The notes under the pieces: generated by a model
Told to the model about the DNA's origin: nothing
What the model saw: the letters and a program-made list of their open reading frames with translations, nothing else
The model's database searches: none
NCBI RefSeq assembly: GCF_020180945.1
Contig: NZ_JAIPUL010000001.1
Coordinates: 1,302,001-1,366,000, forward strand
DNA length: 64,000 nucleotides
Direction: 5' to 3'
Source of the DNA: Lacticaseibacillus kribbianus
GTDB lineage: Bacteria; Bacillota; Bacilli; Lactobacillales; Lactobacillaceae
Part shown: positions 1-64,000 of the stretch, one piece after another
Position numbering within the stretch: position 1 is the stretch's first letter
Layout: each line of letters begins with the position of its first letter
Position numbers and translations under genes: made by a program

Positions 1-1
1 C

Positions 2-2521
2 ATGGGCCAGCAGTACATCGATTTTTACAGCCTGTGGCGCCAGACCGTGCTGGGGCATCCCGGGCAGCTGTTCTACGCCTTCAGCAAGGACCTGGGCGGC
101 GACATGTTCGGCGTGTTCGCCTACTACCTGCTCAGCCCCTTCAACGTGGTGATCCTCCTGTTCCCCAAAACGGCGCTGGATCTGGCCATCACCGCGATGA
201 CCCTGACCAAGTACGCGGCGTGCGGGCTGGCCGCGGGCTGGTACCTGCGCGGCCGCGACGCGCGCGGCGGCTGGTTGATCGGGCTGGCCACCACCTACGC
301 GCTGTCCGGGTGGATGCTGGCGAACCAGCTCAACCTGATGTGGTTGGACGCCGCGGTGTTCCTGCCGCTGATTGCGCTTGGCCTCGACCGGCTGGTGGCG
401 CGCGGGCGCGTGCTGGCCTATGCCGCGTGGCTGGCGGTGGCGATCATCGCCAACTACTACATGGGCTACATGATCTGCCTGTTTCTGATCGGCTACTTCG
501 GCTTCGCCGTCGTGGCGGCCGGCCAGACCGGGCGCAGGCTTTGGGGCAGCCTCTGGCGCTTCGCCACCGGCTCGCTTCTGGCCGGCGGGTTGGCCGCCGG
601 GGTGCTCTTGCCGACACTGTTTCAGCTGGCGCAGAGCAAGGGCACCTACACCGTCACCAAGATTCACTGGCGCTTTGAGTCCGACCCCATCAAGCTGTTG
701 GGCAAGCTGTTTGCCGGCTCCTTTTCCTTTGACCAGATGCCCAGCGGCGAGGCCAACATCTTCCTGGCGGGGCTGGTGCTGATTGCCTTTGGCCTGTACT
801 TCTTCGACCGGCGCATCCGCTGGCAGGAGCGGCTGGCCGCCGGGGCGTGGACCCTGTTTCTCGGCCTGTCGGTGATGTTCGAGCCGCTGGACCTGCTGTG
901 GCACGGGATGCAGTTTCCGGTCTGGTACCCCTACCGCTTCTCGTTCGTCATCGTCTTTTGGATGCTGCAGATTGCCTGGCGCGAGCTTGCGGCCCGTCCC
1001 AACGGGCCCAGCCTCATTCAGCTGCTCGGGGCGCTGGCCGGCACCGGCGCGCTGTGCGCGTTCGTCTTCTTCAAGGCCGACGACTACCCGTACCTGTCGA
1101 CCAGCCAGATTGTGCTGACGACCCTGATGTTCGCCGCCGCCATCGTGCTGATGGCGATCCGCGACGACGCTCGGCCCTGGTTTCCCCTGCTGGCCTGCAC
1201 GCTGTTGGTGGTCAACGCCGGCGCCAACGCCGTGGTGACGCTCAATCAGCTCAGCTACATCAGCCACTCGGACTACCACACCTACACCGAGGCCCTGCGC
1301 GGTGGCATCACCAAGCTGCAGCGGCGCATCGGCACGGCGGATCGCATCGGCAAAACGGTGCTGCGAACCAAGAACGACGCGATGCAGGTCGGCTACATGG
1401 GCACCGACCAGTTCAACTCGATGTTCGAGCCCGCGGTGCCGACCTTCTTCGGCGCCATCGGCCAGTCCGCCGGGGACGGCTTCGTGGCCTACACCGCCGG
1501 CACCGTGATCACCGACGCCTTCTTGGACCTGCGCGGCTTCGTGTCGCCGAACCTCGACGGCACCAGCACCGCCTTTTTGCCTCAGGTCTCCGCGCGCCCG
1601 GACCTGCTGCGCTACGACGAGGCCGGCCACACAACGGCGCTGTCCCTGTACGAGAACCCCTACGCGCTGGGGCTTGGTTTTGCCGCCAGCGCCGACATCC
1701 TGACCACCAAGCTGACCGAAAACGCCCCGGTGCTCAACCAGGAGCGCCTGCTCAACGGCCTGCTCGGTCAAACCGCCGACACCTACTTCACGCCGGTGGC
1801 CCTGGCAGCGCCGCACCTGATCGGCGTCACGCAGACCGGCGCGGTGTTCACCAAGAAGCCGATTGCCAAAACCAAGACGGTGGCCTACACCTTCACCGCC
1901 CCCACCACCGACCCGTACTACCTGCAGATCGGCGCGAACTTCACCGACGGCCTGGTCAGCCTGACCCAGGACGGCCGCGCGGTGCCGATCTACGACACCT
2001 TCCGCGACAAGGAGCTCTTGAACGTCACGCCCAGCGAGCCCGGCAAGTCGACCACGCTGACCTTCACGCTCAACAAGGACTCGGCCGACTTCGGCGACGT
2101 TCAGCTCTACCGCCTCGACCAAAGCAAGGTCACGACCGCGCTGACCGGCCTGAAGCGCGGCGCCTGGCACAACCTGCGCCTGGGCGACCGCAGACTGAGC
2201 GCCACCGCTACCGTCGCCAAACGCCAGGTGCTGATGACCAGCATCCCCAACGCCCCGGGCTGGTCGGTCAAGGTCGACGGCAAGCGCGTCACCGCCCAGA
2301 CGGCGCTCGGCCTGTTCATCGCCGTGCCGCTGACCGCCGGCACCCACCGCATCGCCATGACCTACACCCCGCCGTACCTGTGGGTCGGCGTCGCCGTCAG
2401 CGCGTTGGCGCTGCTGGTGTTCGCCCTGGTGCTGACGCTCTCGCCGGTGGGCCGCCACGCGCAGCCTCGCCGGTGGCGCCGGCGCGCCGAGCCCGAAGCG
2501 GGCCCGACACCGCAGCCCTGA
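2..2521 (+). CDS. yfhO: YfhO family membrane protein, 5' partial
   Basis: Polytopic membrane protein of the YfhO family (GT-C-like fold), linked in Bacillus and Listeria to glycosylation of teichoic acids on the outer face of the membrane. The frame is open to the first base. The first residues (GQQYIDFYSLWRQ) match a point some tens of residues inside YfhO proteins, so the N-terminal helix is probably outside the window. About a dozen hydrophobic segments fill residues 15-400, followed by a soluble extracytoplasmic part (about 410-785) and one C-terminal membrane helix (about 790-815) with an Arg-rich tail. A strong hairpin terminator follows. The family call is firm; the sugar and acceptor cannot be read from sequence. 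Confidence 0.85.
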   Translation: MGQQYIDFYSLWRQTVLGHPGQLFYAFSKDLGGDMFGVFAYYLLSPFNVVILLFPKTALDLAITAMTLTKYAACGLAAGWYLRGRDARGGWLIGLATTYALSGWMLANQLNLMWLDAAVFLPLIALGLDRLVARGRVLAYAAWLAVAIIANYYMGYMICLFLIGYFGFAVVAAGQTGRRLWGSLWRFATGSLLAGGLAAGVLLPTLFQLAQSKGTYTVTKIHWRFESDPIKLLGKLFAGSFSFDQMPSGEANIFLAGLVLIAFGLYFFDRRIRWQERLAAGAWTLFLGLSVMFEPLDLLWHGMQFPVWYPYRFSFVIVFWMLQIAWRELAARPNGPSLIQLLGALAGTGALCAFVFFKADDYPYLSTSQIVLTTLMFAAAIVLMAIRDDARPWFPLLACTLLVVNAGANAVVTLNQLSYISHSDYHTYTEALRGGITKLQRRIGTADRIGKTVLRTKNDAMQVGYMGTDQFNSMFEPAVPTFFGAIGQSAGDGFVAYTAGTVITDAFLDLRGFVSPNLDGTSTAFLPQVSARPDLLRYDEAGHTTALSLYENPYALGLGFAASADILTTKLTENAPVLNQERLLNGLLGQTADTYFTPVALAAPHLIGVTQTGAVFTKKPIAKTKTVAYTFTAPTTDPYYLQIGANFTDGLVSLTQDGRAVPIYDTFRDKELLNVTPSEPGKSTTLTFTLNKDSADFGDVQLYRLDQSKVTTALTGLKRGAWHNLRLGDRRLSATATVAKRQVLMTSIPNAPGWSVKVDGKRVTAQTALGLFIAVPLTAGTHRIAMTYTPPYLWVGVAVSALALLVFALVLTLSPVGRHAQPRRWRRRAEPEAGPTPQP

Positions 2522-2540
2522 CAAAAATCGAGACGACAAA

Positions 2541-2600
2541 GCTCCCGCCGCGTTCGCGTTCGCACACAATGTGCGAACGCGAACGCGGCGGGAGCTTTCT
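2541..2600. terminator. Intrinsic terminator after yfhO
   Basis: A perfect 25-bp inverted repeat (arms 2541-2565 and 2571-2595) with a 5-base loop is preceded by AAA and followed by TTTCT. It lies 20 bases after the yfhO stop and between converging genes, so it may act in both directions. Confidence 0.85.
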
Positions 2601-2694
2601 TATCGTGACGACCGACCTTGCGCGCTGGCCGTCAACGCAGCCAATCCAGTGAATCAGCGTATGTAAGCTGCGTGGTGGGCAAGCAACCCACCAT

Positions 2695-2897
2695 GTAGGG
2701 CGGAGGCGCGGCCGGGTCACGGCTGGAGGTGGCGGGCCGGCGCGAGCCAGCGTGAAATTGCAGTTAATCGGCGGGTTTGGCCGATTGACTGCAACGGCGG
2801 GTCCTGAGACCGGTCTTCGGGCTCAGGAGAGCCGCACGCGTTCCGCCGCGCCGGCCCGGAGCCGGAGGCCGTGACCCGGCCCCGAGCCGGAGCCCGG
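2695..2897 (+). repeat. R1 structured repeat, copy 1
   Basis: First of six ~200-nt copies in the window. Nested complementary arms (for example 2711-2722 with 2868-2880, and 2734-2743 with 2849-2858) enclose two inner hairpins (2760-2792 and 2802-2828). Conserved unpaired blocks are GAGCCAGCGTGAAATT and ACGCGTTCCGCCGC. The copy stops 4 bases from the liaR stop codon, in the gap between converging yfhO and liaR. No transposase or target duplication is seen. Confidence 0.8.
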
Positions 2898-2900
2898 GCC

Positions 2901-3545
2901 TCAGTCCGCGTCCTTCTTGACCAGGCCGTGCTGGAAGGCGTAGATGGCCGCCTGGGTGCGGTCTTCGACCTCAAGCTTAGCCAGGATGTTGGAGACGTGG
3001 GTCTTGACCGTCTTGAGCGTGATGAACAGCTCCGTGGCGATCTCCTGGTTGCTCTTGCCCTTGGCGATCAGCATCAGCACCTCGCGCTCGCGGTTGGTCA
3101 GGTCGTCGTACAGCTCCGGCTTAGCCTTTTGGGTCAGGCGGTTCATCATCTTGGTGGTGACCTGCGGCTCGAGCACAGACTCGCCCTGGGCCGTCTGGCG
3201 AATCGCGTTGGCGATCTCCTCGGCGGTCGCGGTCTTCAGGATGTAGCTGGCCGCGCCGGCCTCGATGGCGGGGTAGACCTTCTCGTCGTCGATGAAGCTG
3301 GTCAGGATGATGATGCGGGCCTCGGGCCAGGCGGCGAGGATCTTCTGGGTGGCCTCGATGCCGTCCATGTTCGGCATCACGAGGTCCATCAGGATCACGT
3401 CCGGGCGCAGGTCGAGGGCCATGTCGAGGCCCTCCTTGCCGTCCGTCGCCTCCCCGATCACCTCGAGGTCGGGCAAAACGCCCAGGTAGGTGGAGATGCC
3501 CAGGCGAACCATTTCGTGGTCGTCTACGATCAATACTTTAATCAT
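2901..3545 (-). CDS. liaR: Response regulator LiaR/VraR
   Basis: NarL/FixJ-type response regulator of 214 residues. The receiver domain (1-120) has the acidic pair D8/D9, the phospho-acceptor D54, T82 and K104. A LuxR-type helix-turn-helix fills residues 145-210. It is the last gene of a liaF-liaS-liaR operon, overlapping the kinase gene by 8 bases. In Firmicutes the LiaFSR/VraTSR system senses damage at the lipid II cycle and induces envelope-protection genes. The neighbour yfhO also acts at the envelope, but it is on the other strand. The identity rests on the operon order as well as the domains. Confidence 0.93.
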
Positions 3546-4602
3546 GCGCTACTTCCTTTGATAGTGGAACCCGGATCTCGACGCTTGTGCCCTGCTTGGG
3601 AAACGAGATCACCTTGGCCGCGCCGCCAATGCTTGCGGCGCGCTCGGTGATGTTGGACAGGCCGTAGCTCCCGGTCGTGTTTTCGGTTTTCGGATCGAAG
3701 CCCACCCCGTCGTCGACGACGCGCAGAATCACGTTCGTGTCGATGCGGCGCAGGTAGACCTCGAGGTGCTGGGCCTTGGCGTGGCGCAGCGTGTTGCTCA
3801 GCAGTTCCTGGACGATGCGAAACAGGTTGTCCTCGACCGCCGCGGACAGGTGAACATCCGCCAGCTCCCAGGTGATCTGAATCTTGATCTTGGTCTGCAG
3901 CTCCTTGAGCAAGGCGATGATGCCCTCGCGCAGGGACTTGCCCTCAAGCGTGGTCGGCCGCAGGTGGAGCAAAAGCGCCCGCATCTCGGCCTGGGCCTCG
4001 TTGATCACGGTTTCGATGGTCGTGATCTGCCGCAGCTCCGGAGCCTCCGGACGCGTCTGGGTGACCACCGAGCGCAGCGCCGACAGCATCATCATCGCCG
4101 CGAACAGCTGCTGAGACACCGAGTCGTGCAGCTCGCGCGCCAGGCGGTGGCGCTCGCCGGTCAGAATCTCCTCCTTGGTCTCGCCGCCCACCATCACCGG
4201 GGCGCTGGAGTAGCGCTCGATCTCGTGCTGCAGGCGGATCATTTTCTGCCGGAGGGTCTCCAGCTGCGTCGCCACGTCGGCGCCCAGCGCCGCGTTCGCC
4301 TGGCCGGTGCGGGCCAGGACCGGCGCCTCGTACTGGCCGGCCGCAAGCTGCGTCAGCCGGCGGGAGAGCTGGTTGTGCTGGTAGCGCACGATGCCGTAAG
4401 TGGACAGGCTGACGACCAGCGCGACCAGCACCGCGCCGGAGATCAGGTAGGCCAAAAGCGGCCCGGCGAACACCGACGTCATCAGCAGGTCGAGGTAGCC
4501 GCGCTTGAGCCGCACCGCCACCATGTACACCAGGCCGAACTCGAGCGCCCCGGTGAGCACCAAGGTGACCAGGAACTGCCACCATAAACGGTTACGCTTC
4601 AT
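3538..4602 (-). CDS. liaS: Sensor histidine kinase LiaS/VraS
   Basis: Histidine kinase of 354 residues: two membrane helices (about 8-30 and 43-70), a HAMP-like linker, a HisKA_3 domain with the phospho-acceptor H159 in RELHDS, and an HATPase_c domain (about 245-350) with the VVDDGVGF motif. The start at 4602 is preferred because a GGAGGTG ribosome-binding site lies just upstream; a longer frame reaching 4698 would run through liaF. It overlaps liaF by 4 bases and liaR by 8, so the three genes are translationally coupled. The very short extracytoplasmic loop is typical of intramembrane-sensing kinases, which are held inactive by LiaF. Confidence 0.93.
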
Positions 4603-5312
4603 ACGGATAGCACCTCCAAGTCGCCGACCAGCACGTTGGTGATGATGTGCACGCGGCGCGCCGCGGTGTCGTAGTCCTGGCTGTAATGCTTCACGCACTC
4701 ATTATGAAGCGAAAGCTCGACGCCATCAAGGGTCAAGTCGCCCATCACCGCGCTGTGGTCGACCAGGATGCCGACGCCGACCGGCACCAGCACGCGGGTC
4801 TTGCCGAACCCCTTGCGAATCACGATGGTGCTGTCGCCCTGAGGCAAAAGCGTGTTGCCGAGGTCAACGATGGTGTCGCCGGCCGCCAGGGTCAGGTTGA
4901 TGTCATCCCACTCGTAGACGTTTTGGCCAATCGTCTCATCCCCGAACCACGGGTGACGCCTGCGCGTGCCGCCCTTGAGCGTGGACTCGGTGGCGCGCAC
5001 CGCGACGTACTGCTTCTTGGCCCACGGCACGATGCGGTCGTGCTGCTTGCCGGAAAAAACGCTGAGTAGCCCGATCAGCCCGATGAAGAGGATCACCCAC
5101 ACGGTGGGGTTGGAGAACACCGCCACGACAATCAGGACCGCGCCGAGCGTCAGCCAGAAGGTGCGCCAGAAGTGGCCCTTGAGCCCCAGCACCAGGGCCA
5201 GGCTGCCGACCAGAAGCGGCGTCAAAGACGACGGGTTGGTCACCGTCTGAAAGCCCAGCAGAATTAACAGGCCGCACTCAATCAGCCAGAATAGTTGCCA
5301 TCGCCTATGCAT
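4599..5312 (-). CDS. liaF: LiaF, inhibitor of LiaS
   Basis: Protein of 237 residues with four N-terminal membrane helices (within about 1-85) and a soluble C-terminal LiaF domain (DUF2154-like, about 125-237). It is the membrane-bound repressor of LiaS in related species. The ATG at 5312 is chosen because the run GAGGAGGTAATC directly precedes it; a GTG six codons earlier would overlap that site. First gene of the liaFSR operon. Confidence 0.88.
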   Translation of the reverse strand: MHRRWQLFWLIECGLLILLGFQTVTNPSSLTPLLVGSLALVLGLKGHFWRTFWLTLGAVLIVVAVFSNPTVWVILFIGLIGLLSVFSGKQHDRIVPWAKKQYVAVRATESTLKGGTRRRHPWFGDETIGQNVYEWDDINLTLAAGDTIVDLGNTLLPQGDSTIVIRKGFGKTRVLVPVGVGILVDHSAVMGDLTLDGVELSLHNECVKHYSQDYDTAARRVHIITNVLVGDLEVLSV

Positions 5313-5353
5313 GATTACCTCCTCCCCCACGGTTGCGCGGGGCTTATGGCCCC

Positions 5354-5362
5354 ATTATATCA
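5354..5362 (-). promoter_or_regulatory. Extended -10 promoter of liaFSR
   Basis: On the minus strand TGATATAAT gives a perfect -10 (5354-5359) with an extended TG motif, about 40 bases before the liaF start. No convincing -35 is present at the expected place, which fits an operon depending on its activator LiaR. Confidence 0.5.
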
Positions 5363-5391
5363 AGCCAAGTGCCCCGCGCCGTCCGGCCTAA

Positions 5392-5429
5392 GACCGAAAA
5401 AGGCCCCGGCAAGCCGGAGTCCTTCGGTC
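5392..5429 (-). terminator. Intrinsic terminator of greA
   Basis: An outer GACCGAA/TTCGGTC pair encloses a GC-rich imperfect hairpin. On the minus strand it is followed by a run of T, just after the greA stop codon. Confidence 0.7.
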
Positions 5430-5436
5430 GGTGCGG

Positions 5437-5913
5437 TTAGCCCTGCACCTTGGTGATCTTGACGGTCATGTCGCCGCCCGGGGTCTGGATGGAGACCACG
5501 TCGCCGACCTTGTGCCCGATCAGGCCCTCTGCGATCGGGCTTTCGTTGGAGATTTTGCCGTTGAAGGCGTCCGCCTCAGCGGCCCCGACGATCTCGTAGG
5601 TCTCCTCTTCGTCGTCGCCGTCCTCAACGAAGCTGACGGACTTGCCCAAGGACACCTCGTCTGCCGCCACCGCGTTGGCGTCGATGATCTGCGCGTAACG
5701 CAGCATGTTCTCGACGGTCACGATGCGGGTCTCAAGCGTGGACTGCTCGTCTTTGGCCGCCTCGTACTCCGAGTTTTCGGACAGGTCGCCGAAGCCGCGG
5801 GCCACCTTGATGCGGTTGATGACCTCGGGCCGCTTGACGGTCTTCAGGGTCTCTAATTCCTCTTGCAACTTCGCCTTGCCGGCTTCGGTCATTGGATAGA
5901 CTTTATCTGCCAT
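5437..5913 (-). CDS. greA: Transcription elongation factor GreA
   Basis: GreA of 158 residues, the usual length. The N-terminal coiled coil (about 8-75) carries the acidic tip region [18 protein letters not shown], and a C-terminal FKBP-like domain ends with [14 protein letters not shown]. It rescues backtracked RNA polymerase by stimulating transcript cleavage. The start at 5913 follows GAGGAAAATACT; an upstream in-frame start would place the promoter inside the gene. Downstream partner of mltG and udk, an order common in Lactobacillales, although an R1 repeat and its own promoter separate it here. Confidence 0.96.
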
Positions 5914-5948
5914 AGTATTTTCCTCAATTCTTCTTCTTATCAAATAGC

Positions 5949-5978
5949 AATGTACAACCTGGCGCCCGGCCTTGTCAA
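5949..5978 (-). promoter_or_regulatory. greA promoter
   Basis: Minus-strand TTGACA (5973-5978) and TACATT (5949-5954) are separated by 18 bases, about 40 bases before the greA start codon. Confidence 0.6.
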
Positions 5979-6092
5979 CAATCAGCCGTCGCCTTCTCTT
6001 GTCCCCACCGGGCAAAAGCACCCTCGCCTGGGCAAAGTCGAGACGAATCCAAAACCGCCTGATGAATCAGCGGAGACTTCGCAAGCGGTGAG

Positions 6093-6291
6093 ATGACGCA
6101 GGCACGAACGGGCCGCGACTGGAGGCGGAGGGCTAGGGCGAGCCAGCGTGAAATTGCAGTTAGGCGGCCGGTTTTGCCGGCTCACTGCAAGGGCGGGTCG
6201 CAAGACCGCACTTCGGGCTTGCGGGAGCCCAACGCGTTCCGCCGCCCTAGCCCGCAGCCGGAAGTAGCAGCCCGTTCGTGCCGGAGCCCGG
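6093..6291 (+). repeat. R1 structured repeat, copy 2
   Basis: Same architecture as copy 1 with different arm sequences that still pair: CACGAACGGGC (from 6103) with GCCCGTTCGTG (ending 6280), GGGCTAGGGCG with CGCCCTAGCCC, and an inner hairpin closed by GCAGT/ACTGC. It lies between greA and udk, ending 15 bases from the udk stop. Confidence 0.8.
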
Positions 6292-6305
6292 GGTTGCGAC
6301 CGGTT

Positions 6306-6944
6306 TTAGTCCACCAACCCGCGCGCGTCCAGGATCGCCTTGATCTTGGTCACCAGCAGGTCAATGGCGACCGAATTGCTGCCGCCCTCCGGCACGATGA
6401 TGTCGGCGTAGCGCTTGGTCGGCTCGATGAACTGGTGGTAGGACGGCTTGACCGTCCGCAGGTACTGGCCGATGATGTCGTCCAGGTCGCGGCCGCGCTC
6501 CTTCATGTCGCGCCGGATGCGGCGGATGATGCGGATGTCGTCGTCGGTGTCCACGTAGACCTTGATGTCCATCAGGTTGCGGAGCTCCTCGTCGGCGAGG
6601 ATCAGGATGCCCTCGACGATGATCACGTCCTTGGGCTCGACGTGCACGACCTGGTCCGAGCGGTTGTGGTTGGCGTAGTCGTACACCGGCTTGTCCACGG
6701 CGTGCCCGGCGATCAGCTCGCGCAGCTGCTGGTGCAAAAGCGGCGTGTCGAAGGCCAGCGGGTGGTCGTAGTTGATCTTGCGCCGCTTTTCGAACGGCAG
6801 GTCCGAGTGCTTGTAGTAGGAATCCTGCTCAAGCAAAAGCAGGGAGTGGCCGGAAAAGTGGTCGAAGATGGCCCGCGACACACTGGTCTTGCCGCTGGCG
6901 GAGCCGCCGGTCACGCCGATCACGATGGGTTTTTGAACTGTCAA
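6306..6944 (-). CDS. udk: Uridine kinase
   Basis: Uridine kinase of 212 residues, normal length. The P-loop GGSASGKT is at residues 13-20, followed by the [13 protein letters not shown] region and the RDMKERGRD lid segment typical of the family. It phosphorylates uridine and cytidine in pyrimidine salvage. It follows mltG by 26 bases and is probably co-transcribed with it. Confidence 0.96.
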
Positions 6945-6970
6945 AAAGCTGCCTCCAAATCAGATCAGCG

Positions 6971-8116
6971 TCACTTGGCGCTGTTGTTATCGTCCGCGAA
7001 CTTCGCGAGGTTGATGTTTTGCTCGGCCAAGGTCCGGGCGTAGAGGATCTCGCCGGTCTTCAGGTTGGCCACGAAGTACAGGTAGTTGGACGCGCGGTCG
7101 GTCGGCGACAACACCGCACGGATGGCGGCCTCCGACGGCTGGTTGAACGGTCCGGGACCGTAGCCCGTGTGCTTGTACAGGTTGTACGGGGAGTCGACGC
7201 TGGTGTCCTTGTTCGTCAGCACCGTCTTGTACGTGTTCAGCGCGTAGGTGACGGAGACGTCGGACTGCAGCGGCATCTTGAGCGCCAGGCGGTTGAGGAA
7301 CACGCCGGCGATCTTGCGCCGCGCCGCGTCGTTGGACCCTTCACGCTCCAGCAGGCTGGCCAGGGTCATGACCTCCTGGACGGAGTAGCCCTTCTCCTTG
7401 ATGGTGGCGAAGTACGGCTTCATCACCTCATCGGTCTTGGCCACCATCTGCGTGACCAGGGTCGCCATCGTGGTCTTGGACCCGACGTCGTAGGTCGCCG
7501 GGAACAGGTAGCCCTCCAGCCGGTAGCGCACGCCCTCGGCGGTCTGCGCGCTCTTGAGCAGCTGCGGGTACTTCTTGACCAGCGAGTTGAAGAACGCGTC
7601 GTCCTTCAGCGTGGTCAAAAACGCCGCCTTGGTCATGCTCGGGTTCTTTTTGGCCAGCTTGGCGATCTGATCGCCCACCGCCTCGGCGCGCACCCCTTCG
7701 GCGACCAGCACCTTGCCGACGGTGACGTCGGAATCGGCGCCGCCACGCAGGCTGGTCAGAATGTCATCGAAGGTGTCCGCCTTGGTGAACTGGTAGGGGC
7801 CAGCCTGGAAGCTCGGCACGTTGTGGAACTTCACGTAGAACTTGAAAATCAGGGCGCTTTGAATCACGCCCTTCTTGGCGAGCAGTTCCCCGATGTCCCC
7901 GGTGCTAGCACCGACGGGCACCGTCACGGCAATCTTGGTGTGATCCGTCTCATCCAGTGGCTGCAGGGCGCGGCGCACGTACAGCGCCGCCATCAGCCCC
8001 ACAATCACGGTCAGTGTGGCCACGACGCCCACCACCCAGCCGACAATGTGCTGTGATGCGCGCGCCACCTGCTGGTCGCGGGTCCTTTGCTGGTTATCTT
8101 TCGGCGAGTTATCCAA
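6971..8116 (-). CDS. mltG: Endolytic murein transglycosylase MltG
   Basis: YceG/MltG family, 381 residues. A short cytoplasmic tail is followed by one membrane helix (about 26-46), a LysM-like region and the YceG catalytic domain, with the probable catalytic Glu in ASLLEREGSN and the conserved PYNLYKHTGYGPGPFNQP segment. It cuts nascent peptidoglycan strands at the membrane and acts with elongation machinery in streptococci. Start ATG/GTG region is preceded by GAGGAGGGCGACAG. Operon with udk. Confidence 0.92.
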   Translation of the reverse strand: MDNSPKDNQQRTRDQQVARASQHIVGWVVGVVATLTVIVGLMAALYVRRALQPLDETDHTKIAVTVPVGASTGDIGELLAKKGVIQSALIFKFYVKFHNVPSFQAGPYQFTKADTFDDILTSLRGGADSDVTVGKVLVAEGVRAEAVGDQIAKLAKKNPSMTKAAFLTTLKDDAFFNSLVKKYPQLLKSAQTAEGVRYRLEGYLFPATYDVGSKTTMATLVTQMVAKTDEVMKPYFATIKEKGYSVQEVMTLASLLEREGSNDAARRKIAGVFLNRLALKMPLQSDVSVTYALNTYKTVLTNKDTSVDSPYNLYKHTGYGPGPFNQPSEAAIRAVLSPTDRASNYLYFVANLKTGEILYARTLAEQNINLAKFADDNNSAK

Positions 8117-8451
8117 CTGTCGCCCTCCTCAAAAATTGACTGCGACCAAGTGATCGCAGTCAGTATCGTCGCGGCCGCCGCCGCGCCATCAGGAACCATT
8201 GTACCCGCTACGCCGCCCGGCGGCAATTCAACTTGCCAATCCAAACGCTTACTTAAGGAAAATCGCCTGCACTGCTGGTAACGGCCGCGGCACCGGGTCC
8301 GGGCAAGGCGGCCTGTGCGGCCCTCTCGAATCAGCCGACGCGGGACGCAAGCCGAATACCGAATGCCGACTTGCTGTGTATGGCGGTGGCCGCGCCGGAG
8401 CCGGTGCCGCACCTCTAAAAAAACCTGCCGCGCAGGGCGGCAGGATGGTAC
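8117..8451. other. Intergenic gap mltG-pheT
   Basis: No gene is seen in these 335 bases. A hairpin with 8-bp arms (GACTGCGA at 8138, TCGCAGTC ending 8161) sits just before the mltG ribosome-binding site and is followed on the minus strand by AATTTTT. It could be an attenuator or an operator of mltG. The pheT terminator occupies the right end. Confidence 0.5.
8416..8443 (-). terminator. Intrinsic terminator of pheST
   Basis: Arms CCTGCCG and CGGCAGG are followed on the minus strand by seven T residues, immediately after the pheT stop. Confidence 0.85.
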
Positions 8452-10866
8452 CTAGCGGATCTGGGCGCCGAGCTGGGACTCGAGCACCGCCTGGACCTTG
8501 GCGAACGCCGCGCTGACGGTGTCCTCGGTCAAGGTGGCGTCGTCACGCCGGTAGGTCAGCGTGTAGGCCAGGCTCTTTTGGCCGTCACCGACCTTGTCGC
8601 CGATGTACTGGTCGAACAGGCGGATGTCCTGCAGGTACTTGCCACCGGCCTCCTGGATCTTGGCCTCGATCTCGGCGTTGGTCACGCTGGTTGCGACCTG
8701 AACCGCGATGTCGCGGGTCATCTCCGGGTACTTCGGCGCCGGGACGGCCTGCATCTGGCTGCGGTCGGCGGCCATCAGCGCGTCTAGGTTGAGCTCGTAC
8801 ACGAAGGTCTGCGGCAGGCTGTTGTCGGCCTCGAACTGCGGGTGCAGGCGACCGATCAGCCCGATCTGTTCGTCTCCGAGCAGAATTGCGGCGCTTTGGC
8901 CCGGGTGCAGCTCCGGCAGGTCGGTGAGGGCCTCGAAGCGCGGGTGCGCCTCAAGCCGGTAGTCGGCCAAAAGTGCCTCGACCAGACCCTTGACGTAGTA
9001 GAAGTCCACCGTCTGGGCGGCCTGGTGCCAGCCCTTGGCGATCACGTTGCCGCTCAAGGCGCCGGCGATGTACTCGTGCTCGGCCGGGCGGGTGTGGCCC
9101 GCGCTGCGCAGGAACACGCGGCCCTGCTCGTAAAGGGCGAGGTCGGTCTGCTTGCGCGCGACGTTGTAGGCCACGGCGTCGACCAGCCCGGAGACCAGGT
9201 TGCGGCGCAGCGCCGCGTGGTCCTCGGTCATCGGCAGCGCGACGTGGGTCTCGTCGCCTTTTTCAATCATGAAGCGACCGGCCTTGTCCGTGCTGGTCAG
9301 GCTGTAAGAAATCACCTGGGTCAGCCCCAGCCCCTCGAGCAGCTTGCGGCTGCGGCGCAGGCGCGCCTGCTTGGGCGTGAACTCGCCGATGGTCATGGTC
9401 GTGGTCGGCAGCGTGCTCGGCAGGTTGTCGTAGCCGTAGATGCGCGCGACCTCCTCGATCAGGTCGGCCTCGATGGCGATGTCCCAGCGGCGGGTCGGCA
9501 CGGAGACGGCGAACAGCCCGTCCGCCTCGGTGACGCCGAAGCCCAACCGCTTGAAAATGGCGGTGACGGTGTCGGCGTCAAGCGCCGTGCCCAGCACGTG
9601 GTTGATGCGCGACAGCGAGATGTCGACCACGGCCGGCTCGGCCGGGATGCTGGTGGCGGCCAGCGTCCCCTTGGCAACGGTGCCCTCTCCCAGCTCCGCC
9701 ATCAGCCGTGCAGCCTCGTCCAGCGCCTGGTTGATGGCGCCGACGTCGATGCCTTTTTCAAAGCGGGCCGAGGCCTGGGAGCGCAGGTTGTGGCGCAGCG
9801 CGGTGCGGCGCACCGGCGTCGGCGCGAACTTGGCCGCCTCGATCACGACGGTCGTGGTGGTCGGCGTGATCTCGGAGTCAAAGCCCCCCATCACCCCGGC
9901 CAGTGCGATCGGCTTGGTGCCGTCGGTAATCACGATGTCCTCGGGATCGAGCTCGTGGTCGTTGCCGTCCAGCGTCTTGAGCTGCTCGCCGGCCGCGGCG
10001 CGGCGCACGAGGATCTCGCGGCTGGTCAGCGCCGCGTAGTTGAACGCGTGCAGCGGCTGGCCGTACGTCAGCATGATCAGGTTGGTGATGTCCACGATGT
10101 TGTTGATCGGCCGCACGCCGGCGTTCCACAGGCGGCGCTGCAGCCACAGCGGCGAGTCCTTGACGGTGACGCCGTCGACCACGCGCATCTGGTAGCTCGG
10201 CGCGTCCTCGGCGTCCGCCACCGCGACCTTCAGGTAGTCGGTGACCGGCTTGCCGGATTCTTCCACCGGCAGGTCGGTGAAGTGCGGCGTGGTGTTGTAG
10301 GTCGCGCCGACCTCCCAGGCCACCCCGCGCATGCCCAGGGCATCCGCGCGGTTGGGCGTGATCTCGAAGTCGAGGATTGCGTCGTGCATGCCGAGCGCCT
10401 CAAGGGCGTCGCTGCCCGGGGTCAGCGGCTCGTCGAACACGTAGATGCCCGCGTCGAAGGACTTGGGTGCGACGGAATCGCTGAAGCCGAGTTCCTGCAG
10501 GGCGCAGATCATGCCGAGGCTTTCGACCCCGCGCATCTTGCCCTTCTTGATTTTCTCGTTGCCGCCGATGCGCGCACCCGGCAGCGCCACGATCACGGTC
10601 TGGCCGACCGCGATGTTCGGCGCGCCGCAGACAATCTGGCGCAGCTCCGGTTCGCCGACGTCGACCTGCGCGATGTGCAGGTGGTCGGAATCCGGGTGAT
10701 CGGCGAGCTCGACGACCTTGCCGACCACCACTTTTTTCATCTTCTGGTCGTCCGGGTACGTGACCGAGTCGACCTCAATGCCGGTGCGGGAAACCTTGTC
10801 GAGCAGCTCCTCCGGCGTGGCCGGCACGTCCACCAGTTCTTTGAGCCAAGCGTATGAGACATCCAT
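8452..10866 (-). CDS. pheT: Phenylalanine-tRNA ligase beta subunit
   Basis: PheT of 804 residues, normal length. The order is an N-terminal domain, the tRNA-binding EMAP-like domain (about 40-150), B3/B4 editing region, B5 domain (about 405-475), a core domain and the C-terminal FDX-ACB anticodon-binding domain (about 710-804). It forms the alpha2-beta2 synthetase with PheS and edits mischarged Tyr-tRNA. It begins 3 bases after pheS. Confidence 0.97.
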   Translation of the reverse strand: MDVSYAWLKELVDVPATPEELLDKVSRTGIEVDSVTYPDDQKMKKVVVGKVVELADHPDSDHLHIAQVDVGEPELRQIVCGAPNIAVGQTVIVALPGARIGGNEKIKKGKMRGVESLGMICALQELGFSDSVAPKSFDAGIYVFDEPLTPGSDALEALGMHDAILDFEITPNRADALGMRGVAWEVGATYNTTPHFTDLPVEESGKPVTDYLKVAVADAEDAPSYQMRVVDGVTVKDSPLWLQRRLWNAGVRPINNIVDITNLIMLTYGQPLHAFNYAALTSREILVRRAAAGEQLKTLDGNDHELDPEDIVITDGTKPIALAGVMGGFDSEITPTTTTVVIEAAKFAPTPVRRTALRHNLRSQASARFEKGIDVGAINQALDEAARLMAELGEGTVAKGTLAATSIPAEPAVVDISLSRINHVLGTALDADTVTAIFKRLGFGVTEADGLFAVSVPTRRWDIAIEADLIEEVARIYGYDNLPSTLPTTTMTIGEFTPKQARLRRSRKLLEGLGLTQVISYSLTSTDKAGRFMIEKGDETHVALPMTEDHAALRRNLVSGLVDAVAYNVARKQTDLALYEQGRVFLRSAGHTRPAEHEYIAGALSGNVIAKGWHQAAQTVDFYYVKGLVEALLADYRLEAHPRFEALTDLPELHPGQSAAILLGDEQIGLIGRLHPQFEADNSLPQTFVYELNLDALMAADRSQMQAVPAPKYPEMTRDIAVQVATSVTNAEIEAKIQEAGGKYLQDIRLFDQYIGDKVGDGQKSLAYTLTYRRDDATLTEDTVSAAFAKVQAVLESQLGAQIR

Positions 10867-10869
10867 GAA

Positions 10870-11916
10870 TTAACCCTCCTGTTGGAACTGGGACAAGAAG
10901 CGCAGGTCGCCCTGGTAGAAGCTTCTGATGTCGTCGATTCCGTACTTGAGCATCGCGAAGCGGTCCGGGCCGAGCCCGAACGCGAACCCACCGTACACGT
11001 CGGCGTCAACCCCGGCGGCGTTCAGCACGTTCGGGTGCACCATGCCGGCGCCCAGCACCTCGATCCAGCCCGAGTACTTGCAGATCGGGCAGCCCGCGCC
11101 GTTGCAGCGGAAGCAGGACACGTCGACCTCGACGGACGGCTCGGTGAACGGGAAAAAGCTCGGGCGCAGGCGAATCTGCCGGTCGGCGCCGAACACGTGC
11201 TGCGCAAGTGCGAGCAGCGTCCCCTTCAGGTCGGCCATCGTGATGTGCTTGTCGATCACCAGGCCCTCGATCTGGTGGAACTGGTGGCTGTGGGTCGCAT
11301 CGTCGTCATCGCGGCGGTACACGCGACCCGGGCTGATCATCTTGAGTGGGCCCTTCTTGAAGTCGTGGATCTCCATCGTCCGCGCCTGAACCGGACTGGT
11401 CTGCGAGCGCATCAGAAGCTGAGAGTCGATGTAAAACGTGTCCTGCATGTCGCGGGCCGGGTGGTCCTTTGGGATGTTCAGCATCTCGAAGTTGTAGTGG
11501 TCCTCCTCAACCTCGGGGCCGTCGACGACCTGGTAGCCCTGGCCGATGAAGAAGTCCTCGACGTCGTCCATGATCTGCGCCAGGATGTGCGGGGTGCCCT
11601 GCACCACCGCGTCGCCGGGCAGCGTGACGTCCAGCGTCTCGGCCGCCAGCTTCTCCTGAATCGCGGCGTTTTCCAGCACCTGCTTGCGCGCCGCGATGGC
11701 GTCTTGCAGGTCGGCCTTGATCTTGTTGGCGAAGGCGCCGACCTTGGGACGTTCCTCCTGGCTCAGGTCCTTCATCCCGCGCAGCACCTCGGTGATCGGG
11801 CCCTTTTTGCCCAGCAGGCTGACGCGAATCTGGTTCAGCTTCTCGAGGTCGTGGGTCTCCCCAATCTGCTGGTGATTCTCTTCGAACAGTTGCTCTAACT
11901 TGGTCTTAAGATCCAT
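10870..11916 (-). CDS. pheS: Phenylalanine-tRNA ligase alpha subunit
   Basis: PheS of 348 residues with an N-terminal coiled coil (1-90) and the class II catalytic core, including the [17 protein letters not shown] and [19 protein letters not shown] motifs. ATG at 11916 is preferred over an in-frame start 20 codons earlier because it follows GAAAGGAAGATCACG. Transcription is controlled by the upstream T-box. Confidence 0.97.
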
Positions 11917-11956
11917 CGTGATCTTCCTTTCGTAACTCTTGACGACGCGGCGCGGC

Positions 11957-12200
11957 GCACAAAAAAGACGCCCCACCCCAAAAAGGGACGAAGCGTCGCG
12001 GTACCACCCTTGTTCACGAAATAATCGTGCAACTCAACAGCATAACGGCAGGACCGGAGCTTTCTTGGCCGCAGCCTCCAAAGTCTACTCTGAAAGTGAA
12101 AACAGGTTCTTGGCCTTGAGGCACCTTCCAGTCATGAGTGCCATTCCCTGCAAAGGCCGCCAACCCGAGCTTTCGTCATCGTATTTGTCTGATTAAGATG
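11957..12200 (-). promoter_or_regulatory. T-box riboswitch of pheST
   Basis: The minus strand carries the hallmark antiterminator block AGGGTGGTACCGCG (11998-12011). A terminator hairpin follows (arms 11967-11979 and 11984-11996, then six T). T-box leaders bind uncharged tRNA and let transcription proceed; the gene pair downstream implies tRNA-Phe. I did not fix the specifier codon with certainty. Confidence 0.93.
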
Positions 12201-12205
12201 GGTTC

Positions 12206-12234
12206 AGTGTAGCACGTTTGGCCACGGGGGACAA
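12206..12234 (-). promoter_or_regulatory. pheST promoter
   Basis: TTGTCC (12229-12234) and TACACT (12206-12211) are spaced 17 bases apart on the minus strand, just ahead of the T-box leader. Confidence 0.6.
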
Positions 12235-12240
12235 GGGCAC

Positions 12241-12266
12241 CCAGAGCGGAGAAGCGCGGGCTTAGC
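12241..12266 (-). repeat. R2 end segment, inverted copy
   Basis: These 26 bases are the reverse complement of 13297-13322 with two mismatches, and also match 17476-17501. With the copy at 13297 they form inverted repeats around the hxlR-type gene and R1 copy 3. Confidence 0.7.
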
Positions 12267-12302
12267 CGGACGAATCACCCAGCCACGCCCGTCACCGTCT
12301 TG

Positions 12303-12662
12303 CTATTCGCACTCGGCGTCGGACAGCCAGTCATCGCCCCAGGTGTGAGCAGCGGCCATCACCGGGCCAAGCGCCGCCCCTTTACCGGTCAGTGTGTACT
12401 CGATCAAAGCGGAGTTCGTGTGCGTCACACGGTCGACCAGCCCCTCGCCTTCGAGCTCCTTGAGCCGTTCAACCAGGACGCGGTCGGAGCACTTGGTGAT
12501 GGCGCCGGCGATGTCTTTGAAGCGCGACGGGCCGTGATTCAAAAGCACCTCAAGAATCATCCCGTTCCACTTCTTGCCCAAGATTGCGAAGGTCTTGGTA
12601 AACTTCGGACAAAGGGTCAGTTTGTCACACTCACTCGTTGTCGTCGTCAAGCTCTCAGCCAT
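12303..12662 (-). CDS. HxlR family transcriptional regulator
   Basis: Winged-helix regulator of 119 residues with the HxlR/DUF24 signature CPKFTKTFAILGKKW (about 18-32) and a conserved Cys at 18 that in several relatives senses thiol or aldehyde stress. The Asp/Glu-rich C-terminus ends in a Cys. It is a single gene with its own promoter. HxlR regulators usually control an adjacent oxidoreductase, but none lies beside it, so the target is unknown. Confidence 0.88.
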   Translation of the reverse strand: MAESLTTTTSECDKLTLCPKFTKTFAILGKKWNGMILEVLLNHGPSRFKDIAGAITKCSDRVLVERLKELEGEGLVDRVTHTNSALIEYTLTGKGAALGPVMAAAHTWGDDWLSDAECE

Positions 12663-12706
12663 ATTCTTTCACCTCATGATATTTGCACTTACAATTAGAT
12701 AGTATC

Positions 12707-12734
12707 AGTATAGCGCACTTGGCGAAGATTACAA
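12707..12734 (-). promoter_or_regulatory. Promoter of the HxlR regulator gene
   Basis: TTGTAA (12729-12734) and TATACT (12707-12712), 16-base spacing, on the minus strand. AT-rich repeated motifs between it and the start codon could be an autoregulatory site. Confidence 0.55.
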
Positions 12735-12950
12735 GGGGGGAATCTCTGACGCCCCGAGAAGCTAACCAAAATGACCTCGCAAAACGCGAAACCCCGGCCC
12801 GAATCGTTGCCTGTACGAATCCGAAACCGCAGCCTCGACCTCACCCGTTATCTGATGCGCTGAACTACACGAGGCACCGGCGTCAGCGCAGTTTCGGCCT
12901 ACGACTTGGGTCGCCGTGCGGACAAGCCGCAGGTTGCGTCACCCGCTAGG

Positions 12951-13150
12951 TAGGGCGTAGGCCCGGCCGGCAGGCTGCTGGAGGCTTCGGTTCGGGGCGA
13001 GCCAGCGTGAAATTGCTGTTAATCGGCGATCTTTGCCGATTTACAGCAAGGGCGGGTCTTGAGACCGCACTTCGGGCTCAAGAGAGCCCCACGCGTTCCG
13101 CCGCCCCGAACCGAAGCAGGAAGCATCCTGCCTGCCGGGCCGGAGCCCGG
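12951..13150 (+). repeat. R1 structured repeat, copy 3
   Basis: Arms again differ but pair: CCGGCAGG with CCTGCCGG, TTCGGTTCGGGGCG with CGCCCCGAACCGAA, and an inner hairpin closed by GCTGT/ACAGC. Conserved GAGCCAGCGTGAAATT and ACGCGTTCCGCCGC blocks are present. The rest of the 12663-13360 gap holds the hxlR promoter, R2 and the HD-gene terminator; no gene is seen. Confidence 0.8.
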
Positions 13151-13153
13151 GCA

Positions 13154-13322
13154 TCATCGAGCTCCGCAGCCCGCTAAATGCGCCTTGCTTCGCTCTGGCC
13201 TCGTCGAGCTGCGAAGCGCAACGCGAGAGCACATAGCTACGCCACAGCACTCGGGGCCAAGTACGCCCCGAACGCTGCGGCTAGGCTATGTGTCTCGCTA
13301 AGTACGCGCTTCTCCGCTCTGG
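13154..13322 (+). repeat. R2 repeat, two units
   Basis: A short unit (13154-13198) and a longer unit (13201-13322) share the start TCGAGCTGCGAAGCGC and the end CGCTTCTCCGCTCTGG with 17441-17501. The longer unit carries about 60 extra bases. In both places R2 directly follows the 3' end of an R1 copy. Confidence 0.65.
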
Positions 13323-13327
13323 GACGC

Positions 13328-13353
13328 AAAAAGGGCCACGCTAGGCGTGGCCC
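13328..13353 (-). terminator. Intrinsic terminator of the HD-domain gene
   Basis: GGGCCACGC and GCGTGGCCC arms with a 3-base loop, followed on the minus strand by five T. Confidence 0.85.
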
Positions 13354-13360
13354 CCGACGA

Positions 13361-13852
13361 TCAGTTCAGGCTGTAACGGAAGGGATGACGGACCTTCTTC
13401 AGCCACGGGACTAAGACTTCGTCGACCGCAGCGTAATCATCGACCAAGGAGACCACGAAACTTTCGCGGTACTTCGGCAAGCCCAGTGTGGCACCCCACA
13501 TGTGCTTGATGATAATATCCTTCTCCATCGGTGTCAGGTCAGTGAGCTTCTCCGCATTGCGCAGGGCAATGCGTGGATGAATGTAGGCGTGTGTGCCTAG
13601 ATCAAACTTCGTCGTCCGCCAGTCGTAGTAGAACAGATCGTGAAGTAGCCCCGCACGCGCGAGCGCGCGGACATTCAGGTGCCATTTCTTACCAAGCAGG
13701 TAGCTTTGGTAAGAGACGCTGATGCAGTGTTCCAACCGGTTGGAGTAGTGGTGCTGGGTGTAATCGGCCAGCTTTTGCACCGCCGGCTGATCCAGAAGAT
13801 CCTGGACCAGCGCCATGTACTCGGCGTCGGATGTCCAAGCCTTGTGTGACAT
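13361..13852 (-). CDS. HD domain-containing phosphohydrolase
   Basis: Protein of 163 residues with an HD metal-binding pattern: His in RLEHCISVS, the HD doublet in AGLLHDLFYYDW and a later His in IIKHMWG. Small single-domain HD proteins of this kind occur widely in lactobacilli as predicted nucleotide or phosphate-ester hydrolases. ATG at 13852 lies 11 bases after AAGGGG; a TTG three codons earlier is an alternative start. Monocistronic with its own terminator. The substrate is unknown. Confidence 0.8.
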   Translation of the reverse strand: MSHKAWTSDAEYMALVQDLLDQPAVQKLADYTQHHYSNRLEHCISVSYQSYLLGKKWHLNVRALARAGLLHDLFYYDWRTTKFDLGTHAYIHPRIALRNAEKLTDLTPMEKDIIIKHMWGATLGLPKYRESFVVSLVDDYAAVDEVLVPWLKKVRHPFRYSLN

Positions 13853-13944
13853 CGATTGCAAGTCCCCTTCTTGTGCCTGTCGTTCAACACACCCTAAGTA
13901 TAACAGGTTGCGCGAATGGAAGGCACGAGAAAGGCAATTCTTAA

Positions 13945-14703
13945 TCAGGCTGTAAGGTGAAAAAGCACCACCGCCGCGGCAATCGCGACGTTGAGCGATT
14001 CCGCGCGGCCCTTGATCGGAATGTAGAGGTTGGCGTCGGTCTGGGCCAAAACGGCGGGGCTCATGCCGTTGCCTTCGTTGCCGACCACCAGCGCGAACTG
14101 CGCGGCCGGTGCGACGTCGCGGTAGCCCTCGGCGTCCTTGTTCAGTTCGGTACCGTACACCGGAATCGCAGCGGCCTGCAGCTGCGGGATCACGTCAAGC
14201 AGCGGCGCGGTCACGATGTTGACGTGGAACTGGCTGCCCTGCATCGCGCGCAGGACCTTGGGGTTGAAGGCGTCGGCGGTGCCGTTGCCAAAGACCACGG
14301 TGGCCACTCCGGCGGCGTCCGCGGTGCGGACCAGCGTCCCGACGTTGCCCGGGTCCTGGATGCCGTCCAGCAGCAGATACTGGCCCGACACCGGCTCGTC
14401 CAGCTTGCCCGGCACGCGCGGCAGCACGGCGAAGATGCCCTGCGGCGTCGGCGTCTCGCTCAGGTGCTTGGCCACGTCGTCCGAGATCTGCGTGGTGATG
14501 TCGTAGAACGGCTTGAGCAGCCGCTCGTTCAGGTATTTTTCCGTCGCGTAGATGCGCTTGGGCGTGATGCCGGCCTCAAGCGCCTCCTCCACCAGGTGCC
14601 AGCCCTCCAGCAGGTAGGCCTGGCCCTCCTTTTGGTACTTCTTGGTGGTCAGCTTCTTCGCGTTTTTGATGTGCTCGTTCTTAGCAGATTGAATGTATTC
14701 CAT
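13945..14703 (-). CDS. SpoU/TrmH family RNA 2'-O-methyltransferase
   Basis: Protein of 252 residues. The N-terminal L30e-like substrate-binding domain (1-95) is followed by a knotted SPOUT domain with the three motifs: DGIQDPGNVGTLVRTA, VVGNEGNGMSP and IPIKGRAESLNVAIAAAV. It is likely to methylate ribose in 23S rRNA using SAM; the exact site cannot be told from sequence. Start ATG follows GGAGGTGCGAC. Divergent from acyP. Confidence 0.92.
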   Translation of the reverse strand: MEYIQSAKNEHIKNAKKLTTKKYQKEGQAYLLEGWHLVEEALEAGITPKRIYATEKYLNERLLKPFYDITTQISDDVAKHLSETPTPQGIFAVLPRVPGKLDEPVSGQYLLLDGIQDPGNVGTLVRTADAAGVATVVFGNGTADAFNPKVLRAMQGSQFHVNIVTAPLLDVIPQLQAAAIPVYGTELNKDAEGYRDVAPAAQFALVVGNEGNGMSPAVLAQTDANLYIPIKGRAESLNVAIAAAVVLFHLTA

Positions 14704-14779
14704 GTCGCACCTCCGGCCTTCAGTCTAACATAGCGCGCCGGCAATTATGCTAAAATAGAATAATAATGGAGGGATGGTC

Positions 14780-15058
14780 ATGACTATGATTGCAAAGCGA
14801 ATGCGCGTCGGCGGCCGCGTGCAGGGCGTCGGGTTCCGCTGGATGACCCTGATGGTGGCCCAGCAGCTGCACATCGTCGGCAAGGCGGAGAACTTGGACG
14901 ACGGCACGGTGCTGATCGAGGCCGTGGGCCCAGAAGACGCGATGGCCAAGTTCACCGCGGCGGTCAAGGCAAGCCCCAGTCCCAGCGGCCGCGTCACCGA
15001 GTACCACGAGGAGCTTTTGGACCCGATTCCGGCTTACAGCCGCTTTTCGGTGCGCTGA
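14780..15058 (+). CDS. acyP: Acylphosphatase
   Basis: Protein of 92 residues with the acylphosphatase signature GRVQGVGFRW (catalytic Arg) and a later Asn in GKAENLDDGTV, where the family normally has a catalytic Asn. It hydrolyses acyl phosphates such as acetyl phosphate. ATG at 14780 gives a 6-base spacing from GGAGGG; the ATG two codons earlier touches the ribosome-binding site. Lies 92 bases before yidC, a pairing common in lactobacilli. Confidence 0.93.
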   Translation: MTMIAKRMRVGGRVQGVGFRWMTLMVAQQLHIVGKAENLDDGTVLIEAVGPEDAMAKFTAAVKASPSPSGRVTEYHEELLDPIPAYSRFSVR

Positions 15059-15150
15059 AGTGACACGAGGCAAAATCAGCCTCGAGGCGGGTTGCGCCCA
15101 TGGACCGCTTCAAGTATGATTGTTTGCAGTACATTGAAGGGACAGACAAC

Positions 15151-16107
15151 ATGCGTAATTTGAAGAAATGGGCGCTTCTCGGTGGCATGAGCGCCGCCGC
15201 CGTGTTTTTGACCGCGTGCCAGCGCACCACCACTCAGCTGAAGCCGCCGACCGGATTCTTCGGCGTTTTCTACAACTGGATCGGTAAGCCGCTGCAGAAC
15301 CTGATGGAGCTGATTGCCAACCACCTCGGCACCGCCAGCGGCTACGGCATCGCCATCATCATCATCACGGTGGTCGTGCGGCTGATCCTGCTGCCGCTGA
15401 TGCTGCGCCAGCAGAAGAACATGACGCAGTCGCAGGAAAAGATGAAGGTGCTCAAGCCGCAGATCGACCTGATTCAGGCCGAGATGAAGCGGCCGCACGA
15501 CCAGGCCGAGACGCTGCGCCTCAACCAGATGATGCAAGACGTCTACCGCAAGAACGGCACCAGCATGATCCCGTCGATGGGCTGCCTCACGCTTTTGATT
15601 CAGCTGCCGATTTTCTCCGGCCTGTACCAGGCGGTCGCCTACTCACCCGAGATCTCCTCGAGTAAGTTCTTCGGCATCGCGCTGGGCCAGTCCAGCATGG
15701 TGATCACCATCATCGCGACTTTGCTCTACGTCGCGCAGAGCTACATCATGCTCCAGACCTACCCGCCGGAGCAGCGCAAGCAGATGCAGACCACGGCCTT
15801 CCTGAGCCCGCTGATGACCTTCTTCTTCTGTATGATGTACAACGCCGGCCTGGGCCTCTACTTCCTTGCCGGTGGGATCATCATCCTGGTCCAGCAGGTC
15901 ATCGTGACCTACGTGATCACCCCGGCGATTCGCACCCGCATGGACGCCGAGCTCGCCGAGAACCCGCCGGTGATCGTGGTCGACGAGAACACCTTCGCCA
16001 AGCCGGAACCGGCGCCGGCCGCAACCGTTGAAACCATCGACGAGAACGGCCGCCCGGAGCGTCCCGCACATGGGCGCAACGCCGGCAAGCAGCGCCACCA
16101 CCACTAA
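15151..16107 (+). CDS. yidC: Membrane protein insertase YidC/OxaA
   Basis: Protein of 318 residues. It starts with a lipoprotein signal peptide ending in the lipobox LTAC (Cys 22), as in Gram-positive YidC. The 60KD_IMP domain spans five membrane segments with MIPSMGCLTLLIQLPIF near the centre. The C-terminal tail is soluble, less basic than in YidC2 but ending in a run of His. It inserts membrane proteins with or without Sec. A terminator follows directly. Confidence 0.94.
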   Translation: MRNLKKWALLGGMSAAAVFLTACQRTTTQLKPPTGFFGVFYNWIGKPLQNLMELIANHLGTASGYGIAIIIITVVVRLILLPLMLRQQKNMTQSQEKMKVLKPQIDLIQAEMKRPHDQAETLRLNQMMQDVYRKNGTSMIPSMGCLTLLIQLPIFSGLYQAVAYSPEISSSKFFGIALGQSSMVITIIATLLYVAQSYIMLQTYPPEQRKQMQTTAFLSPLMTFFFCMMYNAGLGLYFLAGGIIILVQQVIVTYVITPAIRTRMDAELAENPPVIVVDENTFAKPEPAPAATVETIDENGRPERPAHGRNAGKQRHHH

Positions 16108-16123
16108 CCACTAGACACAGAAA

Positions 16124-16155
16124 GGCCCACCGCAAAATGCGGTGGGCCATTTTTG
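16124..16155 (+). terminator. Intrinsic terminator of yidC
   Basis: Eleven-base arms GGCCCACCGCA and TGCGGTGGGCC with a 3-base loop, then ATTTTT. Confidence 0.9.
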
Positions 16156-16201
16156 TGTCGCCGTGTCACGGGCCGGTCAATCATTTGCGGGTGTCGACCC
16201 C

Positions 16202-16996
16202 CTACTCGCCCGCGATCAGGCCGAAGTGGGCCAAGGCCTTGGGGATGCCGCCGTGCAGGTAGTCGGCGGTCACGTAATCCGCCGCGGCCAGAACGTTGGG
16301 CAGCGCGTTGCCCATCGCCACCGCAACGTCGACCTGGGCGAACATCGGCAGGTCGTTGTTGCCGTCGCCGAACGCGAAGGTTTTCACCCCCGCGAACTCC
16401 GGGCGGGCCTGCAGCTGAGCGATGCCCGCGCCCTTGGTCATGCCGTGCGCGACCACGTCCAGCGCGAACGGCCCGTTGCGGTAAAAGGTCAGCTCAGGGA
16501 AGGCCGCGGTGAAGGCCGCGACCTGCGCCGCATTGGCCGGCTCATCCGCGATGAACAGCAGACACATGCACACCGGCGCCTTGAGGTAAAAGGCCGGATC
16601 GACCGCCGGCTGCGGCTGGTGCATCATCGCGAACTCCTCTTTGGTCGCCGCGGTTGCGCGGTCGAGGACCACCGTGTCCTCATTGAACATCGCGACGGGC
16701 AGGTCGGCTTCGGCGGCCGCCTTCAACAGCCGCCGAAGCTGCGGCCGGCCGATCGGCTGCTGACTGACGTGCTCGCCGCGGATGTAAAGGTCGGCGCCGT
16801 TCGCGCAGACCAGCGTGTCGATGCCGGTCTGCGCGGATAGGTCCGCCACCTCCCAGTAGTTCTTGCCGGTGCAGAGAATCGGCAGGCAGTCGTTGGCGAC
16901 CAGCGCGCGAATCGCCGCCAGGTTCTCCGGCGGCACCTGCTTGGCGTCGTTGAGCAGCGTGTAGTCGAGATCGAAAAATACCAGGGCTTGGGTCAT
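16202..16996 (-). CDS. HAD superfamily (Cof-type) phosphatase
   Basis: Protein of 264 residues. HAD motif I FFDLDYTLL (about 7-15), motif III Lys in GMTKGAG and motif IV FGDGNNDLPMF are all present, with a type IIB cap between them. Such proteins dephosphorylate sugar phosphates or related metabolites; substrate unknown. Start follows AAGGAGTAACC. Single gene. Confidence 0.9.
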   Translation of the reverse strand: MTQALVFFDLDYTLLNDAKQVPPENLAAIRALVANDCLPILCTGKNYWEVADLSAQTGIDTLVCANGADLYIRGEHVSQQPIGRPQLRRLLKAAAEADLPVAMFNEDTVVLDRATAATKEEFAMMHQPQPAVDPAFYLKAPVCMCLLFIADEPANAAQVAAFTAAFPELTFYRNGPFALDVVAHGMTKGAGIAQLQARPEFAGVKTFAFGDGNNDLPMFAQVDVAVAMGNALPNVLAAADYVTADYLHGGIPKALAHFGLIAGE

Positions 16997-17227
16997 GGTT
17001 ACTCCTTTTGGTCACAGATTCAATGTGCCCATCTTACCCCACCGAGGCGCGGCGGGCAACGTCCGGTCCCCCATAATCACCGACCATGCGTCTTGCTCAC
17101 ACAGGCGCAGACTACCGGTTGTCTGGCTCCTCTCCACCAGCACGGCGCACGACTCCCTAGTAACCCACGATGCTGAAACAACAATGCGCGCGATGTCCGC
17201 AGGGCTACCCGGAAGGTCCCCCACCTT

Positions 17228-17428
17228 GTAGGGCGGAGGGGCGGACGGCGTGGCGCTGGAGGCGAAGGGCCAAGGCGAGCCAGCGTGAGATTGCTGTTAG
17301 CAGGCGGTCTTTGCCTGCTTACAGCAAGGGCGGGTCGCAAGACCGGGCTTTGGGCTTGCGGGAGCCCCACGCGTTCCGCCGCCTTGGCCCGGAGCCGGAA
17401 GCAGTGGCCCGTCCCCGCCGGAGCCCGG
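17228..17428 (+). repeat. R1 structured repeat, copy 4
   Basis: Pairs include GGGCCAAGGCG with CGCCTTGGCCC and the inner hairpin GCTGT/ACAGC around GCAGGC/GCCTGC. The conserved block reads GAGATT instead of GAAATT. An R2 copy follows at 17441-17501. The rest of 16997-17540 has no recognisable gene. Confidence 0.8.
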
Positions 17429-17440
17429 GCCGCCCTGGAA

Positions 17441-17501
17441 TCGTCGAGCTGCGAAGCGCAACGCCGGTACGCCTAGCTAAGTTCGCGCTTCTCCGCTCTG
17501 G
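17441..17501 (+). repeat. R2 repeat
   Basis: A 61-base unit matching the R2 units after R1 copy 3. The distal arms GCGAAGCGC and GCGCTTCTCCGC can form an imperfect hairpin. Confidence 0.65.
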
Positions 17502-17505
17502 AATC

Positions 17506-17531
17506 AAAAACGCCACGCGGTTGCGTGGCGT
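17506..17531 (-). terminator. Intrinsic terminator of purB
   Basis: CGCCACGC and GCGTGGCG arms, loop of four to five bases, then TTTTT on the minus strand, 9 bases after the purB stop. Confidence 0.88.
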
Positions 17532-17539
17532 CGGTGGTG

Positions 17540-18838
17540 CTAGTCTCCCAGGCCGATGCGGGCGAAGATCTCGTCCACGTGCTTGAGGTGGTAGTGGTAG
17601 TCGAAGGCGTCGTCCAGGGCCGCCTGATCGAGCCGGGCGGTGACCGCCGGGTCGGCCTCCAGCAGCTGGCGGAAGTCGCGGTGCTCATCCCAGGCCTGCG
17701 CCGTTTTGGGCTGAACCAGGTCGTAGGCGGCCTCGCGGGACAGGCCGGCCTCGATGAGCTTGAGCATCACGCGCTGGCTGTAGATCAGGCCGTGGGTCTT
17801 GTTCATGTTGGCGAGCATCGTCTCCGGGAACACGTCGAGGTGCTCGATGATTGACGTGAAGCGGTGCAGGATGTAGTCCAAAAGGCCGGTGGCGTCCGGC
17901 AGCATCACGCGCTCGGCGCTTGAGTGCGAGATGTCGCGCTCGTGCCAGAGGTTGACGTCCTCAAGCGCCGGGATGCTGTAGCCGCGGATGATGCGGGCCA
18001 GGCCCGAGACGTTCTCGGAGCCGATCGGGTTGCGCTTGTGCGGCATCGCGCTGGAGCCTTTTTGGCCGGGGTTGAAGTGCTCCTCGACCTCGTGGACCTC
18101 GGTGCGCTGCATGTGGCGCACCTGGGTGGCGAAGCGCTCGACGGAGGTCGCAATCAGGCCCAGCGTCTGGACGTAGCGCGCGTGCAGGTCGCGCGGCAGG
18201 ATCTGGGTGGAGATCTCCTGGGCGCGGATGCCGAGGTGCTCGGTCACGTAGGCCTCGACCGCCGGTGGCGTGTTGGCGAAGGTGCCGACCGCCCCGGAGA
18301 TCTTGCCGGCCTCGACCTCGGATGCGGCCTCATCGAAGCGGGCGATGTTGCGGGTCATCTCGGAGTACCAGGTCGCGACGACCAGCCCGAAGGTGGTCGG
18401 CTCGGCGTGGACGCCGTGGGTGCGGCCCATCATCGGCGTGTGCTTGTAGGCCTTGGCCAGCTTGGCCAAAGCGGCCTGAAGCGCCACCAGGTCCTCGCGC
18501 AGGATCGCGTCGGCCTGCTTGAGCACGTACCCCTGCGCCGTGTCGACGACGTCGGTTGAGGTCAGCCCGAAGTGGACCCACTTCTTCTCGTCACCCAGGG
18601 ACTCGGACACCGTGCGGGTGAAGGCCACGACATCGTGCCGGGTCACGGCCTCGATCTCGTGGATGCGGTCAACGGTGAAGCTGGCGTTGGCGCGCAGCTT
18701 GGCGACGTCCTCGGCCGGAAGCTCGCCCAGGGTCGACCAGGCCTCCGCCGCGAGAATCTCGACTTCAAGCCAGGCACGGTAGCGGTTCTCTTCGGTCCAC
18801 ACCGCCGCCATCTGCGGGCGGCTGTATCGCTCGATCAT
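17540..18838 (-). CDS. purB: Adenylosuccinate lyase
   Basis: Protein of 432 residues, normal for PurB. The fumarase-superfamily signature [15 protein letters not shown] and the His-containing [10 protein letters not shown] motif are clear. It forms AMP from adenylosuccinate and AICAR from SAICAR. It is the last gene of the xpt-pbuX-purK-like-purB operon, so here it likely serves IMP-to-AMP conversion in salvage. GGAGGAAGAAC precedes the start. Confidence 0.96.
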
Positions 18839-18865
18839 GTTCTTCCTCCTTCGAATCCGTTGGGG

Positions 18866-19975
18866 TTACAGGTGAAAATGGTCCGTCGCGTTGAGCGCGG
18901 CCTGGACCTGTGGCAGGTTGCCGAACAGGGCGACCTGCCCAATCAGACCGCTGGCCGGCGCCGGGTAGAAACGAAACTGCCAGTCCGGCTTGATCGCCAG
19001 CTGCGTGATCGCGGCGGCGCGGTCGCCTTCGCGCAGCGGCAGCAGCACGCCGGGCCGCAGCAGCTTGACTTCAGGCAGCGGCCAGCCGAGCAGCGCGCGC
19101 AGGTGCAGCTCGTACTCGGAAACGCCAGTGGTCGGTGCGAGCACGTGCCCGTTGAGCTGCGGCCCCGGGAAGATGCGCTTGACGTACAGCGTCTGCGCCG
19201 GGGTCATGAAGAACTCGATGCCGAACACCCCGCAGTAGTCGAGGCGCTTGGCGATGACTTGCGCGACCCGGGTGATCTCCTGGGCCACGGCGGCCCCGCC
19301 GCCGGCCGGCGCAATCGACGCCTGCAGCTGGTGGGCCGCAAACACGTTTTGCACCGGCGGCGCGACGCGCACCGTGTCCCCGCTCTTGGCGACCATCACC
19401 GCGAACTCGGCCGGCTGGCTCAGCCAGGCCTCCATCACGTAGGGCTGGGTGGCCAAAAGCGCCTGGGCGCGGGCCACGTCGGCCGGCGTTTTCAGCAGCA
19501 TCTGGGCCGCCTGCCCGCCGCTTTTTTGGATCGGCTTCAGCACGGCCGGGAAGCCCACGGACTCCACGGCCTTGGTCACATCGGCCGGCGACACCACCTG
19601 GGCGTACGGCAGCGTGTTCATGTTCAGGTCGTCCAGGAACACCTTTTCCAGGTAGCGGTCCTGGGTGACCGCCAGAATGTCGACGCCGGACGGCAGCTGC
19701 CGCGCGGTGGTCAGGCTGGTCAGCACGTCCCCGTTGACGTTCTCGTCCACGTAGGTGATGACCGAGGTGACCTCGGCCAGGCGCGCCAGCGCGGCCGCGT
19801 CGGTCACGGAACCGGTCAGCGCCATGTCGGCGGCGTCAAAGGCGACGTCGCCGTCGGTCGGCGCCAGCACCACGACCTTCAGTCCCAGCTGCCGCGCGGT
19901 CAGTGCCATGCGGTAGGCCAGAACGCCCCCGCCGACGATGCCGAGCACCGCGCCGGGTTGAATGAATTGACTCAT
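18866..19975 (-). CDS. PurK-like ATP-grasp protein, divergent
   Basis: Protein of 369 residues with the PurK domain order: preATP-grasp Rossmann (1-95), ATP-grasp (about 100-270) and the PurK C-terminal beta domain. Authentic PurK binds AIR and bicarbonate and is usually beside purE. Here several PurK signatures have drifted: GGGQLGRMM is GGGVLAYRM, the GYDGKGQ loop is KSGGQAAQ, and NEIAPRPHNSGH is KRIFPGPQLNGH. No purE or other de novo purine gene is nearby. It may be a repurposed or inactive PurK, or an ATP-grasp ligase for another substrate. Located between pbuX and purB in one operon. Confidence 0.75.
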   Translation of the reverse strand: MSQFIQPGAVLGIVGGGVLAYRMALTARQLGLKVVVLAPTDGDVAFDAADMALTGSVTDAAALARLAEVTSVITYVDENVNGDVLTSLTTARQLPSGVDILAVTQDRYLEKVFLDDLNMNTLPYAQVVSPADVTKAVESVGFPAVLKPIQKSGGQAAQMLLKTPADVARAQALLATQPYVMEAWLSQPAEFAVMVAKSGDTVRVAPPVQNVFAAHQLQASIAPAGGGAAVAQEITRVAQVIAKRLDYCGVFGIEFFMTPAQTLYVKRIFPGPQLNGHVLAPTTGVSEYELHLRALLGWPLPEVKLLRPGVLLPLREGDRAAAITQLAIKPDWQFRFYPAPASGLIGQVALFGNLPQVQAALNATDHFHL

Positions 19976-19984
19976 AGCTTCCCC

Positions 19985-21316
19985 TTATTTGTCGTCGTCT
20001 TTCTCGTTCAGGCCGTCCTTGATGTCGAGGTCGGGCTGCGGCGTGCGGGCGTTGAACAGCAGGTTCAGCCCCACCGCCGAGATCGAGGCCATCAGGATGC
20101 CGGACGAGAACAGGAGCTGCGCCGTTTTCGGCAGGAACTGCACGATGTCCGGCTGAACGGTCACGCCCAGGCCCAGGCCGATCGAGATTGCGGCGACCAG
20201 CAGGTTCTTGTCGTTGTGAAAATCAACCTGCTGGAGCATCCGGATGCCCTGAACGGCCACCATGCCGAACATCACGAGCATCGCCCCGCCCAGCACCGGG
20301 TTGGGAATGATGGTGGCCAGCGCCCCGACCTTAGGCAGCAGCCCCAGGATCACCAGGAACAGCGCGGAGAAAATCACCGGCTTGCGGGTCTTAATCCCGG
20401 ACAGCTGCACCAGGCCCACGTTTTGGGAGAAGGTCGTGTACGGGAAGGTGTTGAAAATCCCGCCCAGGAATACGGCAATCCCCTCGGCGCGGTAGCCGCG
20501 GCGCAGGTCGTCCTGCTCGATGCGGCGCCCGACCACGTCCCCCAAGGCGAAGAACACGCCGGTGGACTCGACCATGGAGACCAGCGAAATCAGAATCATC
20601 GTGACAATCGAGCTCCACTCGAACTTCGGCACCCCGAAGTAGAACGGTGTCGGCACGTGGAACCAGCTGGCCTCGGCGACCGGCGCGAAGCTGACCTGGC
20701 CCATCAGCCCGGCGAGCACGGTGCCCCCGACCAGGCCGATCAGGATGGCAATCGAGCGGACGAAGCCGCGGCCCCACACGTTGAACGCCAGGATCAGCAG
20801 CACGGTGAAGGCGCCGATGGCGAGGTTACCCATGTTCCCGAAGGACTTGGCCGCGGTGTCGCCGCCGCCGAGGTTCTGGAACGCGACCGGGATCAGGGAC
20901 AGCCCAATCACGGTGATCAAGGTGCCGGTGACCAGCGGCGGGAAGAAGCGCCGCAGCTTGGCGAACACGCCCGAGATCAGGAACACGAACAGCCCGGCGG
21001 CGATGATCGCCCCGTACATCGTTCGGAAATCGAACTTCTGCCCGATCATGATCAGCGGTGCGACGGCCTGCACGGCGCAGCCCAGCACCACCGGAAGCCC
21101 GATGCCGAAGTATTTGTTGGCAAAAATCTGCAGCGCAGTGGCAATCCCACACATGAAGATGTCGATCGACACCAGGTACGTCATCTGCTCGCTTGAAAAG
21201 TGAAGCGATGCCCCGATCAGAATCGGGACCAGCACGGAACCGGAATACATCGCCAGCAGGTGCTGGATCCCCAGCACTGCGGCCTTTGGTGCGGAAACAT
21301 CTGGCTGCTTGTTCAT
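19985..21316 (-). CDS. pbuX: Xanthine/uric-acid type NCS2 permease
   Basis: Protein of 443 residues of the NCS2 nucleobase-cation symporter family, with about 14 membrane segments and the family motif QNVGLVQLSGIKTR. Position directly after xpt makes xanthine the likely substrate, as in pbuX. The start at 21316 is preferred because GGAGGGC is 5 bases upstream; an adjacent ATG at 21319 is closer than usual. The gap to xpt is only a few bases. Confidence 0.92.
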   Translation of the reverse strand: MNKQPDVSAPKAAVLGIQHLLAMYSGSVLVPILIGASLHFSSEQMTYLVSIDIFMCGIATALQIFANKYFGIGLPVVLGCAVQAVAPLIMIGQKFDFRTMYGAIIAAGLFVFLISGVFAKLRRFFPPLVTGTLITVIGLSLIPVAFQNLGGGDTAAKSFGNMGNLAIGAFTVLLILAFNVWGRGFVRSIAILIGLVGGTVLAGLMGQVSFAPVAEASWFHVPTPFYFGVPKFEWSSIVTMILISLVSMVESTGVFFALGDVVGRRIEQDDLRRGYRAEGIAVFLGGIFNTFPYTTFSQNVGLVQLSGIKTRKPVIFSALFLVILGLLPKVGALATIIPNPVLGGAMLVMFGMVAVQGIRMLQQVDFHNDKNLLVAAISIGLGLGVTVQPDIVQFLPKTAQLLFSSGILMASISAVGLNLLFNARTPQPDLDIKDGLNEKDDDK

Positions 21317-21325
21317 CATGCCCTC

Positions 21326-21904
21326 CTAGTCTTCTTCGGCGAAAACGACTTCGCCGTTCTCGAACGCCGCGATCCGCGCGAGCGACTCCACGTGAATATG
21401 GCGCTCGTCCAGCAGCTTGCGGCCCTTCTGGAAGGTCTTTTCGATCACGATGCCGACCCCGGCCAGCGTCGCGTCGGCCTGGCCGATGATGTCGATCAGG
21501 CCCTCGACCGCCTGGCCGTTCGCCAGGAAGTCGTCGATGATCAGCACCGTGTCGTCCTGGTTCAGGAACTTCTGGGCAATCGCGATCATGTTCGCCGTCT
21601 TCTTGGTGAAGGAGTAGACCTCGGCGGTGTACAGGTTGTCCTTGAGGGTCAGCGACTTGTGCTTGCGGGCGAACACCACCGGCACGTGGAACTGCATGCC
21701 GGCGGCCAAAGCCGGCGCGATGCCGGAACTTTCAACCGTCAGGATCTTGGTAATCTTCGTGTCCTTGAAGCGGGCGTAGAACTCGGCGCCAAGCGCCGTC
21801 ATCAGGTCCGGGTCGATCTGGTGGTTGAGGAAGTTATCCACCTTTAAGACATCCGCCCCCAGCACCTGGCCGTCCTGCTTGATCCGATCCTCCAGTAATT
21901 TCAC
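21326..21904 (-). CDS. xpt: Xanthine phosphoribosyltransferase
   Basis: Protein of 192 residues with the type I phosphoribosyltransferase PRPP loop [13 protein letters not shown] and the typical Xpt opening MKLLEDRI. It converts xanthine and PRPP to XMP. GTG start with AAGGAGTG seven bases ahead. First gene of the purine salvage operon. No purine (G-box) riboswitch core is visible in the leader; a PurR-type box is instead present upstream. Confidence 0.95.
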
Positions 21905-21941
21905 CTGTTAGCACTCCTTTTCAGAAATAAGAATTTTCCAA

Positions 21942-21970
21942 ATTTTACCACCCGGGCGGCGAATTTGCAA
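21942..21970 (-). promoter_or_regulatory. xpt operon promoter
   Basis: TTGCAA (21965-21970) and TAAAAT (21942-21947) with the optimal 17-base spacing on the minus strand, about 40 bases before the xpt start. Confidence 0.65.
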
Positions 21971-21994
21971 CCGAATCCGCGCCGTTACGGGGCT

Positions 21995-22008
21995 TTATCC
22001 GAACATTT
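21995..22008 (+). promoter_or_regulatory. PurBox-like PurR site
   Basis: TATCCGAACATT fits the PurBox core CCGAACWWT of Gram-positive PurR. It lies about 65 bases upstream of the expected xpt start site, a distance at which PurR activates in lactococci. A weaker CCGAAT follows at 21971. Confidence 0.45.
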
Positions 22009-22225
22009 TGCGGATTCACTAACTAAAAATCGGCGAATCGGCCGTTTTTGCCTCGTAGTGACAGGCTACCGGTACCCGACCGGTCGTCACTCACCTTTTA
22101 TTCACCGCGTTCACATTGTCATCCACTTGAATCATTGATTGGCGCAGGCTATGCTCGGGTCGTTGGATACGCGTTTTCTCTGAGGCACGACTCGCGTTGA
22201 CCCGCGGGCCGCAGGGTTGGGAGTG

Positions 22226-22725
22226 ATGGGATTGAAGTGGCAGAACATGGGAACCAAGGGCAAGGCGCTGCTCATCGTCGCCGTGGCGCTGCTGGCCGTC
22301 ACAGGGGTGTGGTTCGGCTGGCGCGCGCCCACGCTGCATCGGGTGGCGCAGCGCACCGACCACGCACTGGCCGACGCGGGCTACACCAAGCGCACCGTGC
22401 GGCGAAGGGTCTACAAGGAGGCCACCGGCCCCTCAGCGGCATCGCCTGGTACAACTACACCTTTGCCGACGCGGCGGCGCTGAAGGCCAGCCGCGCCTAC
22501 GCGACGCATCGGGGCAAGGACCCCGCGAAGCTGACGCTTGCCAACTGCCCGATTGTCTACCGGGTGGTGCTGACCCCGCCCGGCACCAAGGACGGCAAGT
22601 GGGACGCCGTCATCTACCTGGACCCGAACGCCGCGCTGAGGGACGGCGACCGCCCCGCCTACGTTCAGCGCCTGAACGTGCGCTCAAGGCGCACGCTGAA
22701 GCTGCGGGCGCAGGACCTGCGCTGA
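22226..22725 (+). pseudogene. Small exported or membrane-anchored protein, frameshifted
   Basis: Two overlapping frames look like one gene. The first part (22226 to about 22430) encodes a short tail, one hydrophobic helix (ALLIVAVALLAVTGVWFGW) and a region up to RRRVYKEATGP. The continuation LSGIAWYNYTFADAAALKAS to the stop at 22725 is one frame off. Adding one C to the CCCC run near 22427-22430 would restore a protein of about 165 residues. It may be a true pseudogene, a phase-variable gene or a sequencing error. The family was not recognised. The GC-rich terminator after it suggests it was a normal gene. Confidence 0.6.
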
Positions 22726-22758
22726 CCGGCCGGCTCGGCGGCCAAATTCAGCCGAAAG

Positions 22759-22818
22759 AAGCAGGACCGCCGCGGCCCATCCCAGATTGGGGATGGGCCG
22801 CGGCGGTCCTGCTTTGTC
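22759..22818. terminator. Bidirectional intrinsic terminator
   Basis: A 24-bp perfect hairpin (22759-22782 with 22791-22814) between converging genes, with A/T runs on both sides. Confidence 0.88.
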
Positions 22819-22836
22819 ATGCGGTTAGGCGGACGC

Positions 22837-23460
22837 TCAGTCGTAGCGCGCCAGGTCGTAGGTCTCGACCACGCTGATCAGCTTGGCCGGGTAGTCCGGG
22901 TCGGTCGCGTACCCCGCCGTTTTCAGCGCCTGCGCCGCGGTTTTGTAGTCGCGCGCGGCAATCACGGCGGCGTACTGATTCTTGTTCCACGCCGTGCCGT
23001 TGACGAACAGCAGCGCGTGGGCCTTCATCGACGCGACGTCGCTGTCGTACACGGCGAAGCGCGCCTTGACTGTCACCCACTGGTCGTTGACGTACTCCTT
23101 GGTCGCCAGCAGCTTGGTTTTGGCCGGATCCGACCCCTTGATGCCAAAAAGGTTGTGGTACTCGCTGGCCAACGTCGAGCGGCCCCAGTCGGACTCCAGA
23201 ATCGCCTGCGCCAGCGTGATGCTGGGCAGCACGTGGTACTGAGTGTGCAGCGTCTGGGCGTACGGCGCCAGGCGGGTGATGAAGGCCTTTTTCTCCGCCA
23301 GCACGCTTTCACTTTGGCTCTTGGCGATGCTGGCCTGCCGCGCCAGGTCGCGGCGCGTCATCAGCGTCTGCACCGCGACGACGGCCACGCCGGTCAGCAT
23401 CAGGGCGATCACCAATGTCACAAAAAGCGGAATCTTGTGGAACTTGCGCCGTCGCGCCAT
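22837..23460 (-). CDS. Membrane-anchored glucosaminidase (GH73-like)
   Basis: Protein of 207 residues. A basic N-terminus (MARRRKFHK) and one membrane helix (about 10-32) anchor it outside the cell. The glucosaminidase domain (about 60-205) has the catalytic Glu in LAQAILESDWGRS and the YHNLFGIKG and RFAVYDSD motifs. It is likely to cut N-acetylglucosaminyl bonds in peptidoglycan and has no cell-wall-binding repeats. The start at 23460 is chosen because the membrane anchor follows directly; the in-frame upstream extension is Arg/Pro-rich and unlikely. Confidence 0.88.
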   Translation of the reverse strand: MARRRKFHKIPLFVTLVIALMLTGVAVVAVQTLMTRRDLARQASIAKSQSESVLAEKKAFITRLAPYAQTLHTQYHVLPSITLAQAILESDWGRSTLASEYHNLFGIKGSDPAKTKLLATKEYVNDQWVTVKARFAVYDSDVASMKAHALLFVNGTAWNKNQYAAVIAARDYKTAAQALKTAGYATDPDYPAKLISVVETYDLARYD

Positions 23461-23681
23461 CTCGTCACTTCCATTTCGTTGCGTTGCCGGTCCCGTGTTG
23501 GCTGCCTCACCAATCACACGCCGGTTGGGTGGCCGGTCACGTGCCGGTTCACCCAGTTGCACCGAGATTACGCGGCGGCGCGGCCGCTGTCAACCGCCAA
23601 TTCACGGCATGCGCCCACAATGCTGGGCCGCGGTCACGCTGCGGATTGCGGTCGGCCCGGCTGCGTGCCGCGCGCAACCGC

Positions 23682-24173
23682 TCAGTCGGTCGCCTCGCCC
23701 GGCGCCGGCAGCTGGGTCTGCGCCCACTCCAGCAGGTCGAGCTTTTGCATCTGCAGCTTCTTGGCCACCGGGGCCGGCACCGCGAAGTCCAGGATGTCGT
23801 CGAGGCCGCGCACGCCGTAGCCGCGGCGAATCTCCAGGTGCGCGGTGCCGCTTTGGCTCTGGGTCACCGCGGTGGCGGCGCCGGCCTGCAGCCAGGCCAG
23901 GGCGATGGTCGCCTTGGCGTTTTGGTAGCGCCAGCCCACGCCCTGCTCGGCCGGTGCGGTTTCGTTTTGCACCGCCACCTTGTTGGCCAGCATCCACTCG
24001 TAATCGGAAAACAGGTAGCGCAGGCTGCCACGCTGCTTGCCGGTCAGCGCCGCATCCCCCGCGAGCACCGCGGTCACGGGCACGTGCAGCCGATCGAGCC
24101 AGCTGTTTTTCTCCGTCTCGCCCGCGGCCGCCAAGGTCAGCGCCGCAAGCGCCAGTAACGTCTGATCATTCAC
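23682..24173 (-). CDS. Hypothetical protein, 163 residues
   Basis: A soluble-looking protein, mostly helical with many Ala, Leu and Gln residues. No family was recognised and there are no clear catalytic motifs. The GTG start lies after AAAGGAGCGATTCG, codon use is like its neighbours, and it is divergent from the Gfo/Idh oxidoreductase gene, all of which support a real gene. The first residues (LLALAALTLAAAGE) are hydrophobic but lack a positive charge, so a signal peptide is unlikely. Confidence 0.6.
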   Translation of the reverse strand: MNDQTLLALAALTLAAAGETEKNSWLDRLHVPVTAVLAGDAALTGKQRGSLRYLFSDYEWMLANKVAVQNETAPAEQGVGWRYQNAKATIALAWLQAGAATAVTQSQSGTAHLEIRRGYGVRGLDDILDFAVPAPVAKKLQMQKLDLLEWAQTQLPAPGEATD

Positions 24174-24277
24174 AACGAATCGCTCCTTTCAACCGGTGAT
24201 TACTCTACCATTGTAGCAGAATCGCCGGCCGGATTGTGCTAACATTAAAGCGCAACCACAATCAAGGAGGAATGCAC

Positions 24278-25231
24278 ATGACACACAATTGGGGCATCAT
24301 CGGCCTCGGCGGCATCGGCAGCCAGTTCGCCGCGAGCCTGCCGGAGGATCAGACACTTTACGGCGTGGCCGCCCACGACTTTGCGCGGGCCCAGGCCTTC
24401 GCCGCCAAGTACCACGCCCAGCACGCCTTCGCCGATTACGCGGCGCTGTTCGCCGATCCGGCCATCGACATCGTCTACGTCGCGACCACGCACAATTTTC
24501 ACTACGAGAACATCAAGGCGGCGCTAATGGCGGGCAAAAACGTGCTGGCGGAAAAGGCCATCACGGAAAACCTCGCGCAGCTGGACGAGCTGATCGCACT
24601 GGCCAAAGCGCGCCACCTGATTCTGATGGAGGCGCAGACCATCTACCACATGCCGCTGTACCCGCGGCTGGCGGAAGGCGCCAAGGACCTCGGCAAGCTC
24701 AAGACCATCAACGTGATGTTTGGCTCCTTCGCCCAGGGCAAGACCAACGGGCGGCTGTACGACCCGGCACTCGGCGGCGGCGCGATGCTCGACATCGGCG
24801 TCTACGCCCTGAGCTTCGCGCGGCGCTTCCTCACCGCGACCCCGCACCTGGTGGCCACCCAGTGGACCCCGACCTCGACCGGCGTCGACGGCCAGAGCAC
24901 GCTGCTTTTGAACAACGCCAACAACGAGATGGTCACCGTCGCGCTGAACCTCGAGGCGCGCATGCCCAAGCAGGGCATCGTCGCGTACGACGGCGGCTAT
25001 TACAGCGTCATGGAGTACCCGCGCAGCCAGGAGGCGACCTTCACCAGCCCCGACCAGCTCTCCGAGGTGATCCTCGAGGGCGACGCCGGCCAGGCCCTGG
25101 CCTACGAGGCCCACGACATGGCAACGGCGGTTGAAACCGGCGAGAACCCGACGCTGGCCTGGACCCGCGACGTCATGGCCATCATGACCGACGCGCGCAA
25201 GGCCTGGGGCTTCGCCTACCCCAACGAGTGA
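24278..25231 (+). CDS. Gfo/Idh/MocA family oxidoreductase
   Basis: Protein of 318 residues. The N-terminal Rossmann fold has GLGGIGSQF and the EKAITEN motif with the conserved Lys; the C-terminal GFO_IDH domain contains GGGAMLDIGVYAL. It is an NAD(P)-dependent dehydrogenase of a sugar, polyol or related substrate (trans-dihydrodiol-like subgroup); substrate unknown. ATG at 24278 gives correct spacing from AAGGAGGA. Its last 16 bases overlap the end of the converging acetyltransferase gene. Confidence 0.9.
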   Translation: MTHNWGIIGLGGIGSQFAASLPEDQTLYGVAAHDFARAQAFAAKYHAQHAFADYAALFADPAIDIVYVATTHNFHYENIKAALMAGKNVLAEKAITENLAQLDELIALAKARHLILMEAQTIYHMPLYPRLAEGAKDLGKLKTINVMFGSFAQGKTNGRLYDPALGGGAMLDIGVYALSFARRFLTATPHLVATQWTPTSTGVDGQSTLLLNNANNEMVTVALNLEARMPKQGIVAYDGGYYSVMEYPRSQEATFTSPDQLSEVILEGDAGQALAYEAHDMATAVETGENPTLAWTRDVMAIMTDARKAWGFAYPNE

Positions 25232-25731
25232 TCCAGCAGCACCATGTCGCACAGCGCGAGGCCGTCGACCACGATCGGCGCCTGGTACGCGGTGAAAAAC
25301 TCGCGGCGCACCCCGCAGAAGCGAAAGCCGAGCCGGCGGTAAAAGCGCAGGTTGGCAAAATCGGCGTCGCCGGTGCCCACAATCAGGCGCGCGGCGGCGC
25401 CTTGGTAGCGGTCGAGCACCGCGTTGACCAGCGCCGCGCCGACCCCGTGGCGCTGCCAGGGCTCGGCCACGGCCAGGTTCTTGAGCTCAAGCAGCGAGGC
25501 GACGGCATCCACGGCCGGCGCAGTTTCGCGGTCAGCCCTGGTCTCGGTCTCGGTACCACCTGTCCCATCGGCCACGGTCACCAGCGCGACGCCGATCGGC
25601 TCGCCGTCCTGGACGGCCGCCAGCAGCGTGCCGCTTAGCCAGTAGCGGTCGAGCATCGCGGGGTCCTCATCCCCCAGCAGCAACAGCTGCCGGTACGGGG
25701 CCCGGTCGCCGGTCACTTCCTGAATCCTCAT
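25216..25731 (-). CDS. GNAT family N-acetyltransferase
   Basis: Protein of 171 residues with the GNAT core: LKNLAVAEPWQRHGVGAALV (acetyl-CoA loop, QRHGVG) and the C-terminal NLRFYRRLGFRFCGV motif. Acceptor unknown. A stretch of about 20 Thr/Glu/Asp residues (68-88) is inserted before the core. Divergent from the next gene. Confidence 0.88.
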   Translation of the reverse strand: MRIQEVTGDRAPYRQLLLLGDEDPAMLDRYWLSGTLLAAVQDGEPIGVALVTVADGTGGTETETRADRETAPAVDAVASLLELKNLAVAEPWQRHGVGAALVNAVLDRYQGAAARLIVGTGDADFANLRFYRRLGFRFCGVRREFFTAYQAPIVVDGLALCDMVLLDHSLG

Positions 25732-25759
25732 CTGCTCACCCTTTCAATCGGAGGTTGTC

Positions 25760-26239
25760 ATGAAACTCTACTTTGCCAACGGCCTTTTCTCTCAGGCCGA
25801 CTTCAACTACAACCAGGCGCTGGTCGCCCGCCTGCGCCAGGCGCTGCCGGCGCTTGACATCTACCTGCCGCAGGAGAACGCGGCGATCAACGACAAGCAG
25901 GCCTACGCCGACGCCAAAATGATCGCGCAGGCGGACACCGACGAGGTGCTGGCGTCCGACCTAATGATCGCCGTGCTCGACGGGCCGGTGATCGACGCGG
26001 GCGTCGCCAGCGAGATCGGCGTCGCCTACGCCAAGGGCATCCCGATTCTCGGGCTGTACACCGACTCCCGCCAGCAGGGCGCGGGCAACGCCAAGAAGCT
26101 CGCCGCCCTGGCGGAAATCGCCGAGAACCAGTTCGCCTACCTGAACCTCTACACCGTCGGCCTGATCAAGCTCAACGGCGCGGTGTACAACACCGAAGAC
26201 GCGCTGATTGCCGACTTGCGCGCGCGGCTGGAGGCCTAG
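25760..26239 (+). CDS. Nucleoside 2-deoxyribosyltransferase
   Basis: Protein of 159 residues, the usual length. It opens with KLYFANGLFSQADFNYN and carries the catalytic Glu in DAGVASEIGVAYAKG and an Asp in the IAVLDGP strand. The enzyme exchanges bases between deoxynucleosides, part of purine and pyrimidine salvage typical of lactobacilli. GGAGGTTGTC precedes the start. A terminator follows. Confidence 0.9.
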   Translation: MKLYFANGLFSQADFNYNQALVARLRQALPALDIYLPQENAAINDKQAYADAKMIAQADTDEVLASDLMIAVLDGPVIDAGVASEIGVAYAKGIPILGLYTDSRQQGAGNAKKLAALAEIAENQFAYLNLYTVGLIKLNGAVYNTEDALIADLRARLEA

Positions 26240-26289
26240 ATCGTCCGCTAGAAGCCGGGCCACGGCTTGAGATTGACGTACACACCGAC

Positions 26290-26326
26290 AACGCCCCTGA
26301 ATCCGAACGATTCAGGGGCGTTTGTC
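26290..26326 (+). terminator. Intrinsic terminator of the deoxyribosyltransferase gene
   Basis: Fourteen-base arms AACGCCCCTGAATC and GATTCAGGGGCGTT, loop of five, then TTTG. Confidence 0.85.
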
Positions 26327-26344
26327 GTCTCCCGGTGAACCCAA

Positions 26345-27199
26345 CTAGGCCTTGAGGTAGTCCTGAAGCGCGGCGAATCTGGCCTCGCCCTCCTGCCGAC
26401 CGGTGTCGTACAGGGCCTGAAGCTTGCCGGTGTCGCCCTCCAGCCGCTTAACGGTGACCGGCTGGCTCGGCGCGATGACGAACGCGGCGCCGGCTCGCTC
26501 CAGCGCGTCGAGTGCGTCGGCCTGGCGGTTGTACATCTCGGGGCGGCCGATTGCCGCCTCGACGAAGGCCGGGTGCTCGCCGAACGTATGCTGGTACGCC
26601 GCGGCGAGCACCGGCGAGGTCGCCGCCTTTCGGTACGCGCGCTCGCGGGTGCGGATCACGACGATTTTGTCAAAACCGGCGGCCTGCGCGTAGCCATAGG
26701 GAATCGAGTCCGTGATGCCGCCGTCCAGGCACAGGCCCAGGCGCGTGTCCTGCGGCGCCGAGATGAACGGCATCGCGCTGGACGCCTTCAGCGCGTCGAC
26801 CAGCTCCGAACCGGTCGGGTGCACGAAGTATACCGGCCGGCCGTTGGTGACGCTGGTCGCGACCACCACGAACTGGGTGGGCGAGGCGTCGTAGGTCGCC
26901 TGGTCGAAGTCCTCCCAGCCGTCACCGTGCGGGGCGAACAGGTAGTCCAGGTTGATGATGTCCTCGCGGTGCAGCGCGCGCCGCAGCGAGATGTAGTTGG
27001 GATCGTGGCGGTAGCCGACGTTCACGTGCGTGGTGCGCCCGAGCTGCTCGGACACGTAATTGGTGCCGCACAGCGCGCCCGCCGACACGCCGATGACGGT
27101 GTCAAAGTGCAGCCCGTGGGTCAAAAACGTGTCGAGCACCCCGGCGGTGTACTGTCCGCGCAGCGCGCCGCCCTCCAGGACCAGTGCCGTTTTATCCAT
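26345..27199 (-). CDS. Patatin-like phospholipase
   Basis: Protein of 284 residues of the YjjU-type patatin family. The oxyanion loop LEGGALRGQYTAGVLD, the nucleophile elbow GVSAG and the Asp of LDGGITDSIP make a complete Ser-Asp dyad. It is predicted to hydrolyse lipid esters in the cytoplasm or at the membrane. The start at 27199 is chosen because GGAGGCGATCGAT precedes it. Single gene. Confidence 0.92.
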   Translation of the reverse strand: MDKTALVLEGGALRGQYTAGVLDTFLTHGLHFDTVIGVSAGALCGTNYVSEQLGRTTHVNVGYRHDPNYISLRRALHREDIINLDYLFAPHGDGWEDFDQATYDASPTQFVVVATSVTNGRPVYFVHPTGSELVDALKASSAMPFISAPQDTRLGLCLDGGITDSIPYGYAQAAGFDKIVVIRTRERAYRKAATSPVLAAAYQHTFGEHPAFVEAAIGRPEMYNRQADALDALERAGAAFVIAPSQPVTVKRLEGDTGKLQALYDTGRQEGEARFAALQDYLKA

Positions 27200-27275
27200 A
27201 TCGATCGCCTCCAATGGGCCTATTCTACGCCCCTTCCCCGCCCGTTGCCAAGTTGGACGGTGCGCGGCCGGCCGC

Positions 27276-27303
27276 AAAAAGGGCCGCGCCCGTGGACGCG
27301 ACC
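27276..27303 (-). terminator. Intrinsic terminator of pox
   Basis: GGGTCGCG and CGCGGCCC arms followed by TTTTT on the minus strand. Confidence 0.8.
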
Positions 27304-27320
27304 CCTGATGCTGCTGACTG

Positions 27321-29057
27321 CTAGTTCTCCTCTTCCGCCAGCAGCTTGCGGAACGGAATCAGGTCCTCCGCGGCGTACTTGGCGACGAACGCCCGCACGG
27401 CCTCGGGATCCTGCACCTCGGGATCGAGCACCAGCTGCTCAACCGGCAGCGGGCGCAGGTCCGAGATTTTCACGTCGATCACCACCGGCCCCGTGGCTTC
27501 GGCCGCGCCGGAAAAGGCCGCGTGCAGCTCGTCCAAGTTGTGCACCTCAAAGCCCGTGGCGCCCAGCGCCTGGGCCGCGGTGCCGTAGTCCGCGTCGATC
27601 AGATCGACGCCGGAGTGCGGCTGCTTGGTGTCGTCCTGCTCGGCCTCGATGAAGCCCAGGCTCTCGTTGGTCAGGATCACGTTGATGATCGGCATCCGGT
27701 ACTTGACCTGGGTCAGGATGTCTTGCATCACCATCGCGTAGCCGCCGTCACCAGAGATCGACCACACCTGGCGCTTCGGGAACTCCGCCTGCGCACCGAT
27801 CGCGGCCGGCAGCGCGTAGCCCATCGTCGCGTACCAGCCACTGGTGGTGAAGCGCTGCTGGTCGTCGATGCGCAGGAAGCGCATGCCGTTGATCGTCACG
27901 TTGCCGACGTCGACCTGGAAAATAGCATCGGCGGTCGCGGCGTCGTTGATCGCCTTGAACACCGGCTCCACGCGCAGCGGCGTGGTCGGGTCGGTTTCCT
28001 TGCTGGCGATCCAGTCCGCCCAGTTCTGCTTGTTGCGCAGCGCGGCGCGGTACCAGCCGGTTTCCGGCAGCTGGTGGCCGACGCTCAACAGCGCCTGCAT
28101 CACCTGCTTGGCGTCGGCCAGCATCGCGAGGTCGACATGGTGGCGCCGCCCGAACTTGGTGCCGTCGATGTCCACCTGAATGTACTTGGCGTCCGGGGCG
28201 ATGAAGTAGGCCTGAAACGGCATGTCGGTCCCGAGCATCAGCACGGCGTCGGCGCCCTGCGCCACCTCGACGCCGGGCTTGCTGGCGACGCGTCCGGCCG
28301 AGCCCATGTAGGCCGGATCGGAATCGGGCACGATGCCCTTACCCAACGCGGAGCTCATAATCGGCGCGTGCAGCAGCTTGGACAGCGCGAGAATCTCGGC
28401 GCGGGCGCCGCGCGCGCCGGTGCCGATGTACAGCAGCGGGTGCTTAGCCGAAGCCAGGATGTCCCAGGCCTCAGCGACCTGCGCCGGGTCCGGCGTCGGC
28501 AGCAGCGGCTTTTGGTACAGGCTGGCCGTGGACACGTAATCGTCCTCGATGGGCTCCCAGCCGAGGTCCTTGGGGATCGTGATCACGGCCACGCCTCGCT
28601 TGGCGTAGGCCTGGCGAATCGCCTCGTCCACCACCCCCGGCAGCTGCGCGGCGGTCATCACCGTGCGGTTGTACACCGACACGTCGGCGAACATCGGGTT
28701 CTCGTTCATCTCCTGGAAGTAGCTGGTGTTCATGGTTGCGGTCGGCACCTGGCCGACCAGGGCGAGCAGCGGCACGTGGTCGTACTGCGCGTCGTACAGG
28801 CCGTTGAGCAGGTGCACGGCGCCGGGCCCGGCCGAGCCGAAGGTGACGCCGATTTTCCCGGTGATCTTGGCCTCCCCGACGGCGGCCAGCGCGCCGACCT
28901 CCTCGTGGCGAACCTGGATGTAGTTGATGGTGTCCTTGCGGTTGTGCAGCGCGTTCATCGTGGAATCAAACGAGCCGCCGGGCAGGCCGTAAATGTTTTT
29001 GACCCCCCAGCTTTCGATGACCTTGAGCGCTGCGTCTGATGCATTGATCTTTGTCAT
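27321..29057 (-). CDS. pox: Pyruvate oxidase
   Basis: Thiamine-diphosphate enzyme of 578 residues, matching lactic-acid-bacterial pyruvate oxidases. The order is TPP_N (about 1-170, with the activating Glu in VRHEEVGAL), central FAD-binding domain and TPP_C with GDGGYAMVMQDIL. It makes acetyl phosphate, CO2 and H2O2 from pyruvate, phosphate and oxygen. Substrate preference against acetolactate synthase is inferred from overall similarity. Single gene with its own promoter and terminator. Confidence 0.92.
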   Translation of the reverse strand: MTKINASDAALKVIESWGVKNIYGLPGGSFDSTMNALHNRKDTINYIQVRHEEVGALAAVGEAKITGKIGVTFGSAGPGAVHLLNGLYDAQYDHVPLLALVGQVPTATMNTSYFQEMNENPMFADVSVYNRTVMTAAQLPGVVDEAIRQAYAKRGVAVITIPKDLGWEPIEDDYVSTASLYQKPLLPTPDPAQVAEAWDILASAKHPLLYIGTGARGARAEILALSKLLHAPIMSSALGKGIVPDSDPAYMGSAGRVASKPGVEVAQGADAVLMLGTDMPFQAYFIAPDAKYIQVDIDGTKFGRRHHVDLAMLADAKQVMQALLSVGHQLPETGWYRAALRNKQNWADWIASKETDPTTPLRVEPVFKAINDAATADAIFQVDVGNVTINGMRFLRIDDQQRFTTSGWYATMGYALPAAIGAQAEFPKRQVWSISGDGGYAMVMQDILTQVKYRMPIINVILTNESLGFIEAEQDDTKQPHSGVDLIDADYGTAAQALGATGFEVHNLDELHAAFSGAAEATGPVVIDVKISDLRPLPVEQLVLDPEVQDPEAVRAFVAKYAAEDLIPFRKLLAEEEN

Positions 29058-29096
29058 GGGCGTTCCCTCCGCTTACTTAAAATAAGTTACAACCTG

Positions 29097-29124
29097 AGTA
29101 TAACGAGTTGCTGACAAAAAACAA
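29097..29124 (-). promoter_or_regulatory. pox promoter
   Basis: TTGTTT (29119-29124) and TATACT (29097-29102), 16-base spacing, minus strand. A palindrome CTTATTTTAAGTAAG (29071-29085) lies downstream near the start of transcription and could be an operator. Confidence 0.55.
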
Positions 29125-29202
29125 GTGGATTAATAAAAACGGTTCCAAGGCAAGCGTACCATCGCAGGGCCCCGCCGCGCCAGAATGCGGCTCGCGCCAC
29201 GC

Positions 29203-29244
29203 AAAAAGCCGGCGCGCCGCCCCTAAGTGGGACAGCCCGCCGGC
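29203..29244 (-). terminator. Intrinsic terminator of the thl-mvaA-mvaS operon
   Basis: GCCGGCG and CGCCGGC arms enclose a GC-rich secondary stem, followed by TTTTT on the minus strand. Confidence 0.7.
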
Positions 29245-29283
29245 CGTCATTGCGTCAATGCAGTTCAGCTCATCGCGGCCGCG

Positions 29284-30447
29284 TCAGGCGTTGGCCCGGT
29301 ACTGCCGCTCCTGGCCGGTCACGCCGGTCAGCACGAAGCGGCCGGCGAACAGCGCCGGGTCGGCTTCATAGTCCGCCGGGCCGTACGGCACCTTGTCGTT
29401 GAACACTGACTCGTACTCGGCCACGGTAAGCCGCCGGCGCGCGTCCAGGCGCGAGAGCGTCCCGGCCGCGTCCAGCTGGGCGGCAAACCCCGGCTGAAGC
29501 GTCGCGCTGAAGAACTCGCCGACCGCGCCGGAGCCGTAGGAGAACAGGCCGATCCGGTCGCCTTCGGCCAGGTCCGAGGCGTGCTCCAGCAGCGACAGCA
29601 GGCCCAGGTACAGCGAGCCGGTGTAGAGGTTGCCCACCCGGCGGCTGTACGCGGCGCTGGCGGTGAAGGCCGAACTCAGCGCCGCCTGCTGGGCCGGCGT
29701 CGCCTCCGGGAGCACCTGCCGCAGCGCCTTCAGGCCCATTTTGGTGTAAGGCAGGTGGAAGCACAGCGCCTTGAAGTCCGCGATGCCCCGGCCCGTCGTC
29801 GCCTTGTAGCGCGCCCACACGAGATTGAAGAAGCGCAGGTACTGCTCGGTGGAAAACTTGCCCCGCGCAAGCGCACGATCGGTGTACACCGGCCGCCAGA
29901 AGTCCTGGATGTCCTCGGCGTAGTGGACGGAATCGTCCGAAAGCGCCAGCAGCCTGGGTTCGGCCGAAACCACCATCGCCACGGCACCTGCGCCCTGCGT
30001 CACCTCGCCCGGCGTCGCCAGGCCGTAGCGCGCGACGTCGGCGGCGATCACCAGCGCCTGGCGGTCCGGGTGGGCGGCGACGTAATCGCGCGCCATCATC
30101 AAGGCCGCGGTGCCGCCGTAGCAGGCCTCCTTGAGCTCGACCGCGCGCACCCACGGTCCCAGCTTCAGCAGCCGCTGCACGTACAGCGCGGCGGCCTTGC
30201 TGGCGTCGACGCCGGACTCCGTGCCAAGCGCAATCAGCCCCAGACGCGCCGGATCCAGCGTCAGCCGGCTGGCGGCCGAAGCGCCCAGCGTCACGATGTC
30301 CTGGCTGCTGGGCACGACGGCCTGCTGGTCCTGGCCGATGCCGATGGTGTACTTGTCCGGCTCGTCGCCGCGCGCCTGCGCCAGGTCGCGCAGGTCGACG
30401 AAGAGAGTCGTGGTGTCAAAAGCGATCTGGTCGATGCCGATTGTCAC
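29284..30447 (-). CDS. mvaS: HMG-CoA synthase
   Basis: Protein of 387 residues. The catalytic Cys 109 is in KEACYGGTA and the general base Glu 77 is in GTESGVD, both standard for bacterial MvaS. It condenses acetyl-CoA with acetoacetyl-CoA. The GTG start overlaps the mvaA stop as GTGA. Last gene of the upper mevalonate operon. Confidence 0.95.
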   Translation of the reverse strand: MTIGIDQIAFDTTTLFVDLRDLAQARGDEPDKYTIGIGQDQQAVVPSSQDIVTLGASAASRLTLDPARLGLIALGTESGVDASKAAALYVQRLLKLGPWVRAVELKEACYGGTAALMMARDYVAAHPDRQALVIAADVARYGLATPGEVTQGAGAVAMVVSAEPRLLALSDDSVHYAEDIQDFWRPVYTDRALARGKFSTEQYLRFFNLVWARYKATTGRGIADFKALCFHLPYTKMGLKALRQVLPEATPAQQAALSSAFTASAAYSRRVGNLYTGSLYLGLLSLLEHASDLAEGDRIGLFSYGSGAVGEFFSATLQPGFAAQLDAAGTLSRLDARRRLTVAEYESVFNDKVPYGPADYEADPALFAGRFVLTGVTGQERQYRANA

Positions 30448-31694
30448 TGCTGTTCATCCTTTCGTAAGGCGGCAAGCGCCTGTTGTGCCGCGGCCAGGCT
30501 CATCGCCGTGCCGCGAAGCGTTGCGGCCACCACGGCGATCTCGTCACCGGTGGCCCCGGCGGCGATCGCCAGCGAGTTGGCCTGAAGCGCCATGTGCCCG
30601 GCCTGAATGCCGGGCCCGGCGAGTGCCCGCAGCGCCGCAAGGTTTTGGACCAGCCCGAGCGCCGCCAGCGCCTGCTGCAACGCCGCGACGCTGTCAAACC
30701 CACCGAGCCGCAGCGCCGCCTGGGCGCTCGGCAGCGCGCTCATCGCGCCGCCGACCACGCCGACCTGAAGCGGCAGCGCGATGCGCCCGGCCAGCCGCCC
30801 GTCTTCCTGCAGGTGCCAAGTCGCCAGCGGCTGGTAGCGGCCGCTGGCGGCGGCGAAGGCGTGCGCCCCGGCCGCCACGGCGCGCCAGTCGTTGCCGGTG
30901 GCCAAAACGGCGGCGCCGACCCCGTTCATGATGCCCTTGTTGTGGGTGACCGCGCGGGCGACGTCGACCGTCGCCAGCCGGCTGAGCTGCGCGATGCGCC
31001 GCGCAATCTCGGCCCCGGCGACGTTGCGGGTCGCAAGCGTGTCGGGAGCCAGCGTGACGGTCGCCACCGTCGGCTCGGTGTCGCCGTTGGTCAGAATCGC
31101 CACCAGCGGCGGCTCCCCGACCCAGGCCGCGGCGGCGTGGCCGACCGCCTCGGCGATGGTGTTGACGATGTTGGCCCCCATCGCCGCCTGCGAATCGACG
31201 CCAAGCGCCAGCTTCACGAAGCCGTCAAGCCGCGTCACGGTCACCGTGCGCAGCCCGCCGCCCCGCCGCACGATGGACGGGTGCGCCGCGGCCGCAACCG
31301 CGCGGATCTCGGCCTCGTGCGCGGCGAGCAGCGCCACCACCCGGTCCGGCGCGGCGGTGGCAAACACCACCTCCCCGACCACCAGGTGCGCGGGCGCCTG
31401 CGCCTGCACGCCGCCGTTGAGCGCCGCGATGCGCGCGCCGTTGTTGGCCGCGGCGACCACGGAGGGCTCCTCCGTGGCCAGCGGCACCTGCACGCTGCGG
31501 CCGTTCACCGGCAGGTCCCGCACCACGCCCAGCGGCAGCGCGATTTGGCCGATCTGGTTTTCGATCAGGTGCGCGGCCACGGCCGGGTCAAGCCCGGGCG
31601 TGCCGGCCCACAGCGCGGCGTCTGCCGGCGTCATCAGGCCGGCCTCGACCAGCTGCCGGCGCCGTTCCTCGGGACTCAGCTCGTAGAACTTCAC
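30444..31694 (-). CDS. mvaA: HMG-CoA reductase, class II
   Basis: Protein of 416 residues, class II HMGR. The Glu of ENQIG, the Lys of HNKGIMNG and the His of GHMALQAN are where the class II catalytic residues lie. At the fourth site, where class I and II enzymes usually read DAMG(A/M)N, this protein reads AAMGAN, so the catalytic Asp seems to be replaced by Ala. GTG start overlapping the thiolase stop, with AGGTG upstream. Confidence 0.92.
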   Translation of the reverse strand: MKFYELSPEERRRQLVEAGLMTPADAALWAGTPGLDPAVAAHLIENQIGQIALPLGVVRDLPVNGRSVQVPLATEEPSVVAAANNGARIAALNGGVQAQAPAHLVVGEVVFATAAPDRVVALLAAHEAEIRAVAAAAHPSIVRRGGGLRTVTVTRLDGFVKLALGVDSQAAMGANIVNTIAEAVGHAAAAWVGEPPLVAILTNGDTEPTVATVTLAPDTLATRNVAGAEIARRIAQLSRLATVDVARAVTHNKGIMNGVGAAVLATGNDWRAVAAGAHAFAAASGRYQPLATWHLQEDGRLAGRIALPLQVGVVGGAMSALPSAQAALRLGGFDSVAALQQALAALGLVQNLAALRALAGPGIQAGHMALQANSLAIAAGATGDEIAVVAATLRGTAMSLAAAQQALAALRKDEQQ

Positions 31695-32866
31695 CGCCGC
31701 ACCTGCATCGCCACGCCGATGCCACCGCCGACGCACAGCGCGGCGATGCCCTCCGTCACGTCACGGCGGGCCATGGCGGCCAAAAGCGTCATCAGCACCC
31801 GCGCGCCGGACGCGCCGAGCGGGTGGCCGAGCGCAATGGCGCCACCCGCCACGTTGAGCTTGGCCGCCGGCAGCGCCAGCTCCTGGGCCACCGCCAGGCT
31901 CTGCGCCGCGAAGGCCTCGTTGATCTCGAACAGGTCGATGTCGGTCATCTTACTGCCCGTTTTGGCCAAAAGCTTCTCGATCACGCGCTTGGGGGCGTAC
32001 CCCATGAAGTTCGGGTCGATGCCGCCCTCGCTGTAGCCGGCGATGGTCGCCAGGTACGGCAGGCCGCGGCGCTCGGCCGCCGCCTTGTCCATCAGCACCA
32101 AGGCGGCCGCGCCGTCGTTGATGCCACTTGCGTTGCCTGCGGTCACCGTGCCGCCCGCCTGGTAGGCCGGCTTGAGCGCCGCAAGCTTGGCGGCACTGGT
32201 GTCCGGGCGCGGCGCCTCGTCAGTATCCACCACCACCGGGCCGCGGCGCGTTGGCACCGTCACAGGGGCGATCTCGGCGGCAAAATCGCCGGCCGCCTGC
32301 GCCGCCACTGCCTTTTGGTGCGAAGCCAGGGCAAAGGCGTCTTGGGCCTCGCGGCTGATGCCGAACTGCGCCGCCACGTTCTCGGCGGTGATGCCCATCG
32401 GCTGGCCGGTGAACGCGTCGGTCAGGCCGTCGCGCTGCAGCCCGTCGACGAAGGACACGCCGCCGAACTTGTGGCCGAAGCGCAGGTCCGGCGCGTAGAA
32501 CGGCGCCTGGCTCATGCTCTCGGTGCCGCCGACCAGAACGGCCTCGGCGTCGCCCAGCAGAATCGCGCTTTGGCCCAGGCGCACGGCTTTGAGCCCGGAG
32601 CCGCAGACCTCGTTGACGGTCATCGCGGTGCTGGCCGTCCCCATGCCGCTGCCCAGCGCAATCTGGCGCGCGACATTTTGGCCGGAGTTGGCCTGCAGAA
32701 CGTTGCCGAACACCGCCTGGTCGAGCTCGCTTGCCGCCAGCCCGGACCGGGCAATCGCGGCCTTGGCCGCCACGGTGCCCAGCTCGACGGCGGACACGCC
32801 GGCAAGGCTGCCGCCCAGCCGCCCAATCGGCGTGCGGGCGGCGCTTAGAATCACAACTTCGGTCAT
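31691..32866 (-). CDS. thl: Acetyl-CoA acetyltransferase (thiolase)
   Basis: Thiolase of 391 residues with all signatures: Cys 88 in NEVCGSG, GHPLGASGAR and CVGGGIGVAMQ near the C-terminus. It makes acetoacetyl-CoA, the first step of the mevalonate pathway. In enterococci thiolase and reductase are fused as MvaE; here they are separate but overlap. First gene of the thl-mvaA-mvaS operon, start preceded by GAGGAGGAAACG. Confidence 0.95.
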   Translation of the reverse strand: MTEVVILSAARTPIGRLGGSLAGVSAVELGTVAAKAAIARSGLAASELDQAVFGNVLQANSGQNVARQIALGSGMGTASTAMTVNEVCGSGLKAVRLGQSAILLGDAEAVLVGGTESMSQAPFYAPDLRFGHKFGGVSFVDGLQRDGLTDAFTGQPMGITAENVAAQFGISREAQDAFALASHQKAVAAQAAGDFAAEIAPVTVPTRRGPVVVDTDEAPRPDTSAAKLAALKPAYQAGGTVTAGNASGINDGAAALVLMDKAAAERRGLPYLATIAGYSEGGIDPNFMGYAPKRVIEKLLAKTGSKMTDIDLFEINEAFAAQSLAVAQELALPAAKLNVAGGAIALGHPLGASGARVLMTLLAAMARRDVTEGIAALCVGGGIGVAMQVRR

Positions 32867-33010
32867 CGTTTCCTCCTCGGGCCCTAGGGCCACTGGTTAT
32901 GACTATTAGTATACCAAGCGCGGGCAAGCCCGGGCCGACCGCTAAGAAAAACTTAGCATTTTGCCACACCGCGGGCTTATCATGGAGGCAACGACTCGAG
33001 GAGGTGCGCC

Positions 33011-33307
33011 ATGCGCGTGATCGATCTGCTGGCCCTGCTGGCCGACTACAACCAAAACACCGCCGTGCAGATGCAAAGCGGTGAGACGGTGGCAAATATT
33101 GAGCGCTTCGAGCTGAGCACCGTGCTGGAATCGGACCACCTGACGCTCATCCCCAAGGCGGGCGGCCACCCGCACCGCCTCTGGGAGCTGCGCGTGCTGC
33201 TGGACCGCACGGAGTTGCGCCCGCGCTACGTCTACCTGCAGACCCCGACCGGCCCGGTCCCGGCCTTCGGCTTCCAGCAGCGCAAGGCGGCGCTGGTGAT
33301 CAACTGA
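33011..33307 (+). CDS. Hypothetical protein, 98 residues
   Basis: Small soluble protein, predicted mixed alpha/beta, starting MRVIDLLALLADY. It has no recognised domain. The strong CGAGGAGGTGCGCC site before the ATG and host-like codon use support expression. Divergent from the mevalonate operon. No function inferred. Confidence 0.7.
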   Translation: MRVIDLLALLADYNQNTAVQMQSGETVANIERFELSTVLESDHLTLIPKAGGHPHRLWELRVLLDRTELRPRYVYLQTPTGPVPAFGFQQRKAALVIN

Positions 33308-33431
33308 GGGGAAAGCGACGGCCGGCCAGGCAGGCCGCACGGACCTGAGCGCTCGCGCCCAATCGACCGCGCAAGCCGCGACTGCTGAATCGCCACGAAT
33401 AAGTGACTCCCCGCAAAGACGAGCCGCCGCC

Positions 33432-33632
33432 GTGGAGGGCTCCGGCGCGGACGCGGCGACACTGGAGGCACCGGGCCGGGGCGAGCCAGCGTGAAATTGC
33501 TGTAAGCGGGCGGTCTTTGCCCGCTTACAGCAACGGCGGGTCCTGAGACCGCACTTCGGGCTCAGGAGAGCCGCACGCGTTCCGCCGCCCCGGCCCGGTG
33601 CCGGAAGCCCGTCTCGTCCCCGCCGCAGCCCG
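33432..33632 (+). repeat. R1 structured repeat, copy 5
   Basis: Arms ACCGGGCCGGGGCG and CGCCCCGGCCCGGT, inner hairpin GCTGTAAGCGGGC/GCCCGCTTACAGC, second hairpin CCTGAG/CTCAGG. It ends 15 bases from the stop of the Mrr-like gene. Confidence 0.8.
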
Positions 33633-33646
33633 GCAGCAGCCCGACC

Positions 33647-34207
33647 TCAGCTCGGCAGCCGGCGCATCAGGCGACGGAGGCGCGGGCGGTCGATCAGCTT
33701 GACGCCGAGGTCGTCGGCGAGCTCCTTGGCCGAGTCGCTGAACTCGGAGTTGGTGATCACCGCGGCCTCATCCAGCTTGTAGAAGTTGTGCCCCGTCCAG
33801 ACCTCCTGCACCGCCTTGTTGCCGACGAAGCCCGTGTAGCGCTTGCACTGAAAGCCGATGCTTTTCTTATCCTTTTTAGCGATCACGTCGATGCCCTGGT
33901 CGCCGGCCAACTGCGTCACCTGGATGTGCTTGTAGCCGTTGCGGCGCAGCAGGTAGGCGCAAAAATGCTCGAACTCCTCGCCCTCCATCGCGTCGACTTT
34001 TTCCATCTGCAGGTCGCGGTAGCGGAAGTGGCGCCGGTACAGCAGGCACGCGTTGATTGCGGCCCAGCCGGCGATCAGCACGAACGCGGCCAGGTCCAGC
34101 CGCGGTCGCCACGCCAGGAAGTAGGCGCGCCCCCAAAAGGCGTAGCCCAATGCGAGCGCGAACCCCGCGGTCCACAGCCAGTACAGTCTCATGAGTAAGC
34201 GGTGCAT
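33647..34207 (-). CDS. Membrane-anchored Mrr-type restriction endonuclease-like protein
   Basis: Protein of 186 residues. Two N-terminal membrane helices (about 5-25 and 38-57) are followed by an Mrr_cat PD-(D/E)XK nuclease domain (about 70-185). The active-site pattern is visible: Glu in GEEFEHF, Asp in GDQGIDVI and QCKRY. It may cut incoming or modified DNA near the membrane, but house-keeping roles are possible for such TM-Mrr proteins. Single gene with no modification enzyme nearby. Confidence 0.85.
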   Translation of the reverse strand: MHRLLMRLYWLWTAGFALALGYAFWGRAYFLAWRPRLDLAAFVLIAGWAAINACLLYRRHFRYRDLQMEKVDAMEGEEFEHFCAYLLRRNGYKHIQVTQLAGDQGIDVIAKKDKKSIGFQCKRYTGFVGNKAVQEVWTGHNFYKLDEAAVITNSEFSDSAKELADDLGVKLIDRPRLRRLMRRLPS

Positions 34208-34381
34208 GGTAGCCTCCGATCTACGAACGTCTGTTTCGTCCCCCTAAGCGTACCAGAATCCGCCGCATTCTCCTAGCCCTTTTCCCCAGCCCCCGACCAC
34301 GACAGTCTCGAGCGGAAAAGCCTTGATTCCAGCGGGTAAATTCGGTACGATTGTAACAGATATGAAAGGAAGCGGTTACAG

Positions 34382-35203
34382 ATGCAAATTGAGTCGGCCA
34401 CCTTCGTCCGCCTGCGCGACGACAACATCACGCAGTACACCCTGACCAACGACGCGGGTATGAGCCTGAGTTTTCTCACCTTCGGCGCCCGCGTCTCGCG
34501 CGTGCGGCTGCCCGACCGCGACGGCAACAATCCCAACCTGACGCTCGGCTACATCACCTTCCAGGACTACATCAACGAGCCCGGGCTGTTCGGCGCCACC
34601 GTCGGCCCAGTCTTCGGATCCCAGGGTGACCTGCCCGAGCACTCCGGGCGCACCGGCTGGCAGAACTGGAACTGGCAGGCGGAGACCCGCCAGGACGAAA
34701 GCCACGTGCAGATTCGCCTGACGCTTGACCTGCCCGACGGCGCCGACGGCTACCCGGGCGAGCGCCACGTCACCGTGCTGCACACCCTCGACCAGGACAA
34801 CCACTGGACCATCGACTGGCACGTCGAGACCACCGCGTCCCTGCCGTGCCGCCCGCTGATCAACATCCCGTTCGTTTTGACCGGCGACCCCGCCCAGTCC
34901 GTGATGAGCCAAAAACTGCGGCTGGACGCCGAGCGCGTCGCCCTGCCCGACGACCGCCCGGTGCGCTCCGAGTCCCAGACCGCCAGCCTGATCGGCAAGC
35001 GCTGGTCGCTGTCGCTTGAGACCGACGCCAAGGGCCTGGAGGTCACGACCTTCCCGGACGTCGACGAGACCAACTACTTCAACGGCATCCCGGGCCACCC
35101 GCACGTCGCGGTCGGCATCCGGCCCCAAAACGGTAACTTCATGCTCACCCCGGCGCGGCCGTTCGACCGATCCACCACGGTCACGCTGCACCGGCTGCAG
35201 TGA
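34382..35203 (+). CDS. Aldose 1-epimerase family protein
   Basis: Protein of 273 residues with the galactose mutarotase fold: FGARVSRVRLPDRDG, then TVGPVFG and FPDVDETNYFNGIPGHPHVAVGI. The usual catalytic His/Glu positions are only partly clear, so sugar specificity is open. It overlaps the next small gene as GTGA. Confidence 0.85.
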   Translation: MQIESATFVRLRDDNITQYTLTNDAGMSLSFLTFGARVSRVRLPDRDGNNPNLTLGYITFQDYINEPGLFGATVGPVFGSQGDLPEHSGRTGWQNWNWQAETRQDESHVQIRLTLDLPDGADGYPGERHVTVLHTLDQDNHWTIDWHVETTASLPCRPLINIPFVLTGDPAQSVMSQKLRLDAERVALPDDRPVRSESQTASLIGKRWSLSLETDAKGLEVTTFPDVDETNYFNGIPGHPHVAVGIRPQNGNFMLTPARPFDRSTTVTLHRLQ

Positions 35204-35370
35204 GCGCCGTGGTCGCGCCGCTGCTCGCCGCCGCAGGGCTGCTGCTGGTGGCGACGCTGATCACGCGGCGCCTGCACCTGGCGGGCCCGGCGCGCATGAC
35301 GCTATGGGCGGCCACCGCCCTGCTGGTGCTCGGCGCACTGGCGGTGGCGCTGAAGGCGGCGCTCGGCTGA
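35200..35370 (+). CDS. Small two-helix membrane protein
   Basis: A 56-residue frame starts with GTG overlapping the epimerase stop (GTGA), so translation is probably coupled. It holds two hydrophobic stretches (about 4-20 and 34-55) separated by a TRRLH-containing loop. A strong terminator follows 17 bases after the stop. Codon use is host-like. Function unknown. Confidence 0.55.
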   Translation: MSAVVAPLLAAAGLLLVATLITRRLHLAGPARMTLWAATALLVLGALAVALKAALG

Positions 35371-35387
35371 CACCAAGACAAGAGCTG

Positions 35388-35428
35388 AAACGGTGGACCG
35401 CGCCCAAAGGCCGGTCCACCGTTTCTTT
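35388..35428 (+). terminator. Intrinsic terminator of the epimerase operon
   Basis: AAACGGTGGACCG and CGGTCCACCGTTT arms with a loop of about ten bases, then TTTCTTT-like bases. Confidence 0.85.
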
Positions 35429-35493
35429 GCCGTGGCAAGCCCGCGGCACAAACATCGCCACCTGAATTCGGGTTACTGACACCCCCAGCACAA

Positions 35494-35568
35494 GCGCTCA
35501 CCAATTGCTTTCAAGTCATTGGCACCCGCTGCGCCAGTGCTCACCAATCGCATTCAAGTCATTGGCAC
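35494..35568 (+). repeat. Tandem pair of short hairpin repeats
   Basis: Two ~31-base units 43 bases apart share CTCACCAAT, TTCAAGTCATTGGCA. Each can fold through CCAAT/ATTGG. The 35371-35952 gap otherwise contains the terminator, R1 copy 6 and a promoter region; no gene is seen. Confidence 0.55.
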
Positions 35569-35603
35569 TCAAGACGATGGAACCGTGAGGACACCCTCCA
35601 CTC

Positions 35604-35805
35604 TGTAGGGTGGAGGTGCGTGCGGGTCACGACTGGAGGCGGAGGGCCGGGGCGAGCCAGCGTGAAATTGCACTTAGTCGGCGGTTTGTGCCGGCTTAGT
35701 GCAAGGGCGGGTCGCAAGACCGGTTTTTGGGCTTGCGGGAGCCCCACGCGTTCCGCCGCCCCGGCCCGTAGCCGGAAGCCGTGGCCCGCTCGCACCGGAA
35801 CCCGG
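35604..35805 (+). repeat. R1 structured repeat, copy 6
   Basis: The inner hairpin is closed by GCACT/AGTGC, a third variant of that pair, and the second hairpin by CGCAAG/CTTGCG. Outer arms GGTGCG and CGCACC pair. Conserved single-stranded blocks match the other copies. Confidence 0.8.
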
Positions 35806-35952
35806 CCGCCCCCACTCGGGTTTGTTAAATTCTACTAAAACTATTCATTCGCCTAAGCTAACCCTGAACAATTTGATATACTTGTAACATGTGTCACGAC
35901 GCGCACCGCACGCCGTGAGCGAGTCTGTCACGGTTGGGAGGCCACGGGCGCG

Positions 35953-36624
35953 ATGAATCACGAGAATCAGGATCAGGTCGAGGAGGCCAACCAAAGCACA
36001 ACGGCCGCGCGACCGGTTCCGCGCCCGACAGTGTACCGCCGCTGCGGCAAGCGCCTGTGCGACATCGTGCTCGCCACCTGTGGCCTGGTGGTCGCCGCCA
36101 TTCCGATGCTGATCATCGCTGCGCTGGTCAAGCTGACCAGCCCCGGCCCCGTCTTTTTCCGCCAGGAGCGCTTCGGCCAGGACAGCCGGCCGTTCGTGAT
36201 CATCAAGTACCGCACCATGGTTCAAAACGCGCCGGTCAAGGCCAACAAGGACTTCACCAAGGAGGCCATGGCCTCCTTCGTCACCCCGCTCGGGCGGTTT
36301 CTGCGCAAGTCGTCTCTGGACGAGCTGCCCCAGTTTTTCAACGTGCTGAGCGGCAAAATGAGCTTGGTGGGGCCGCGGCCGCTTGCGGCCACCGACCGCG
36401 AGGTGCTCGACCTGCGGCAGGCCAGCGGCGCCGACCGGGTCCGCCCCGGCATCACCGGGCTGGCTCAGATCAACGGGCGCAACGAGATTAGCAATCCGGA
36501 GAAGGCCGCCTACGATGCCGAGTACGCCGCGACCTACTCGATGCGACGCGATCTTTCGATTTTTGCCCAAAGCGTAATCGTGATTGTCGCGCAGCGCGGC
36601 ATCAACAGCAGTGCCTCGCACTAG
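35953..36624 (+). CDS. Bacterial sugar transferase (undecaprenyl-phosphate type)
   Basis: Protein of 223 residues of the polyprenyl-phosphate hexose-1-phosphate transferase family. One membrane segment (about 38-62) precedes the cytoplasmic catalytic domain with KYRTM, the SLDELPQF(F)N motif with the DE pair and GPRP, and PGITGLAQINGRN. Such enzymes start exopolysaccharide or glycan repeat synthesis by loading the first sugar phosphate on undecaprenyl phosphate. No other polysaccharide genes are in the window. A possible -10 TATACT is at 35878-35883. Co-directional with mvaK2, 15 bases apart, which links lipid-carrier use with isoprenoid synthesis. Confidence 0.9.
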   Translation: MNHENQDQVEEANQSTTAARPVPRPTVYRRCGKRLCDIVLATCGLVVAAIPMLIIAALVKLTSPGPVFFRQERFGQDSRPFVIIKYRTMVQNAPVKANKDFTKEAMASFVTPLGRFLRKSSLDELPQFFNVLSGKMSLVGPRPLAATDREVLDLRQASGADRVRPGITGLAQINGRNEISNPEKAAYDAEYAATYSMRRDLSIFAQSVIVIVAQRGINSSASH

Positions 36625-36639
36625 CGAGGTGAGTTAAGA

Positions 36640-37752
36640 GTGAAGGGAACTGATGAAGTGGTAACAGCGCAGGCACCGGGCAAGCTGTTCATTGCCGGGG
36701 AGTACGCGGTGGTGGAGACTGGCTACCCCGCAATCATTGTGGCCTTGGATCAATTCGTCACCGTCACCGTGACGGAGACAACCGACGTCGGGAGCATCGT
36801 CTCCGAGCAGTACCAGGAGAACGCCCTGATGTGGCAGCGCAACGGCGACGAGATGGTCTTCGACAACCGCGACAACCCGTTCCACTACATTCTCAGCGCC
36901 ATCCGCTACACCGAGCAGTACGCCCACGAGCTGGGGCGGCAGCTTACCGTCTACGACCTGCGCGTCGACTCGGAGCTCGACTCCGAGGGCGGCCGCAAGT
37001 ACGGCCTGGGCAGCTCCGCGGCGATTACCGTCGCCACTGTGCGGGCGCTTGACGCCCTGTACCACCTGCAGATGACCAACGACGAGGTGTACAAGCTGTC
37101 CGCCATCGCCCACCTCGCCGTTCAGGGCAACGGGTCGCTCGGCGACATCGCCGCCTCCGTGTACGGCGGCTGGATTGCCTACCGGTCGTTCGACAAAACG
37201 TGGCTGGCGGAGATGCAGCGCACGCACAGCCTCAAGGCGCTTTTGGCCATGACCTGGCCGCAGCTGTCCGTCGAGCTGCTCAAGGCCCCCAAGGACCTCG
37301 CCCTCCTGATTGGCTGGACGGGCTCCCCCGCCTCGACCTCGCGCCTCGTAGACAAAATCGCCGTGTTCAAGGCCAACCAGCAGCCCGCCTACCGCGAGTT
37401 CCTGGCGGCCAGCCGCGCGGTGCTCGAGGACCTGATTGAAGGCTTCCACCAGGGCGCCATCGACCGGATTCAGGCCGGCATCCGCAAGAACCGCCTGCTG
37501 CTGGAGGACCTCAGCCGCCGCTCCGGCGTGGCCATCGAGACCCCGGCGCTGCGCAAGCTCTGCGACATCGCCGAGTCCTTCGGCGCCGCGGCCAAGTCCT
37601 CCGGGGCCGGCGGCGGTGACTGCGGCATCGCGCTGATCGACCGCCGCACCGACTTCACCCCGCTGCTCGCCCAGTGGCAGGCGGCCCAGATCGAACCGCT
37701 TCGGTTCAAGGTCCACGAGATTAAGCTGACCACCGCGTTCGCTTCGGCGTGA
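36640..37752 (+). CDS. mvaK2: Phosphomevalonate kinase
   Basis: GHMP kinase of 370 residues. The N-terminal APGKLFIAGEYAV, the central ATP loop GLGSSAAITVA and the C-terminal SSGAGGGDCG motif identify phosphomevalonate kinase. It makes mevalonate diphosphate. Mevalonate kinase and decarboxylase, often adjacent in Firmicutes, are not here. GTG start with GAGGTGAGTTAAGA upstream. Confidence 0.93.
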   Translation: MKGTDEVVTAQAPGKLFIAGEYAVVETGYPAIIVALDQFVTVTVTETTDVGSIVSEQYQENALMWQRNGDEMVFDNRDNPFHYILSAIRYTEQYAHELGRQLTVYDLRVDSELDSEGGRKYGLGSSAAITVATVRALDALYHLQMTNDEVYKLSAIAHLAVQGNGSLGDIAASVYGGWIAYRSFDKTWLAEMQRTHSLKALLAMTWPQLSVELLKAPKDLALLIGWTGSPASTSRLVDKIAVFKANQQPAYREFLAASRAVLEDLIEGFHQGAIDRIQAGIRKNRLLLEDLSRRSGVAIETPALRKLCDIAESFGAAAKSSGAGGGDCGIALIDRRTDFTPLLAQWQAAQIEPLRFKVHEIKLTTAFASA

Positions 37753-37761
37753 GCGGTGAGC

Positions 37762-37812
37762 AACAGCCCTGCGATTGTACACATTGAATGTGCAATCTCA
37801 GGGCTGTTTTCG
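37762..37812. terminator. Intrinsic terminator of mvaK2
   Basis: AACAGCCCTG and CAGGGCTGTT arms with an inner GATTG/CAATC stem, then TTTT on the plus strand; it could also serve the converging gene. Confidence 0.85.
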
Positions 37813-37830
37813 TGTGTCTCACTGATTTGT

Positions 37831-38052
37831 TTACTCATCCGCCGCGTCGGCCGCGGCCAGTTGTTCCTCCAGCCGCTGGACCCGCGCCTCGGCCTCGTCG
37901 ATTGCAGCCTTGACGTCGGCCAGGGTGTCACCGTTTTGGCTGAAGCCCTTGTACGCCGCCGTCGGGTAGTCGACGTCCACCAGCTGCTGCAGTCGGCGGT
38001 TGGCCTCCCCCAGCTGCTGGATCAAGCGGTCGAGCCGCGCCTCATCTGCCAT
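37831..38052 (-). CDS. Small coiled-coil protein, 73 residues
   Basis: Short acidic protein with two heptad-like helices (about 4-28 and 43-70). It overlaps the upstream gene by 11 bases, so the two are probably made together. No family recognised. Confidence 0.65.
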   Translation of the reverse strand: MADEARLDRLIQQLGEANRRLQQLVDVDYPTAAYKGFSQNGDTLADVKAAIDEAEARVQRLEEQLAAADAADE

Positions 38053-38644
38053 GGTCGCGCCCCCAGGCCACCGCCTCGGGCGCCGGCGGCTGAACCGCCT
38101 TGCCCGCGCGCGCCAGCACCCACTGGTCGTAGTTCCACTCCTCCGTGGCTCGCCAGTTCTCCCGGTAGTCCCACATCGACTCGCGCTCGTACTCGACCAC
38201 TGCGCCGCCCGCGCCGACCGACACCCAGTTGTAGCTGCCGTTCTCGTGCGTGAACTTCACCCACCGAATCGGGATCGGCACCACCGCGCCCTTCGCGTCC
38301 ACGACCTCGCGCCGCAGCTTGTCGGTGCGGATGTACTCAAGGCCCGCGGCGTAATCCGGATCGAGCTCAGTGAAAACGCGCCGAGCGATGGCCTGCGCCT
38401 CCGCCAGGTCTGGCAGCGGCGCGTCCAGCGGCACCGTGAAGCGGTTGAAGCTCAGCAGCCGGTCGTCGTTGCCGTACACCAGCGTCGCGTGCGCGCGAAA
38501 CGGCACGGGCGGCGCCTGCGCCTGGTAGCGCTCCACCCGCACTTTTTCCACATTGCGCGAGCGGTGCTCGGTCGCAACCAGGACGAACTCGTCCGGCAGT
38601 TGCAGGCTCGGTTGACGGACACCCAAAACTTCGATTGCGGTCAT
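38042..38644 (-). CDS. Hypothetical protein, 200 residues
   Basis: Soluble protein rich in Arg, Glu and aromatic residues (WKF, YNWV, WDYRENWRATEEWNYDQW). It has no recognised catalytic motif. Start at 38644 follows GGAGGCGAGATC; the upstream in-frame extension is not supported by a ribosome-binding site. Operon with the small coiled-coil gene. Function unknown. Confidence 0.65.
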   Translation of the reverse strand: MTAIEVLGVRQPSLQLPDEFVLVATEHRSRNVEKVRVERYQAQAPPVPFRAHATLVYGNDDRLLSFNRFTVPLDAPLPDLAEAQAIARRVFTELDPDYAAGLEYIRTDKLRREVVDAKGAVVPIPIRWVKFTHENGSYNWVSVGAGGAVVEYERESMWDYRENWRATEEWNYDQWVLARAGKAVQPPAPEAVAWGRDHGR

Positions 38645-38862
38645 GATCTCGCCTCCATCGGGGTTACGGAAAAGCTGCCGGGCGGGCACGCGGTCGCGCC
38701 CGCCCCTGAAGATGAAGCCAGTATAGCCCGGAATCGGGAGTTCGGCAAACAATACGACTCGGAAGCAATCTCCAACTCGAATCCCAACTACCAAGCAGGA
38801 TATCTGTGAGCGCATGAGTCTGCCCAGCTCATCAGCGTCTTGAACAAGGTTGTCACACCACT

Positions 38863-40197
38863 TCAGTTGGTTGCCGCAAGCAGCCTATCCACGAAGCTCT
38901 GTTCGCTGACGTGCATCAGGCTGACGAAATCATCATAACCGAGCTCGGGCGTCACCACCGGTATCCTCAATCCCAGCTTTGTGACGTCCACGCCCTCACG
39001 ACCGATGACATCCTGCTCGTATGTAGAACCCTGATTCAGCTGCAACACGAGCGCTTCCTGCTGGTCTTGTTCGGGATAGAGGTAGAAGCCCCGTTTCGCA
39101 TCGAATCGAAACATATAGGCCAGCAGCTGAAGATAGTCACGATTGCCAATATTTGCGCACGGCTTATACTTAGTGTCCGCGATTACGCGCGGATGTGCAC
39201 ATCGACTGATGAAGTCGGGATAGATCAACCCAACCTTACTCCCGGACAGCGTTGAAAAGAGCTTCTGCGCGCCGCTCTTACGCTTGTTCATCGGGTGAAA
39301 GAAGGCCCCGTGAATTAATTGGTTGACGTACTCCTCCCAAAGCCAGGCACCGTCAAACAGGATGCCACGCACGTGCTGAGTGCTGCCCCCGAGTGCCTGC
39401 TTCCTGTTCTTCAGAATGAAGAGGCACAGTCGCTGTAGCGCCTGGTATTCGGCATAGTAAGCATGGCGAACGGGTTGCTTCTCATTGACCTCAATCACCT
39501 TCCGCCGACTGGCCGATTGATACCCCGGCGTGGCGTTGATCACGGCCCTCACCTCGGCACTCACCGGCTGCAGAATCATCTCGCCGTAGCGCATCTGCTT
39601 CAGAAGTTCAATCGTGTGCCTTACCAACTCCATCAGCTGATTATCGAACGAGAATTCCCGCTGATTAGACGCAATTTTGCCGATGAAGGGTGTGTTGACT
39701 TGAATGTGGCGGGCAATGTCAATTACCCCCTTTACGGTCAGGTCATTATACTGTCGATTCACGTAGGCCTTGAACAGACCCTTGCGCATGGCCGACTTAA
39801 GATATTGGGGGAACATGAACTGCACGATTTGAAGAAGCTGCCGGTCTCGTCCGACATCGCTGTCCAGCGCCACAACACTCGGAAAATCGAATATCTGAGC
39901 CAAAAGATACTCAAAGAAAAAGTCCTTTGCACCACTCGAGAAGCGCGACGCAATCGTGAGACGTTCTTGCCCATGGCCGAGAAACCCCATCACGTTGCTC
40001 GTCCGGTATTCCGAGTTGACGTGCTGGAGAATCATCTGATCTTCGGTCAATCCATTGGAATGACTGACCACGGGTGGGAAAACCAGAAGACCTTCCCGCT
40101 CCAGCTGTAGTAGCGTCTTGTCAGCAACTGATTTCACAACATTTGGAATGCCGTCCAGCTCTGCCTGTTTATACCGCGTGTTATCCCTGAGCTGCAT
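38863..40197 (-). CDS. mcrC: McrC-like nuclease subunit
   Basis: Protein of 444 residues of the McrC/LlaJI family. After an N-terminal helical domain, the PD-(D/E)XK motif is seen as YPDFI followed by VIADTKYK (about 360-385). In McrBC systems this subunit cuts DNA when the AAA+ GTPase partner meets modified cytosines on both sides. It overlaps mcrB by 17 bases. GC content is clearly below that of the flanking core genes, which suggests acquisition. Start at 40197 follows AAGGAACCAAGCG. Confidence 0.88.
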   Translation of the reverse strand: MQLRDNTRYKQAELDGIPNVVKSVADKTLLQLEREGLLVFPPVVSHSNGLTEDQMILQHVNSEYRTSNVMGFLGHGQERLTIASRFSSGAKDFFFEYLLAQIFDFPSVVALDSDVGRDRQLLQIVQFMFPQYLKSAMRKGLFKAYVNRQYNDLTVKGVIDIARHIQVNTPFIGKIASNQREFSFDNQLMELVRHTIELLKQMRYGEMILQPVSAEVRAVINATPGYQSASRRKVIEVNEKQPVRHAYYAEYQALQRLCLFILKNRKQALGGSTQHVRGILFDGAWLWEEYVNQLIHGAFFHPMNKRKSGAQKLFSTLSGSKVGLIYPDFISRCAHPRVIADTKYKPCANIGNRDYLQLLAYMFRFDAKRGFYLYPEQDQQEALVLQLNQGSTYEQDVIGREGVDVTKLGLRIPVVTPELGYDDFVSLMHVSEQSFVDRLLAATN

Positions 40198-42034
40198 CGC
40201 TTGGTTCCTTGGTTGGATTGTCCGCCGGTGAGGCATTGTACGCCTTACGGAATGTCCCCATAATCTCATCCTCGTCGTACATGCCTCGCACATAATCGCG
40301 AAGCAAGGGTGCGAGATAGTCGGTCCATAGCTGAGCAAACGAGACTTCCTGCAACTTCAAGAAATACGAGGCCCCAACGTGATAGTTGTCGTTCAACTCA
40401 TCGACGTCAGAGATTGCCTGATTGAGTGCCGTCATTCGTGAGACTGCCTTCATCTTCAGCTCTTCGCCGAGGCAATCCAGCATCTCCAGACGATCATCCG
40501 CCTTAATTTCGATGAAGCGAAAACGCCGTCGCATTGCAAAGTCGAACGTATCAACCGACCGGTCAATGTCGTTCATCGTCCCAATAATAAACACATTCTC
40601 CGGGATCGAGAACTTCTCGCTTGGGTTTTCATGAAGATTGGCGTACTGCGTCGACACCTCTCCAGCTGGGCCACGGTACTCGGGATCAATTGAAAAGAAT
40701 AACTCGCCAAAAATCTTAGAAATCTCACCACGGTTGATTTCGTCAATGATAAAGACATAGGGTTTCATCGACTCGGGTTCAACGACGGTGCTGGCAACAT
40801 TCGTCATTTTCGCCCTGATGTCTGCGTAGAGTGCAAGATCGTAGGAGAAATTCTGAGTCGCGTTGGTCTTGTTGAAGAGATGAACGACTTCTTTGACCTG
40901 TGTGAAGGTCTGATCCGACTCCAGCATCGTTCGCAACTCATTAATGTTCAGTTTCAGCTTGTTGGACACCTGGTTCTCCGGAATCGAGATGTTGATATGC
41001 TTCTCATCAAAGCCGGAGATGACGAATTTTGTTCCTTTCAACGTCTGAAGTTGATCAACACCCAACTCGACATTTTCAAAATAGGTGTCAATCATCTCTT
41101 GAGTCGTGACTTCCCTGGAAATGGTCTCCGGAGATTTGCGAGAGTTGTCTAGATTGCGCTGTGCACGAGCAACAAAGCGCTTAAATACCCCGTCCTGCAG
41201 CTCGAACGACATGGCGCCATCCTCGCTTGTTGTCGGACGCAAGCCTTCAACGAAATCCGAATAATCATAACTCGGGTGGAATTGGACGAACTCCACCTGC
41301 TGCTTTTGCTGATCCGTGAGCTGAGTGTAGTCATCGAATTCGCCGTGGCTAATAATGTCGGTAGCAATCTCTCTAGCCAGATACGACTTCCCGGTTCCGG
41401 GAGCACCGCGAAAGATGATGTTCTTCGCCTGAAGCAACGACTCCGAATACGGGTTGTTATACGTCACGCCCTGCTTTTGTTCAGCGTCATCGTTGAATTC
41501 CTGCGCACCTGGCAGTCCTTGGTCCCTCTTTTCCTTTTCTGTGTAGGTGAGAACAAAGCTATCGCCTTGATGCCCAAATCGCTTCAAGCATTCCGAGACG
41601 AATACAACGGTAGAAAAGATGTTCCAGCAATAGAAAACCATTTGCTTGTCAACGTCATATCGATAGACAACCGACTCAATCGAGTTACGATACTGCTTAA
41701 ATGCTTCAACACTCTCAAAAATCCCGCGGATAACATCTGACTCTGGTCGGTACTGACACACAGGAAAGTTGAGCCGTTCTTCAGTCGACAGACCGAGCAA
41801 CTGCTCCTCAAAAACCTGACATGCCAGACGAGGAAGCGTCTGATTCGTGCTACGCCACTCGCCTTTGGCATAGCGGCGATATTCAATCTCACCCTCATTA
41901 GGCTTGTAGTACACGTCCAACGGTTTATAGTTGTCACCCAGCGATAGGTTTGCCATCGTGAAGCGTGAGTCCGTCGACACGGTTTTCTCTGCGGTAATCG
42001 TTAGGGTAAAGTTCTTTTGCGAAAGCTCTGACAT
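40181..42034 (-). CDS. mcrB: McrB-like AAA+ GTPase subunit
   Basis: Protein of 617 residues. The N-terminal 200 residues have no recognised DNA-binding fold and would decide target specificity. The AAA+ part has Walker A GAPGTGKS (210-217), Walker B FIIDEINRGE and the McrB signature GTMNDIDRSVDTFDFAMRRRF. It is the motor of a modification-dependent restriction system with McrC. ATG at 42034 is preferred because GGGAG lies nine bases upstream; a start at 42055 is possible. Lower GC than neighbours. Confidence 0.9.
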   Translation of the reverse strand: MSELSQKNFTLTITAEKTVSTDSRFTMANLSLGDNYKPLDVYYKPNEGEIEYRRYAKGEWRSTNQTLPRLACQVFEEQLLGLSTEERLNFPVCQYRPESDVIRGIFESVEAFKQYRNSIESVVYRYDVDKQMVFYCWNIFSTVVFVSECLKRFGHQGDSFVLTYTEKEKRDQGLPGAQEFNDDAEQKQGVTYNNPYSESLLQAKNIIFRGAPGTGKSYLAREIATDIISHGEFDDYTQLTDQQKQQVEFVQFHPSYDYSDFVEGLRPTTSEDGAMSFELQDGVFKRFVARAQRNLDNSRKSPETISREVTTQEMIDTYFENVELGVDQLQTLKGTKFVISGFDEKHINISIPENQVSNKLKLNINELRTMLESDQTFTQVKEVVHLFNKTNATQNFSYDLALYADIRAKMTNVASTVVEPESMKPYVFIIDEINRGEISKIFGELFFSIDPEYRGPAGEVSTQYANLHENPSEKFSIPENVFIIGTMNDIDRSVDTFDFAMRRRFRFIEIKADDRLEMLDCLGEELKMKAVSRMTALNQAISDVDELNDNYHVGASYFLKLQEVSFAQLWTDYLAPLLRDYVRGMYDEDEIMGTFRKAYNASPADNPTKEPSDAAQG

Positions 42035-42230
42035 CTGGATTAACTCCCTCAACATAAGTATTCAGCAAAGCAACGGATTCACGTCCCGGGCATTCGTGCT
42101 GCCCCCGATAGCTGTAGGCTGTTCACACCCTATTATGCCGTTTATTCCGTAACTGCGAAAGACGTGTCACACGATTGGCCGTGAAAGAGTACCCAATGAA
42201 ATACATCACAGGTCCGCTAAATCAGACAGA

Positions 42231-42264
42231 CAAAAAGAGAACCCCAGTTAGTCAGAGTTCTCTA
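42231..42264 (-). terminator. Intrinsic terminator of the ABC transporter operon
   Basis: AGAGAAC and GTTCTCT arms followed on the minus strand by TTTTTG. Confidence 0.75.
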
Positions 42265-42286
42265 AACGAGGACCAAAGCAGTATCG

Positions 42287-43069
42287 CTATTTCCCCAAGT
42301 ACATCCGCGCGTACACCCGGTACGCGGCGACCCCGCACACGACGATTCCGCCGATCAGCCAGGCCAGCGCAATCCAGATTGTGTTGCCGCCGACGCTGAC
42401 GCCCGAATCGAGTAGCCCGCGCGCCACATTCACAATCGGCGTCATCGGCTGGTTGTCGGCGAAGACCTGCACCGCCTTGGCCATGCCGCGCGTCGGCATC
42501 AAAGCCGAGCTGACGAACAGCAGCATCAGCAGCACATAGGAGAAGCCGCCGGCCGAGGCGTAGTTGTCGGCCTTTAGCGAGAACGGAATCGCCAAGAGCG
42601 TGATGGCTAGGCCGAACAGCAGCGACAGGCCGAAGAAAGCCAGGAAGGCTCCGAAGGACGCGTGGACGCGGTAGCCCACCGCGATGCCGACCACCATCAC
42701 CACGACCTCGGCCAGCACCATGAAGATCACGGACGCCAGCACGTGGGAGCCGAGGATCACCCAGCGGTGGATCGGCAGCGAGTGCAGGCGACTGAGAAAG
42801 CCCGAGGTGCGGTCGTTGTTAATGCGCAGCGACGTGTAGGCCGACCCCATCGCCATGGTTAATAGAAGAAAGCCGGGCAGCGCATAGCGCAGATAGGCGC
42901 CGGCCCCGCCGGCGGTGCCGGCGATGGCGATGTTGCCGCCGAGCACGAAGACGAAGAACAGCAGCATGAACACCGGCATGGCGATCACGGTGATCAGCGT
43001 GTCCGCGTTGGTCAGGTTCTGCCGCACGATCCGCGCGGTCAAGACGTTCAATTGCTTAATGACTTGCAT
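42287..43069 (-). CDS. ABC-2 type transporter permease
   Basis: Protein of 260 residues with six membrane segments and the ABC2_membrane pattern, including SRLHSLPIHRWVILG in the cytoplasmic coupling region. It forms an exporter with the ATPase encoded 3 bases upstream. This DrrB-like class often exports antibiotics or lipids. Substrate unknown. Confidence 0.9.
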   Translation of the reverse strand: MQVIKQLNVLTARIVRQNLTNADTLITVIAMPVFMLLFFVFVLGGNIAIAGTAGGAGAYLRYALPGFLLLTMAMGSAYTSLRINNDRTSGFLSRLHSLPIHRWVILGSHVLASVIFMVLAEVVVMVVGIAVGYRVHASFGAFLAFFGLSLLFGLAITLLAIPFSLKADNYASAGGFSYVLLMLLFVSSALMPTRGMAKAVQVFADNQPMTPIVNVARGLLDSGVSVGGNTIWIALAWLIGGIVVCGVAAYRVYARMYLGK

Positions 43070-43072
43070 GAT

Positions 43073-43972
43073 TCACTCCATGCCGTTGACGGCCAAAAAC
43101 ACGGATTCGAGGTCGGCCTCGTCGCGGTTGTAGTGCGCGACGGTGATGCCATCCACAGTCAACACCTCAAGCCCCCGCGCGGCGTTCGCCTCATCCAGCG
43201 AAAGCGCGTCGGCCTTGTCGGCAAACGCGACCCCGCCGGCGGTCAGCGCCTGGCGGGCGCGGGCGCCCTGCCCGTCGGCCGCCTGCAGCGTGTAGGTCGT
43301 GGTGAGCCGCCGCTTGATCTCCGCCGGCGTGCCGTTTTTCACAATCACGCCGTCCTTGATGAACGCGATGTGGTCGGACAGCGCGTCCGCCTCGTCCAGG
43401 TACTGCGTGGTCAGAAACACCGTGGTGCCGGCGTCTCGGATCTCGCGAATCAGCTGCCACAGCGCCAGGCGGTTCTTCGGGTCGACGCCGGTGGTCGGCT
43501 CGTCGAGGAAAATCAGCTTGGGCTTGCCCAGAAGCGACATCGCCAAGTCCAGCCGGCGCTTCATGCCGCCCGAGTACGTCTTGACCTTGCGCGCCAGAAA
43601 GGAGCCGAGGTCCAGGCGCGCCGTGACGTCCGCGATGGTCGCCGCGGCATTGGGAATGCCCCGCAGCTGCGCGATCAGGCGCAGGTTGTCGCTGCCCGTG
43701 AACTCCTCGTCGAACGTCGTCTCCTGCGCGTTCAGGCTGATCAACTCGCGCACCTTGTTGCCGTCGCGCACCGGGTCCAGGCCGAGGACCCGAACCTCGC
43801 CGCCGTCCGCCTTGGACAGCGTCGCGAGGATGTTGATCAGCGTGCTTTTGCCCGCGCCGTTCTCCCCCAGCAGCGTGAAGATTTCACCCTGTGCGACGGT
43901 CAGGTCGATGCCCTTGAGCACCGCCAGCTTGCCGAAATTTTTCTTAACGCCATGCACTTCAATCGCGTTCAT
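43073..43972 (-). CDS. ABC transporter ATP-binding protein
   Basis: Protein of 299 residues, DrrA-like. Walker A GENGAGKST, signature YSGGMKRRLDLAM, Walker B LIFLDEPTTGVD and an H-loop region (TTQYLDEAD) are intact. A C-terminal DUF4162-like part follows. It overlaps the DUF1048 gene by 14 bases. Confidence 0.93.
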   Translation of the reverse strand: MNAIEVHGVKKNFGKLAVLKGIDLTVAQGEIFTLLGENGAGKSTLINILATLSKADGGEVRVLGLDPVRDGNKVRELISLNAQETTFDEEFTGSDNLRLIAQLRGIPNAAATIADVTARLDLGSFLARKVKTYSGGMKRRLDLAMSLLGKPKLIFLDEPTTGVDPKNRLALWQLIREIRDAGTTVFLTTQYLDEADALSDHIAFIKDGVIVKNGTPAEIKRRLTTTYTLQAADGQGARARQALTAGGVAFADKADALSLDEANAARGLEVLTVDGITVAHYNRDEADLESVFLAVNGME

Positions 43973-44315
43973 GTTGCTCTGCCTCCTTCACGGCCGCGCG
44001 CAGCCGGTTCTGGTACTTAATCAGCCACAGCTCGTCGGGGTACTGGGCCATGATGTTGTCGGCGAACGCGACCGGGTCGCCGCCCACCAGCTGCGCGACC
44101 GGCACCTGCTCCGCCGCGCTTTCCTGAAACATTCGCAGCATCTCCTCCAGGGGCACGATGATTCCCCCGCTGCGGGCAAAATTCCACAGGTAGGCCTGCA
44201 GCGCCAGCAGCGTCTCGGCGTACGCCGGCGGCAGCGCCTTGACGTCCCTCAGGAACTGCCGGTACCGCTTCTTGTCCTTCACCATCTGGTTCACACCATT
44301 AAACACGTTGCTCAT
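43959..44315 (-). CDS. DUF1048 family protein
   Basis: Protein of 118 residues fitting the DUF1048 family (helical bundle, MVKDKKRYRQF and LPPAYAETL regions). These genes usually sit between a PadR-type repressor and a DrrAB-like exporter. The exporter is here but no PadR gene precedes it. First gene of the operon, with a consensus promoter. Confidence 0.82.
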   Translation of the reverse strand: MSNVFNGVNQMVKDKKRYRQFLRDVKALPPAYAETLLALQAYLWNFARSGGIIVPLEEMLRMFQESAAEQVPVAQLVGGDPVAFADNIMAQYPDELWLIKYQNRLRAAVKEAEQHERD

Positions 44316-44418
44316 GTGATCGCTCCTTCGCGCGGGCCGGCACGGCCGGCTCCGCCATCTCTTCTCTGTTTTGCGTTCCTCATTCTGTGCGGTCTGCTTA
44401 GCTATTCGTCAACGCTAA

Positions 44419-44457
44419 GTACCGGTACATAATAACGCCGAGTAGTTTGGCTGTCAA
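44419..44457 (-). promoter_or_regulatory. Promoter and palindromic operator of the DUF1048-ABC operon
   Basis: TTGACA (44452-44457) and TATTAT (44429-44434) with 17-base spacing. The perfect palindrome GTACCGGTAC (44419-44428) touches the -10 and would cover the start point. A further inverted repeat CTTAGC/GCTAAG is at 44397-44419. This looks like a repressed promoter. Confidence 0.7.
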
Positions 44458-44496
44458 CAGACGGCCGAAAGTTTTTTCGGGGCCGAGGCGACGCAA

Positions 44497-44815
44497 AGAG
44501 GAGCCGCGCATCTGCGCGACTCCCCGCCTCAATCAGTCTTCAACTGTGCTTGCCGGGCCGGGCTACTGCCGGTCGTCATCCTCACTATCCAGTTCATCGG
44601 CGCAAGGTCCGCTGCGTCGTTCTGGTCGGCCGCGTTTTCGAGCGCCTGCTGCACCAACTGCTCTGCCATCGCGTTGAGCTGAGGCTACAAGTTCGCAACG
44701 GCGCGATCAGCCGTTGTGCATGCACTCGTCCAGCGTCAACGTCCCAGAGCACTGCGCCGCCCGACGCCTCATCACGTTGTTGCGCATGCGTTATGCTCGA
44801 CTAATCATTCGCCCT
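44497..44815 (-). pseudogene. Decayed copy of the acidic protein gene at 57881-58270
   Basis: The segment aligns with 57816-58280, including the terminator hairpin, the whole 3' end and the start region. The start codon ATG has become ATT, codon 5 is TAA, another stop lies inside, and about 150 bases of the acidic C-terminal part are deleted. Same strand as the intact copy. It ends 20 bases before the stop codon of the RecQ-like gene, so it marks the left edge of the sigma-RecQ-Wadjet block. Confidence 0.85.
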
Positions 44816-44834
44816 TCAAAAGTCAGCGCACTGT

Positions 44835-47800
44835 TTACTGCTTACCGGGTTTTGCCTTGGCCAGTGTCTCCTCGGCCCGCTTGACCTCTTCAGGGATGTG
44901 GCCCAGGAAAAAGTCTTCCACGCGATTCCAGAAGAACTCGGTGTAATCCGCCGCCACCTCGGCTTTATCGTTTCCCTGGCCTTTATGCGTGAAGAGGTAC
45001 TCCAGCATTGCCACGTTCTGCCAGTAATCGCGCGTAATTTTCGATAAAATATCATTTTTGTACTTCGGGTTTTTGATGGCCTGTTCCATTCGGTACGTGT
45101 TGTTAATGCGGACGTAGATTTGCGCGTCACCGCCGCTGCGGGTCGAGAAAGTAATCAGGCCGAGACTCTCCAGGAAACCGACGTAGGCGAGCATTAACTC
45201 ATACCGCTCGGATTTATTAGAACCGAAAGTGCGCTTGTAAAACAGCGTAAGTTCTTTATCTTTCAGTGTGAGGCGGCGATTTGGCTGCTCCTCAAAGAGT
45301 TGCGCGTTGAGCTCACGGATCTTGTCAAACAGGTTTGAAAATGTTCGCGTCACCCTGATTTGGTCAGCGCTGGCCTTAATGCGACGCGAGATGATGGCGT
45401 TCTTTGTGTGTTTTTCGTAAACATCACACAGATTGATGAAGCTCGCGACGACCGTCAGCGCCTCGGTCTCGGATTTGACTTCCGATACCCGCTGTTTAAG
45501 TGCGCTCGCCAGTACATCAGCCCGCAGTTGACTGCCCGAGTATGCATACTCGGAAAGGATGTCACGCAGGACCGTTTGGACGCGACTAGAAGCCGCTTTT
45601 GCGGCGTTCAAGCCGTCGTAATCGGACCAGGTCACGTCAATTTGGGTGGCAAAATCGAGTCGATCAAACACCTTCAACATCGGCTTTTGGGCGCGTTCCT
45701 TCTGGTCGAAGATTTGCCGTTTGAAATTTGGATAACTGTTCTTGCGATCCACGTGCCGCCAAAAGTCTGCCATCCGCAGGCTGTACACTGTCGGAAAGCC
45801 TTCTTGGGCCTCCCGAACCATATCGAGGTATGGCCCGAGTTTCGATTGAAGCAGGTGCGCGGCCTCCTCGCGCCGCACGAGCACAAGCTCCTTGCCAAAG
45901 ACTGACTTTGGTCGCGCAACGAATGGTGCGTAGTTGTACGTCCCGTTGGAGGCGAAGTCCTTCTCGAGCATCAACAGAATGATTTTCAGCTTGTTGTCTG
46001 CCTGGTTGTCTTTATCGTCATCAAGATCGAGGACGTACTTGAAGTCCTCCGCGCTGATCACGAGGTTGCGGCTGCCGCGATTTTGCTTGTACAGCTCCAA
46101 AATCTTCTTCATGGCATCCTTGAGCTGCCAGGTTTTGATAGTGGACATGCCGTGCAGCTGCTTGACGTACTTGAAGTCATCCGGCTTCAGAAAATCGAAG
46201 ACGGCATTCCCGCGCGGCACCAACTCATGCTTGCGTGCCACACGGCCGATTTCCTGAACGTAGTCAACCACATCACCGGTTGGGGCGTAGTGGTAGACGT
46301 TCTTAATGTCCGGGATATCAATGCCCATCCCGAATGCCTTCGTAGCAAACATGAACAGTGCCTTGCCGTCCTTAAAGTCATTCAGACTGTTGAGCTTATC
46401 AGGCGCTGTCATATTGCCGTAGTAGGCCCGACTCTGGTCGCCAAGCTTCGGCGTTTCCGAGATTGCACGCTTCACCGCGTTTAACAGCTTCACCGTCGGA
46501 AAATAGATTAACGTTTTTTCACCGTTACGAAGCCAGATCCGCATGCGCTTCTCGAGAATGGTGGCCTTCACCTCGAGGCTATCCCTGCCCTTCAAAGGAT
46601 TGAGCTGCGTAATCTGCATGTCGATGTCGTCGCGCTTGACATAGCCGATGTAGCGAATCGGGTCGATCATGTTGAGGCTGTCGCGAATGTCCCGGAACAT
46701 ATCGCTCGTACCCCCGACTGTGGCGGTTGCTGTGAAGGTGACAATCGGGAAATGCTGCGCCTTGCGCAGCTTCTGCAGGTACAGGCCGAGGTACCAGTAA
46801 TCCGCGCGGAAGCTCTTCCCCCAGGTCACAACGGTGTGCGCCTCGTCCACAATCACCATCCCGATGTGCCGATCGCCGATGATTTGGGTGATATCCGCCT
46901 GGTTTTGAAGCGTCTCCGGCGACAGGTAGAGCAGGTCAATCTCGTTGTTCTTGATCTGTTGAACAATCTCCTCCTTCTCGCTGGGCGCCAAGGCCGAGTT
47001 AATCGTGCGGGCATTCTGGATGCCGTGCGCCATCATACTGTCGACCTGGTCCGTCATTAACCCAATCAACGGCGAAATGATAATCGTCAGCGGTCGTTCT
47101 GCGGGATGCTTGGCAAGGAGGTACAGGGCCGGAATCTGGAACATGACGGACTTCCCGGCGCCGGTCGAGGCGGTGATGAACACGTCACGCGGCACTTTGC
47201 CCTTCAGTGCGACTTCCGCCTGATCCACAATATCCTCGATGATGCGGGCCTGTGAGACCTCGATGGTTGTATTGGCGCCAGAATCAGGATCCTTGTACAT
47301 CTTCAACGGGCGAAAACCGTCGTAGTGCCAGTTCTCTTTCAGAATTGCCAGGTAGGCCGCTTCGTTCTGAACGGGGCGCAAAACCGGAATCTGGCGATAG
47401 CCGGTGATGCGGCTCGCAAACCCAAGCTTCACCAGGACCCGCAGTTGTTTCAACCGCTCTTCGCTTTGGGAGCTGTCTTCAAGCTTGGTCGTGAAGGCAA
47501 CCTTCAAATCATGCACGGGGGCCTGGACAAGCTGAGTCATAAAGTGCTGAAAATCACTCTCGGAGGACTCGAGATTAAAGACCGACGCTTCCGCAGGCTC
47601 CTCCAGAATTGAGACCGGCACTACGTCGAGTTCGGCCGCCGTCCACAGCGGTTGCGTCTGAATTTTCAGTCGCGAGTCTTTGGGAACCTCGGCGCACCGG
47701 ACATAATATGTCCCATCCAATCGGTCGATCTGCTCGTAAAACCGATAGAAAACGTCGGCCAGCGACGCAAGCTCATCGGGAAGATCCTCAGCATCATTCT

Positions 47801-48179
47801 GAGACAGCGACTGATAGGCTTCGTCAACGTGGTCAAAGGGCGTATACAGAGGCTGCAGGCGCGGGTACAGATTATTCTCGAGAACAAGCACCCGCTTGTC
47901 TCCAAAAAGTGGCACGCTCCACCCGGCGGCGTTCACTTGGAGAAATTCCTCGAAGGTGAGCCAGCACCAGTGACCGCCCTGAAGTGCGACCATCCACTTC
48001 GCATAGTCACTGCTGGATTGCTGGGCAATCTCATCGATGCCGGCCCCGACAGGCAGGCTGCTCAGCTTGTTTGGTAACGCCGCTAAGGAATCGGGCGCAA
48101 AGCCCTTCATGACAACGACACTGTCGGGTGTGTCATAACCGCGTGCCGCAATTGTTGTGTTAATGTCCAACTTACTCAA
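44835..48179 (-). CDS. Large RecQ-like SF2 DNA helicase
   Basis: Protein of 1114 residues. The RecQ-type helicase core lies at about 305-660: Walker A TGAGKS (339-344), DEAH (445-448), motif III TATAT (483-487) and motif VI QEIGRVAR (642-649). It has a 300-residue N-terminal extension with no known domain and a 450-residue C-terminal part that is not an HRDC domain by eye. Ordinary RecQ has 590-700 residues. It starts with TTG at 48179, eight bases inside the sigma gene, with AAGGAGGA ahead of it, so it is translationally coupled. Likely a defence or stress effector; the biochemical role is inferred only from the helicase core. Confidence 0.85.
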   Translation of the reverse strand: MSKLDINTTIAARGYDTPDSVVVMKGFAPDSLAALPNKLSSLPVGAGIDEIAQQSSSDYAKWMVALQGGHWCWLTFEEFLQVNAAGWSVPLFGDKRVLVLENNLYPRLQPLYTPFDHVDEAYQSLSQNDAEDLPDELASLADVFYRFYEQIDRLDGTYYVRCAEVPKDSRLKIQTQPLWTAAELDVVPVSILEEPAEASVFNLESSESDFQHFMTQLVQAPVHDLKVAFTTKLEDSSQSEERLKQLRVLVKLGFASRITGYRQIPVLRPVQNEAAYLAILKENWHYDGFRPLKMYKDPDSGANTTIEVSQARIIEDIVDQAEVALKGKVPRDVFITASTGAGKSVMFQIPALYLLAKHPAERPLTIIISPLIGLMTDQVDSMMAHGIQNARTINSALAPSEKEEIVQQIKNNEIDLLYLSPETLQNQADITQIIGDRHIGMVIVDEAHTVVTWGKSFRADYWYLGLYLQKLRKAQHFPIVTFTATATVGGTSDMFRDIRDSLNMIDPIRYIGYVKRDDIDMQITQLNPLKGRDSLEVKATILEKRMRIWLRNGEKTLIYFPTVKLLNAVKRAISETPKLGDQSRAYYGNMTAPDKLNSLNDFKDGKALFMFATKAFGMGIDIPDIKNVYHYAPTGDVVDYVQEIGRVARKHELVPRGNAVFDFLKPDDFKYVKQLHGMSTIKTWQLKDAMKKILELYKQNRGSRNLVISAEDFKYVLDLDDDKDNQADNKLKIILLMLEKDFASNGTYNYAPFVARPKSVFGKELVLVRREEAAHLLQSKLGPYLDMVREAQEGFPTVYSLRMADFWRHVDRKNSYPNFKRQIFDQKERAQKPMLKVFDRLDFATQIDVTWSDYDGLNAAKAASSRVQTVLRDILSEYAYSGSQLRADVLASALKQRVSEVKSETEALTVVASFINLCDVYEKHTKNAIISRRIKASADQIRVTRTFSNLFDKIRELNAQLFEEQPNRRLTLKDKELTLFYKRTFGSNKSERYELMLAYVGFLESLGLITFSTRSGGDAQIYVRINNTYRMEQAIKNPKYKNDILSKITRDYWQNVAMLEYLFTHKGQGNDKAEVAADYTEFFWNRVEDFFLGHIPEEVKRAEETLAKAKPGKQ

Positions 48180-49395
48180 TCGTATAGTCCTCCTTACCGT
48201 CTCTGTCCATCTTACGCTTCAAGCGCCTCAACGCTTTGGATTCAATCTGCCGAATCCGCTCACGGGTCACGCCCATCTGTTGACCAACTTCTTCGAGCGT
48301 GTGGGTCTGATCGTCCTCAAAACCAAAGCGCATGTCAATGACTTGCGCCTGGCGCGGTGTGAGGTACGCGGTCAATAACCCGTGGATGCTTTGCCGCGCG
48401 GACTCGTTCAGCGCCTCTGTCTCCGGATCAATGGCAGGCGCGAGCCCTCCGCTGAAGTCGGTCACGATGAAGTCGCCGAGCTCTGTACCCCCCTCGCCAT
48501 CCGCCTCGATCAGCTTGTTCAGCGAGGCCGCGCTGCGAAACTGGTAGATCAGGCGCTGGTAGTCGTGATACTTGTCCAGGTCGATTTCTAGCGCTGCGCA
48601 AATTTCGTCAACGTTGATCTTCCCCAAGTCTTTAAGCTGACTCTGCTCGAGCCTAGTCATCTTGTTAATCTTCTCAACAAGGTGCACCGGAAGCCGGATC
48701 ATCGACCCGTCATCGGCGATATGTCGGGTGATTGACTGCCGAATCCATTCCGTGGCGTAGGTGGATAATGATACGCCCATTTTCGGGTCAAATTTTTCGA
48801 TTGCCTTGATCAGGCCCTCATTCCCATACCCGATCAGATCATCAAGGGTGAGGCAGGTGCGACTCGCCTGCCTAACGTACCTCAATGCGACTTTTCGCAC
48901 CAGCCCCTGATTGGCGATAAAGAGATTCTCGTAGACCGCTTGGCTCCGATCCCGGCTTTGCTGGTACTCCGCCACCATCGCCGTATTATCAGCAAATCCG
49001 CGCTGGATGTGAATGGTGTCAAGCGTTCCGGCGTCGATGTCCGCGATCACCTGATTGGGATCAAAATCATCCACTGGTGTCGCATCTTTCTTCACGGGTA
49101 ACGGATTGTTCTTCACTGGCGCTGGATTGTTCTTCACTGATGGCGTCATCGGACACGCTCTCGTCGGCACCGCATTTTTGAGGTTGCAGAGGAAGCCGTT
49201 CGCTTCCAGCGCTTCTCGAAAGGCCAGACCTTTGTACCCAAGGATCGGGTCCTTCACAATTCGCCCCGCCTTGAGCGCCTCCGCCAAGCCCGCCTGCACC
49301 TGAATGACGGAATCCGCGATGAGTCGCCCGCCATACCGCTCTTTCAGATAATCCTGCCACGTCAATCTAGAAGTCTCACGCACTCGTTGTGTCAC
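48172..49395 (-). CDS. RpoD-like sigma-70 factor with N-terminal extension
   Basis: Protein of 407 residues. Residues 1-150 are not sigma-like and contain a repeated Val-Lys-Asn-Asn-Pro linker (about 86-103). Sigma region 2 is at about 155-240 with FDPKMGVSLSTYATEWIRQSI, region 3 follows, and region 4 is at about 345-400 with GVTRERIRQIESKALRRLK. Regions 2.4 and 4.2 resemble those of housekeeping sigma factors, so it may read ordinary promoters. It lacks the usual region 1.1. GTG start after GGGGGTGATGAA. It is the first gene of the operon with the RecQ-like helicase. A second RpoD-like factor is unusual for lactobacilli. Confidence 0.88.
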   Translation of the reverse strand: MTQRVRETSRLTWQDYLKERYGGRLIADSVIQVQAGLAEALKAGRIVKDPILGYKGLAFREALEANGFLCNLKNAVPTRACPMTPSVKNNPAPVKNNPLPVKKDATPVDDFDPNQVIADIDAGTLDTIHIQRGFADNTAMVAEYQQSRDRSQAVYENLFIANQGLVRKVALRYVRQASRTCLTLDDLIGYGNEGLIKAIEKFDPKMGVSLSTYATEWIRQSITRHIADDGSMIRLPVHLVEKINKMTRLEQSQLKDLGKINVDEICAALEIDLDKYHDYQRLIYQFRSAASLNKLIEADGEGGTELGDFIVTDFSGGLAPAIDPETEALNESARQSIHGLLTAYLTPRQAQVIDMRFGFEDDQTHTLEEVGQQMGVTRERIRQIESKALRRLKRKMDRDGKEDYTIE

Positions 49396-49414
49396 TTCAT
49401 CACCCCCAAAGAAT

Positions 49415-49444
49415 TAAAAAAGGTCGTACACTAAATGCACGACC
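49415..49444 (-). terminator. Leader terminator of the sigma-RecQ operon
   Basis: Nine-base arms GGTCGTGCA and TGTACGACC (one G-U pair) with a TTTAG loop, followed by TTTTTT. It lies between promoter and start codon, so it is an attenuator and not the end of another gene. Confidence 0.85.
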
Positions 49445-49454
49445 CTCCGAGGCT

Positions 49455-49551
49455 GATCTGCATCCGTCTATGGTGGGGCACGTTGCCTTTCGGTACGCTG
49501 CCGGTTGGTCACAGTGCATAGCCACTACCAACGCTCTTGATACATACGATC
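49455..49551 (-). promoter_or_regulatory. S-box (SAM-type) riboswitch-like leader
   Basis: Read on the minus strand the leader folds as in S-box RNAs. P1 pairs TGTATC (49544-49539) with GATGCA (49464-49459), extended by GATC/GATC. The joining strand is AAGAG. P2 pairs GTTGGT with ACCAAC. CGGCAGC and GTGCC stand where S-box RNAs have CGGCAAC and GGTGCC, around a P3 capped by CC-GAAA-GG. The P2 loop CTATG (49521-49517) can form the pseudoknot with CATAG (49472-49468). No P4 is present, as in SAM-IV or SAM-I/IV types. The P1 strand GATGCA can also pair with TGCATT in the terminator, giving an OFF switch. One deviation: the second A of GGCAAC is G. Confidence 0.55.
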
Positions 49552-49563
49552 TTATTTAACTAC

Positions 49564-49591
49564 ATAATAGCGCGTGAGCATTCGATGTCAA
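49564..49591 (-). promoter_or_regulatory. Promoter of the sigma-RecQ operon
   Basis: TTGACA (49586-49591) and TATTAT (49564-49569), 16-base spacing, minus strand. It leaves a leader of about 160 bases before the sigma start codon. The remaining 49600-49848 stretch up to the jetD stop has no gene or clear terminator. Confidence 0.75.
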
Positions 49592-49848
49592 GAGTAAACT
49601 GACACTTCTCCTCACTTTGCAAGCGCACAACCAGAATCTGGTTGCGTGTTACGACGGACTTCTCACGCTTCTTTTAAGGTCTAGTCCGACGATTCACCTC
49701 AATCCGCCATTTGTTTGCCGCTTCAGGATTGGTTCAATCGCTTCCAATTATTTCAAACACAAGCACGATTCTGTACCGGTGCTCAGCCCCCCCTCTGCAA
49801 CCGGTGCTCGCCGGTTTCCGCTCCAATACCCGACAAGACTTGGTCCGA

Positions 49849-51075
49849 TCAGTCCGCTTGACTCCCGTTAATCCGCTCAATTTCAGCCGCCAGCCGCGCA
49901 ATAATGGCTTCCTGAAAGACCTTCCGGCGTTCCATCACCATCGCGTGCCGCACCGCAAGCAGCGGCGGCGCGGTGATGTTTTTGAGCTCGATAATCTGAG
50001 TCGCCACGTCGATTGGACTTGATTGGTCTGCCGCCTCCAGGTCCGCAACCGCCATGCCGAAAAAGCGGACGCGGTGCGGGTAGCGGTGCCACAGGCGGTT
50101 CGCCATCCCGAGCCCGGCGGCGTCAAGATCACTGGCGTAATAGATGGTCGAAGATTCCGGCAGCCGCGCAAGGAGCGCCCAGACGGCCGCACTGTACTGA
50201 CCGCTGGTCATGACCATCGGCAGCGCGGGAAACCTCGCGCTCAAAATCGCGAACACACTGGAGTTTTCGATCAGGAACACCTTTGATCCCACCACCGGAC
50301 GCACCGACGCCAATGGCAGCAGACTCATCATGGGCACGTTCCAGACGAGCCGTTCGGCAGCTGCCGCCTCAAACAACGTCGAATCGGCGGTCAGGTTCTG
50401 CACCGTGACGAAGTTCAGCACACTGTCTGGGACCAGGTTGACCTGCAGGTAACGCTCGAACTGATCTGCCGCGGTCTCAACCGGCCGATCAGCGCTGGCG
50501 GCAAGCAGCTTCAGGAGCAGCGCCCCCAGCGGTCGGTCACGATCGAGGGCGTGCGGATTGCCTGTCTGCTGGTAGGCGAACAGGGGCAGCGCGGTTGGCT
50601 GTGTTGGCAGGTGCTGCCACACCGCCTCACCCTGCCGAAGTAGGGCCAGCTCACCCGAGCGATAATAATGGCCCAGCTGACCGTCCCTCAGTAACTCTGC
50701 CACGTGTGGCGCGGTTCGCCGCGCCTCATCATCGAACGCTGCCCGAGCACTCTGCGCGACGACGCGCGCAGCCTCATTCGTAATCAGCGGTTTGCCCGTG
50801 ACCGCAGCCACTACCGCAGTCAGCGGCAGCGTAGCGAAGGCGGTGCTGTCGTAGGCCCGTAGCACCAGCGCGACATCCAGGGTTTTGCTCGCCGTCCACT
50901 CGGTCGCACTGACCCCTAGGAAACTCATGACCGGTTCAGCCGGGTTCAGGCTCGCCTTGGCCACCTTACCCTTGAACTCACCGTACTGACGATAGCGCTT
51001 AGCCAGCGCCGCCATCAACGCCTGGAGCGCAGGCGCGCTTTGGAAGTACGCCCGTGCGTCACTCAGTGTTGCCAT
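49849..51075 (-). CDS. jetD: Wadjet JetD-like topoisomerase-related nuclease (DUF2399)
   Basis: Protein of 408 residues matching the TIGR02679/DUF2399 family. The C-terminal Toprim-like domain has the nuclease Asp cluster in ASDLDAAG (314-321) and a preceding Glu in VFLIENSSVF. In Wadjet systems JetD cleaves circular DNA after the SMC complex extrudes it. It overlaps jetC by 17 bases and has GGAGGTGAACGACG ahead of the ATG. Last gene of the operon. Confidence 0.88.
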   Translation of the reverse strand: MATLSDARAYFQSAPALQALMAALAKRYRQYGEFKGKVAKASLNPAEPVMSFLGVSATEWTASKTLDVALVLRAYDSTAFATLPLTAVVAAVTGKPLITNEAARVVAQSARAAFDDEARRTAPHVAELLRDGQLGHYYRSGELALLRQGEAVWQHLPTQPTALPLFAYQQTGNPHALDRDRPLGALLLKLLAASADRPVETAADQFERYLQVNLVPDSVLNFVTVQNLTADSTLFEAAAAERLVWNVPMMSLLPLASVRPVVGSKVFLIENSSVFAILSARFPALPMVMTSGQYSAAVWALLARLPESSTIYYASDLDAAGLGMANRLWHRYPHRVRFFGMAVADLEAADQSSPIDVATQIIELKNITAPPLLAVRHAMVMERRKVFQEAIIARLAAEIERINGSQAD

Positions 51076-54000
51076 CGTCGTTCACCTCCATCCGATCATT
51101 GTCGCCGTCCGCTGGCATGCTGCTCTGCTTACCGTTCCAGTGAGTCTTAATCGCCGTGACCAAGTCGCTGCCCTGTCGGTGGAGCAGCTCGTAGGTATTA
51201 AGGCTTGGCACCGTCGCGTACTCGCCTTGGAGAAACTGGGAATTCATCACGTAATTGAAGCCTAAGCGATCGATGGTCTTGAATAACTCACTGATGTTGC
51301 GGTCGTCGATGCCGGCGAACGCCTCGTCAAGCGTGATGATGTACGGCGCGCTCGGCCCCGCGTTCTGGTAGCGCGAGTACATCGCCACAAGCAGCGGCGT
51401 GTACATCGTCACCGCCTTTTCCCCGCCGGAGAACTGGTTGAACACCTTATCGGTCAGCGGCCTGCGCTCGCGTCCGGCCTTGGAGAAAAACAGGTGAAAT
51501 TCAAACCAGTTCCGGTAGTCAAGCGCCTCCTGCAGCACCACCGGCATCTGCGGCTGCGCATCGATCGCGGCGTAGGCCTTCTGACGGTCGCTGATCTGTG
51601 CGGCCAAGAAGCGCTGAAGCTTCTGCGTGTCCGCCTCGGTCAGCAGGCGGGCATCCTTGCGAAACAGCCGGACAATCTCCTGGGTGGTGGCGTCGCTGAA
51701 GTCGTCGCGGGGCTTAATCTGCCACGCGATGTGCAGCTTGAGCTCGGAGTTGTTCTCCTGCTCCGCCAGCACCTGGTTCATGCGCGCTACCCAACCTTCC
51801 GCGCTGGTGATTTTCTGCCGAATGACGTTGCCAAGGCTTTCGAAAATGATGGTCTTGAACAACTGCTCCTCGCTGCGCTGCATGGCCAGTCGATCACTTT
51901 CAACCTGATCGGTCAGCAGGGCCTTCAGCGCGCCCAGCAGCTGGTACAGATTGTCGATCATCGCCTCAATCACCATGCGCTGATTGCTCTGGGTGCGCCA
52001 GGCTGCAATTTCCGGCAACTCGGAATGCGTCGCCCAGTCGGGACTCTCGATGAACGGCCGGGTCACCTGTTGCGGGCGAAAATCCATCAGGACCCCGCTG
52101 TGCAGATTGAATTGCTTCCCCGCCCGGTCCAGCAGCGTCGTCAACTCCTCGTCGCTCGGTACGCTTGCTTGACGTGCCGCTGCTAGTGCGTCGTCCCCGC
52201 CGGCCGCCTTCACGGCAGCCGCCTGCGTTCCCAGGAACAGATCTGCAAGGCGCTGTGAGTCGTTTTGCGCCTCCTCTGCCCGTTTCAGGTCGGCTTGGGT
52301 CACCGCCAGCCGCTTGTCCGCCTCAGTATAACTTTCGGTCTGCTGCTTCTGCTCCCGCTGCAGTGCCTGTTCGCGCTGACGCAGCGCGGTAATCTGCGCG
52401 CGAATCTCGGCCAAATCACCCGCCGCGTCCAGCAACTGCTGATTGGCGGTGACCGAGGCCGTCACCGTGGTCACCGTCGCCTCGGCGTCTTGCGCCTGGC
52501 GAGTAGTGGACTCGAGCGTCTCGGCCGCATCGCTTGCCCCTGCTCGCTGTGCCGCCAAAAGCTGCTGCTGGGTGGCCAGGTTGCGCCAGCCAGCGTCCAA
52601 GTCCCGCATCGTATCACGGTAGGCCGACAACGCGATCCGGGCATCGCGGTAAGCCTGCGCCGTCTGCGCAAGGGCATCTTGGCTCATCAGACGACGCTGC
52701 TTGATCTGCGACGCTTGCTGGTTCGCCTGCGCCTGCCCCAGCCGCTGACTCAGGTCACGCTGTTGTCGGCGAACGTCGGCCATTTTGCGGTCGGTATCCA
52801 GAAGCTCCCGGTTCAACCCGCTCAGGTCATCGTCCACCGGCAGATGCTCCCGGTCGGCCGCAATCTGCTCGTGCTGGGTATTCAGTGCGTCGATTGTCGT
52901 GTTCAGCTCCCCCACCGTCGTCGCCAGGCCGTCGATCTGCGCTTGAAGCGCCTCAATCTGACGCTGACGCGTGCGCGCCTGCGCCGAGGCCCCGATGAAC
53001 TGCGCCTGATAAGCCGCAGGGCCGTGGCCGGTCAGCACACCGATGTTGAAGTCGCCGGTCAGACTGACGGTGGCGACGCCGAGCTCACCTTGCCCAAGCG
53101 CCGCGCCGCTGACCTGCACCGTCTGCAGCAGGTTTTCAACCTGCGACTGAAGCAGTACATCGGCCTCGTCAAGGTCCGGCTGCAGGTAGTCCGCGAGCGT
53201 CTCGGCAAACATCACCGGTTGCGCGCTCAGGGTCTGATCACCCCAGACAAGGCGCCCATCCGTGACAACAAGTGCGTCCAGAACTCCGCTGGTGAGCAGC
53301 GCCCCTTCCAGCGCATCACGCGTGGTTTCGTCAACGGCGGCGCGAAAATCAACCAGCTGGTACAGCGGATGGCCATTTTCGGACTGCCGTGCCGTCGCCA
53401 CCCGCGGCAGTCGCTCCGGAACGGGGTACGGCGCCTTGCGGATTGCTGCCTGCTCGACCAGGAGCCGGTCAATCTCTTTTTCGGCCTGAGCCTTTCGCGC
53501 CTGCTGCTCATGCCGCTCAGCGATCAGCGCCTGCTGAGCGGCCTCAAACGCCGCATGCAGCGGGCGAAGCGCCAGAGACCACTCCGGCATCTCGGCGGTG
53601 TACAGATGATCCATGTTCCGCTGCACTTCACCGATTACCTCCGGCGCCACCGCCGCGGTCCAGGAATCGCGCTGGGTCAAAAGAAGGCGCTTGAGTCGAT
53701 CCAGCTCGTCATCGTACTGCGCCTGCCAGTTAAACTGCTCACGCTTCAGTCGATCCAGCTCCGCATTGGCCTTCTCCAACGCCTCATTCAGGCGCGTGAC
53801 CTCACGCCCCAACTCATCAAGTGTGACGAACAGCTCGATGACCGCCTCAAGGTGCTGTCGGTACGGCGTGATCCGGTCATCAACGGTCGCGAACGCCACG
53901 CGACTTTCCGGTTCTTCACCGGCAACCAAGAGCACATGCTCGGCGGTAAAGCCGGCCTTCGCTGCGAAGTCATCGGCTGACTGCCGCAGCGTTGCCAACG

Positions 54001-55156
54001 CTGCCTGCTTGGCGTCCAATTCCTTCACAGCGGCCGCCACCGCCGCCTGTGCGCTGCGCAGTTTGGTCTCTGCCTTGATCACCCGCTGACGCAGCGCATC
54101 CCGCTGGCTGGTCGCTTTGGCCAGTGCCGCCGCCAGCTTGGCCGCCTCGTCCGCAAGATCGAACCCGGCGGAGTGCTCCAGGCGCTCCCGCTGGGTGAAG
54201 GCGGCCTGCTGATCGGCCTCAATGGTCGCCAAACGCGCCTTAGCGGCCGCCATCGTGGCCATCAAGGACCCCTGCTCGTCAGCCAGGCGCGTCACCTGCG
54301 CCTGGGCGGCCTTGGCCTCGCGCTGTGCCCGCGCCGTCTGCGCGACCACCTTGGCCAGCTGGGCATTTTGATACTTGGCGTAGGCGTTCATCAGCGGCTT
54401 GAGCTCCTGCAACTCGTTTTGATTGTTCTCGACGTTCTTGTTGATCGCCTCAATCTGCTTGAGGGTCTGGGCGCTCGCCTGCACGTTATCGACCTTCAGG
54501 CTGGGCAGCGATTCGGTCAGAATGGCCTCCAACACCTCGGGTTTGAAGTCGCTGTTAAGCTTCGGGCTGCGGAGGTTAATCATCAGCCGAATGGCATCGT
54601 CGAAGTCCTCAACGCTTTCGAAGCCGAATACGTGCGTCCGGACGTACTCGGCGTAGTCGTGCTGGTGCTCGAAGAATCGGCCACCGGTCTGCATCGCACG
54701 GCGCAGCGCCCGTTTCGGCAGCGGCGCCGCGCTGTCGCCGGTGTCGTTGGTTGTCAGCCGAAGCTCTTGACCGATGCGCCGCCCATCTTCAACGGCGAAA
54801 AACCACCGGGTCAGATCCCCACCGCGCCGGGCGTGGAGCCCCAGCCCCGTCGTCAGGTACTGCGCCCCGTTGCGGTACTCCGCCCACAGGTAGCCCACGG
54901 CCTCCTCTTTGTGGTTGGCGTCGTACTCTCCGAGCAGCAGGTCGGCCATCTTGCGGTCCCGACTCCCGAACGAGTCCATTCGTTGAGCGCTCGTCACCCC
55001 ATCCAAAAGCACAGGCAGCAGGCTCTGCATCGTGACTGATTTGCCCGATGCATTGTGACCGCGCAGCAGCATGTGGCCGTCGCTGAGCTCGAACACCATC
55101 TCGGGGTAATACCAGAAGTTGACCAGCCCCATGCGATTTAACACGAATTTACTCAT
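51059..55156 (-). CDS. jetC: Wadjet JetC-like SMC/MukB-type ATPase
   Basis: Protein of 1365 residues of the TIGR02680 type. Walker A GHNASGKS is at 33-40. Long coiled coils rich in Ala, Gln and Glu fill about 240-600 and 680-960, with a globular hinge-like region between. The C-terminal head has signature FSGGEKAV (about 1242) and Walker B YIITLDEAF (about 1271-1279). It is the DNA-loop-extruding motor of the Wadjet complex. The start at 55156 follows AAAGGAGACAAGCA and overlaps the JetAB stop by 8 bases. Confidence 0.92.
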   Translation of the reverse strand: MSKFVLNRMGLVNFWYYPEMVFELSDGHMLLRGHNASGKSVTMQSLLPVLLDGVTSAQRMDSFGSRDRKMADLLLGEYDANHKEEAVGYLWAEYRNGAQYLTTGLGLHARRGGDLTRWFFAVEDGRRIGQELRLTTNDTGDSAAPLPKRALRRAMQTGGRFFEHQHDYAEYVRTHVFGFESVEDFDDAIRLMINLRSPKLNSDFKPEVLEAILTESLPSLKVDNVQASAQTLKQIEAINKNVENNQNELQELKPLMNAYAKYQNAQLAKVVAQTARAQREAKAAQAQVTRLADEQGSLMATMAAAKARLATIEADQQAAFTQRERLEHSAGFDLADEAAKLAAALAKATSQRDALRQRVIKAETKLRSAQAAVAAAVKELDAKQAALATLRQSADDFAAKAGFTAEHVLLVAGEEPESRVAFATVDDRITPYRQHLEAVIELFVTLDELGREVTRLNEALEKANAELDRLKREQFNWQAQYDDELDRLKRLLLTQRDSWTAAVAPEVIGEVQRNMDHLYTAEMPEWSLALRPLHAAFEAAQQALIAERHEQQARKAQAEKEIDRLLVEQAAIRKAPYPVPERLPRVATARQSENGHPLYQLVDFRAAVDETTRDALEGALLTSGVLDALVVTDGRLVWGDQTLSAQPVMFAETLADYLQPDLDEADVLLQSQVENLLQTVQVSGAALGQGELGVATVSLTGDFNIGVLTGHGPAAYQAQFIGASAQARTRQRQIEALQAQIDGLATTVGELNTTIDALNTQHEQIAADREHLPVDDDLSGLNRELLDTDRKMADVRRQQRDLSQRLGQAQANQQASQIKQRRLMSQDALAQTAQAYRDARIALSAYRDTMRDLDAGWRNLATQQQLLAAQRAGASDAAETLESTTRQAQDAEATVTTVTASVTANQQLLDAAGDLAEIRAQITALRQREQALQREQKQQTESYTEADKRLAVTQADLKRAEEAQNDSQRLADLFLGTQAAAVKAAGGDDALAAARQASVPSDEELTTLLDRAGKQFNLHSGVLMDFRPQQVTRPFIESPDWATHSELPEIAAWRTQSNQRMVIEAMIDNLYQLLGALKALLTDQVESDRLAMQRSEEQLFKTIIFESLGNVIRQKITSAEGWVARMNQVLAEQENNSELKLHIAWQIKPRDDFSDATTQEIVRLFRKDARLLTEADTQKLQRFLAAQISDRQKAYAAIDAQPQMPVVLQEALDYRNWFEFHLFFSKAGRERRPLTDKVFNQFSGGEKAVTMYTPLLVAMYSRYQNAGPSAPYIITLDEAFAGIDDRNISELFKTIDRLGFNYVMNSQFLQGEYATVPSLNTYELLHRQGSDLVTAIKTHWNGKQSSMPADGDNDRMEVNDDGNTE

Positions 55157-57557
55157 TGCTTGTCTCCTTTGCCCCGTACGTCCCATCCAGCCGCCCAAAC
55201 AGCGGCGTGATGATCACCGCGGTCTCGGTCGTCCGCACCATCCCCGCCGACAGCGCCTGCGCCAGTAGCAACTCACTCATTTCCTTGACCGACCGCTCGC
55301 GATCGCTCTTGGCCAGCCAGTCATGATTGATGGCCGTCTGCTCGCCGACCATCGCGACCCACTGCGCCCGCGTCAGGCGAATCTGGCCGAACTCGTCCGG
55401 CTCCCAAGCGGACGCTCGCAGCTTGTGCCCCATCACCATCAGCAGATCATCAATGTTCCTGCCACCAGGGAGCTGGCCGAATCCCGCTCGGCGCTCCGAC
55501 AGCGTCAACATCGCCACGTTTTTGGTCAGCTCGAACGCAAATTCTGTGTACTGAGCCAAAAATTGGTGCAGGGACGCGGCCTGATTGCGCATGTAGGTGA
55601 ACAGCGGCACCGTCTCGGGCGTCCGACAGAGCCCCGGTGTGAACAGGAGCTCCTGCAGCACCTGCTGCCGGGTGGTCAGCTCGGTGCGGTTCGCCACCGC
55701 AGCGTGCCAGTCGGGAAAACCGCCGAGGTCGTCCACCTCGCGCGCCAGAAAGTAGGTCGAATAGGTCGTCGCCATCAGTAGGACCTCCAGGCCACTGCTC
55801 TCGTATCCGGCCAGTTCTCCATCGAGGCGGGTCAGCAGATTCAGCTGCGTCATCACATTGAGCACGCGCACCAGGCTGCGTCGCTGAGCGAACTGAGTCC
55901 AGTCCACCGCGCGCGCCATGATTTCATTCAGCGCGGTCACCATCTCCGACAGCAGGAACGGCTGATCAGCCCCGAGCGTCTCCGTGTACGTTAAGATCGC
56001 GGTCATGAATACGAAGTCCATCGGCTGTGTCAGACCGTTCACCGTCATGAAGCCGCGCGGCCGTGCCATCAGCTTCTCCAGCTTGTAGAAATCGGGGTGC
56101 TGAATCAGCTCAAGCCCCAGGTTCTCCAGGCACAACCGGCGAAGGTCAAGGAAGTTGCGGCGAATCAGCGTGTACGCACCGGGATTCTCTGTCGCCAGAA
56201 TCACGCGATTCTCGGCCAGCGCCATCAGCGCCTGCGAGATGTAACGCAGCAGGTCGCGGCGCATCGCCCGCGGTAGACTTGCGTGGTCGCTGAGCCTCAG
56301 CTTGCCGTCATCCAAGTAGCGAATCCACAGTGCCTTGTAGGCGGCCTGCTCCTCGCGGTACTGCTTGGCAACCGCCGCCGACGCCGCCCGGTCGCGCTTG
56401 AACGGCTTGACCGCCACCCGCCTGCGGTTGGCACGACTCTTCGACGTCAGCTGGGTCGGACTCAACTTGAGCGTCCAGAGGTCCGTCATTGTACCCTGGG
56501 CATCCGCCTTCGGGGCCTGGATGTGCAAGGTTTTGTCGAAGCTGAGAAAGGCCGCGGCCAGCTGATTGGCTGCCTGGAGCTTCTCCGCTTCCACATCCGG
56601 TCCCTCCGCAATCTCAAGGAACCACTGCACGAGCTGACGGTAGTCCTTGGCCCGACTGCGTTGTTGCTGCAAGTTCGCGGTCAGTGACTGAATCACCCGG
56701 GTAATGCGATCCAGGGCGCTTGTGGTCTGCTGAATCAGGTTGTGATACTCACTCGGCCGCGATCCCGTGTCAAAAAACCACCGGTGCAGGGCCTGCCACT
56801 GGTTGTGAACCGATGCCGCGAGGTCGGCCTCGTCCGCAGCCTCGAAACTCGGCTGGGTCGTTTTCTGCCGCAGCAGTTCCGCTGCAACCTCTTCTAGCAT
56901 CGACGACGGCAGACTGCGAATCGTCTCCTGGATCTCCGCAGCGCTCTGCTGCATCTTACGAATGAACACCTGCAGGTAATGGACAAACTCGGCCTTGTAG
57001 CCCAGAAATTCGCGCGTTTGAAGCATCTGATCCATCTGAACCGACGTCAGGTAGTTAACATACAGCGCGGCCCCCTGCTGAAGCTCCTCGAACAGCCCCA
57101 TCACCTGCTGCCACTGATCCGCAAGATCCACCTCGTGCAGGGTAGCCAGCGGCGTCAACAGCTTGAGCAGCCGTTCGAAAAGATGGGCGTTCAGGTCGCC
57201 GGATTCCGCGTCCTCCTGTGGTAGGTGAGCCATCAGGTGCTCAATGGCGATGCTGGCCGCGGTGATTTGATAGCGAAAATGCTTGTTCTTGAACTCCTCG
57301 ATGCTGCGCGCCTGGTTCATCTCCTGGCGCCGGGTCAGATTGCCGTTGGCCACCAAGTAGTTCAGATCGGCCTCCAGCTGCTCATCCGTGTAATCGGTCA
57401 ACCCCTGCGCCCGCACGCCCTCGAGCAGCTCATCGCGGTACAGCGCCGCCCGCACGCTAAGATTCTGGGTGTAACAAAAATGCATGATGCGCCGGTAGCG
57501 ACTGCTGTTCTCAACGTCGAGGTACGCGACCGCCCTGACTCGCTCGTAATCCGCCAT
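55149..57557 (-). CDS. jetAB: Fused Wadjet JetA-JetB protein (kleisin and KITE parts)
   Basis: Protein of 802 residues. The N-terminal half (about 1-455) resembles DUF2397/TIGR02677 (JetA, kleisin-like): AYLDVENSSRYRRIMHFCY and the following winged-helix region. The C-terminal half (about 458-802) resembles DUF2398/TIGR02678 (JetB, KITE-like): TLIRRNFLDLRRLCLENLG, the RRSLVRVLNVMTQLNLL stretch and the final ITPLFGRLDGTYG. Separate JetA and JetB add up to about this length, and no other gene lies between this one and jetC. First gene of the operon. ATG at 57557 after GGGGGC; an in-frame TTG is five codons upstream. Confidence 0.8.
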   Translation of the reverse strand: MADYERVRAVAYLDVENSSRYRRIMHFCYTQNLSVRAALYRDELLEGVRAQGLTDYTDEQLEADLNYLVANGNLTRRQEMNQARSIEEFKNKHFRYQITAASIAIEHLMAHLPQEDAESGDLNAHLFERLLKLLTPLATLHEVDLADQWQQVMGLFEELQQGAALYVNYLTSVQMDQMLQTREFLGYKAEFVHYLQVFIRKMQQSAAEIQETIRSLPSSMLEEVAAELLRQKTTQPSFEAADEADLAASVHNQWQALHRWFFDTGSRPSEYHNLIQQTTSALDRITRVIQSLTANLQQQRSRAKDYRQLVQWFLEIAEGPDVEAEKLQAANQLAAAFLSFDKTLHIQAPKADAQGTMTDLWTLKLSPTQLTSKSRANRRRVAVKPFKRDRAASAAVAKQYREEQAAYKALWIRYLDDGKLRLSDHASLPRAMRRDLLRYISQALMALAENRVILATENPGAYTLIRRNFLDLRRLCLENLGLELIQHPDFYKLEKLMARPRGFMTVNGLTQPMDFVFMTAILTYTETLGADQPFLLSEMVTALNEIMARAVDWTQFAQRRSLVRVLNVMTQLNLLTRLDGELAGYESSGLEVLLMATTYSTYFLAREVDDLGGFPDWHAAVANRTELTTRQQVLQELLFTPGLCRTPETVPLFTYMRNQAASLHQFLAQYTEFAFELTKNVAMLTLSERRAGFGQLPGGRNIDDLLMVMGHKLRASAWEPDEFGQIRLTRAQWVAMVGEQTAINHDWLAKSDRERSVKEMSELLLAQALSAGMVRTTETAVIITPLFGRLDGTYGAKETSNE

Positions 57558-57594
57558 GTGTCCAGCCCCCAATTTTTTCTAAATCAATAGGTTA

Positions 57595-57623
57595 AGTATA
57601 TTAAAGGGCCTGGATATAGTAAA
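57595..57623 (-). promoter_or_regulatory. Promoter of the Wadjet operon
   Basis: TTTACT (57618-57623) and TATACT (57595-57600) with 17-base spacing. The region 57558-57800 is much more AT-rich than the genes on either side and has no gene. Confidence 0.6.
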
Positions 57624-57812
57624 GAACAAGTGACCAGAAGCGTATGCAATTCCATTATTATTAAAAACTGCATGAATATTGCGAGAAATAATTCACAATG
57701 TACGCGTACCACGCCAGCCCCTTGAAGCGACTAATCGGCCAATTGTCGTCCGAAGACTCATCATAGTGCCGGCCCTCGAGCGAGCTTTCAACATCACTTT
57801 TATGCAACCACA

Positions 57813-57843
57813 AAAGAGGAGCCGCGCAAATGCGCGACTCCCC
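57813..57843 (-). terminator. Intrinsic terminator of the acidic protein gene
   Basis: GGAGTCGCGCA and GCGCGGCTCC arms, followed by TCTTTT on the minus strand. The same hairpin is kept in the decayed copy near 44500. Confidence 0.8.
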
Positions 57844-57880
57844 GCCTCAATCAGTCTTCAACTGTGCTGGCCGCGCCGGG

Positions 57881-58270
57881 CTACAACCGGTCGTCATCCC
57901 CGTCGCCGAGGCCGTCCCAGTCGTCGCCGTACGCCATCTGCTCGTCCTCGAGCCAGGCGTCGGAATCCTCGTTCTCGCCCGGAAAGGCGTCGTCGTCACG
58001 GTCGGCGGCCAAGGTGTCCTCATCCGTCTCATCGTCGTCGGTGCCCTCGAAGTCTGTCATCGGCGCCAAGTCCGCCGCGTCGTCCTGGCTCGCGGCCGCG
58101 TTCCGGATTGCCTGCTGCACCAGCTGCTCGGCCATCGCGTTGAGCTGCGGCTGCAGATTCACTATGGCGCGATCGACCGCGCGCTTGGCCTCATCCAGCG
58201 TCAGCGTCCCAGGGCGCTGCGCCGCCCGCCGCTTCATCGCGTTCTTACGCTTGCGTTTTGCTCGACTCAT
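57881..58270 (-). CDS. Hypothetical protein, basic head and acidic tail, 129 residues
   Basis: The first 25 residues are very basic (SRAKRKRKNAMKRRAAQR), residues 26-60 are helical, and residues 68-129 are dominated by Asp and Glu. GGAGGGCGAACG precedes the ATG. No family recognised; the charge pattern suggests binding to nucleic acid or another protein. A decayed copy lies 13 kb to the left in the same orientation. Confidence 0.75.
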   Translation of the reverse strand: MSRAKRKRKNAMKRRAAQRPGTLTLDEAKRAVDRAIVNLQPQLNAMAEQLVQQAIRNAAASQDDAADLAPMTDFEGTDDDETDEDTLAADRDDDAFPGENEDSDAWLEDEQMAYGDDWDGLGDGDDDRL

Positions 58271-58676
58271 CGTTCGCCCTCCATTCGCGACAGCTCCGTC
58301 ATCGTCGCCTCCACTCTACCGCCAACGCCCGCGCTTCGCAAGCGGCCGTCGCGCGCGCGGCGCCCTTCACGCGAAAAATCGAAAGACGGCTAGTGCCTAT
58401 TCACAACTATGCGCAAGCAATCGCCCGAACCCGCGCCGTGACGGCATCGGCTCCGACGGACTGGATATGGCCGCGTGCAGGACATATTCACCCGGGCGCC
58501 GAAAACCTGCACTGTGCCTGGGTTCGCACCACCCCACGGCGCATAGTTTGCCATATGCACTAGCCACATTCGCGAGAATCGGGCAGGTCCGCCTCGGCGA
58601 GCGATGCCGCCACGCGAAGGGCGCGCCGGCAACCGAGGATGCCGATCACCGACGCGCCCTTTTTCAATTCACCGCC
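58271..58676 (+). other. Intergenic gap with plus-strand terminator-like hairpin
   Basis: No gene is seen in 406 bases. A hairpin at 58617-58664 has arms GGGCGCG and CGCGCCC with further pairing, followed by TTTTTC on the plus strand. On the minus strand (the pepF side) the T-run is only two long. It could end a plus-strand RNA or act for pepF despite the weak tract. Confidence 0.4.
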
Positions 58677-60479
58677 CTACGCCTTGAGCAGCGCCTCGAG
58701 CTGATCCAGCCGCAACTCGACCTGCGCGAACGCCGTCTCCAAGTATTCCGGCTTGGTGACATCGACACCGGCGCGCTTCAGCAGCTTCACCGGCGTGTCC
58801 GAGTTGCCGGCCTTCAGGAAGTCCTTGTACGCAGCCACCGCCGGCGCGCCCTCGGTCAGGATGCGCCGGGCCAGGGTCGTCGCCACCGCCTTGGACGTCG
58901 CGTACTGGTACATGTAGTAGTCGTAGAAGAAGTGCGGAATTCTGGCCCACTGCGCATGGGGCCAGCCCGTCGGCGTAACGCTCGGCCCGTAGTAGGCGGC
59001 CTCCAGCTCGTCCCACTTGGCGGTCAGCGTCTCCACCGTCAGCGGCTGGCCGCTGGCCTCTGTCTCGTACATGAACTGCTCGAACTCCGCGAAGCGCACC
59101 TGAGCGTAAAACGTGCCCAGGAAGTCCTCCACCTCGCTGCTCAGCAGGTAGATCAGCTTGTCCCGGTCGGCTTGGGACTGGTCCAACAGGTAGGCGTTGA
59201 GCAGGCTCTCGTTGGTGGTCGATGCGACCTCGGCGGTGAAAATCGGGTACTGCGCGTCCCAGTACGGCTGATTGGCGTCCGAGTACACGCTTTGCATCGC
59301 GTGGCCCGACTCGTGCGCCAGCGTGCTCATGGCATCGAAGCTGTCGGTCCAGTTGAGCAAAATGTACGGGTGCACGCCGTACGCCGCGTCCTCGAAACCG
59401 CCGGAGGTCTTCCCCCTGGTCTCCAGCACATCGACCCAGCGGTGCGCTAACTCGTCTTCCAGGTGGTCCCGGTAGTCGCGGCCGAGCGGTGCCAGCGCGG
59501 CCAGCGTCGTCGTCTTCGCCTCCTCGTACGTCGGCGCAAACGGCGGCTTGCCGCCGGTCAGCGGCACCGACAGGTCGTACCCGTACATCACATCTAGGCC
59601 CAGCGCCTTTTTCCGCAGCGCGTAGTAGCGGTGCGCCAGGTCCAGGTGCGCGTGGGTCTCCGCCACCAGGGTGTCGTAGACCGCCTCCGGGATTCGATTT
59701 TGCCCCAAGTCCATCGCCCGCGCCGAGTCGTAGTGCCGCAGCTGCGCCAGCGTGTTCTGGGCGTGCATGTGCGCCTGCAGGCTCTGCGCGAAGGTGAAGC
59801 GGTGCTGGTAGTACGCCTCCCCGAACTGCAGGGACGCCTGCCGCCGCTCGTCGCGCGTGCCGTTCTCGGCGATCAGGTACTGCAACCCCTTGGTCAGCGG
59901 CTGCGTTTTACCAGCAAAAACGATGCTGCCAAAGGCCAGGTCCGCGTCGTCGAGCGTGGACTGAATCGCCTCGGGCGCCGCAATCGTGGTGTCCAGCGCG
60001 GCGAGCAGGCGCTCCTCCCCCGGCGCCAGCACGTGGCCGACCTGCGTGCGAATGGCGGCCAGCGCGTGGCGGTACTGCGTCAGCGCCGGCTCGGCCGCCT
60101 CGAATTCAGCCAGCTTCACCTCGGGCAACGCCACAATCGCCGGCTCCAGCCAGGCCACCGCCTGCGCGAACGCGGTCGCAACTTGATCCGCGGTCGCCTC
60201 CAGCTGCTGGGCCTGCGGGTCGGTGGTGTCCTGGGCCACCGCCAGCATGGCGTATATGTTCATGCGGTCCACCAGTTCGCTGGCTGCGTAGTACGCCGCC
60301 AGGGTGTCTGCGAAGTGCTTGGGGTCGGCGGTGAAGATTGACTCCATCTGCGACAGTGCCTGCGACTTTGCCAAGACTTCGGTTACTGCCACCGAGATTG
60401 CGGCCTGGTTGGGGAATAGTGCGGTCAGGTTCCAGGTCAGGGACTCCGGGGCCTCGCTGCGTTTGAGTTGTTCTGTCAT
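58677..60479 (-). CDS. pepF: Oligoendopeptidase F
   Basis: M3 metallopeptidase of 600 residues, the normal length. The zinc motif HESGH is in STLAHESGHAMQS, followed by the downstream Glu region EVASTTNESLL. It degrades peptides of 7-17 residues in the cytoplasm. GAAAGGAGTACTAAC before the ATG. Codon use is host-like. Confidence 0.96.
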   Translation of the reverse strand: MTEQLKRSEAPESLTWNLTALFPNQAAISVAVTEVLAKSQALSQMESIFTADPKHFADTLAAYYAASELVDRMNIYAMLAVAQDTTDPQAQQLEATADQVATAFAQAVAWLEPAIVALPEVKLAEFEAAEPALTQYRHALAAIRTQVGHVLAPGEERLLAALDTTIAAPEAIQSTLDDADLAFGSIVFAGKTQPLTKGLQYLIAENGTRDERRQASLQFGEAYYQHRFTFAQSLQAHMHAQNTLAQLRHYDSARAMDLGQNRIPEAVYDTLVAETHAHLDLAHRYYALRKKALGLDVMYGYDLSVPLTGGKPPFAPTYEEAKTTTLAALAPLGRDYRDHLEDELAHRWVDVLETRGKTSGGFEDAAYGVHPYILLNWTDSFDAMSTLAHESGHAMQSVYSDANQPYWDAQYPIFTAEVASTTNESLLNAYLLDQSQADRDKLIYLLSSEVEDFLGTFYAQVRFAEFEQFMYETEASGQPLTVETLTAKWDELEAAYYGPSVTPTGWPHAQWARIPHFFYDYYMYQYATSKAVATTLARRILTEGAPAVAAYKDFLKAGNSDTPVKLLKRAGVDVTKPEYLETAFAQVELRLDQLEALLKA

Positions 60480-60555
60480 GTTAGTACTCCTTTCTATCGT
60501 TCATTCTGTACATATGTGTTCACTGTAGCATTCAAGACAATCGAAAGAAATATCT

Positions 60556-61733
60556 CCCCAGTTTACAATTCAAGTGCAACACCCTGACGACTAGACCATA
60601 AAGGCCATGAAGACCTATTCTTGTTAGTGCTAGCTAAACAAGAAAGCAGGAATCTTCATGACCCACTCTCAGACTAACACCCACAAGCATTACCAACAAC
60701 TCAGTTTTAGCGACCGTGCTACAATTCAGGCCCTTCAGGCTGCTGGTGACACCGCGACCGTGATTGCACAGAAGCTTCATCGCAGTAAAGCGACAATCTC
60801 ACGAGAAATCACGCGTGGATCTGTAACTCAGCTCGACTCGAAGCGTCACTCGCATCAAGTCTATCTTGCGGAAACTGCCCAAGCCATGCACGACCGTAAA
60901 CGCGATAGAACCGGTCACTACGCCTTTCTTAAGACCGGCCGTGCGTTCTTCAAGGCTCTCGCCAGGGAGCTTACTCGTAAGCCGCGCGTACACAGCGTTG
61001 ATAGCTTCGTACACTTCTATCGCGACCAGGGCAAGGCTTGCCCTTCAACGACAACTGTGTATCGCTACATCGACGCCGGGCTGCTTGAGCTAGACAACAT
61101 GACACTTCCCAAGAAGCTCCGACGCCGCATCAAAGGCTATAAGAACGCCCACAAGCGCAAGAATAAGAAGATATACGGCGACTCAATCGAGTTGCGTCCT
61201 GCGGCCGTGAATGACCGCACAGGCGTGGGACATTGGGAAGGCGACTTGGTCAAAGGTATTCGCTTAGCTGATGAGCCAGCATTAATGACGCTCACAGAAC
61301 GGTACAGCCGGACTCAGATCATCGTCAAGATTCCTGACTATCATGCGGACACCTGCCTTAAAGCCTTGCAGGACACGATCGACGACTACGGGGCCAAGGA
61401 ATTTGAGAGTATCACTTTTGACAATGGTTCCGAGTTTGCCAAGTTATCAGAGATTGTTGGAACCCAGATTTACTTCGCACATCCGTACTCGCCTTGGGAG
61501 CGTGGCACAAACGAGAACGCCAATGGACTGCTTAGGGAATTCTTCCCGAAAGGGAAGTCTCTCAGAGCAATTACCCTGGTTGAAATTCAAGCAGTCCAAT
61601 CCGCACTGAACCATCGTCCCAGACGTATTCTGAACTATCTTCGCCCATGCGATTACTACCGATGCATGGCGTAACAGCCTAGACCACTATCAAGAATTCG
61701 TTATCATCGTTGCACTTGACTTGAAAATTGAGG
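60556..61733 (+). mobile_element. IS30-family insertion sequence
   Basis: A single transposase gene lies between imperfect inverted repeats: CAATTCAAGTGCAAC ending 60580 and its counterpart GTTGCACTTGACTTG from 61709. GAAAGAAATATCT occurs at both edges (60543-60555 and 61734-61746) in direct orientation. Element length is about 1.18 kb. Confidence 0.85.
60658..61674 (+). CDS. IS30-family transposase
   Basis: Protein of 338 residues. An N-terminal HTH_38 domain (about 12-55, LHRSKATISREI) is followed by a DDE domain: Asp in GHWEGDLV, Asp in ITFDNGSEF and Glu in ERGTNENANGL. The C-terminus ends RRILNYLRPCDYYRCMA, a little different from the common NY(R/K)TPxE ending. Likely intact. Confidence 0.93.
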   Translation: MTHSQTNTHKHYQQLSFSDRATIQALQAAGDTATVIAQKLHRSKATISREITRGSVTQLDSKRHSHQVYLAETAQAMHDRKRDRTGHYAFLKTGRAFFKALARELTRKPRVHSVDSFVHFYRDQGKACPSTTTVYRYIDAGLLELDNMTLPKKLRRRIKGYKNAHKRKNKKIYGDSIELRPAAVNDRTGVGHWEGDLVKGIRLADEPALMTLTERYSRTQIIVKIPDYHADTCLKALQDTIDDYGAKEFESITFDNGSEFAKLSEIVGTQIYFAHPYSPWERGTNENANGLLREFFPKGKSLRAITLVEIQAVQSALNHRPRRILNYLRPCDYYRCMA

Positions 61734-61902
61734 GAAAGAAATATCTTGAGATGAGACCGAGAGTAGCGCTCCAAAGTCAAACAGGAATCCAAGTACATCG
61801 AATGATTGACACAACTGACAAGCTGACAGCCTAACTCGTATTGCTAGATCTCGAAAAACCGCATTAGGAATTTGGAAATGAAAGGCCTACCCCTCACGAG
61901 GT

Positions 61903-64000
61903 TTATTTCATCATTGGTAGCGAAGAAAGTTGAGACAACAAGTGCGCATCTTTTGCAAAGTTTTTAACTGCCAGTCGTTCAAGCACAGACTTTTCAGTTT
62001 CAGGGCTCCAGTAAATTTTCAGCTTTTTCTTAGCCCGAGTAATAGCCGTGTAGAGAATATTTTGTGTGATTTTCTCCTCTGTCTCATTTGTAATCACAAT
62101 TTTAACTGAATCATATTCTAGTCCTTGTGCTTTATGAATGGAGACAGCATACGCAATTTGGAATGGGACAATAGTAGAATCGTTATCCTGATCATCCTCA
62201 TCGGTGCTTCGATATTTATTCACACAAAATGAAATAACTGACTTTCCCGACTCAGACTCTCCAATAAGTTCAAAGTCATATCCACTAGCATCAAACTCAT
62301 TCAATGATTCTTCGAGTTCGATTTCAAACCAGATTTGTTGCTGTTCTGGGCGGATGTCAACAATTTTTCCTTTTGAATTATTGTGAATCAAAGGAGAAAA
62401 AACGTTGGATTCATTAAATAAAATTGGATCGCCTACTTTATAAGTATTTATTCCCCAATAAATACTCTTAGAAGGATTACTATTTTGCAGAAATCTATTG
62501 ATATTGTTAATTCCATAAAGTCCATCGTAATTCAGACACAGAACAATTTCATCGCCTGCGCCGTGCTCAAAGATGGATTCGTCCAATCTCGACACATACC
62601 CGTTCTTGACTAATGGTTCTAGAATTGCATCATCAAGTTTGCGGACTCGATCCCAGACAGTCAGCAAATTCTGGTCAGTTGTACGATATGGATTATTCAA
62701 TTCAAAAATGGATGTTTCAGGTACAAATTCTTTTGCAATACTAAACCAATTTCCGAAATAGACAGACTCAATCTGATAGATGTCGCCAACAAGGACAAGC
62801 AGTTTAAAGTTTGTTTTCTCTAAAACCTGTCGCATATCTTCATTGCTGACGGTACTACACTCATCAATAAAGAGGATATCGCATTCCGGGCGAATGTTCA
62901 GTTTCGAAAGAAATTTTGCAATCGTATGGTACTCGCTATTTCCAGCCGTGACTTTTCTGCGAATGTTATCTACAGCTGGATGCGTGTTGGCCAGGTATAT
63001 CTTCGCTTTCTTGGCCCAAAAATTAGAAATATGATTGATTAGCGTAGATTTCCCAGTGCCAGCAGATCCGTAGATCAATGCAACATGGGATTTTGAAAAC
63101 ATCCGCCGAAGAGCCTCTTTCTTGCTCTTATCATCAATTGTATATGCCTCTCTTGATAGCCAAGAATCAACCGATCTCGTATATTGTGATACGCCAGTAG
63201 TCGCTAGCTGCTGTAGTGTTTTGATTATCACAGTGCTATCATCAACATGACTTTTGATGTAGAGATGGTTTTTATATTCTTCAATTCTACGTCCGATGTG
63301 TTTATAGTACAGTGAAGAGTTGTATTTCAAAACCAGCCTATCAATATTTTCGAAGCCATCAATTTTGTTTTTTGGTGTAAATAGCTGTTCCTCTACTTCC
63401 GTGTTGTTTTTAATGTATCTAGTAAACAATTCGTGTTCATGTCCGAAAACGGGAATAGATGCAAACAAATCAGATATTTTCGGGTTATGTCTTCGAAGCG
63501 ATGTGCAATAAGGCATCTCATCAAATGGAATACAGCCATAATCCAAATAAAGATTCGACAGACGGCCGCATTTCTCATTTGAATACTGCCATCTGATAAC
63601 ACGGTTATTCATTCTTAAGAGCAAATATCTTAGTATGTTGGCACCCTGCTTATTACCGACTATAATATTTCGACACTGATCAAGCATTTCGTAAATACTA
63701 ACCGATTGAACACCAGCTGTAACCTGATGTTTTATAGAATCATAGTAAGTTTGGTCGCTGCTCACCAGCTCAGTCAAAGACATCTTGACGCTTGAAAGGT
63801 ATCTCATCAGCTCTTTATACTCATTGGAGTTAGTACTATGTCTCACTCTTGGCCCAAAGATTTCAGACAGATTATCCCACTCACACGGTCGAATTGATAC
63901 ATTATATCCATCGATCACGAGAATGGTCATATTCTTGTGTAGAATACGAATTGTATCAGTATGGAGCGAGAATTTCACGGCATAGTTATCAACAATTTCT
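61903..64000 (-). CDS. SF1 (RecD/UvrD-like) helicase, 5' partial
   Basis: At least 699 residues are open to the right edge of the window, so the true start is probably outside; a GTG at 63978 is the first visible candidate. After about 300 residues without known domain comes an SF1 helicase: Walker A YGSAGTGKST, Walker B DILFIDECST, GDIYQIESV (motif III) and the C-terminal SIHKAQGLEYDSV and YTAITRAKK motifs (V and VI). It is close to RecD2/DUF2075-type helicases. Composition is AT-rich, unlike the rest of the window. Likely a horizontally acquired gene; the partner genes are outside. Confidence 0.8.
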   Translation of the reverse strand, partial: EIVDNYAVKFSLHTDTIRILHKNMTILVIDGYNVSIRPCEWDNLSEIFGPRVRHSTNSNEYKELMRYLSSVKMSLTELVSSDQTYYDSIKHQVTAGVQSVSIYEMLDQCRNIIVGNKQGANILRYLLLRMNNRVIRWQYSNEKCGRLSNLYLDYGCIPFDEMPYCTSLRRHNPKISDLFASIPVFGHEHELFTRYIKNNTEVEEQLFTPKNKIDGFENIDRLVLKYNSSLYYKHIGRRIEEYKNHLYIKSHVDDSTVIIKTLQQLATTGVSQYTRSVDSWLSREAYTIDDKSKKEALRRMFSKSHVALIYGSAGTGKSTLINHISNFWAKKAKIYLANTHPAVDNIRRKVTAGNSEYHTIAKFLSKLNIRPECDILFIDECSTVSNEDMRQVLEKTNFKLLVLVGDIYQIESVYFGNWFSIAKEFVPETSIFELNNPYRTTDQNLLTVWDRVRKLDDAILEPLVKNGYVSRLDESIFEHGAGDEIVLCLNYDGLYGINNINRFLQNSNPSKSIYWGINTYKVGDPILFNESNVFSPLIHNNSKGKIVDIRPEQQQIWFEIELEESLNEFDASGYDFELIGESESGKSVISFCVNKYRSTDEDDQDNDSTIVPFQIAYAVSIHKAQGLEYDSVKIVITNETEEKITQNILYTAITRAKKKLKIYWSPETEKSVLERLAVKNFAKDAHLLSQLSSLPMMK

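Follow-up and report, generated by a model that had tools for sequence, protein, structure and literature searches.

The window, which denotes the entire 64,000-nucleotide stretch of Lacticaseibacillus kribbianus DNA analyzed here, carries on its minus strand an operon whose first gene (48172..49395) encodes a sigma-70 family protein of 407 aa with regions 2 and 4, and whose second gene (44835..48179) encodes a RecQ-like DEAD/DEAH helicase of 1114 aa (PADLOC C3a193, E 1.4e-132). The operon leader is placed between the sigma gene and a JetD-like gene of Wadjet type II. As JetC and JetD of this Wadjet set (49849-55198) are located directly upstream of the leader, the sigma/RecQ operon adjoins a defence system. 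When the sigma protein was searched against 397 Lactobacillaceae genomes, matches in 394 of them were taken as the housekeeping RpoD; among the matches listed, the proteins of the window (906 bits) and of genome G081 (325 bits) stood out, the next one scoring 170.8 bits. A search of plasmids for the sigma protein gave no place covering 80% of the protein.

The leader region named in the preliminary description (49412-49591, minus strand) extends from the promoter through the U-tract, the aptamer proper occupying 49551-49455. All of the parts claimed there, namely the promoter, P1, P2 and P3, the AAGAG joint, the GGCA and GTGCC core, the P2-loop pseudoknot, and the terminator, were found on the minus strand by direct reading. 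The sigma-70-type promoter TTGACA-16-TATTAT (49564..49591) agrees with the consensus at 11 of 12 positions, and shuffled sequences contain 0.3 such sites on average. Reading, folding, alignment, and covariation all identified the aptamer (49455..49551) as an S-box-type structure without P4, composed of P1, P2 with an internal loop, P3, and the pseudoknot. Its P1 pairs TGTATC (49539..49544) with GATGCA (49459..49464), and both the fold and the alignment extend this stem distally by GATC/GATC (49548-49551 with 49455-49458). The J1/2 segment AAGAG (49534..49538) holds the equivalent of SAM-I G11, an assignment that follows from aligning the element with the SAM-I core (conserved nucleotides as listed in the available part of PMC3764141). 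In the pseudoknot, CTATG of the P2 loop (49517..49521) forms five pairs with CATAG (49468-49472), and P3 (49477..49502) has the SAM-I-like core GGCA-(G)-CG / CG-TGCC with a bulged G at 49498. Only 12 nt lie between P3 and the P1 3' strand, five of them within the pseudoknot, which leaves no room for a P4 stem. The aptamer ends about 60 bases upstream of the sigma gene, and the intervening intrinsic terminator (49418..49448) consists of GGAGGGTCGTGCAT-TTA-GTGTACGACCTTTT followed by a T-run. The minimum-energy structure computed for 49560-49413 includes P1, P2, and P3 (z = -2.33, with 7 of 200 shuffles as good); taken by itself, the fold of the window leader is just mildly unusual, and the proof rests on its relatives.

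Covariation support among homologous leaders, which had been proposed as a check on the element, was found in two alignments. A BLASTN search with the 97-base element detected it in 19 of the 397 Lactobacillaceae genomes, spanning 5 of 40 genera. The own genome has a second copy before another gene, and the L002 stretch, from a metagenome-assembled genome designated 'Lactobacillus sp.', has a copy 98% identical over 97 bases upstream of an orthologous sigma gene. The first alignment comprised 26 copies (24 distinct) and served as the source of the covariance model R1. In it, 98.0% of cells were paired and both sides had changed in 11 of 27 pairs, each value being reached by none of 500 shuffles; further pair types were matched by 8 of 500 shuffles, and slid controls were 24.8-41.6% paired. 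The larger alignment was built from 96 R1 matches, giving 87 distinct rows; its fit followed the nested helices, and so favours them, and left the pseudoknot aside. Including the pseudoknot, 93.9% of its cells were paired, with 541 double-changed cells versus 175 in shuffles (0/500), a covariation score of 0.585 versus 0.166 (0/500), and 21 pairs changed on both sides (1/500); the 59 further pair types were unremarkable (78/500), and slid controls were 29.5-43.0% paired. The pseudoknot, absent from the alignment model, was paired in 92.1% of cells over the 87 rows, and all five of its pairs covaried. The leader is thus confirmed to contain a genuine RNA element.

At E<=0.001, R1 matched 79 of 397 Lactobacillaceae genomes (15 of 40 genera) and 26 of 395 genomes (16 of 80 genera) in an order-level sample. 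In a class-level sample, 6 of 388 genomes matched at E<=1e-6; since the maximum outside the own genome was 42.3 bits, the high-scoring form appears confined to Lactobacillales in the samples searched. The window copy itself scored 111.6 bits (E 8.9e-29) as one of the model's own sequences. R1 also cross-matched apparent classical S-boxes at about 30-47 bits, of which L083 and L091 were scanned and lie above the Rfam cut-off and the remainder were judged by eye, so that the low-scoring genomes in these tallies are a mixture. In another Lactobacillales family, the leaders of L083-L086, L088, L089, L091, and L120 precede proteins of about 80-120 aa, not recognised methionine genes. Among plasmid records, the element was present in one, a Lactiplantibacillus plantarum conjugative plasmid. 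The phage records searched gave no match, and neither an exact 44-base pattern nor a degenerate one matched any viral contig, so that phage carriage of the element is unsupported.

The kinship to S-box RNAs put forward in the preliminary description was borne out by the relatives of the window copy. The SAM-I model RF00162 scored relatives at 29-49 bits, straddling its gathering cut-off of 44.4 bits. On eight loci it gave six matches (29.1-39.8 bits) in five, with none for L003, L010, and L018. Among 21 R1-positive genomes, 17 matched RF00162 at E<=0.01; 16 of the 22 places were under the curated cut-off, and the six above it were all metK leaders. The remaining four genomes (G374, G161, G220, and G184) have metK leaders of the P4-less type yet no RF00162 match. 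For the window copy, the Rfam scan proposed earlier returned no family (the whole window at gathering, 49300-49750 at E up to 10, and L003 at E up to 1), and a search of the own genome with RF00162 gave the other copy (34.1 bits, E 7.3e-6) and not this one. Matches to CRISPR-DR36 and Termite-leu on the leader in a permissive Rfam scan (12.5 bits) were taken as chance.

Across the 96 elements, metK was the next gene on the same strand at 41-171 nt in 24, two of which (L115 and L116) were read as four-stem; the 22 P4-less ones lie about 41-117 nt upstream of metK. P3 and the P1 3' strand are 10-14 nt apart as aligned in all 96 rows, a spacing that is meaningless for the classical leaders among them, in which P4 and the true P1 strand fall outside the aligned stretch. 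Because P4-less relatives precede metK, SAM is by association the most likely ligand of the subfamily. P4-less S-box-like metK leaders were observed in several genera of the family (L082, L087, L090, L092-L096, and L098-L104 without L097; further L106 and L108-L113), several of them under the Rfam cut-off or unmatched, and some with CC/GG in place of GG/CC in P3.

According to the available part of PMC3764141, the conserved SAM-I nucleotides are G11, C44, A45, U57, G58, U7, A87, and U88, of which G11, C44, and G58 hold the methionine part of the ligand and U7 contacts its sulfur. The window copy retains the equivalents of all eight, as do at least 54 of the 55 rows of the main class, which took in L110 and L111, both preceding metK. 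The window copy further shares with SAM-I the conserved core (P1 UAUC/GAU, J1/2 AAGAG, and P3 GGCA-C/GUGCC within GGCAAC/GUGCC), the P2 internal loop with its UGA motif, the pseudoknot from the P2 loop to the 3' joining region, and a transcriptional terminator/antiterminator platform on the P1 3' strand, the last as computed (shuffle p 0.055 for this copy). It differs from SAM-I in having no P4 stem and hence no four-way junction, in preceding non-methionine genes, and in its Rfam scores, 16 of the 22 places mentioned above being under the cut-off, the window copy unmatched, and its paralogue short of 44.4 bits. The element thus falls outside classical SAM-I by P4 and by the Rfam cut-off, while it looks like SAM-I in everything else that can be read from the sequence. 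We accordingly assign the RNA to an S-box subfamily that lacks P4 and that most probably acts as a transcriptional OFF switch sensing SAM.

The riboswitches of the SAM-I/IV class (RF01725), which also lack P4, resemble the element in having a SAM-I-like core outside the four-stem layout. That group is described in the available part of PMC2864571 as being without a P2 internal loop, whereas the window element has one between P2a and P2b. No row for RF01725 appeared in the Rfam scans of the leader and its relatives, one unnamed lower-scoring same-clan overlap having been left out in one scan. SAM-III (SMK box, RF01767), a SAM riboswitch with an unrelated fold and translational control, sits upstream of metK in the same genome. 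The host genome contains one metK match, and a SAM-III riboswitch above the cut-off (68.9 bits) lies on the same strand about 0.7 kb before the matched C-terminal part; from the gene length, we infer that it is directly before metK. With the host metK under SAM-III, the S-box-type copies in this genome are not on its metK.

The preliminary description had also noted that GATGCA is shared between P1 and TGCATT of the terminator. This alternative pairing of the P1 3' strand with the terminator 5' arm (TGCATT at 49434-49439) was verified and extends to GATGCAGATC/GGTCGTGCATT. In stepwise folding, P1 was in the best fold at transcript end 49434 (-31.0), the antiterminator at 49430 (-31.2), and P1 together with a partial terminator at 49426 (-34.6), the antiterminator being the best fold at one of the six transcript ends tried. 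The fold with the complete terminator (-46.5) was favoured by about 7 kcal/mol over the one in which the antiterminator was forced (-39.4), with pseudoknot and ligand energies excluded. Such energy differences are something that an attenuator could use. In a survey of terminators, 89 of 90 distinct elements had a recognised T-run, under a rule that failed to detect the L022 terminator and put the L006 terminator in the wrong place. Over these 89 elements, the P1 3' strand paired with its own terminator at a mean of -8.0 kcal/mol versus -4.8 kcal/mol with terminators of other P1 types, and 9% of swapped terminators, at the median, were as good as the own one. Against shuffled terminators, the antiterminator reached p<=0.05 in 32 of 89 elements. 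The computed pairing and folds therefore speak for the attenuator architecture and the OFF-switch logic proposed earlier.

On these grounds, we consider it probable that a P4-less riboswitch of the SAM-I clan works as a transcriptional OFF switch for the sigma/RecQ operon. Plentiful SAM would be held between P1, P3, and the G of J1/2, whereby P1 would close, GATGCA would be unavailable for the alternative pairing, the terminator would form, and the operon would be off. Under low SAM, GATGCAGATC would pair with the terminator 5' arm (GGTCGTGCATT), and read-through would lead to production of the sigma factor and the helicase. SAM as the ligand, the direction of switching, and a window copy that still works are what we infer from the features described above.

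The A-to-G change in the core had been suggested to signify a shifted ligand. The P3 bulge is A in 78 of the 87 distinct rows and G in nine, namely the window copy, L130, and seven metK leaders of genus g18 (7 of the 22 P4-less metK leaders), and the position is absent from the highly conserved SAM-I nucleotides named in the available part of PMC3764141. Because the same change is common before the SAM synthetase gene, it is weak evidence for a new ligand, and the suggestion found no support. A more general form of this idea, that the same architecture binds a ligand such as SAH, spermidine, or some further compound of cationic or adenosyl type, nonetheless has a precedent in SAM-I variants that sense spermidine, reject SAM, and are altered in J1/2 and in the internal loop of P3 (Salvail et al., 2023, PMC10853860, in its available part), and would fit the non-methionine gene context and a host metK under SAM-III. 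Those variants resemble the element as close SAM-I variants acting as transcriptional off switches on unexpected genes; they have, however, four stems, an altered J1/2 and P3 loop, and polyamine genes, whereas the element lacks P4, keeps the contact positions in J1/2 and P3, and has by eye no polyamine gene among the genes listed. Since, moreover, the metK relatives tie the subfamily to SAM, we regard a changed ligand as unlikely. A slightly smaller chance is given to loss of control, in which the subfamily would be a SAM switch with the window copy and L130 disabled by the bulge change, leaving the operon constitutively attenuated or on. The rarity of G at this position is in its favour, as are the altered UGA motif of L130, which may be decaying, and the small number of examples. 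Three sigma orthologues were found, with the element before two (the window and L002); the sigma/RecQ pair is present in the window genome and in G081 (sigma 45% and helicase 56% identical), the helicase was not found on the L002 stretch, and the pair in G081 has no element within the approximately 850 bases upstream to which the contig extends. Against a loss of control, the pairing and the listed contacts of the window copy are intact, its sequence is nearly that of the L002 copy, and G is tolerated before metK.

In the genus and in near genera, the gene next to the element usually encodes a small protein of about 110-135 aa. A set of 21 such proteins, drawn from 18 loci and including two genes later in the cluster (from L039 and L040), gave a loose alignment with one invariant W and a nearly invariant R..A pair. 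Left out of it were two longer forms of 234 aa (L040) and 333 aa (L039), apparently duplicated versions, and the first genes of L044, L045, and L046, which are different. This small-protein family, seen in L027-L043 mostly as the first gene behind each element, is fast-diverging and has no consistent match in family libraries. For the 21 proteins, Pfam matches at E up to 0.1 were scattered (best E 0.002 in one member, with at most two members per family), and the best PHROGs match had E 0.0025 in one protein. For 18 more distant small proteins, the matches were likewise scattered (best E 0.00013, DUF6800, two members). NCBIfam gave none for four small proteins; of two searched with PADLOC, one had no match and the other resembled Cas5-type proteins weakly (E 0.0035), and the best PDB sequence match had E 0.16. 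That the N-terminus of the sigma protein equals the small-protein domain was unsupported (hhalign probability 0.1%). For 16 elements and their proteins (120 comparisons), the median identity was 85.6% for the RNA versus 25.6% for the protein. Such a disparity could be explained if the terminated leader were a trans-acting small RNA, pairing, for instance, with other mRNAs, and therefore extremely conserved across unrelated genes; since the conserved positions are those of the SAM-I aptamer, a ribosome binding site and a gene follow directly, and the terminators fit their own P1 type better, we consider this very improbable. A chance fold, or an ordinary leader hairpin without relatives, with which the missing Rfam match of the window copy would agree, is ruled out by the conservation and covariation in two alignments, a chance origin being untenable for an element that covaries in its relatives.

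The sigma/RecQ pair is not the usual partner of the RNA element, and, as pointed out in the preliminary description, its context is odd for an S-box RNA, the controlled genes not being methionine genes. In genome G379 (L130/L142), the gene directly behind the element encodes a 1146-aa protein with an internal sigma region 4 (E 4e-8), and the operon (L142:5573-13032) continues with genes for a PbeA-like helicase, an ATPase resembling PbeC/DndD, and a protein of 157 aa. A sigma domain is thus present in the first protein of each of the two large operons that the element directly precedes. In G395 (L144:1087-9042), a set similar to that of G379 in gene order and sequence likeness is preceded by the element together with a small gene; on the Lactiplantibacillus plasmid, a similar-looking set comes first, and the element with its small gene lies behind it. 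The Pbe-like operon of G395 is followed by proteins resembling, by eye, Cas3 and Cas8e of a CRISPR system. Together with sigma/RecQ, the G379, G395, and plasmid cases indicate that the regulon has defence-type genes more than once, as instances and with no claim of enrichment. The predicted regulon would therefore consist mostly of diverging small proteins plus two large operons (sigma/RecQ and sigma-region-4/Pbe-like) of putative defence type. A sigma-70 or sigma-region-4 protein with a helicase in a defence-type operon is also found in MZA (MzaA) and PbeAC/DndD-type systems; unlike in these, the window helicase is of another, RecQ-like family, and the window sigma protein matches MzaA over the general sigma region only, at 204 bits against a cut-off of 800.

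The bacteria concerned have been reported, in the available part of PMC3766115, to have largely lost S-boxes. A literature search of titles and the beginnings of abstracts returned no P4-less S-box in Lactobacillaceae and no SAM switch on defence genes. What is new here is a P4-less S-box subfamily, often missed by the curated model, together with its accessory and defence-type regulon. Its members take two roles: some genera carry them upstream of metK and others upstream of accessory genes, and among the latter is a genome with its metK under SAM-III. If it binds SAM, it would place a SAM switch on defence-type genes. A bolder and tentative reading, which we hold possible though hardly probable, is that Lactobacillales made this stripped-down S-box a standard switch for accessory genes, a SAM gauge that would release sigma-containing defence-type operons and small proteins when SAM falls, for example through a phage that destroys or uses up SAM. 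SAM loss on phage infection as the natural trigger is speculative; were it true, immunity would be under metabolite riboswitch control, and so short an RNA makes bacterial infection sensing via SAM a directly testable question.

The element can also occur in series. At L040/L015 (G363:C39:80170-81665), three copies were observed within 1.5 kb, each followed by a small gene of its own.
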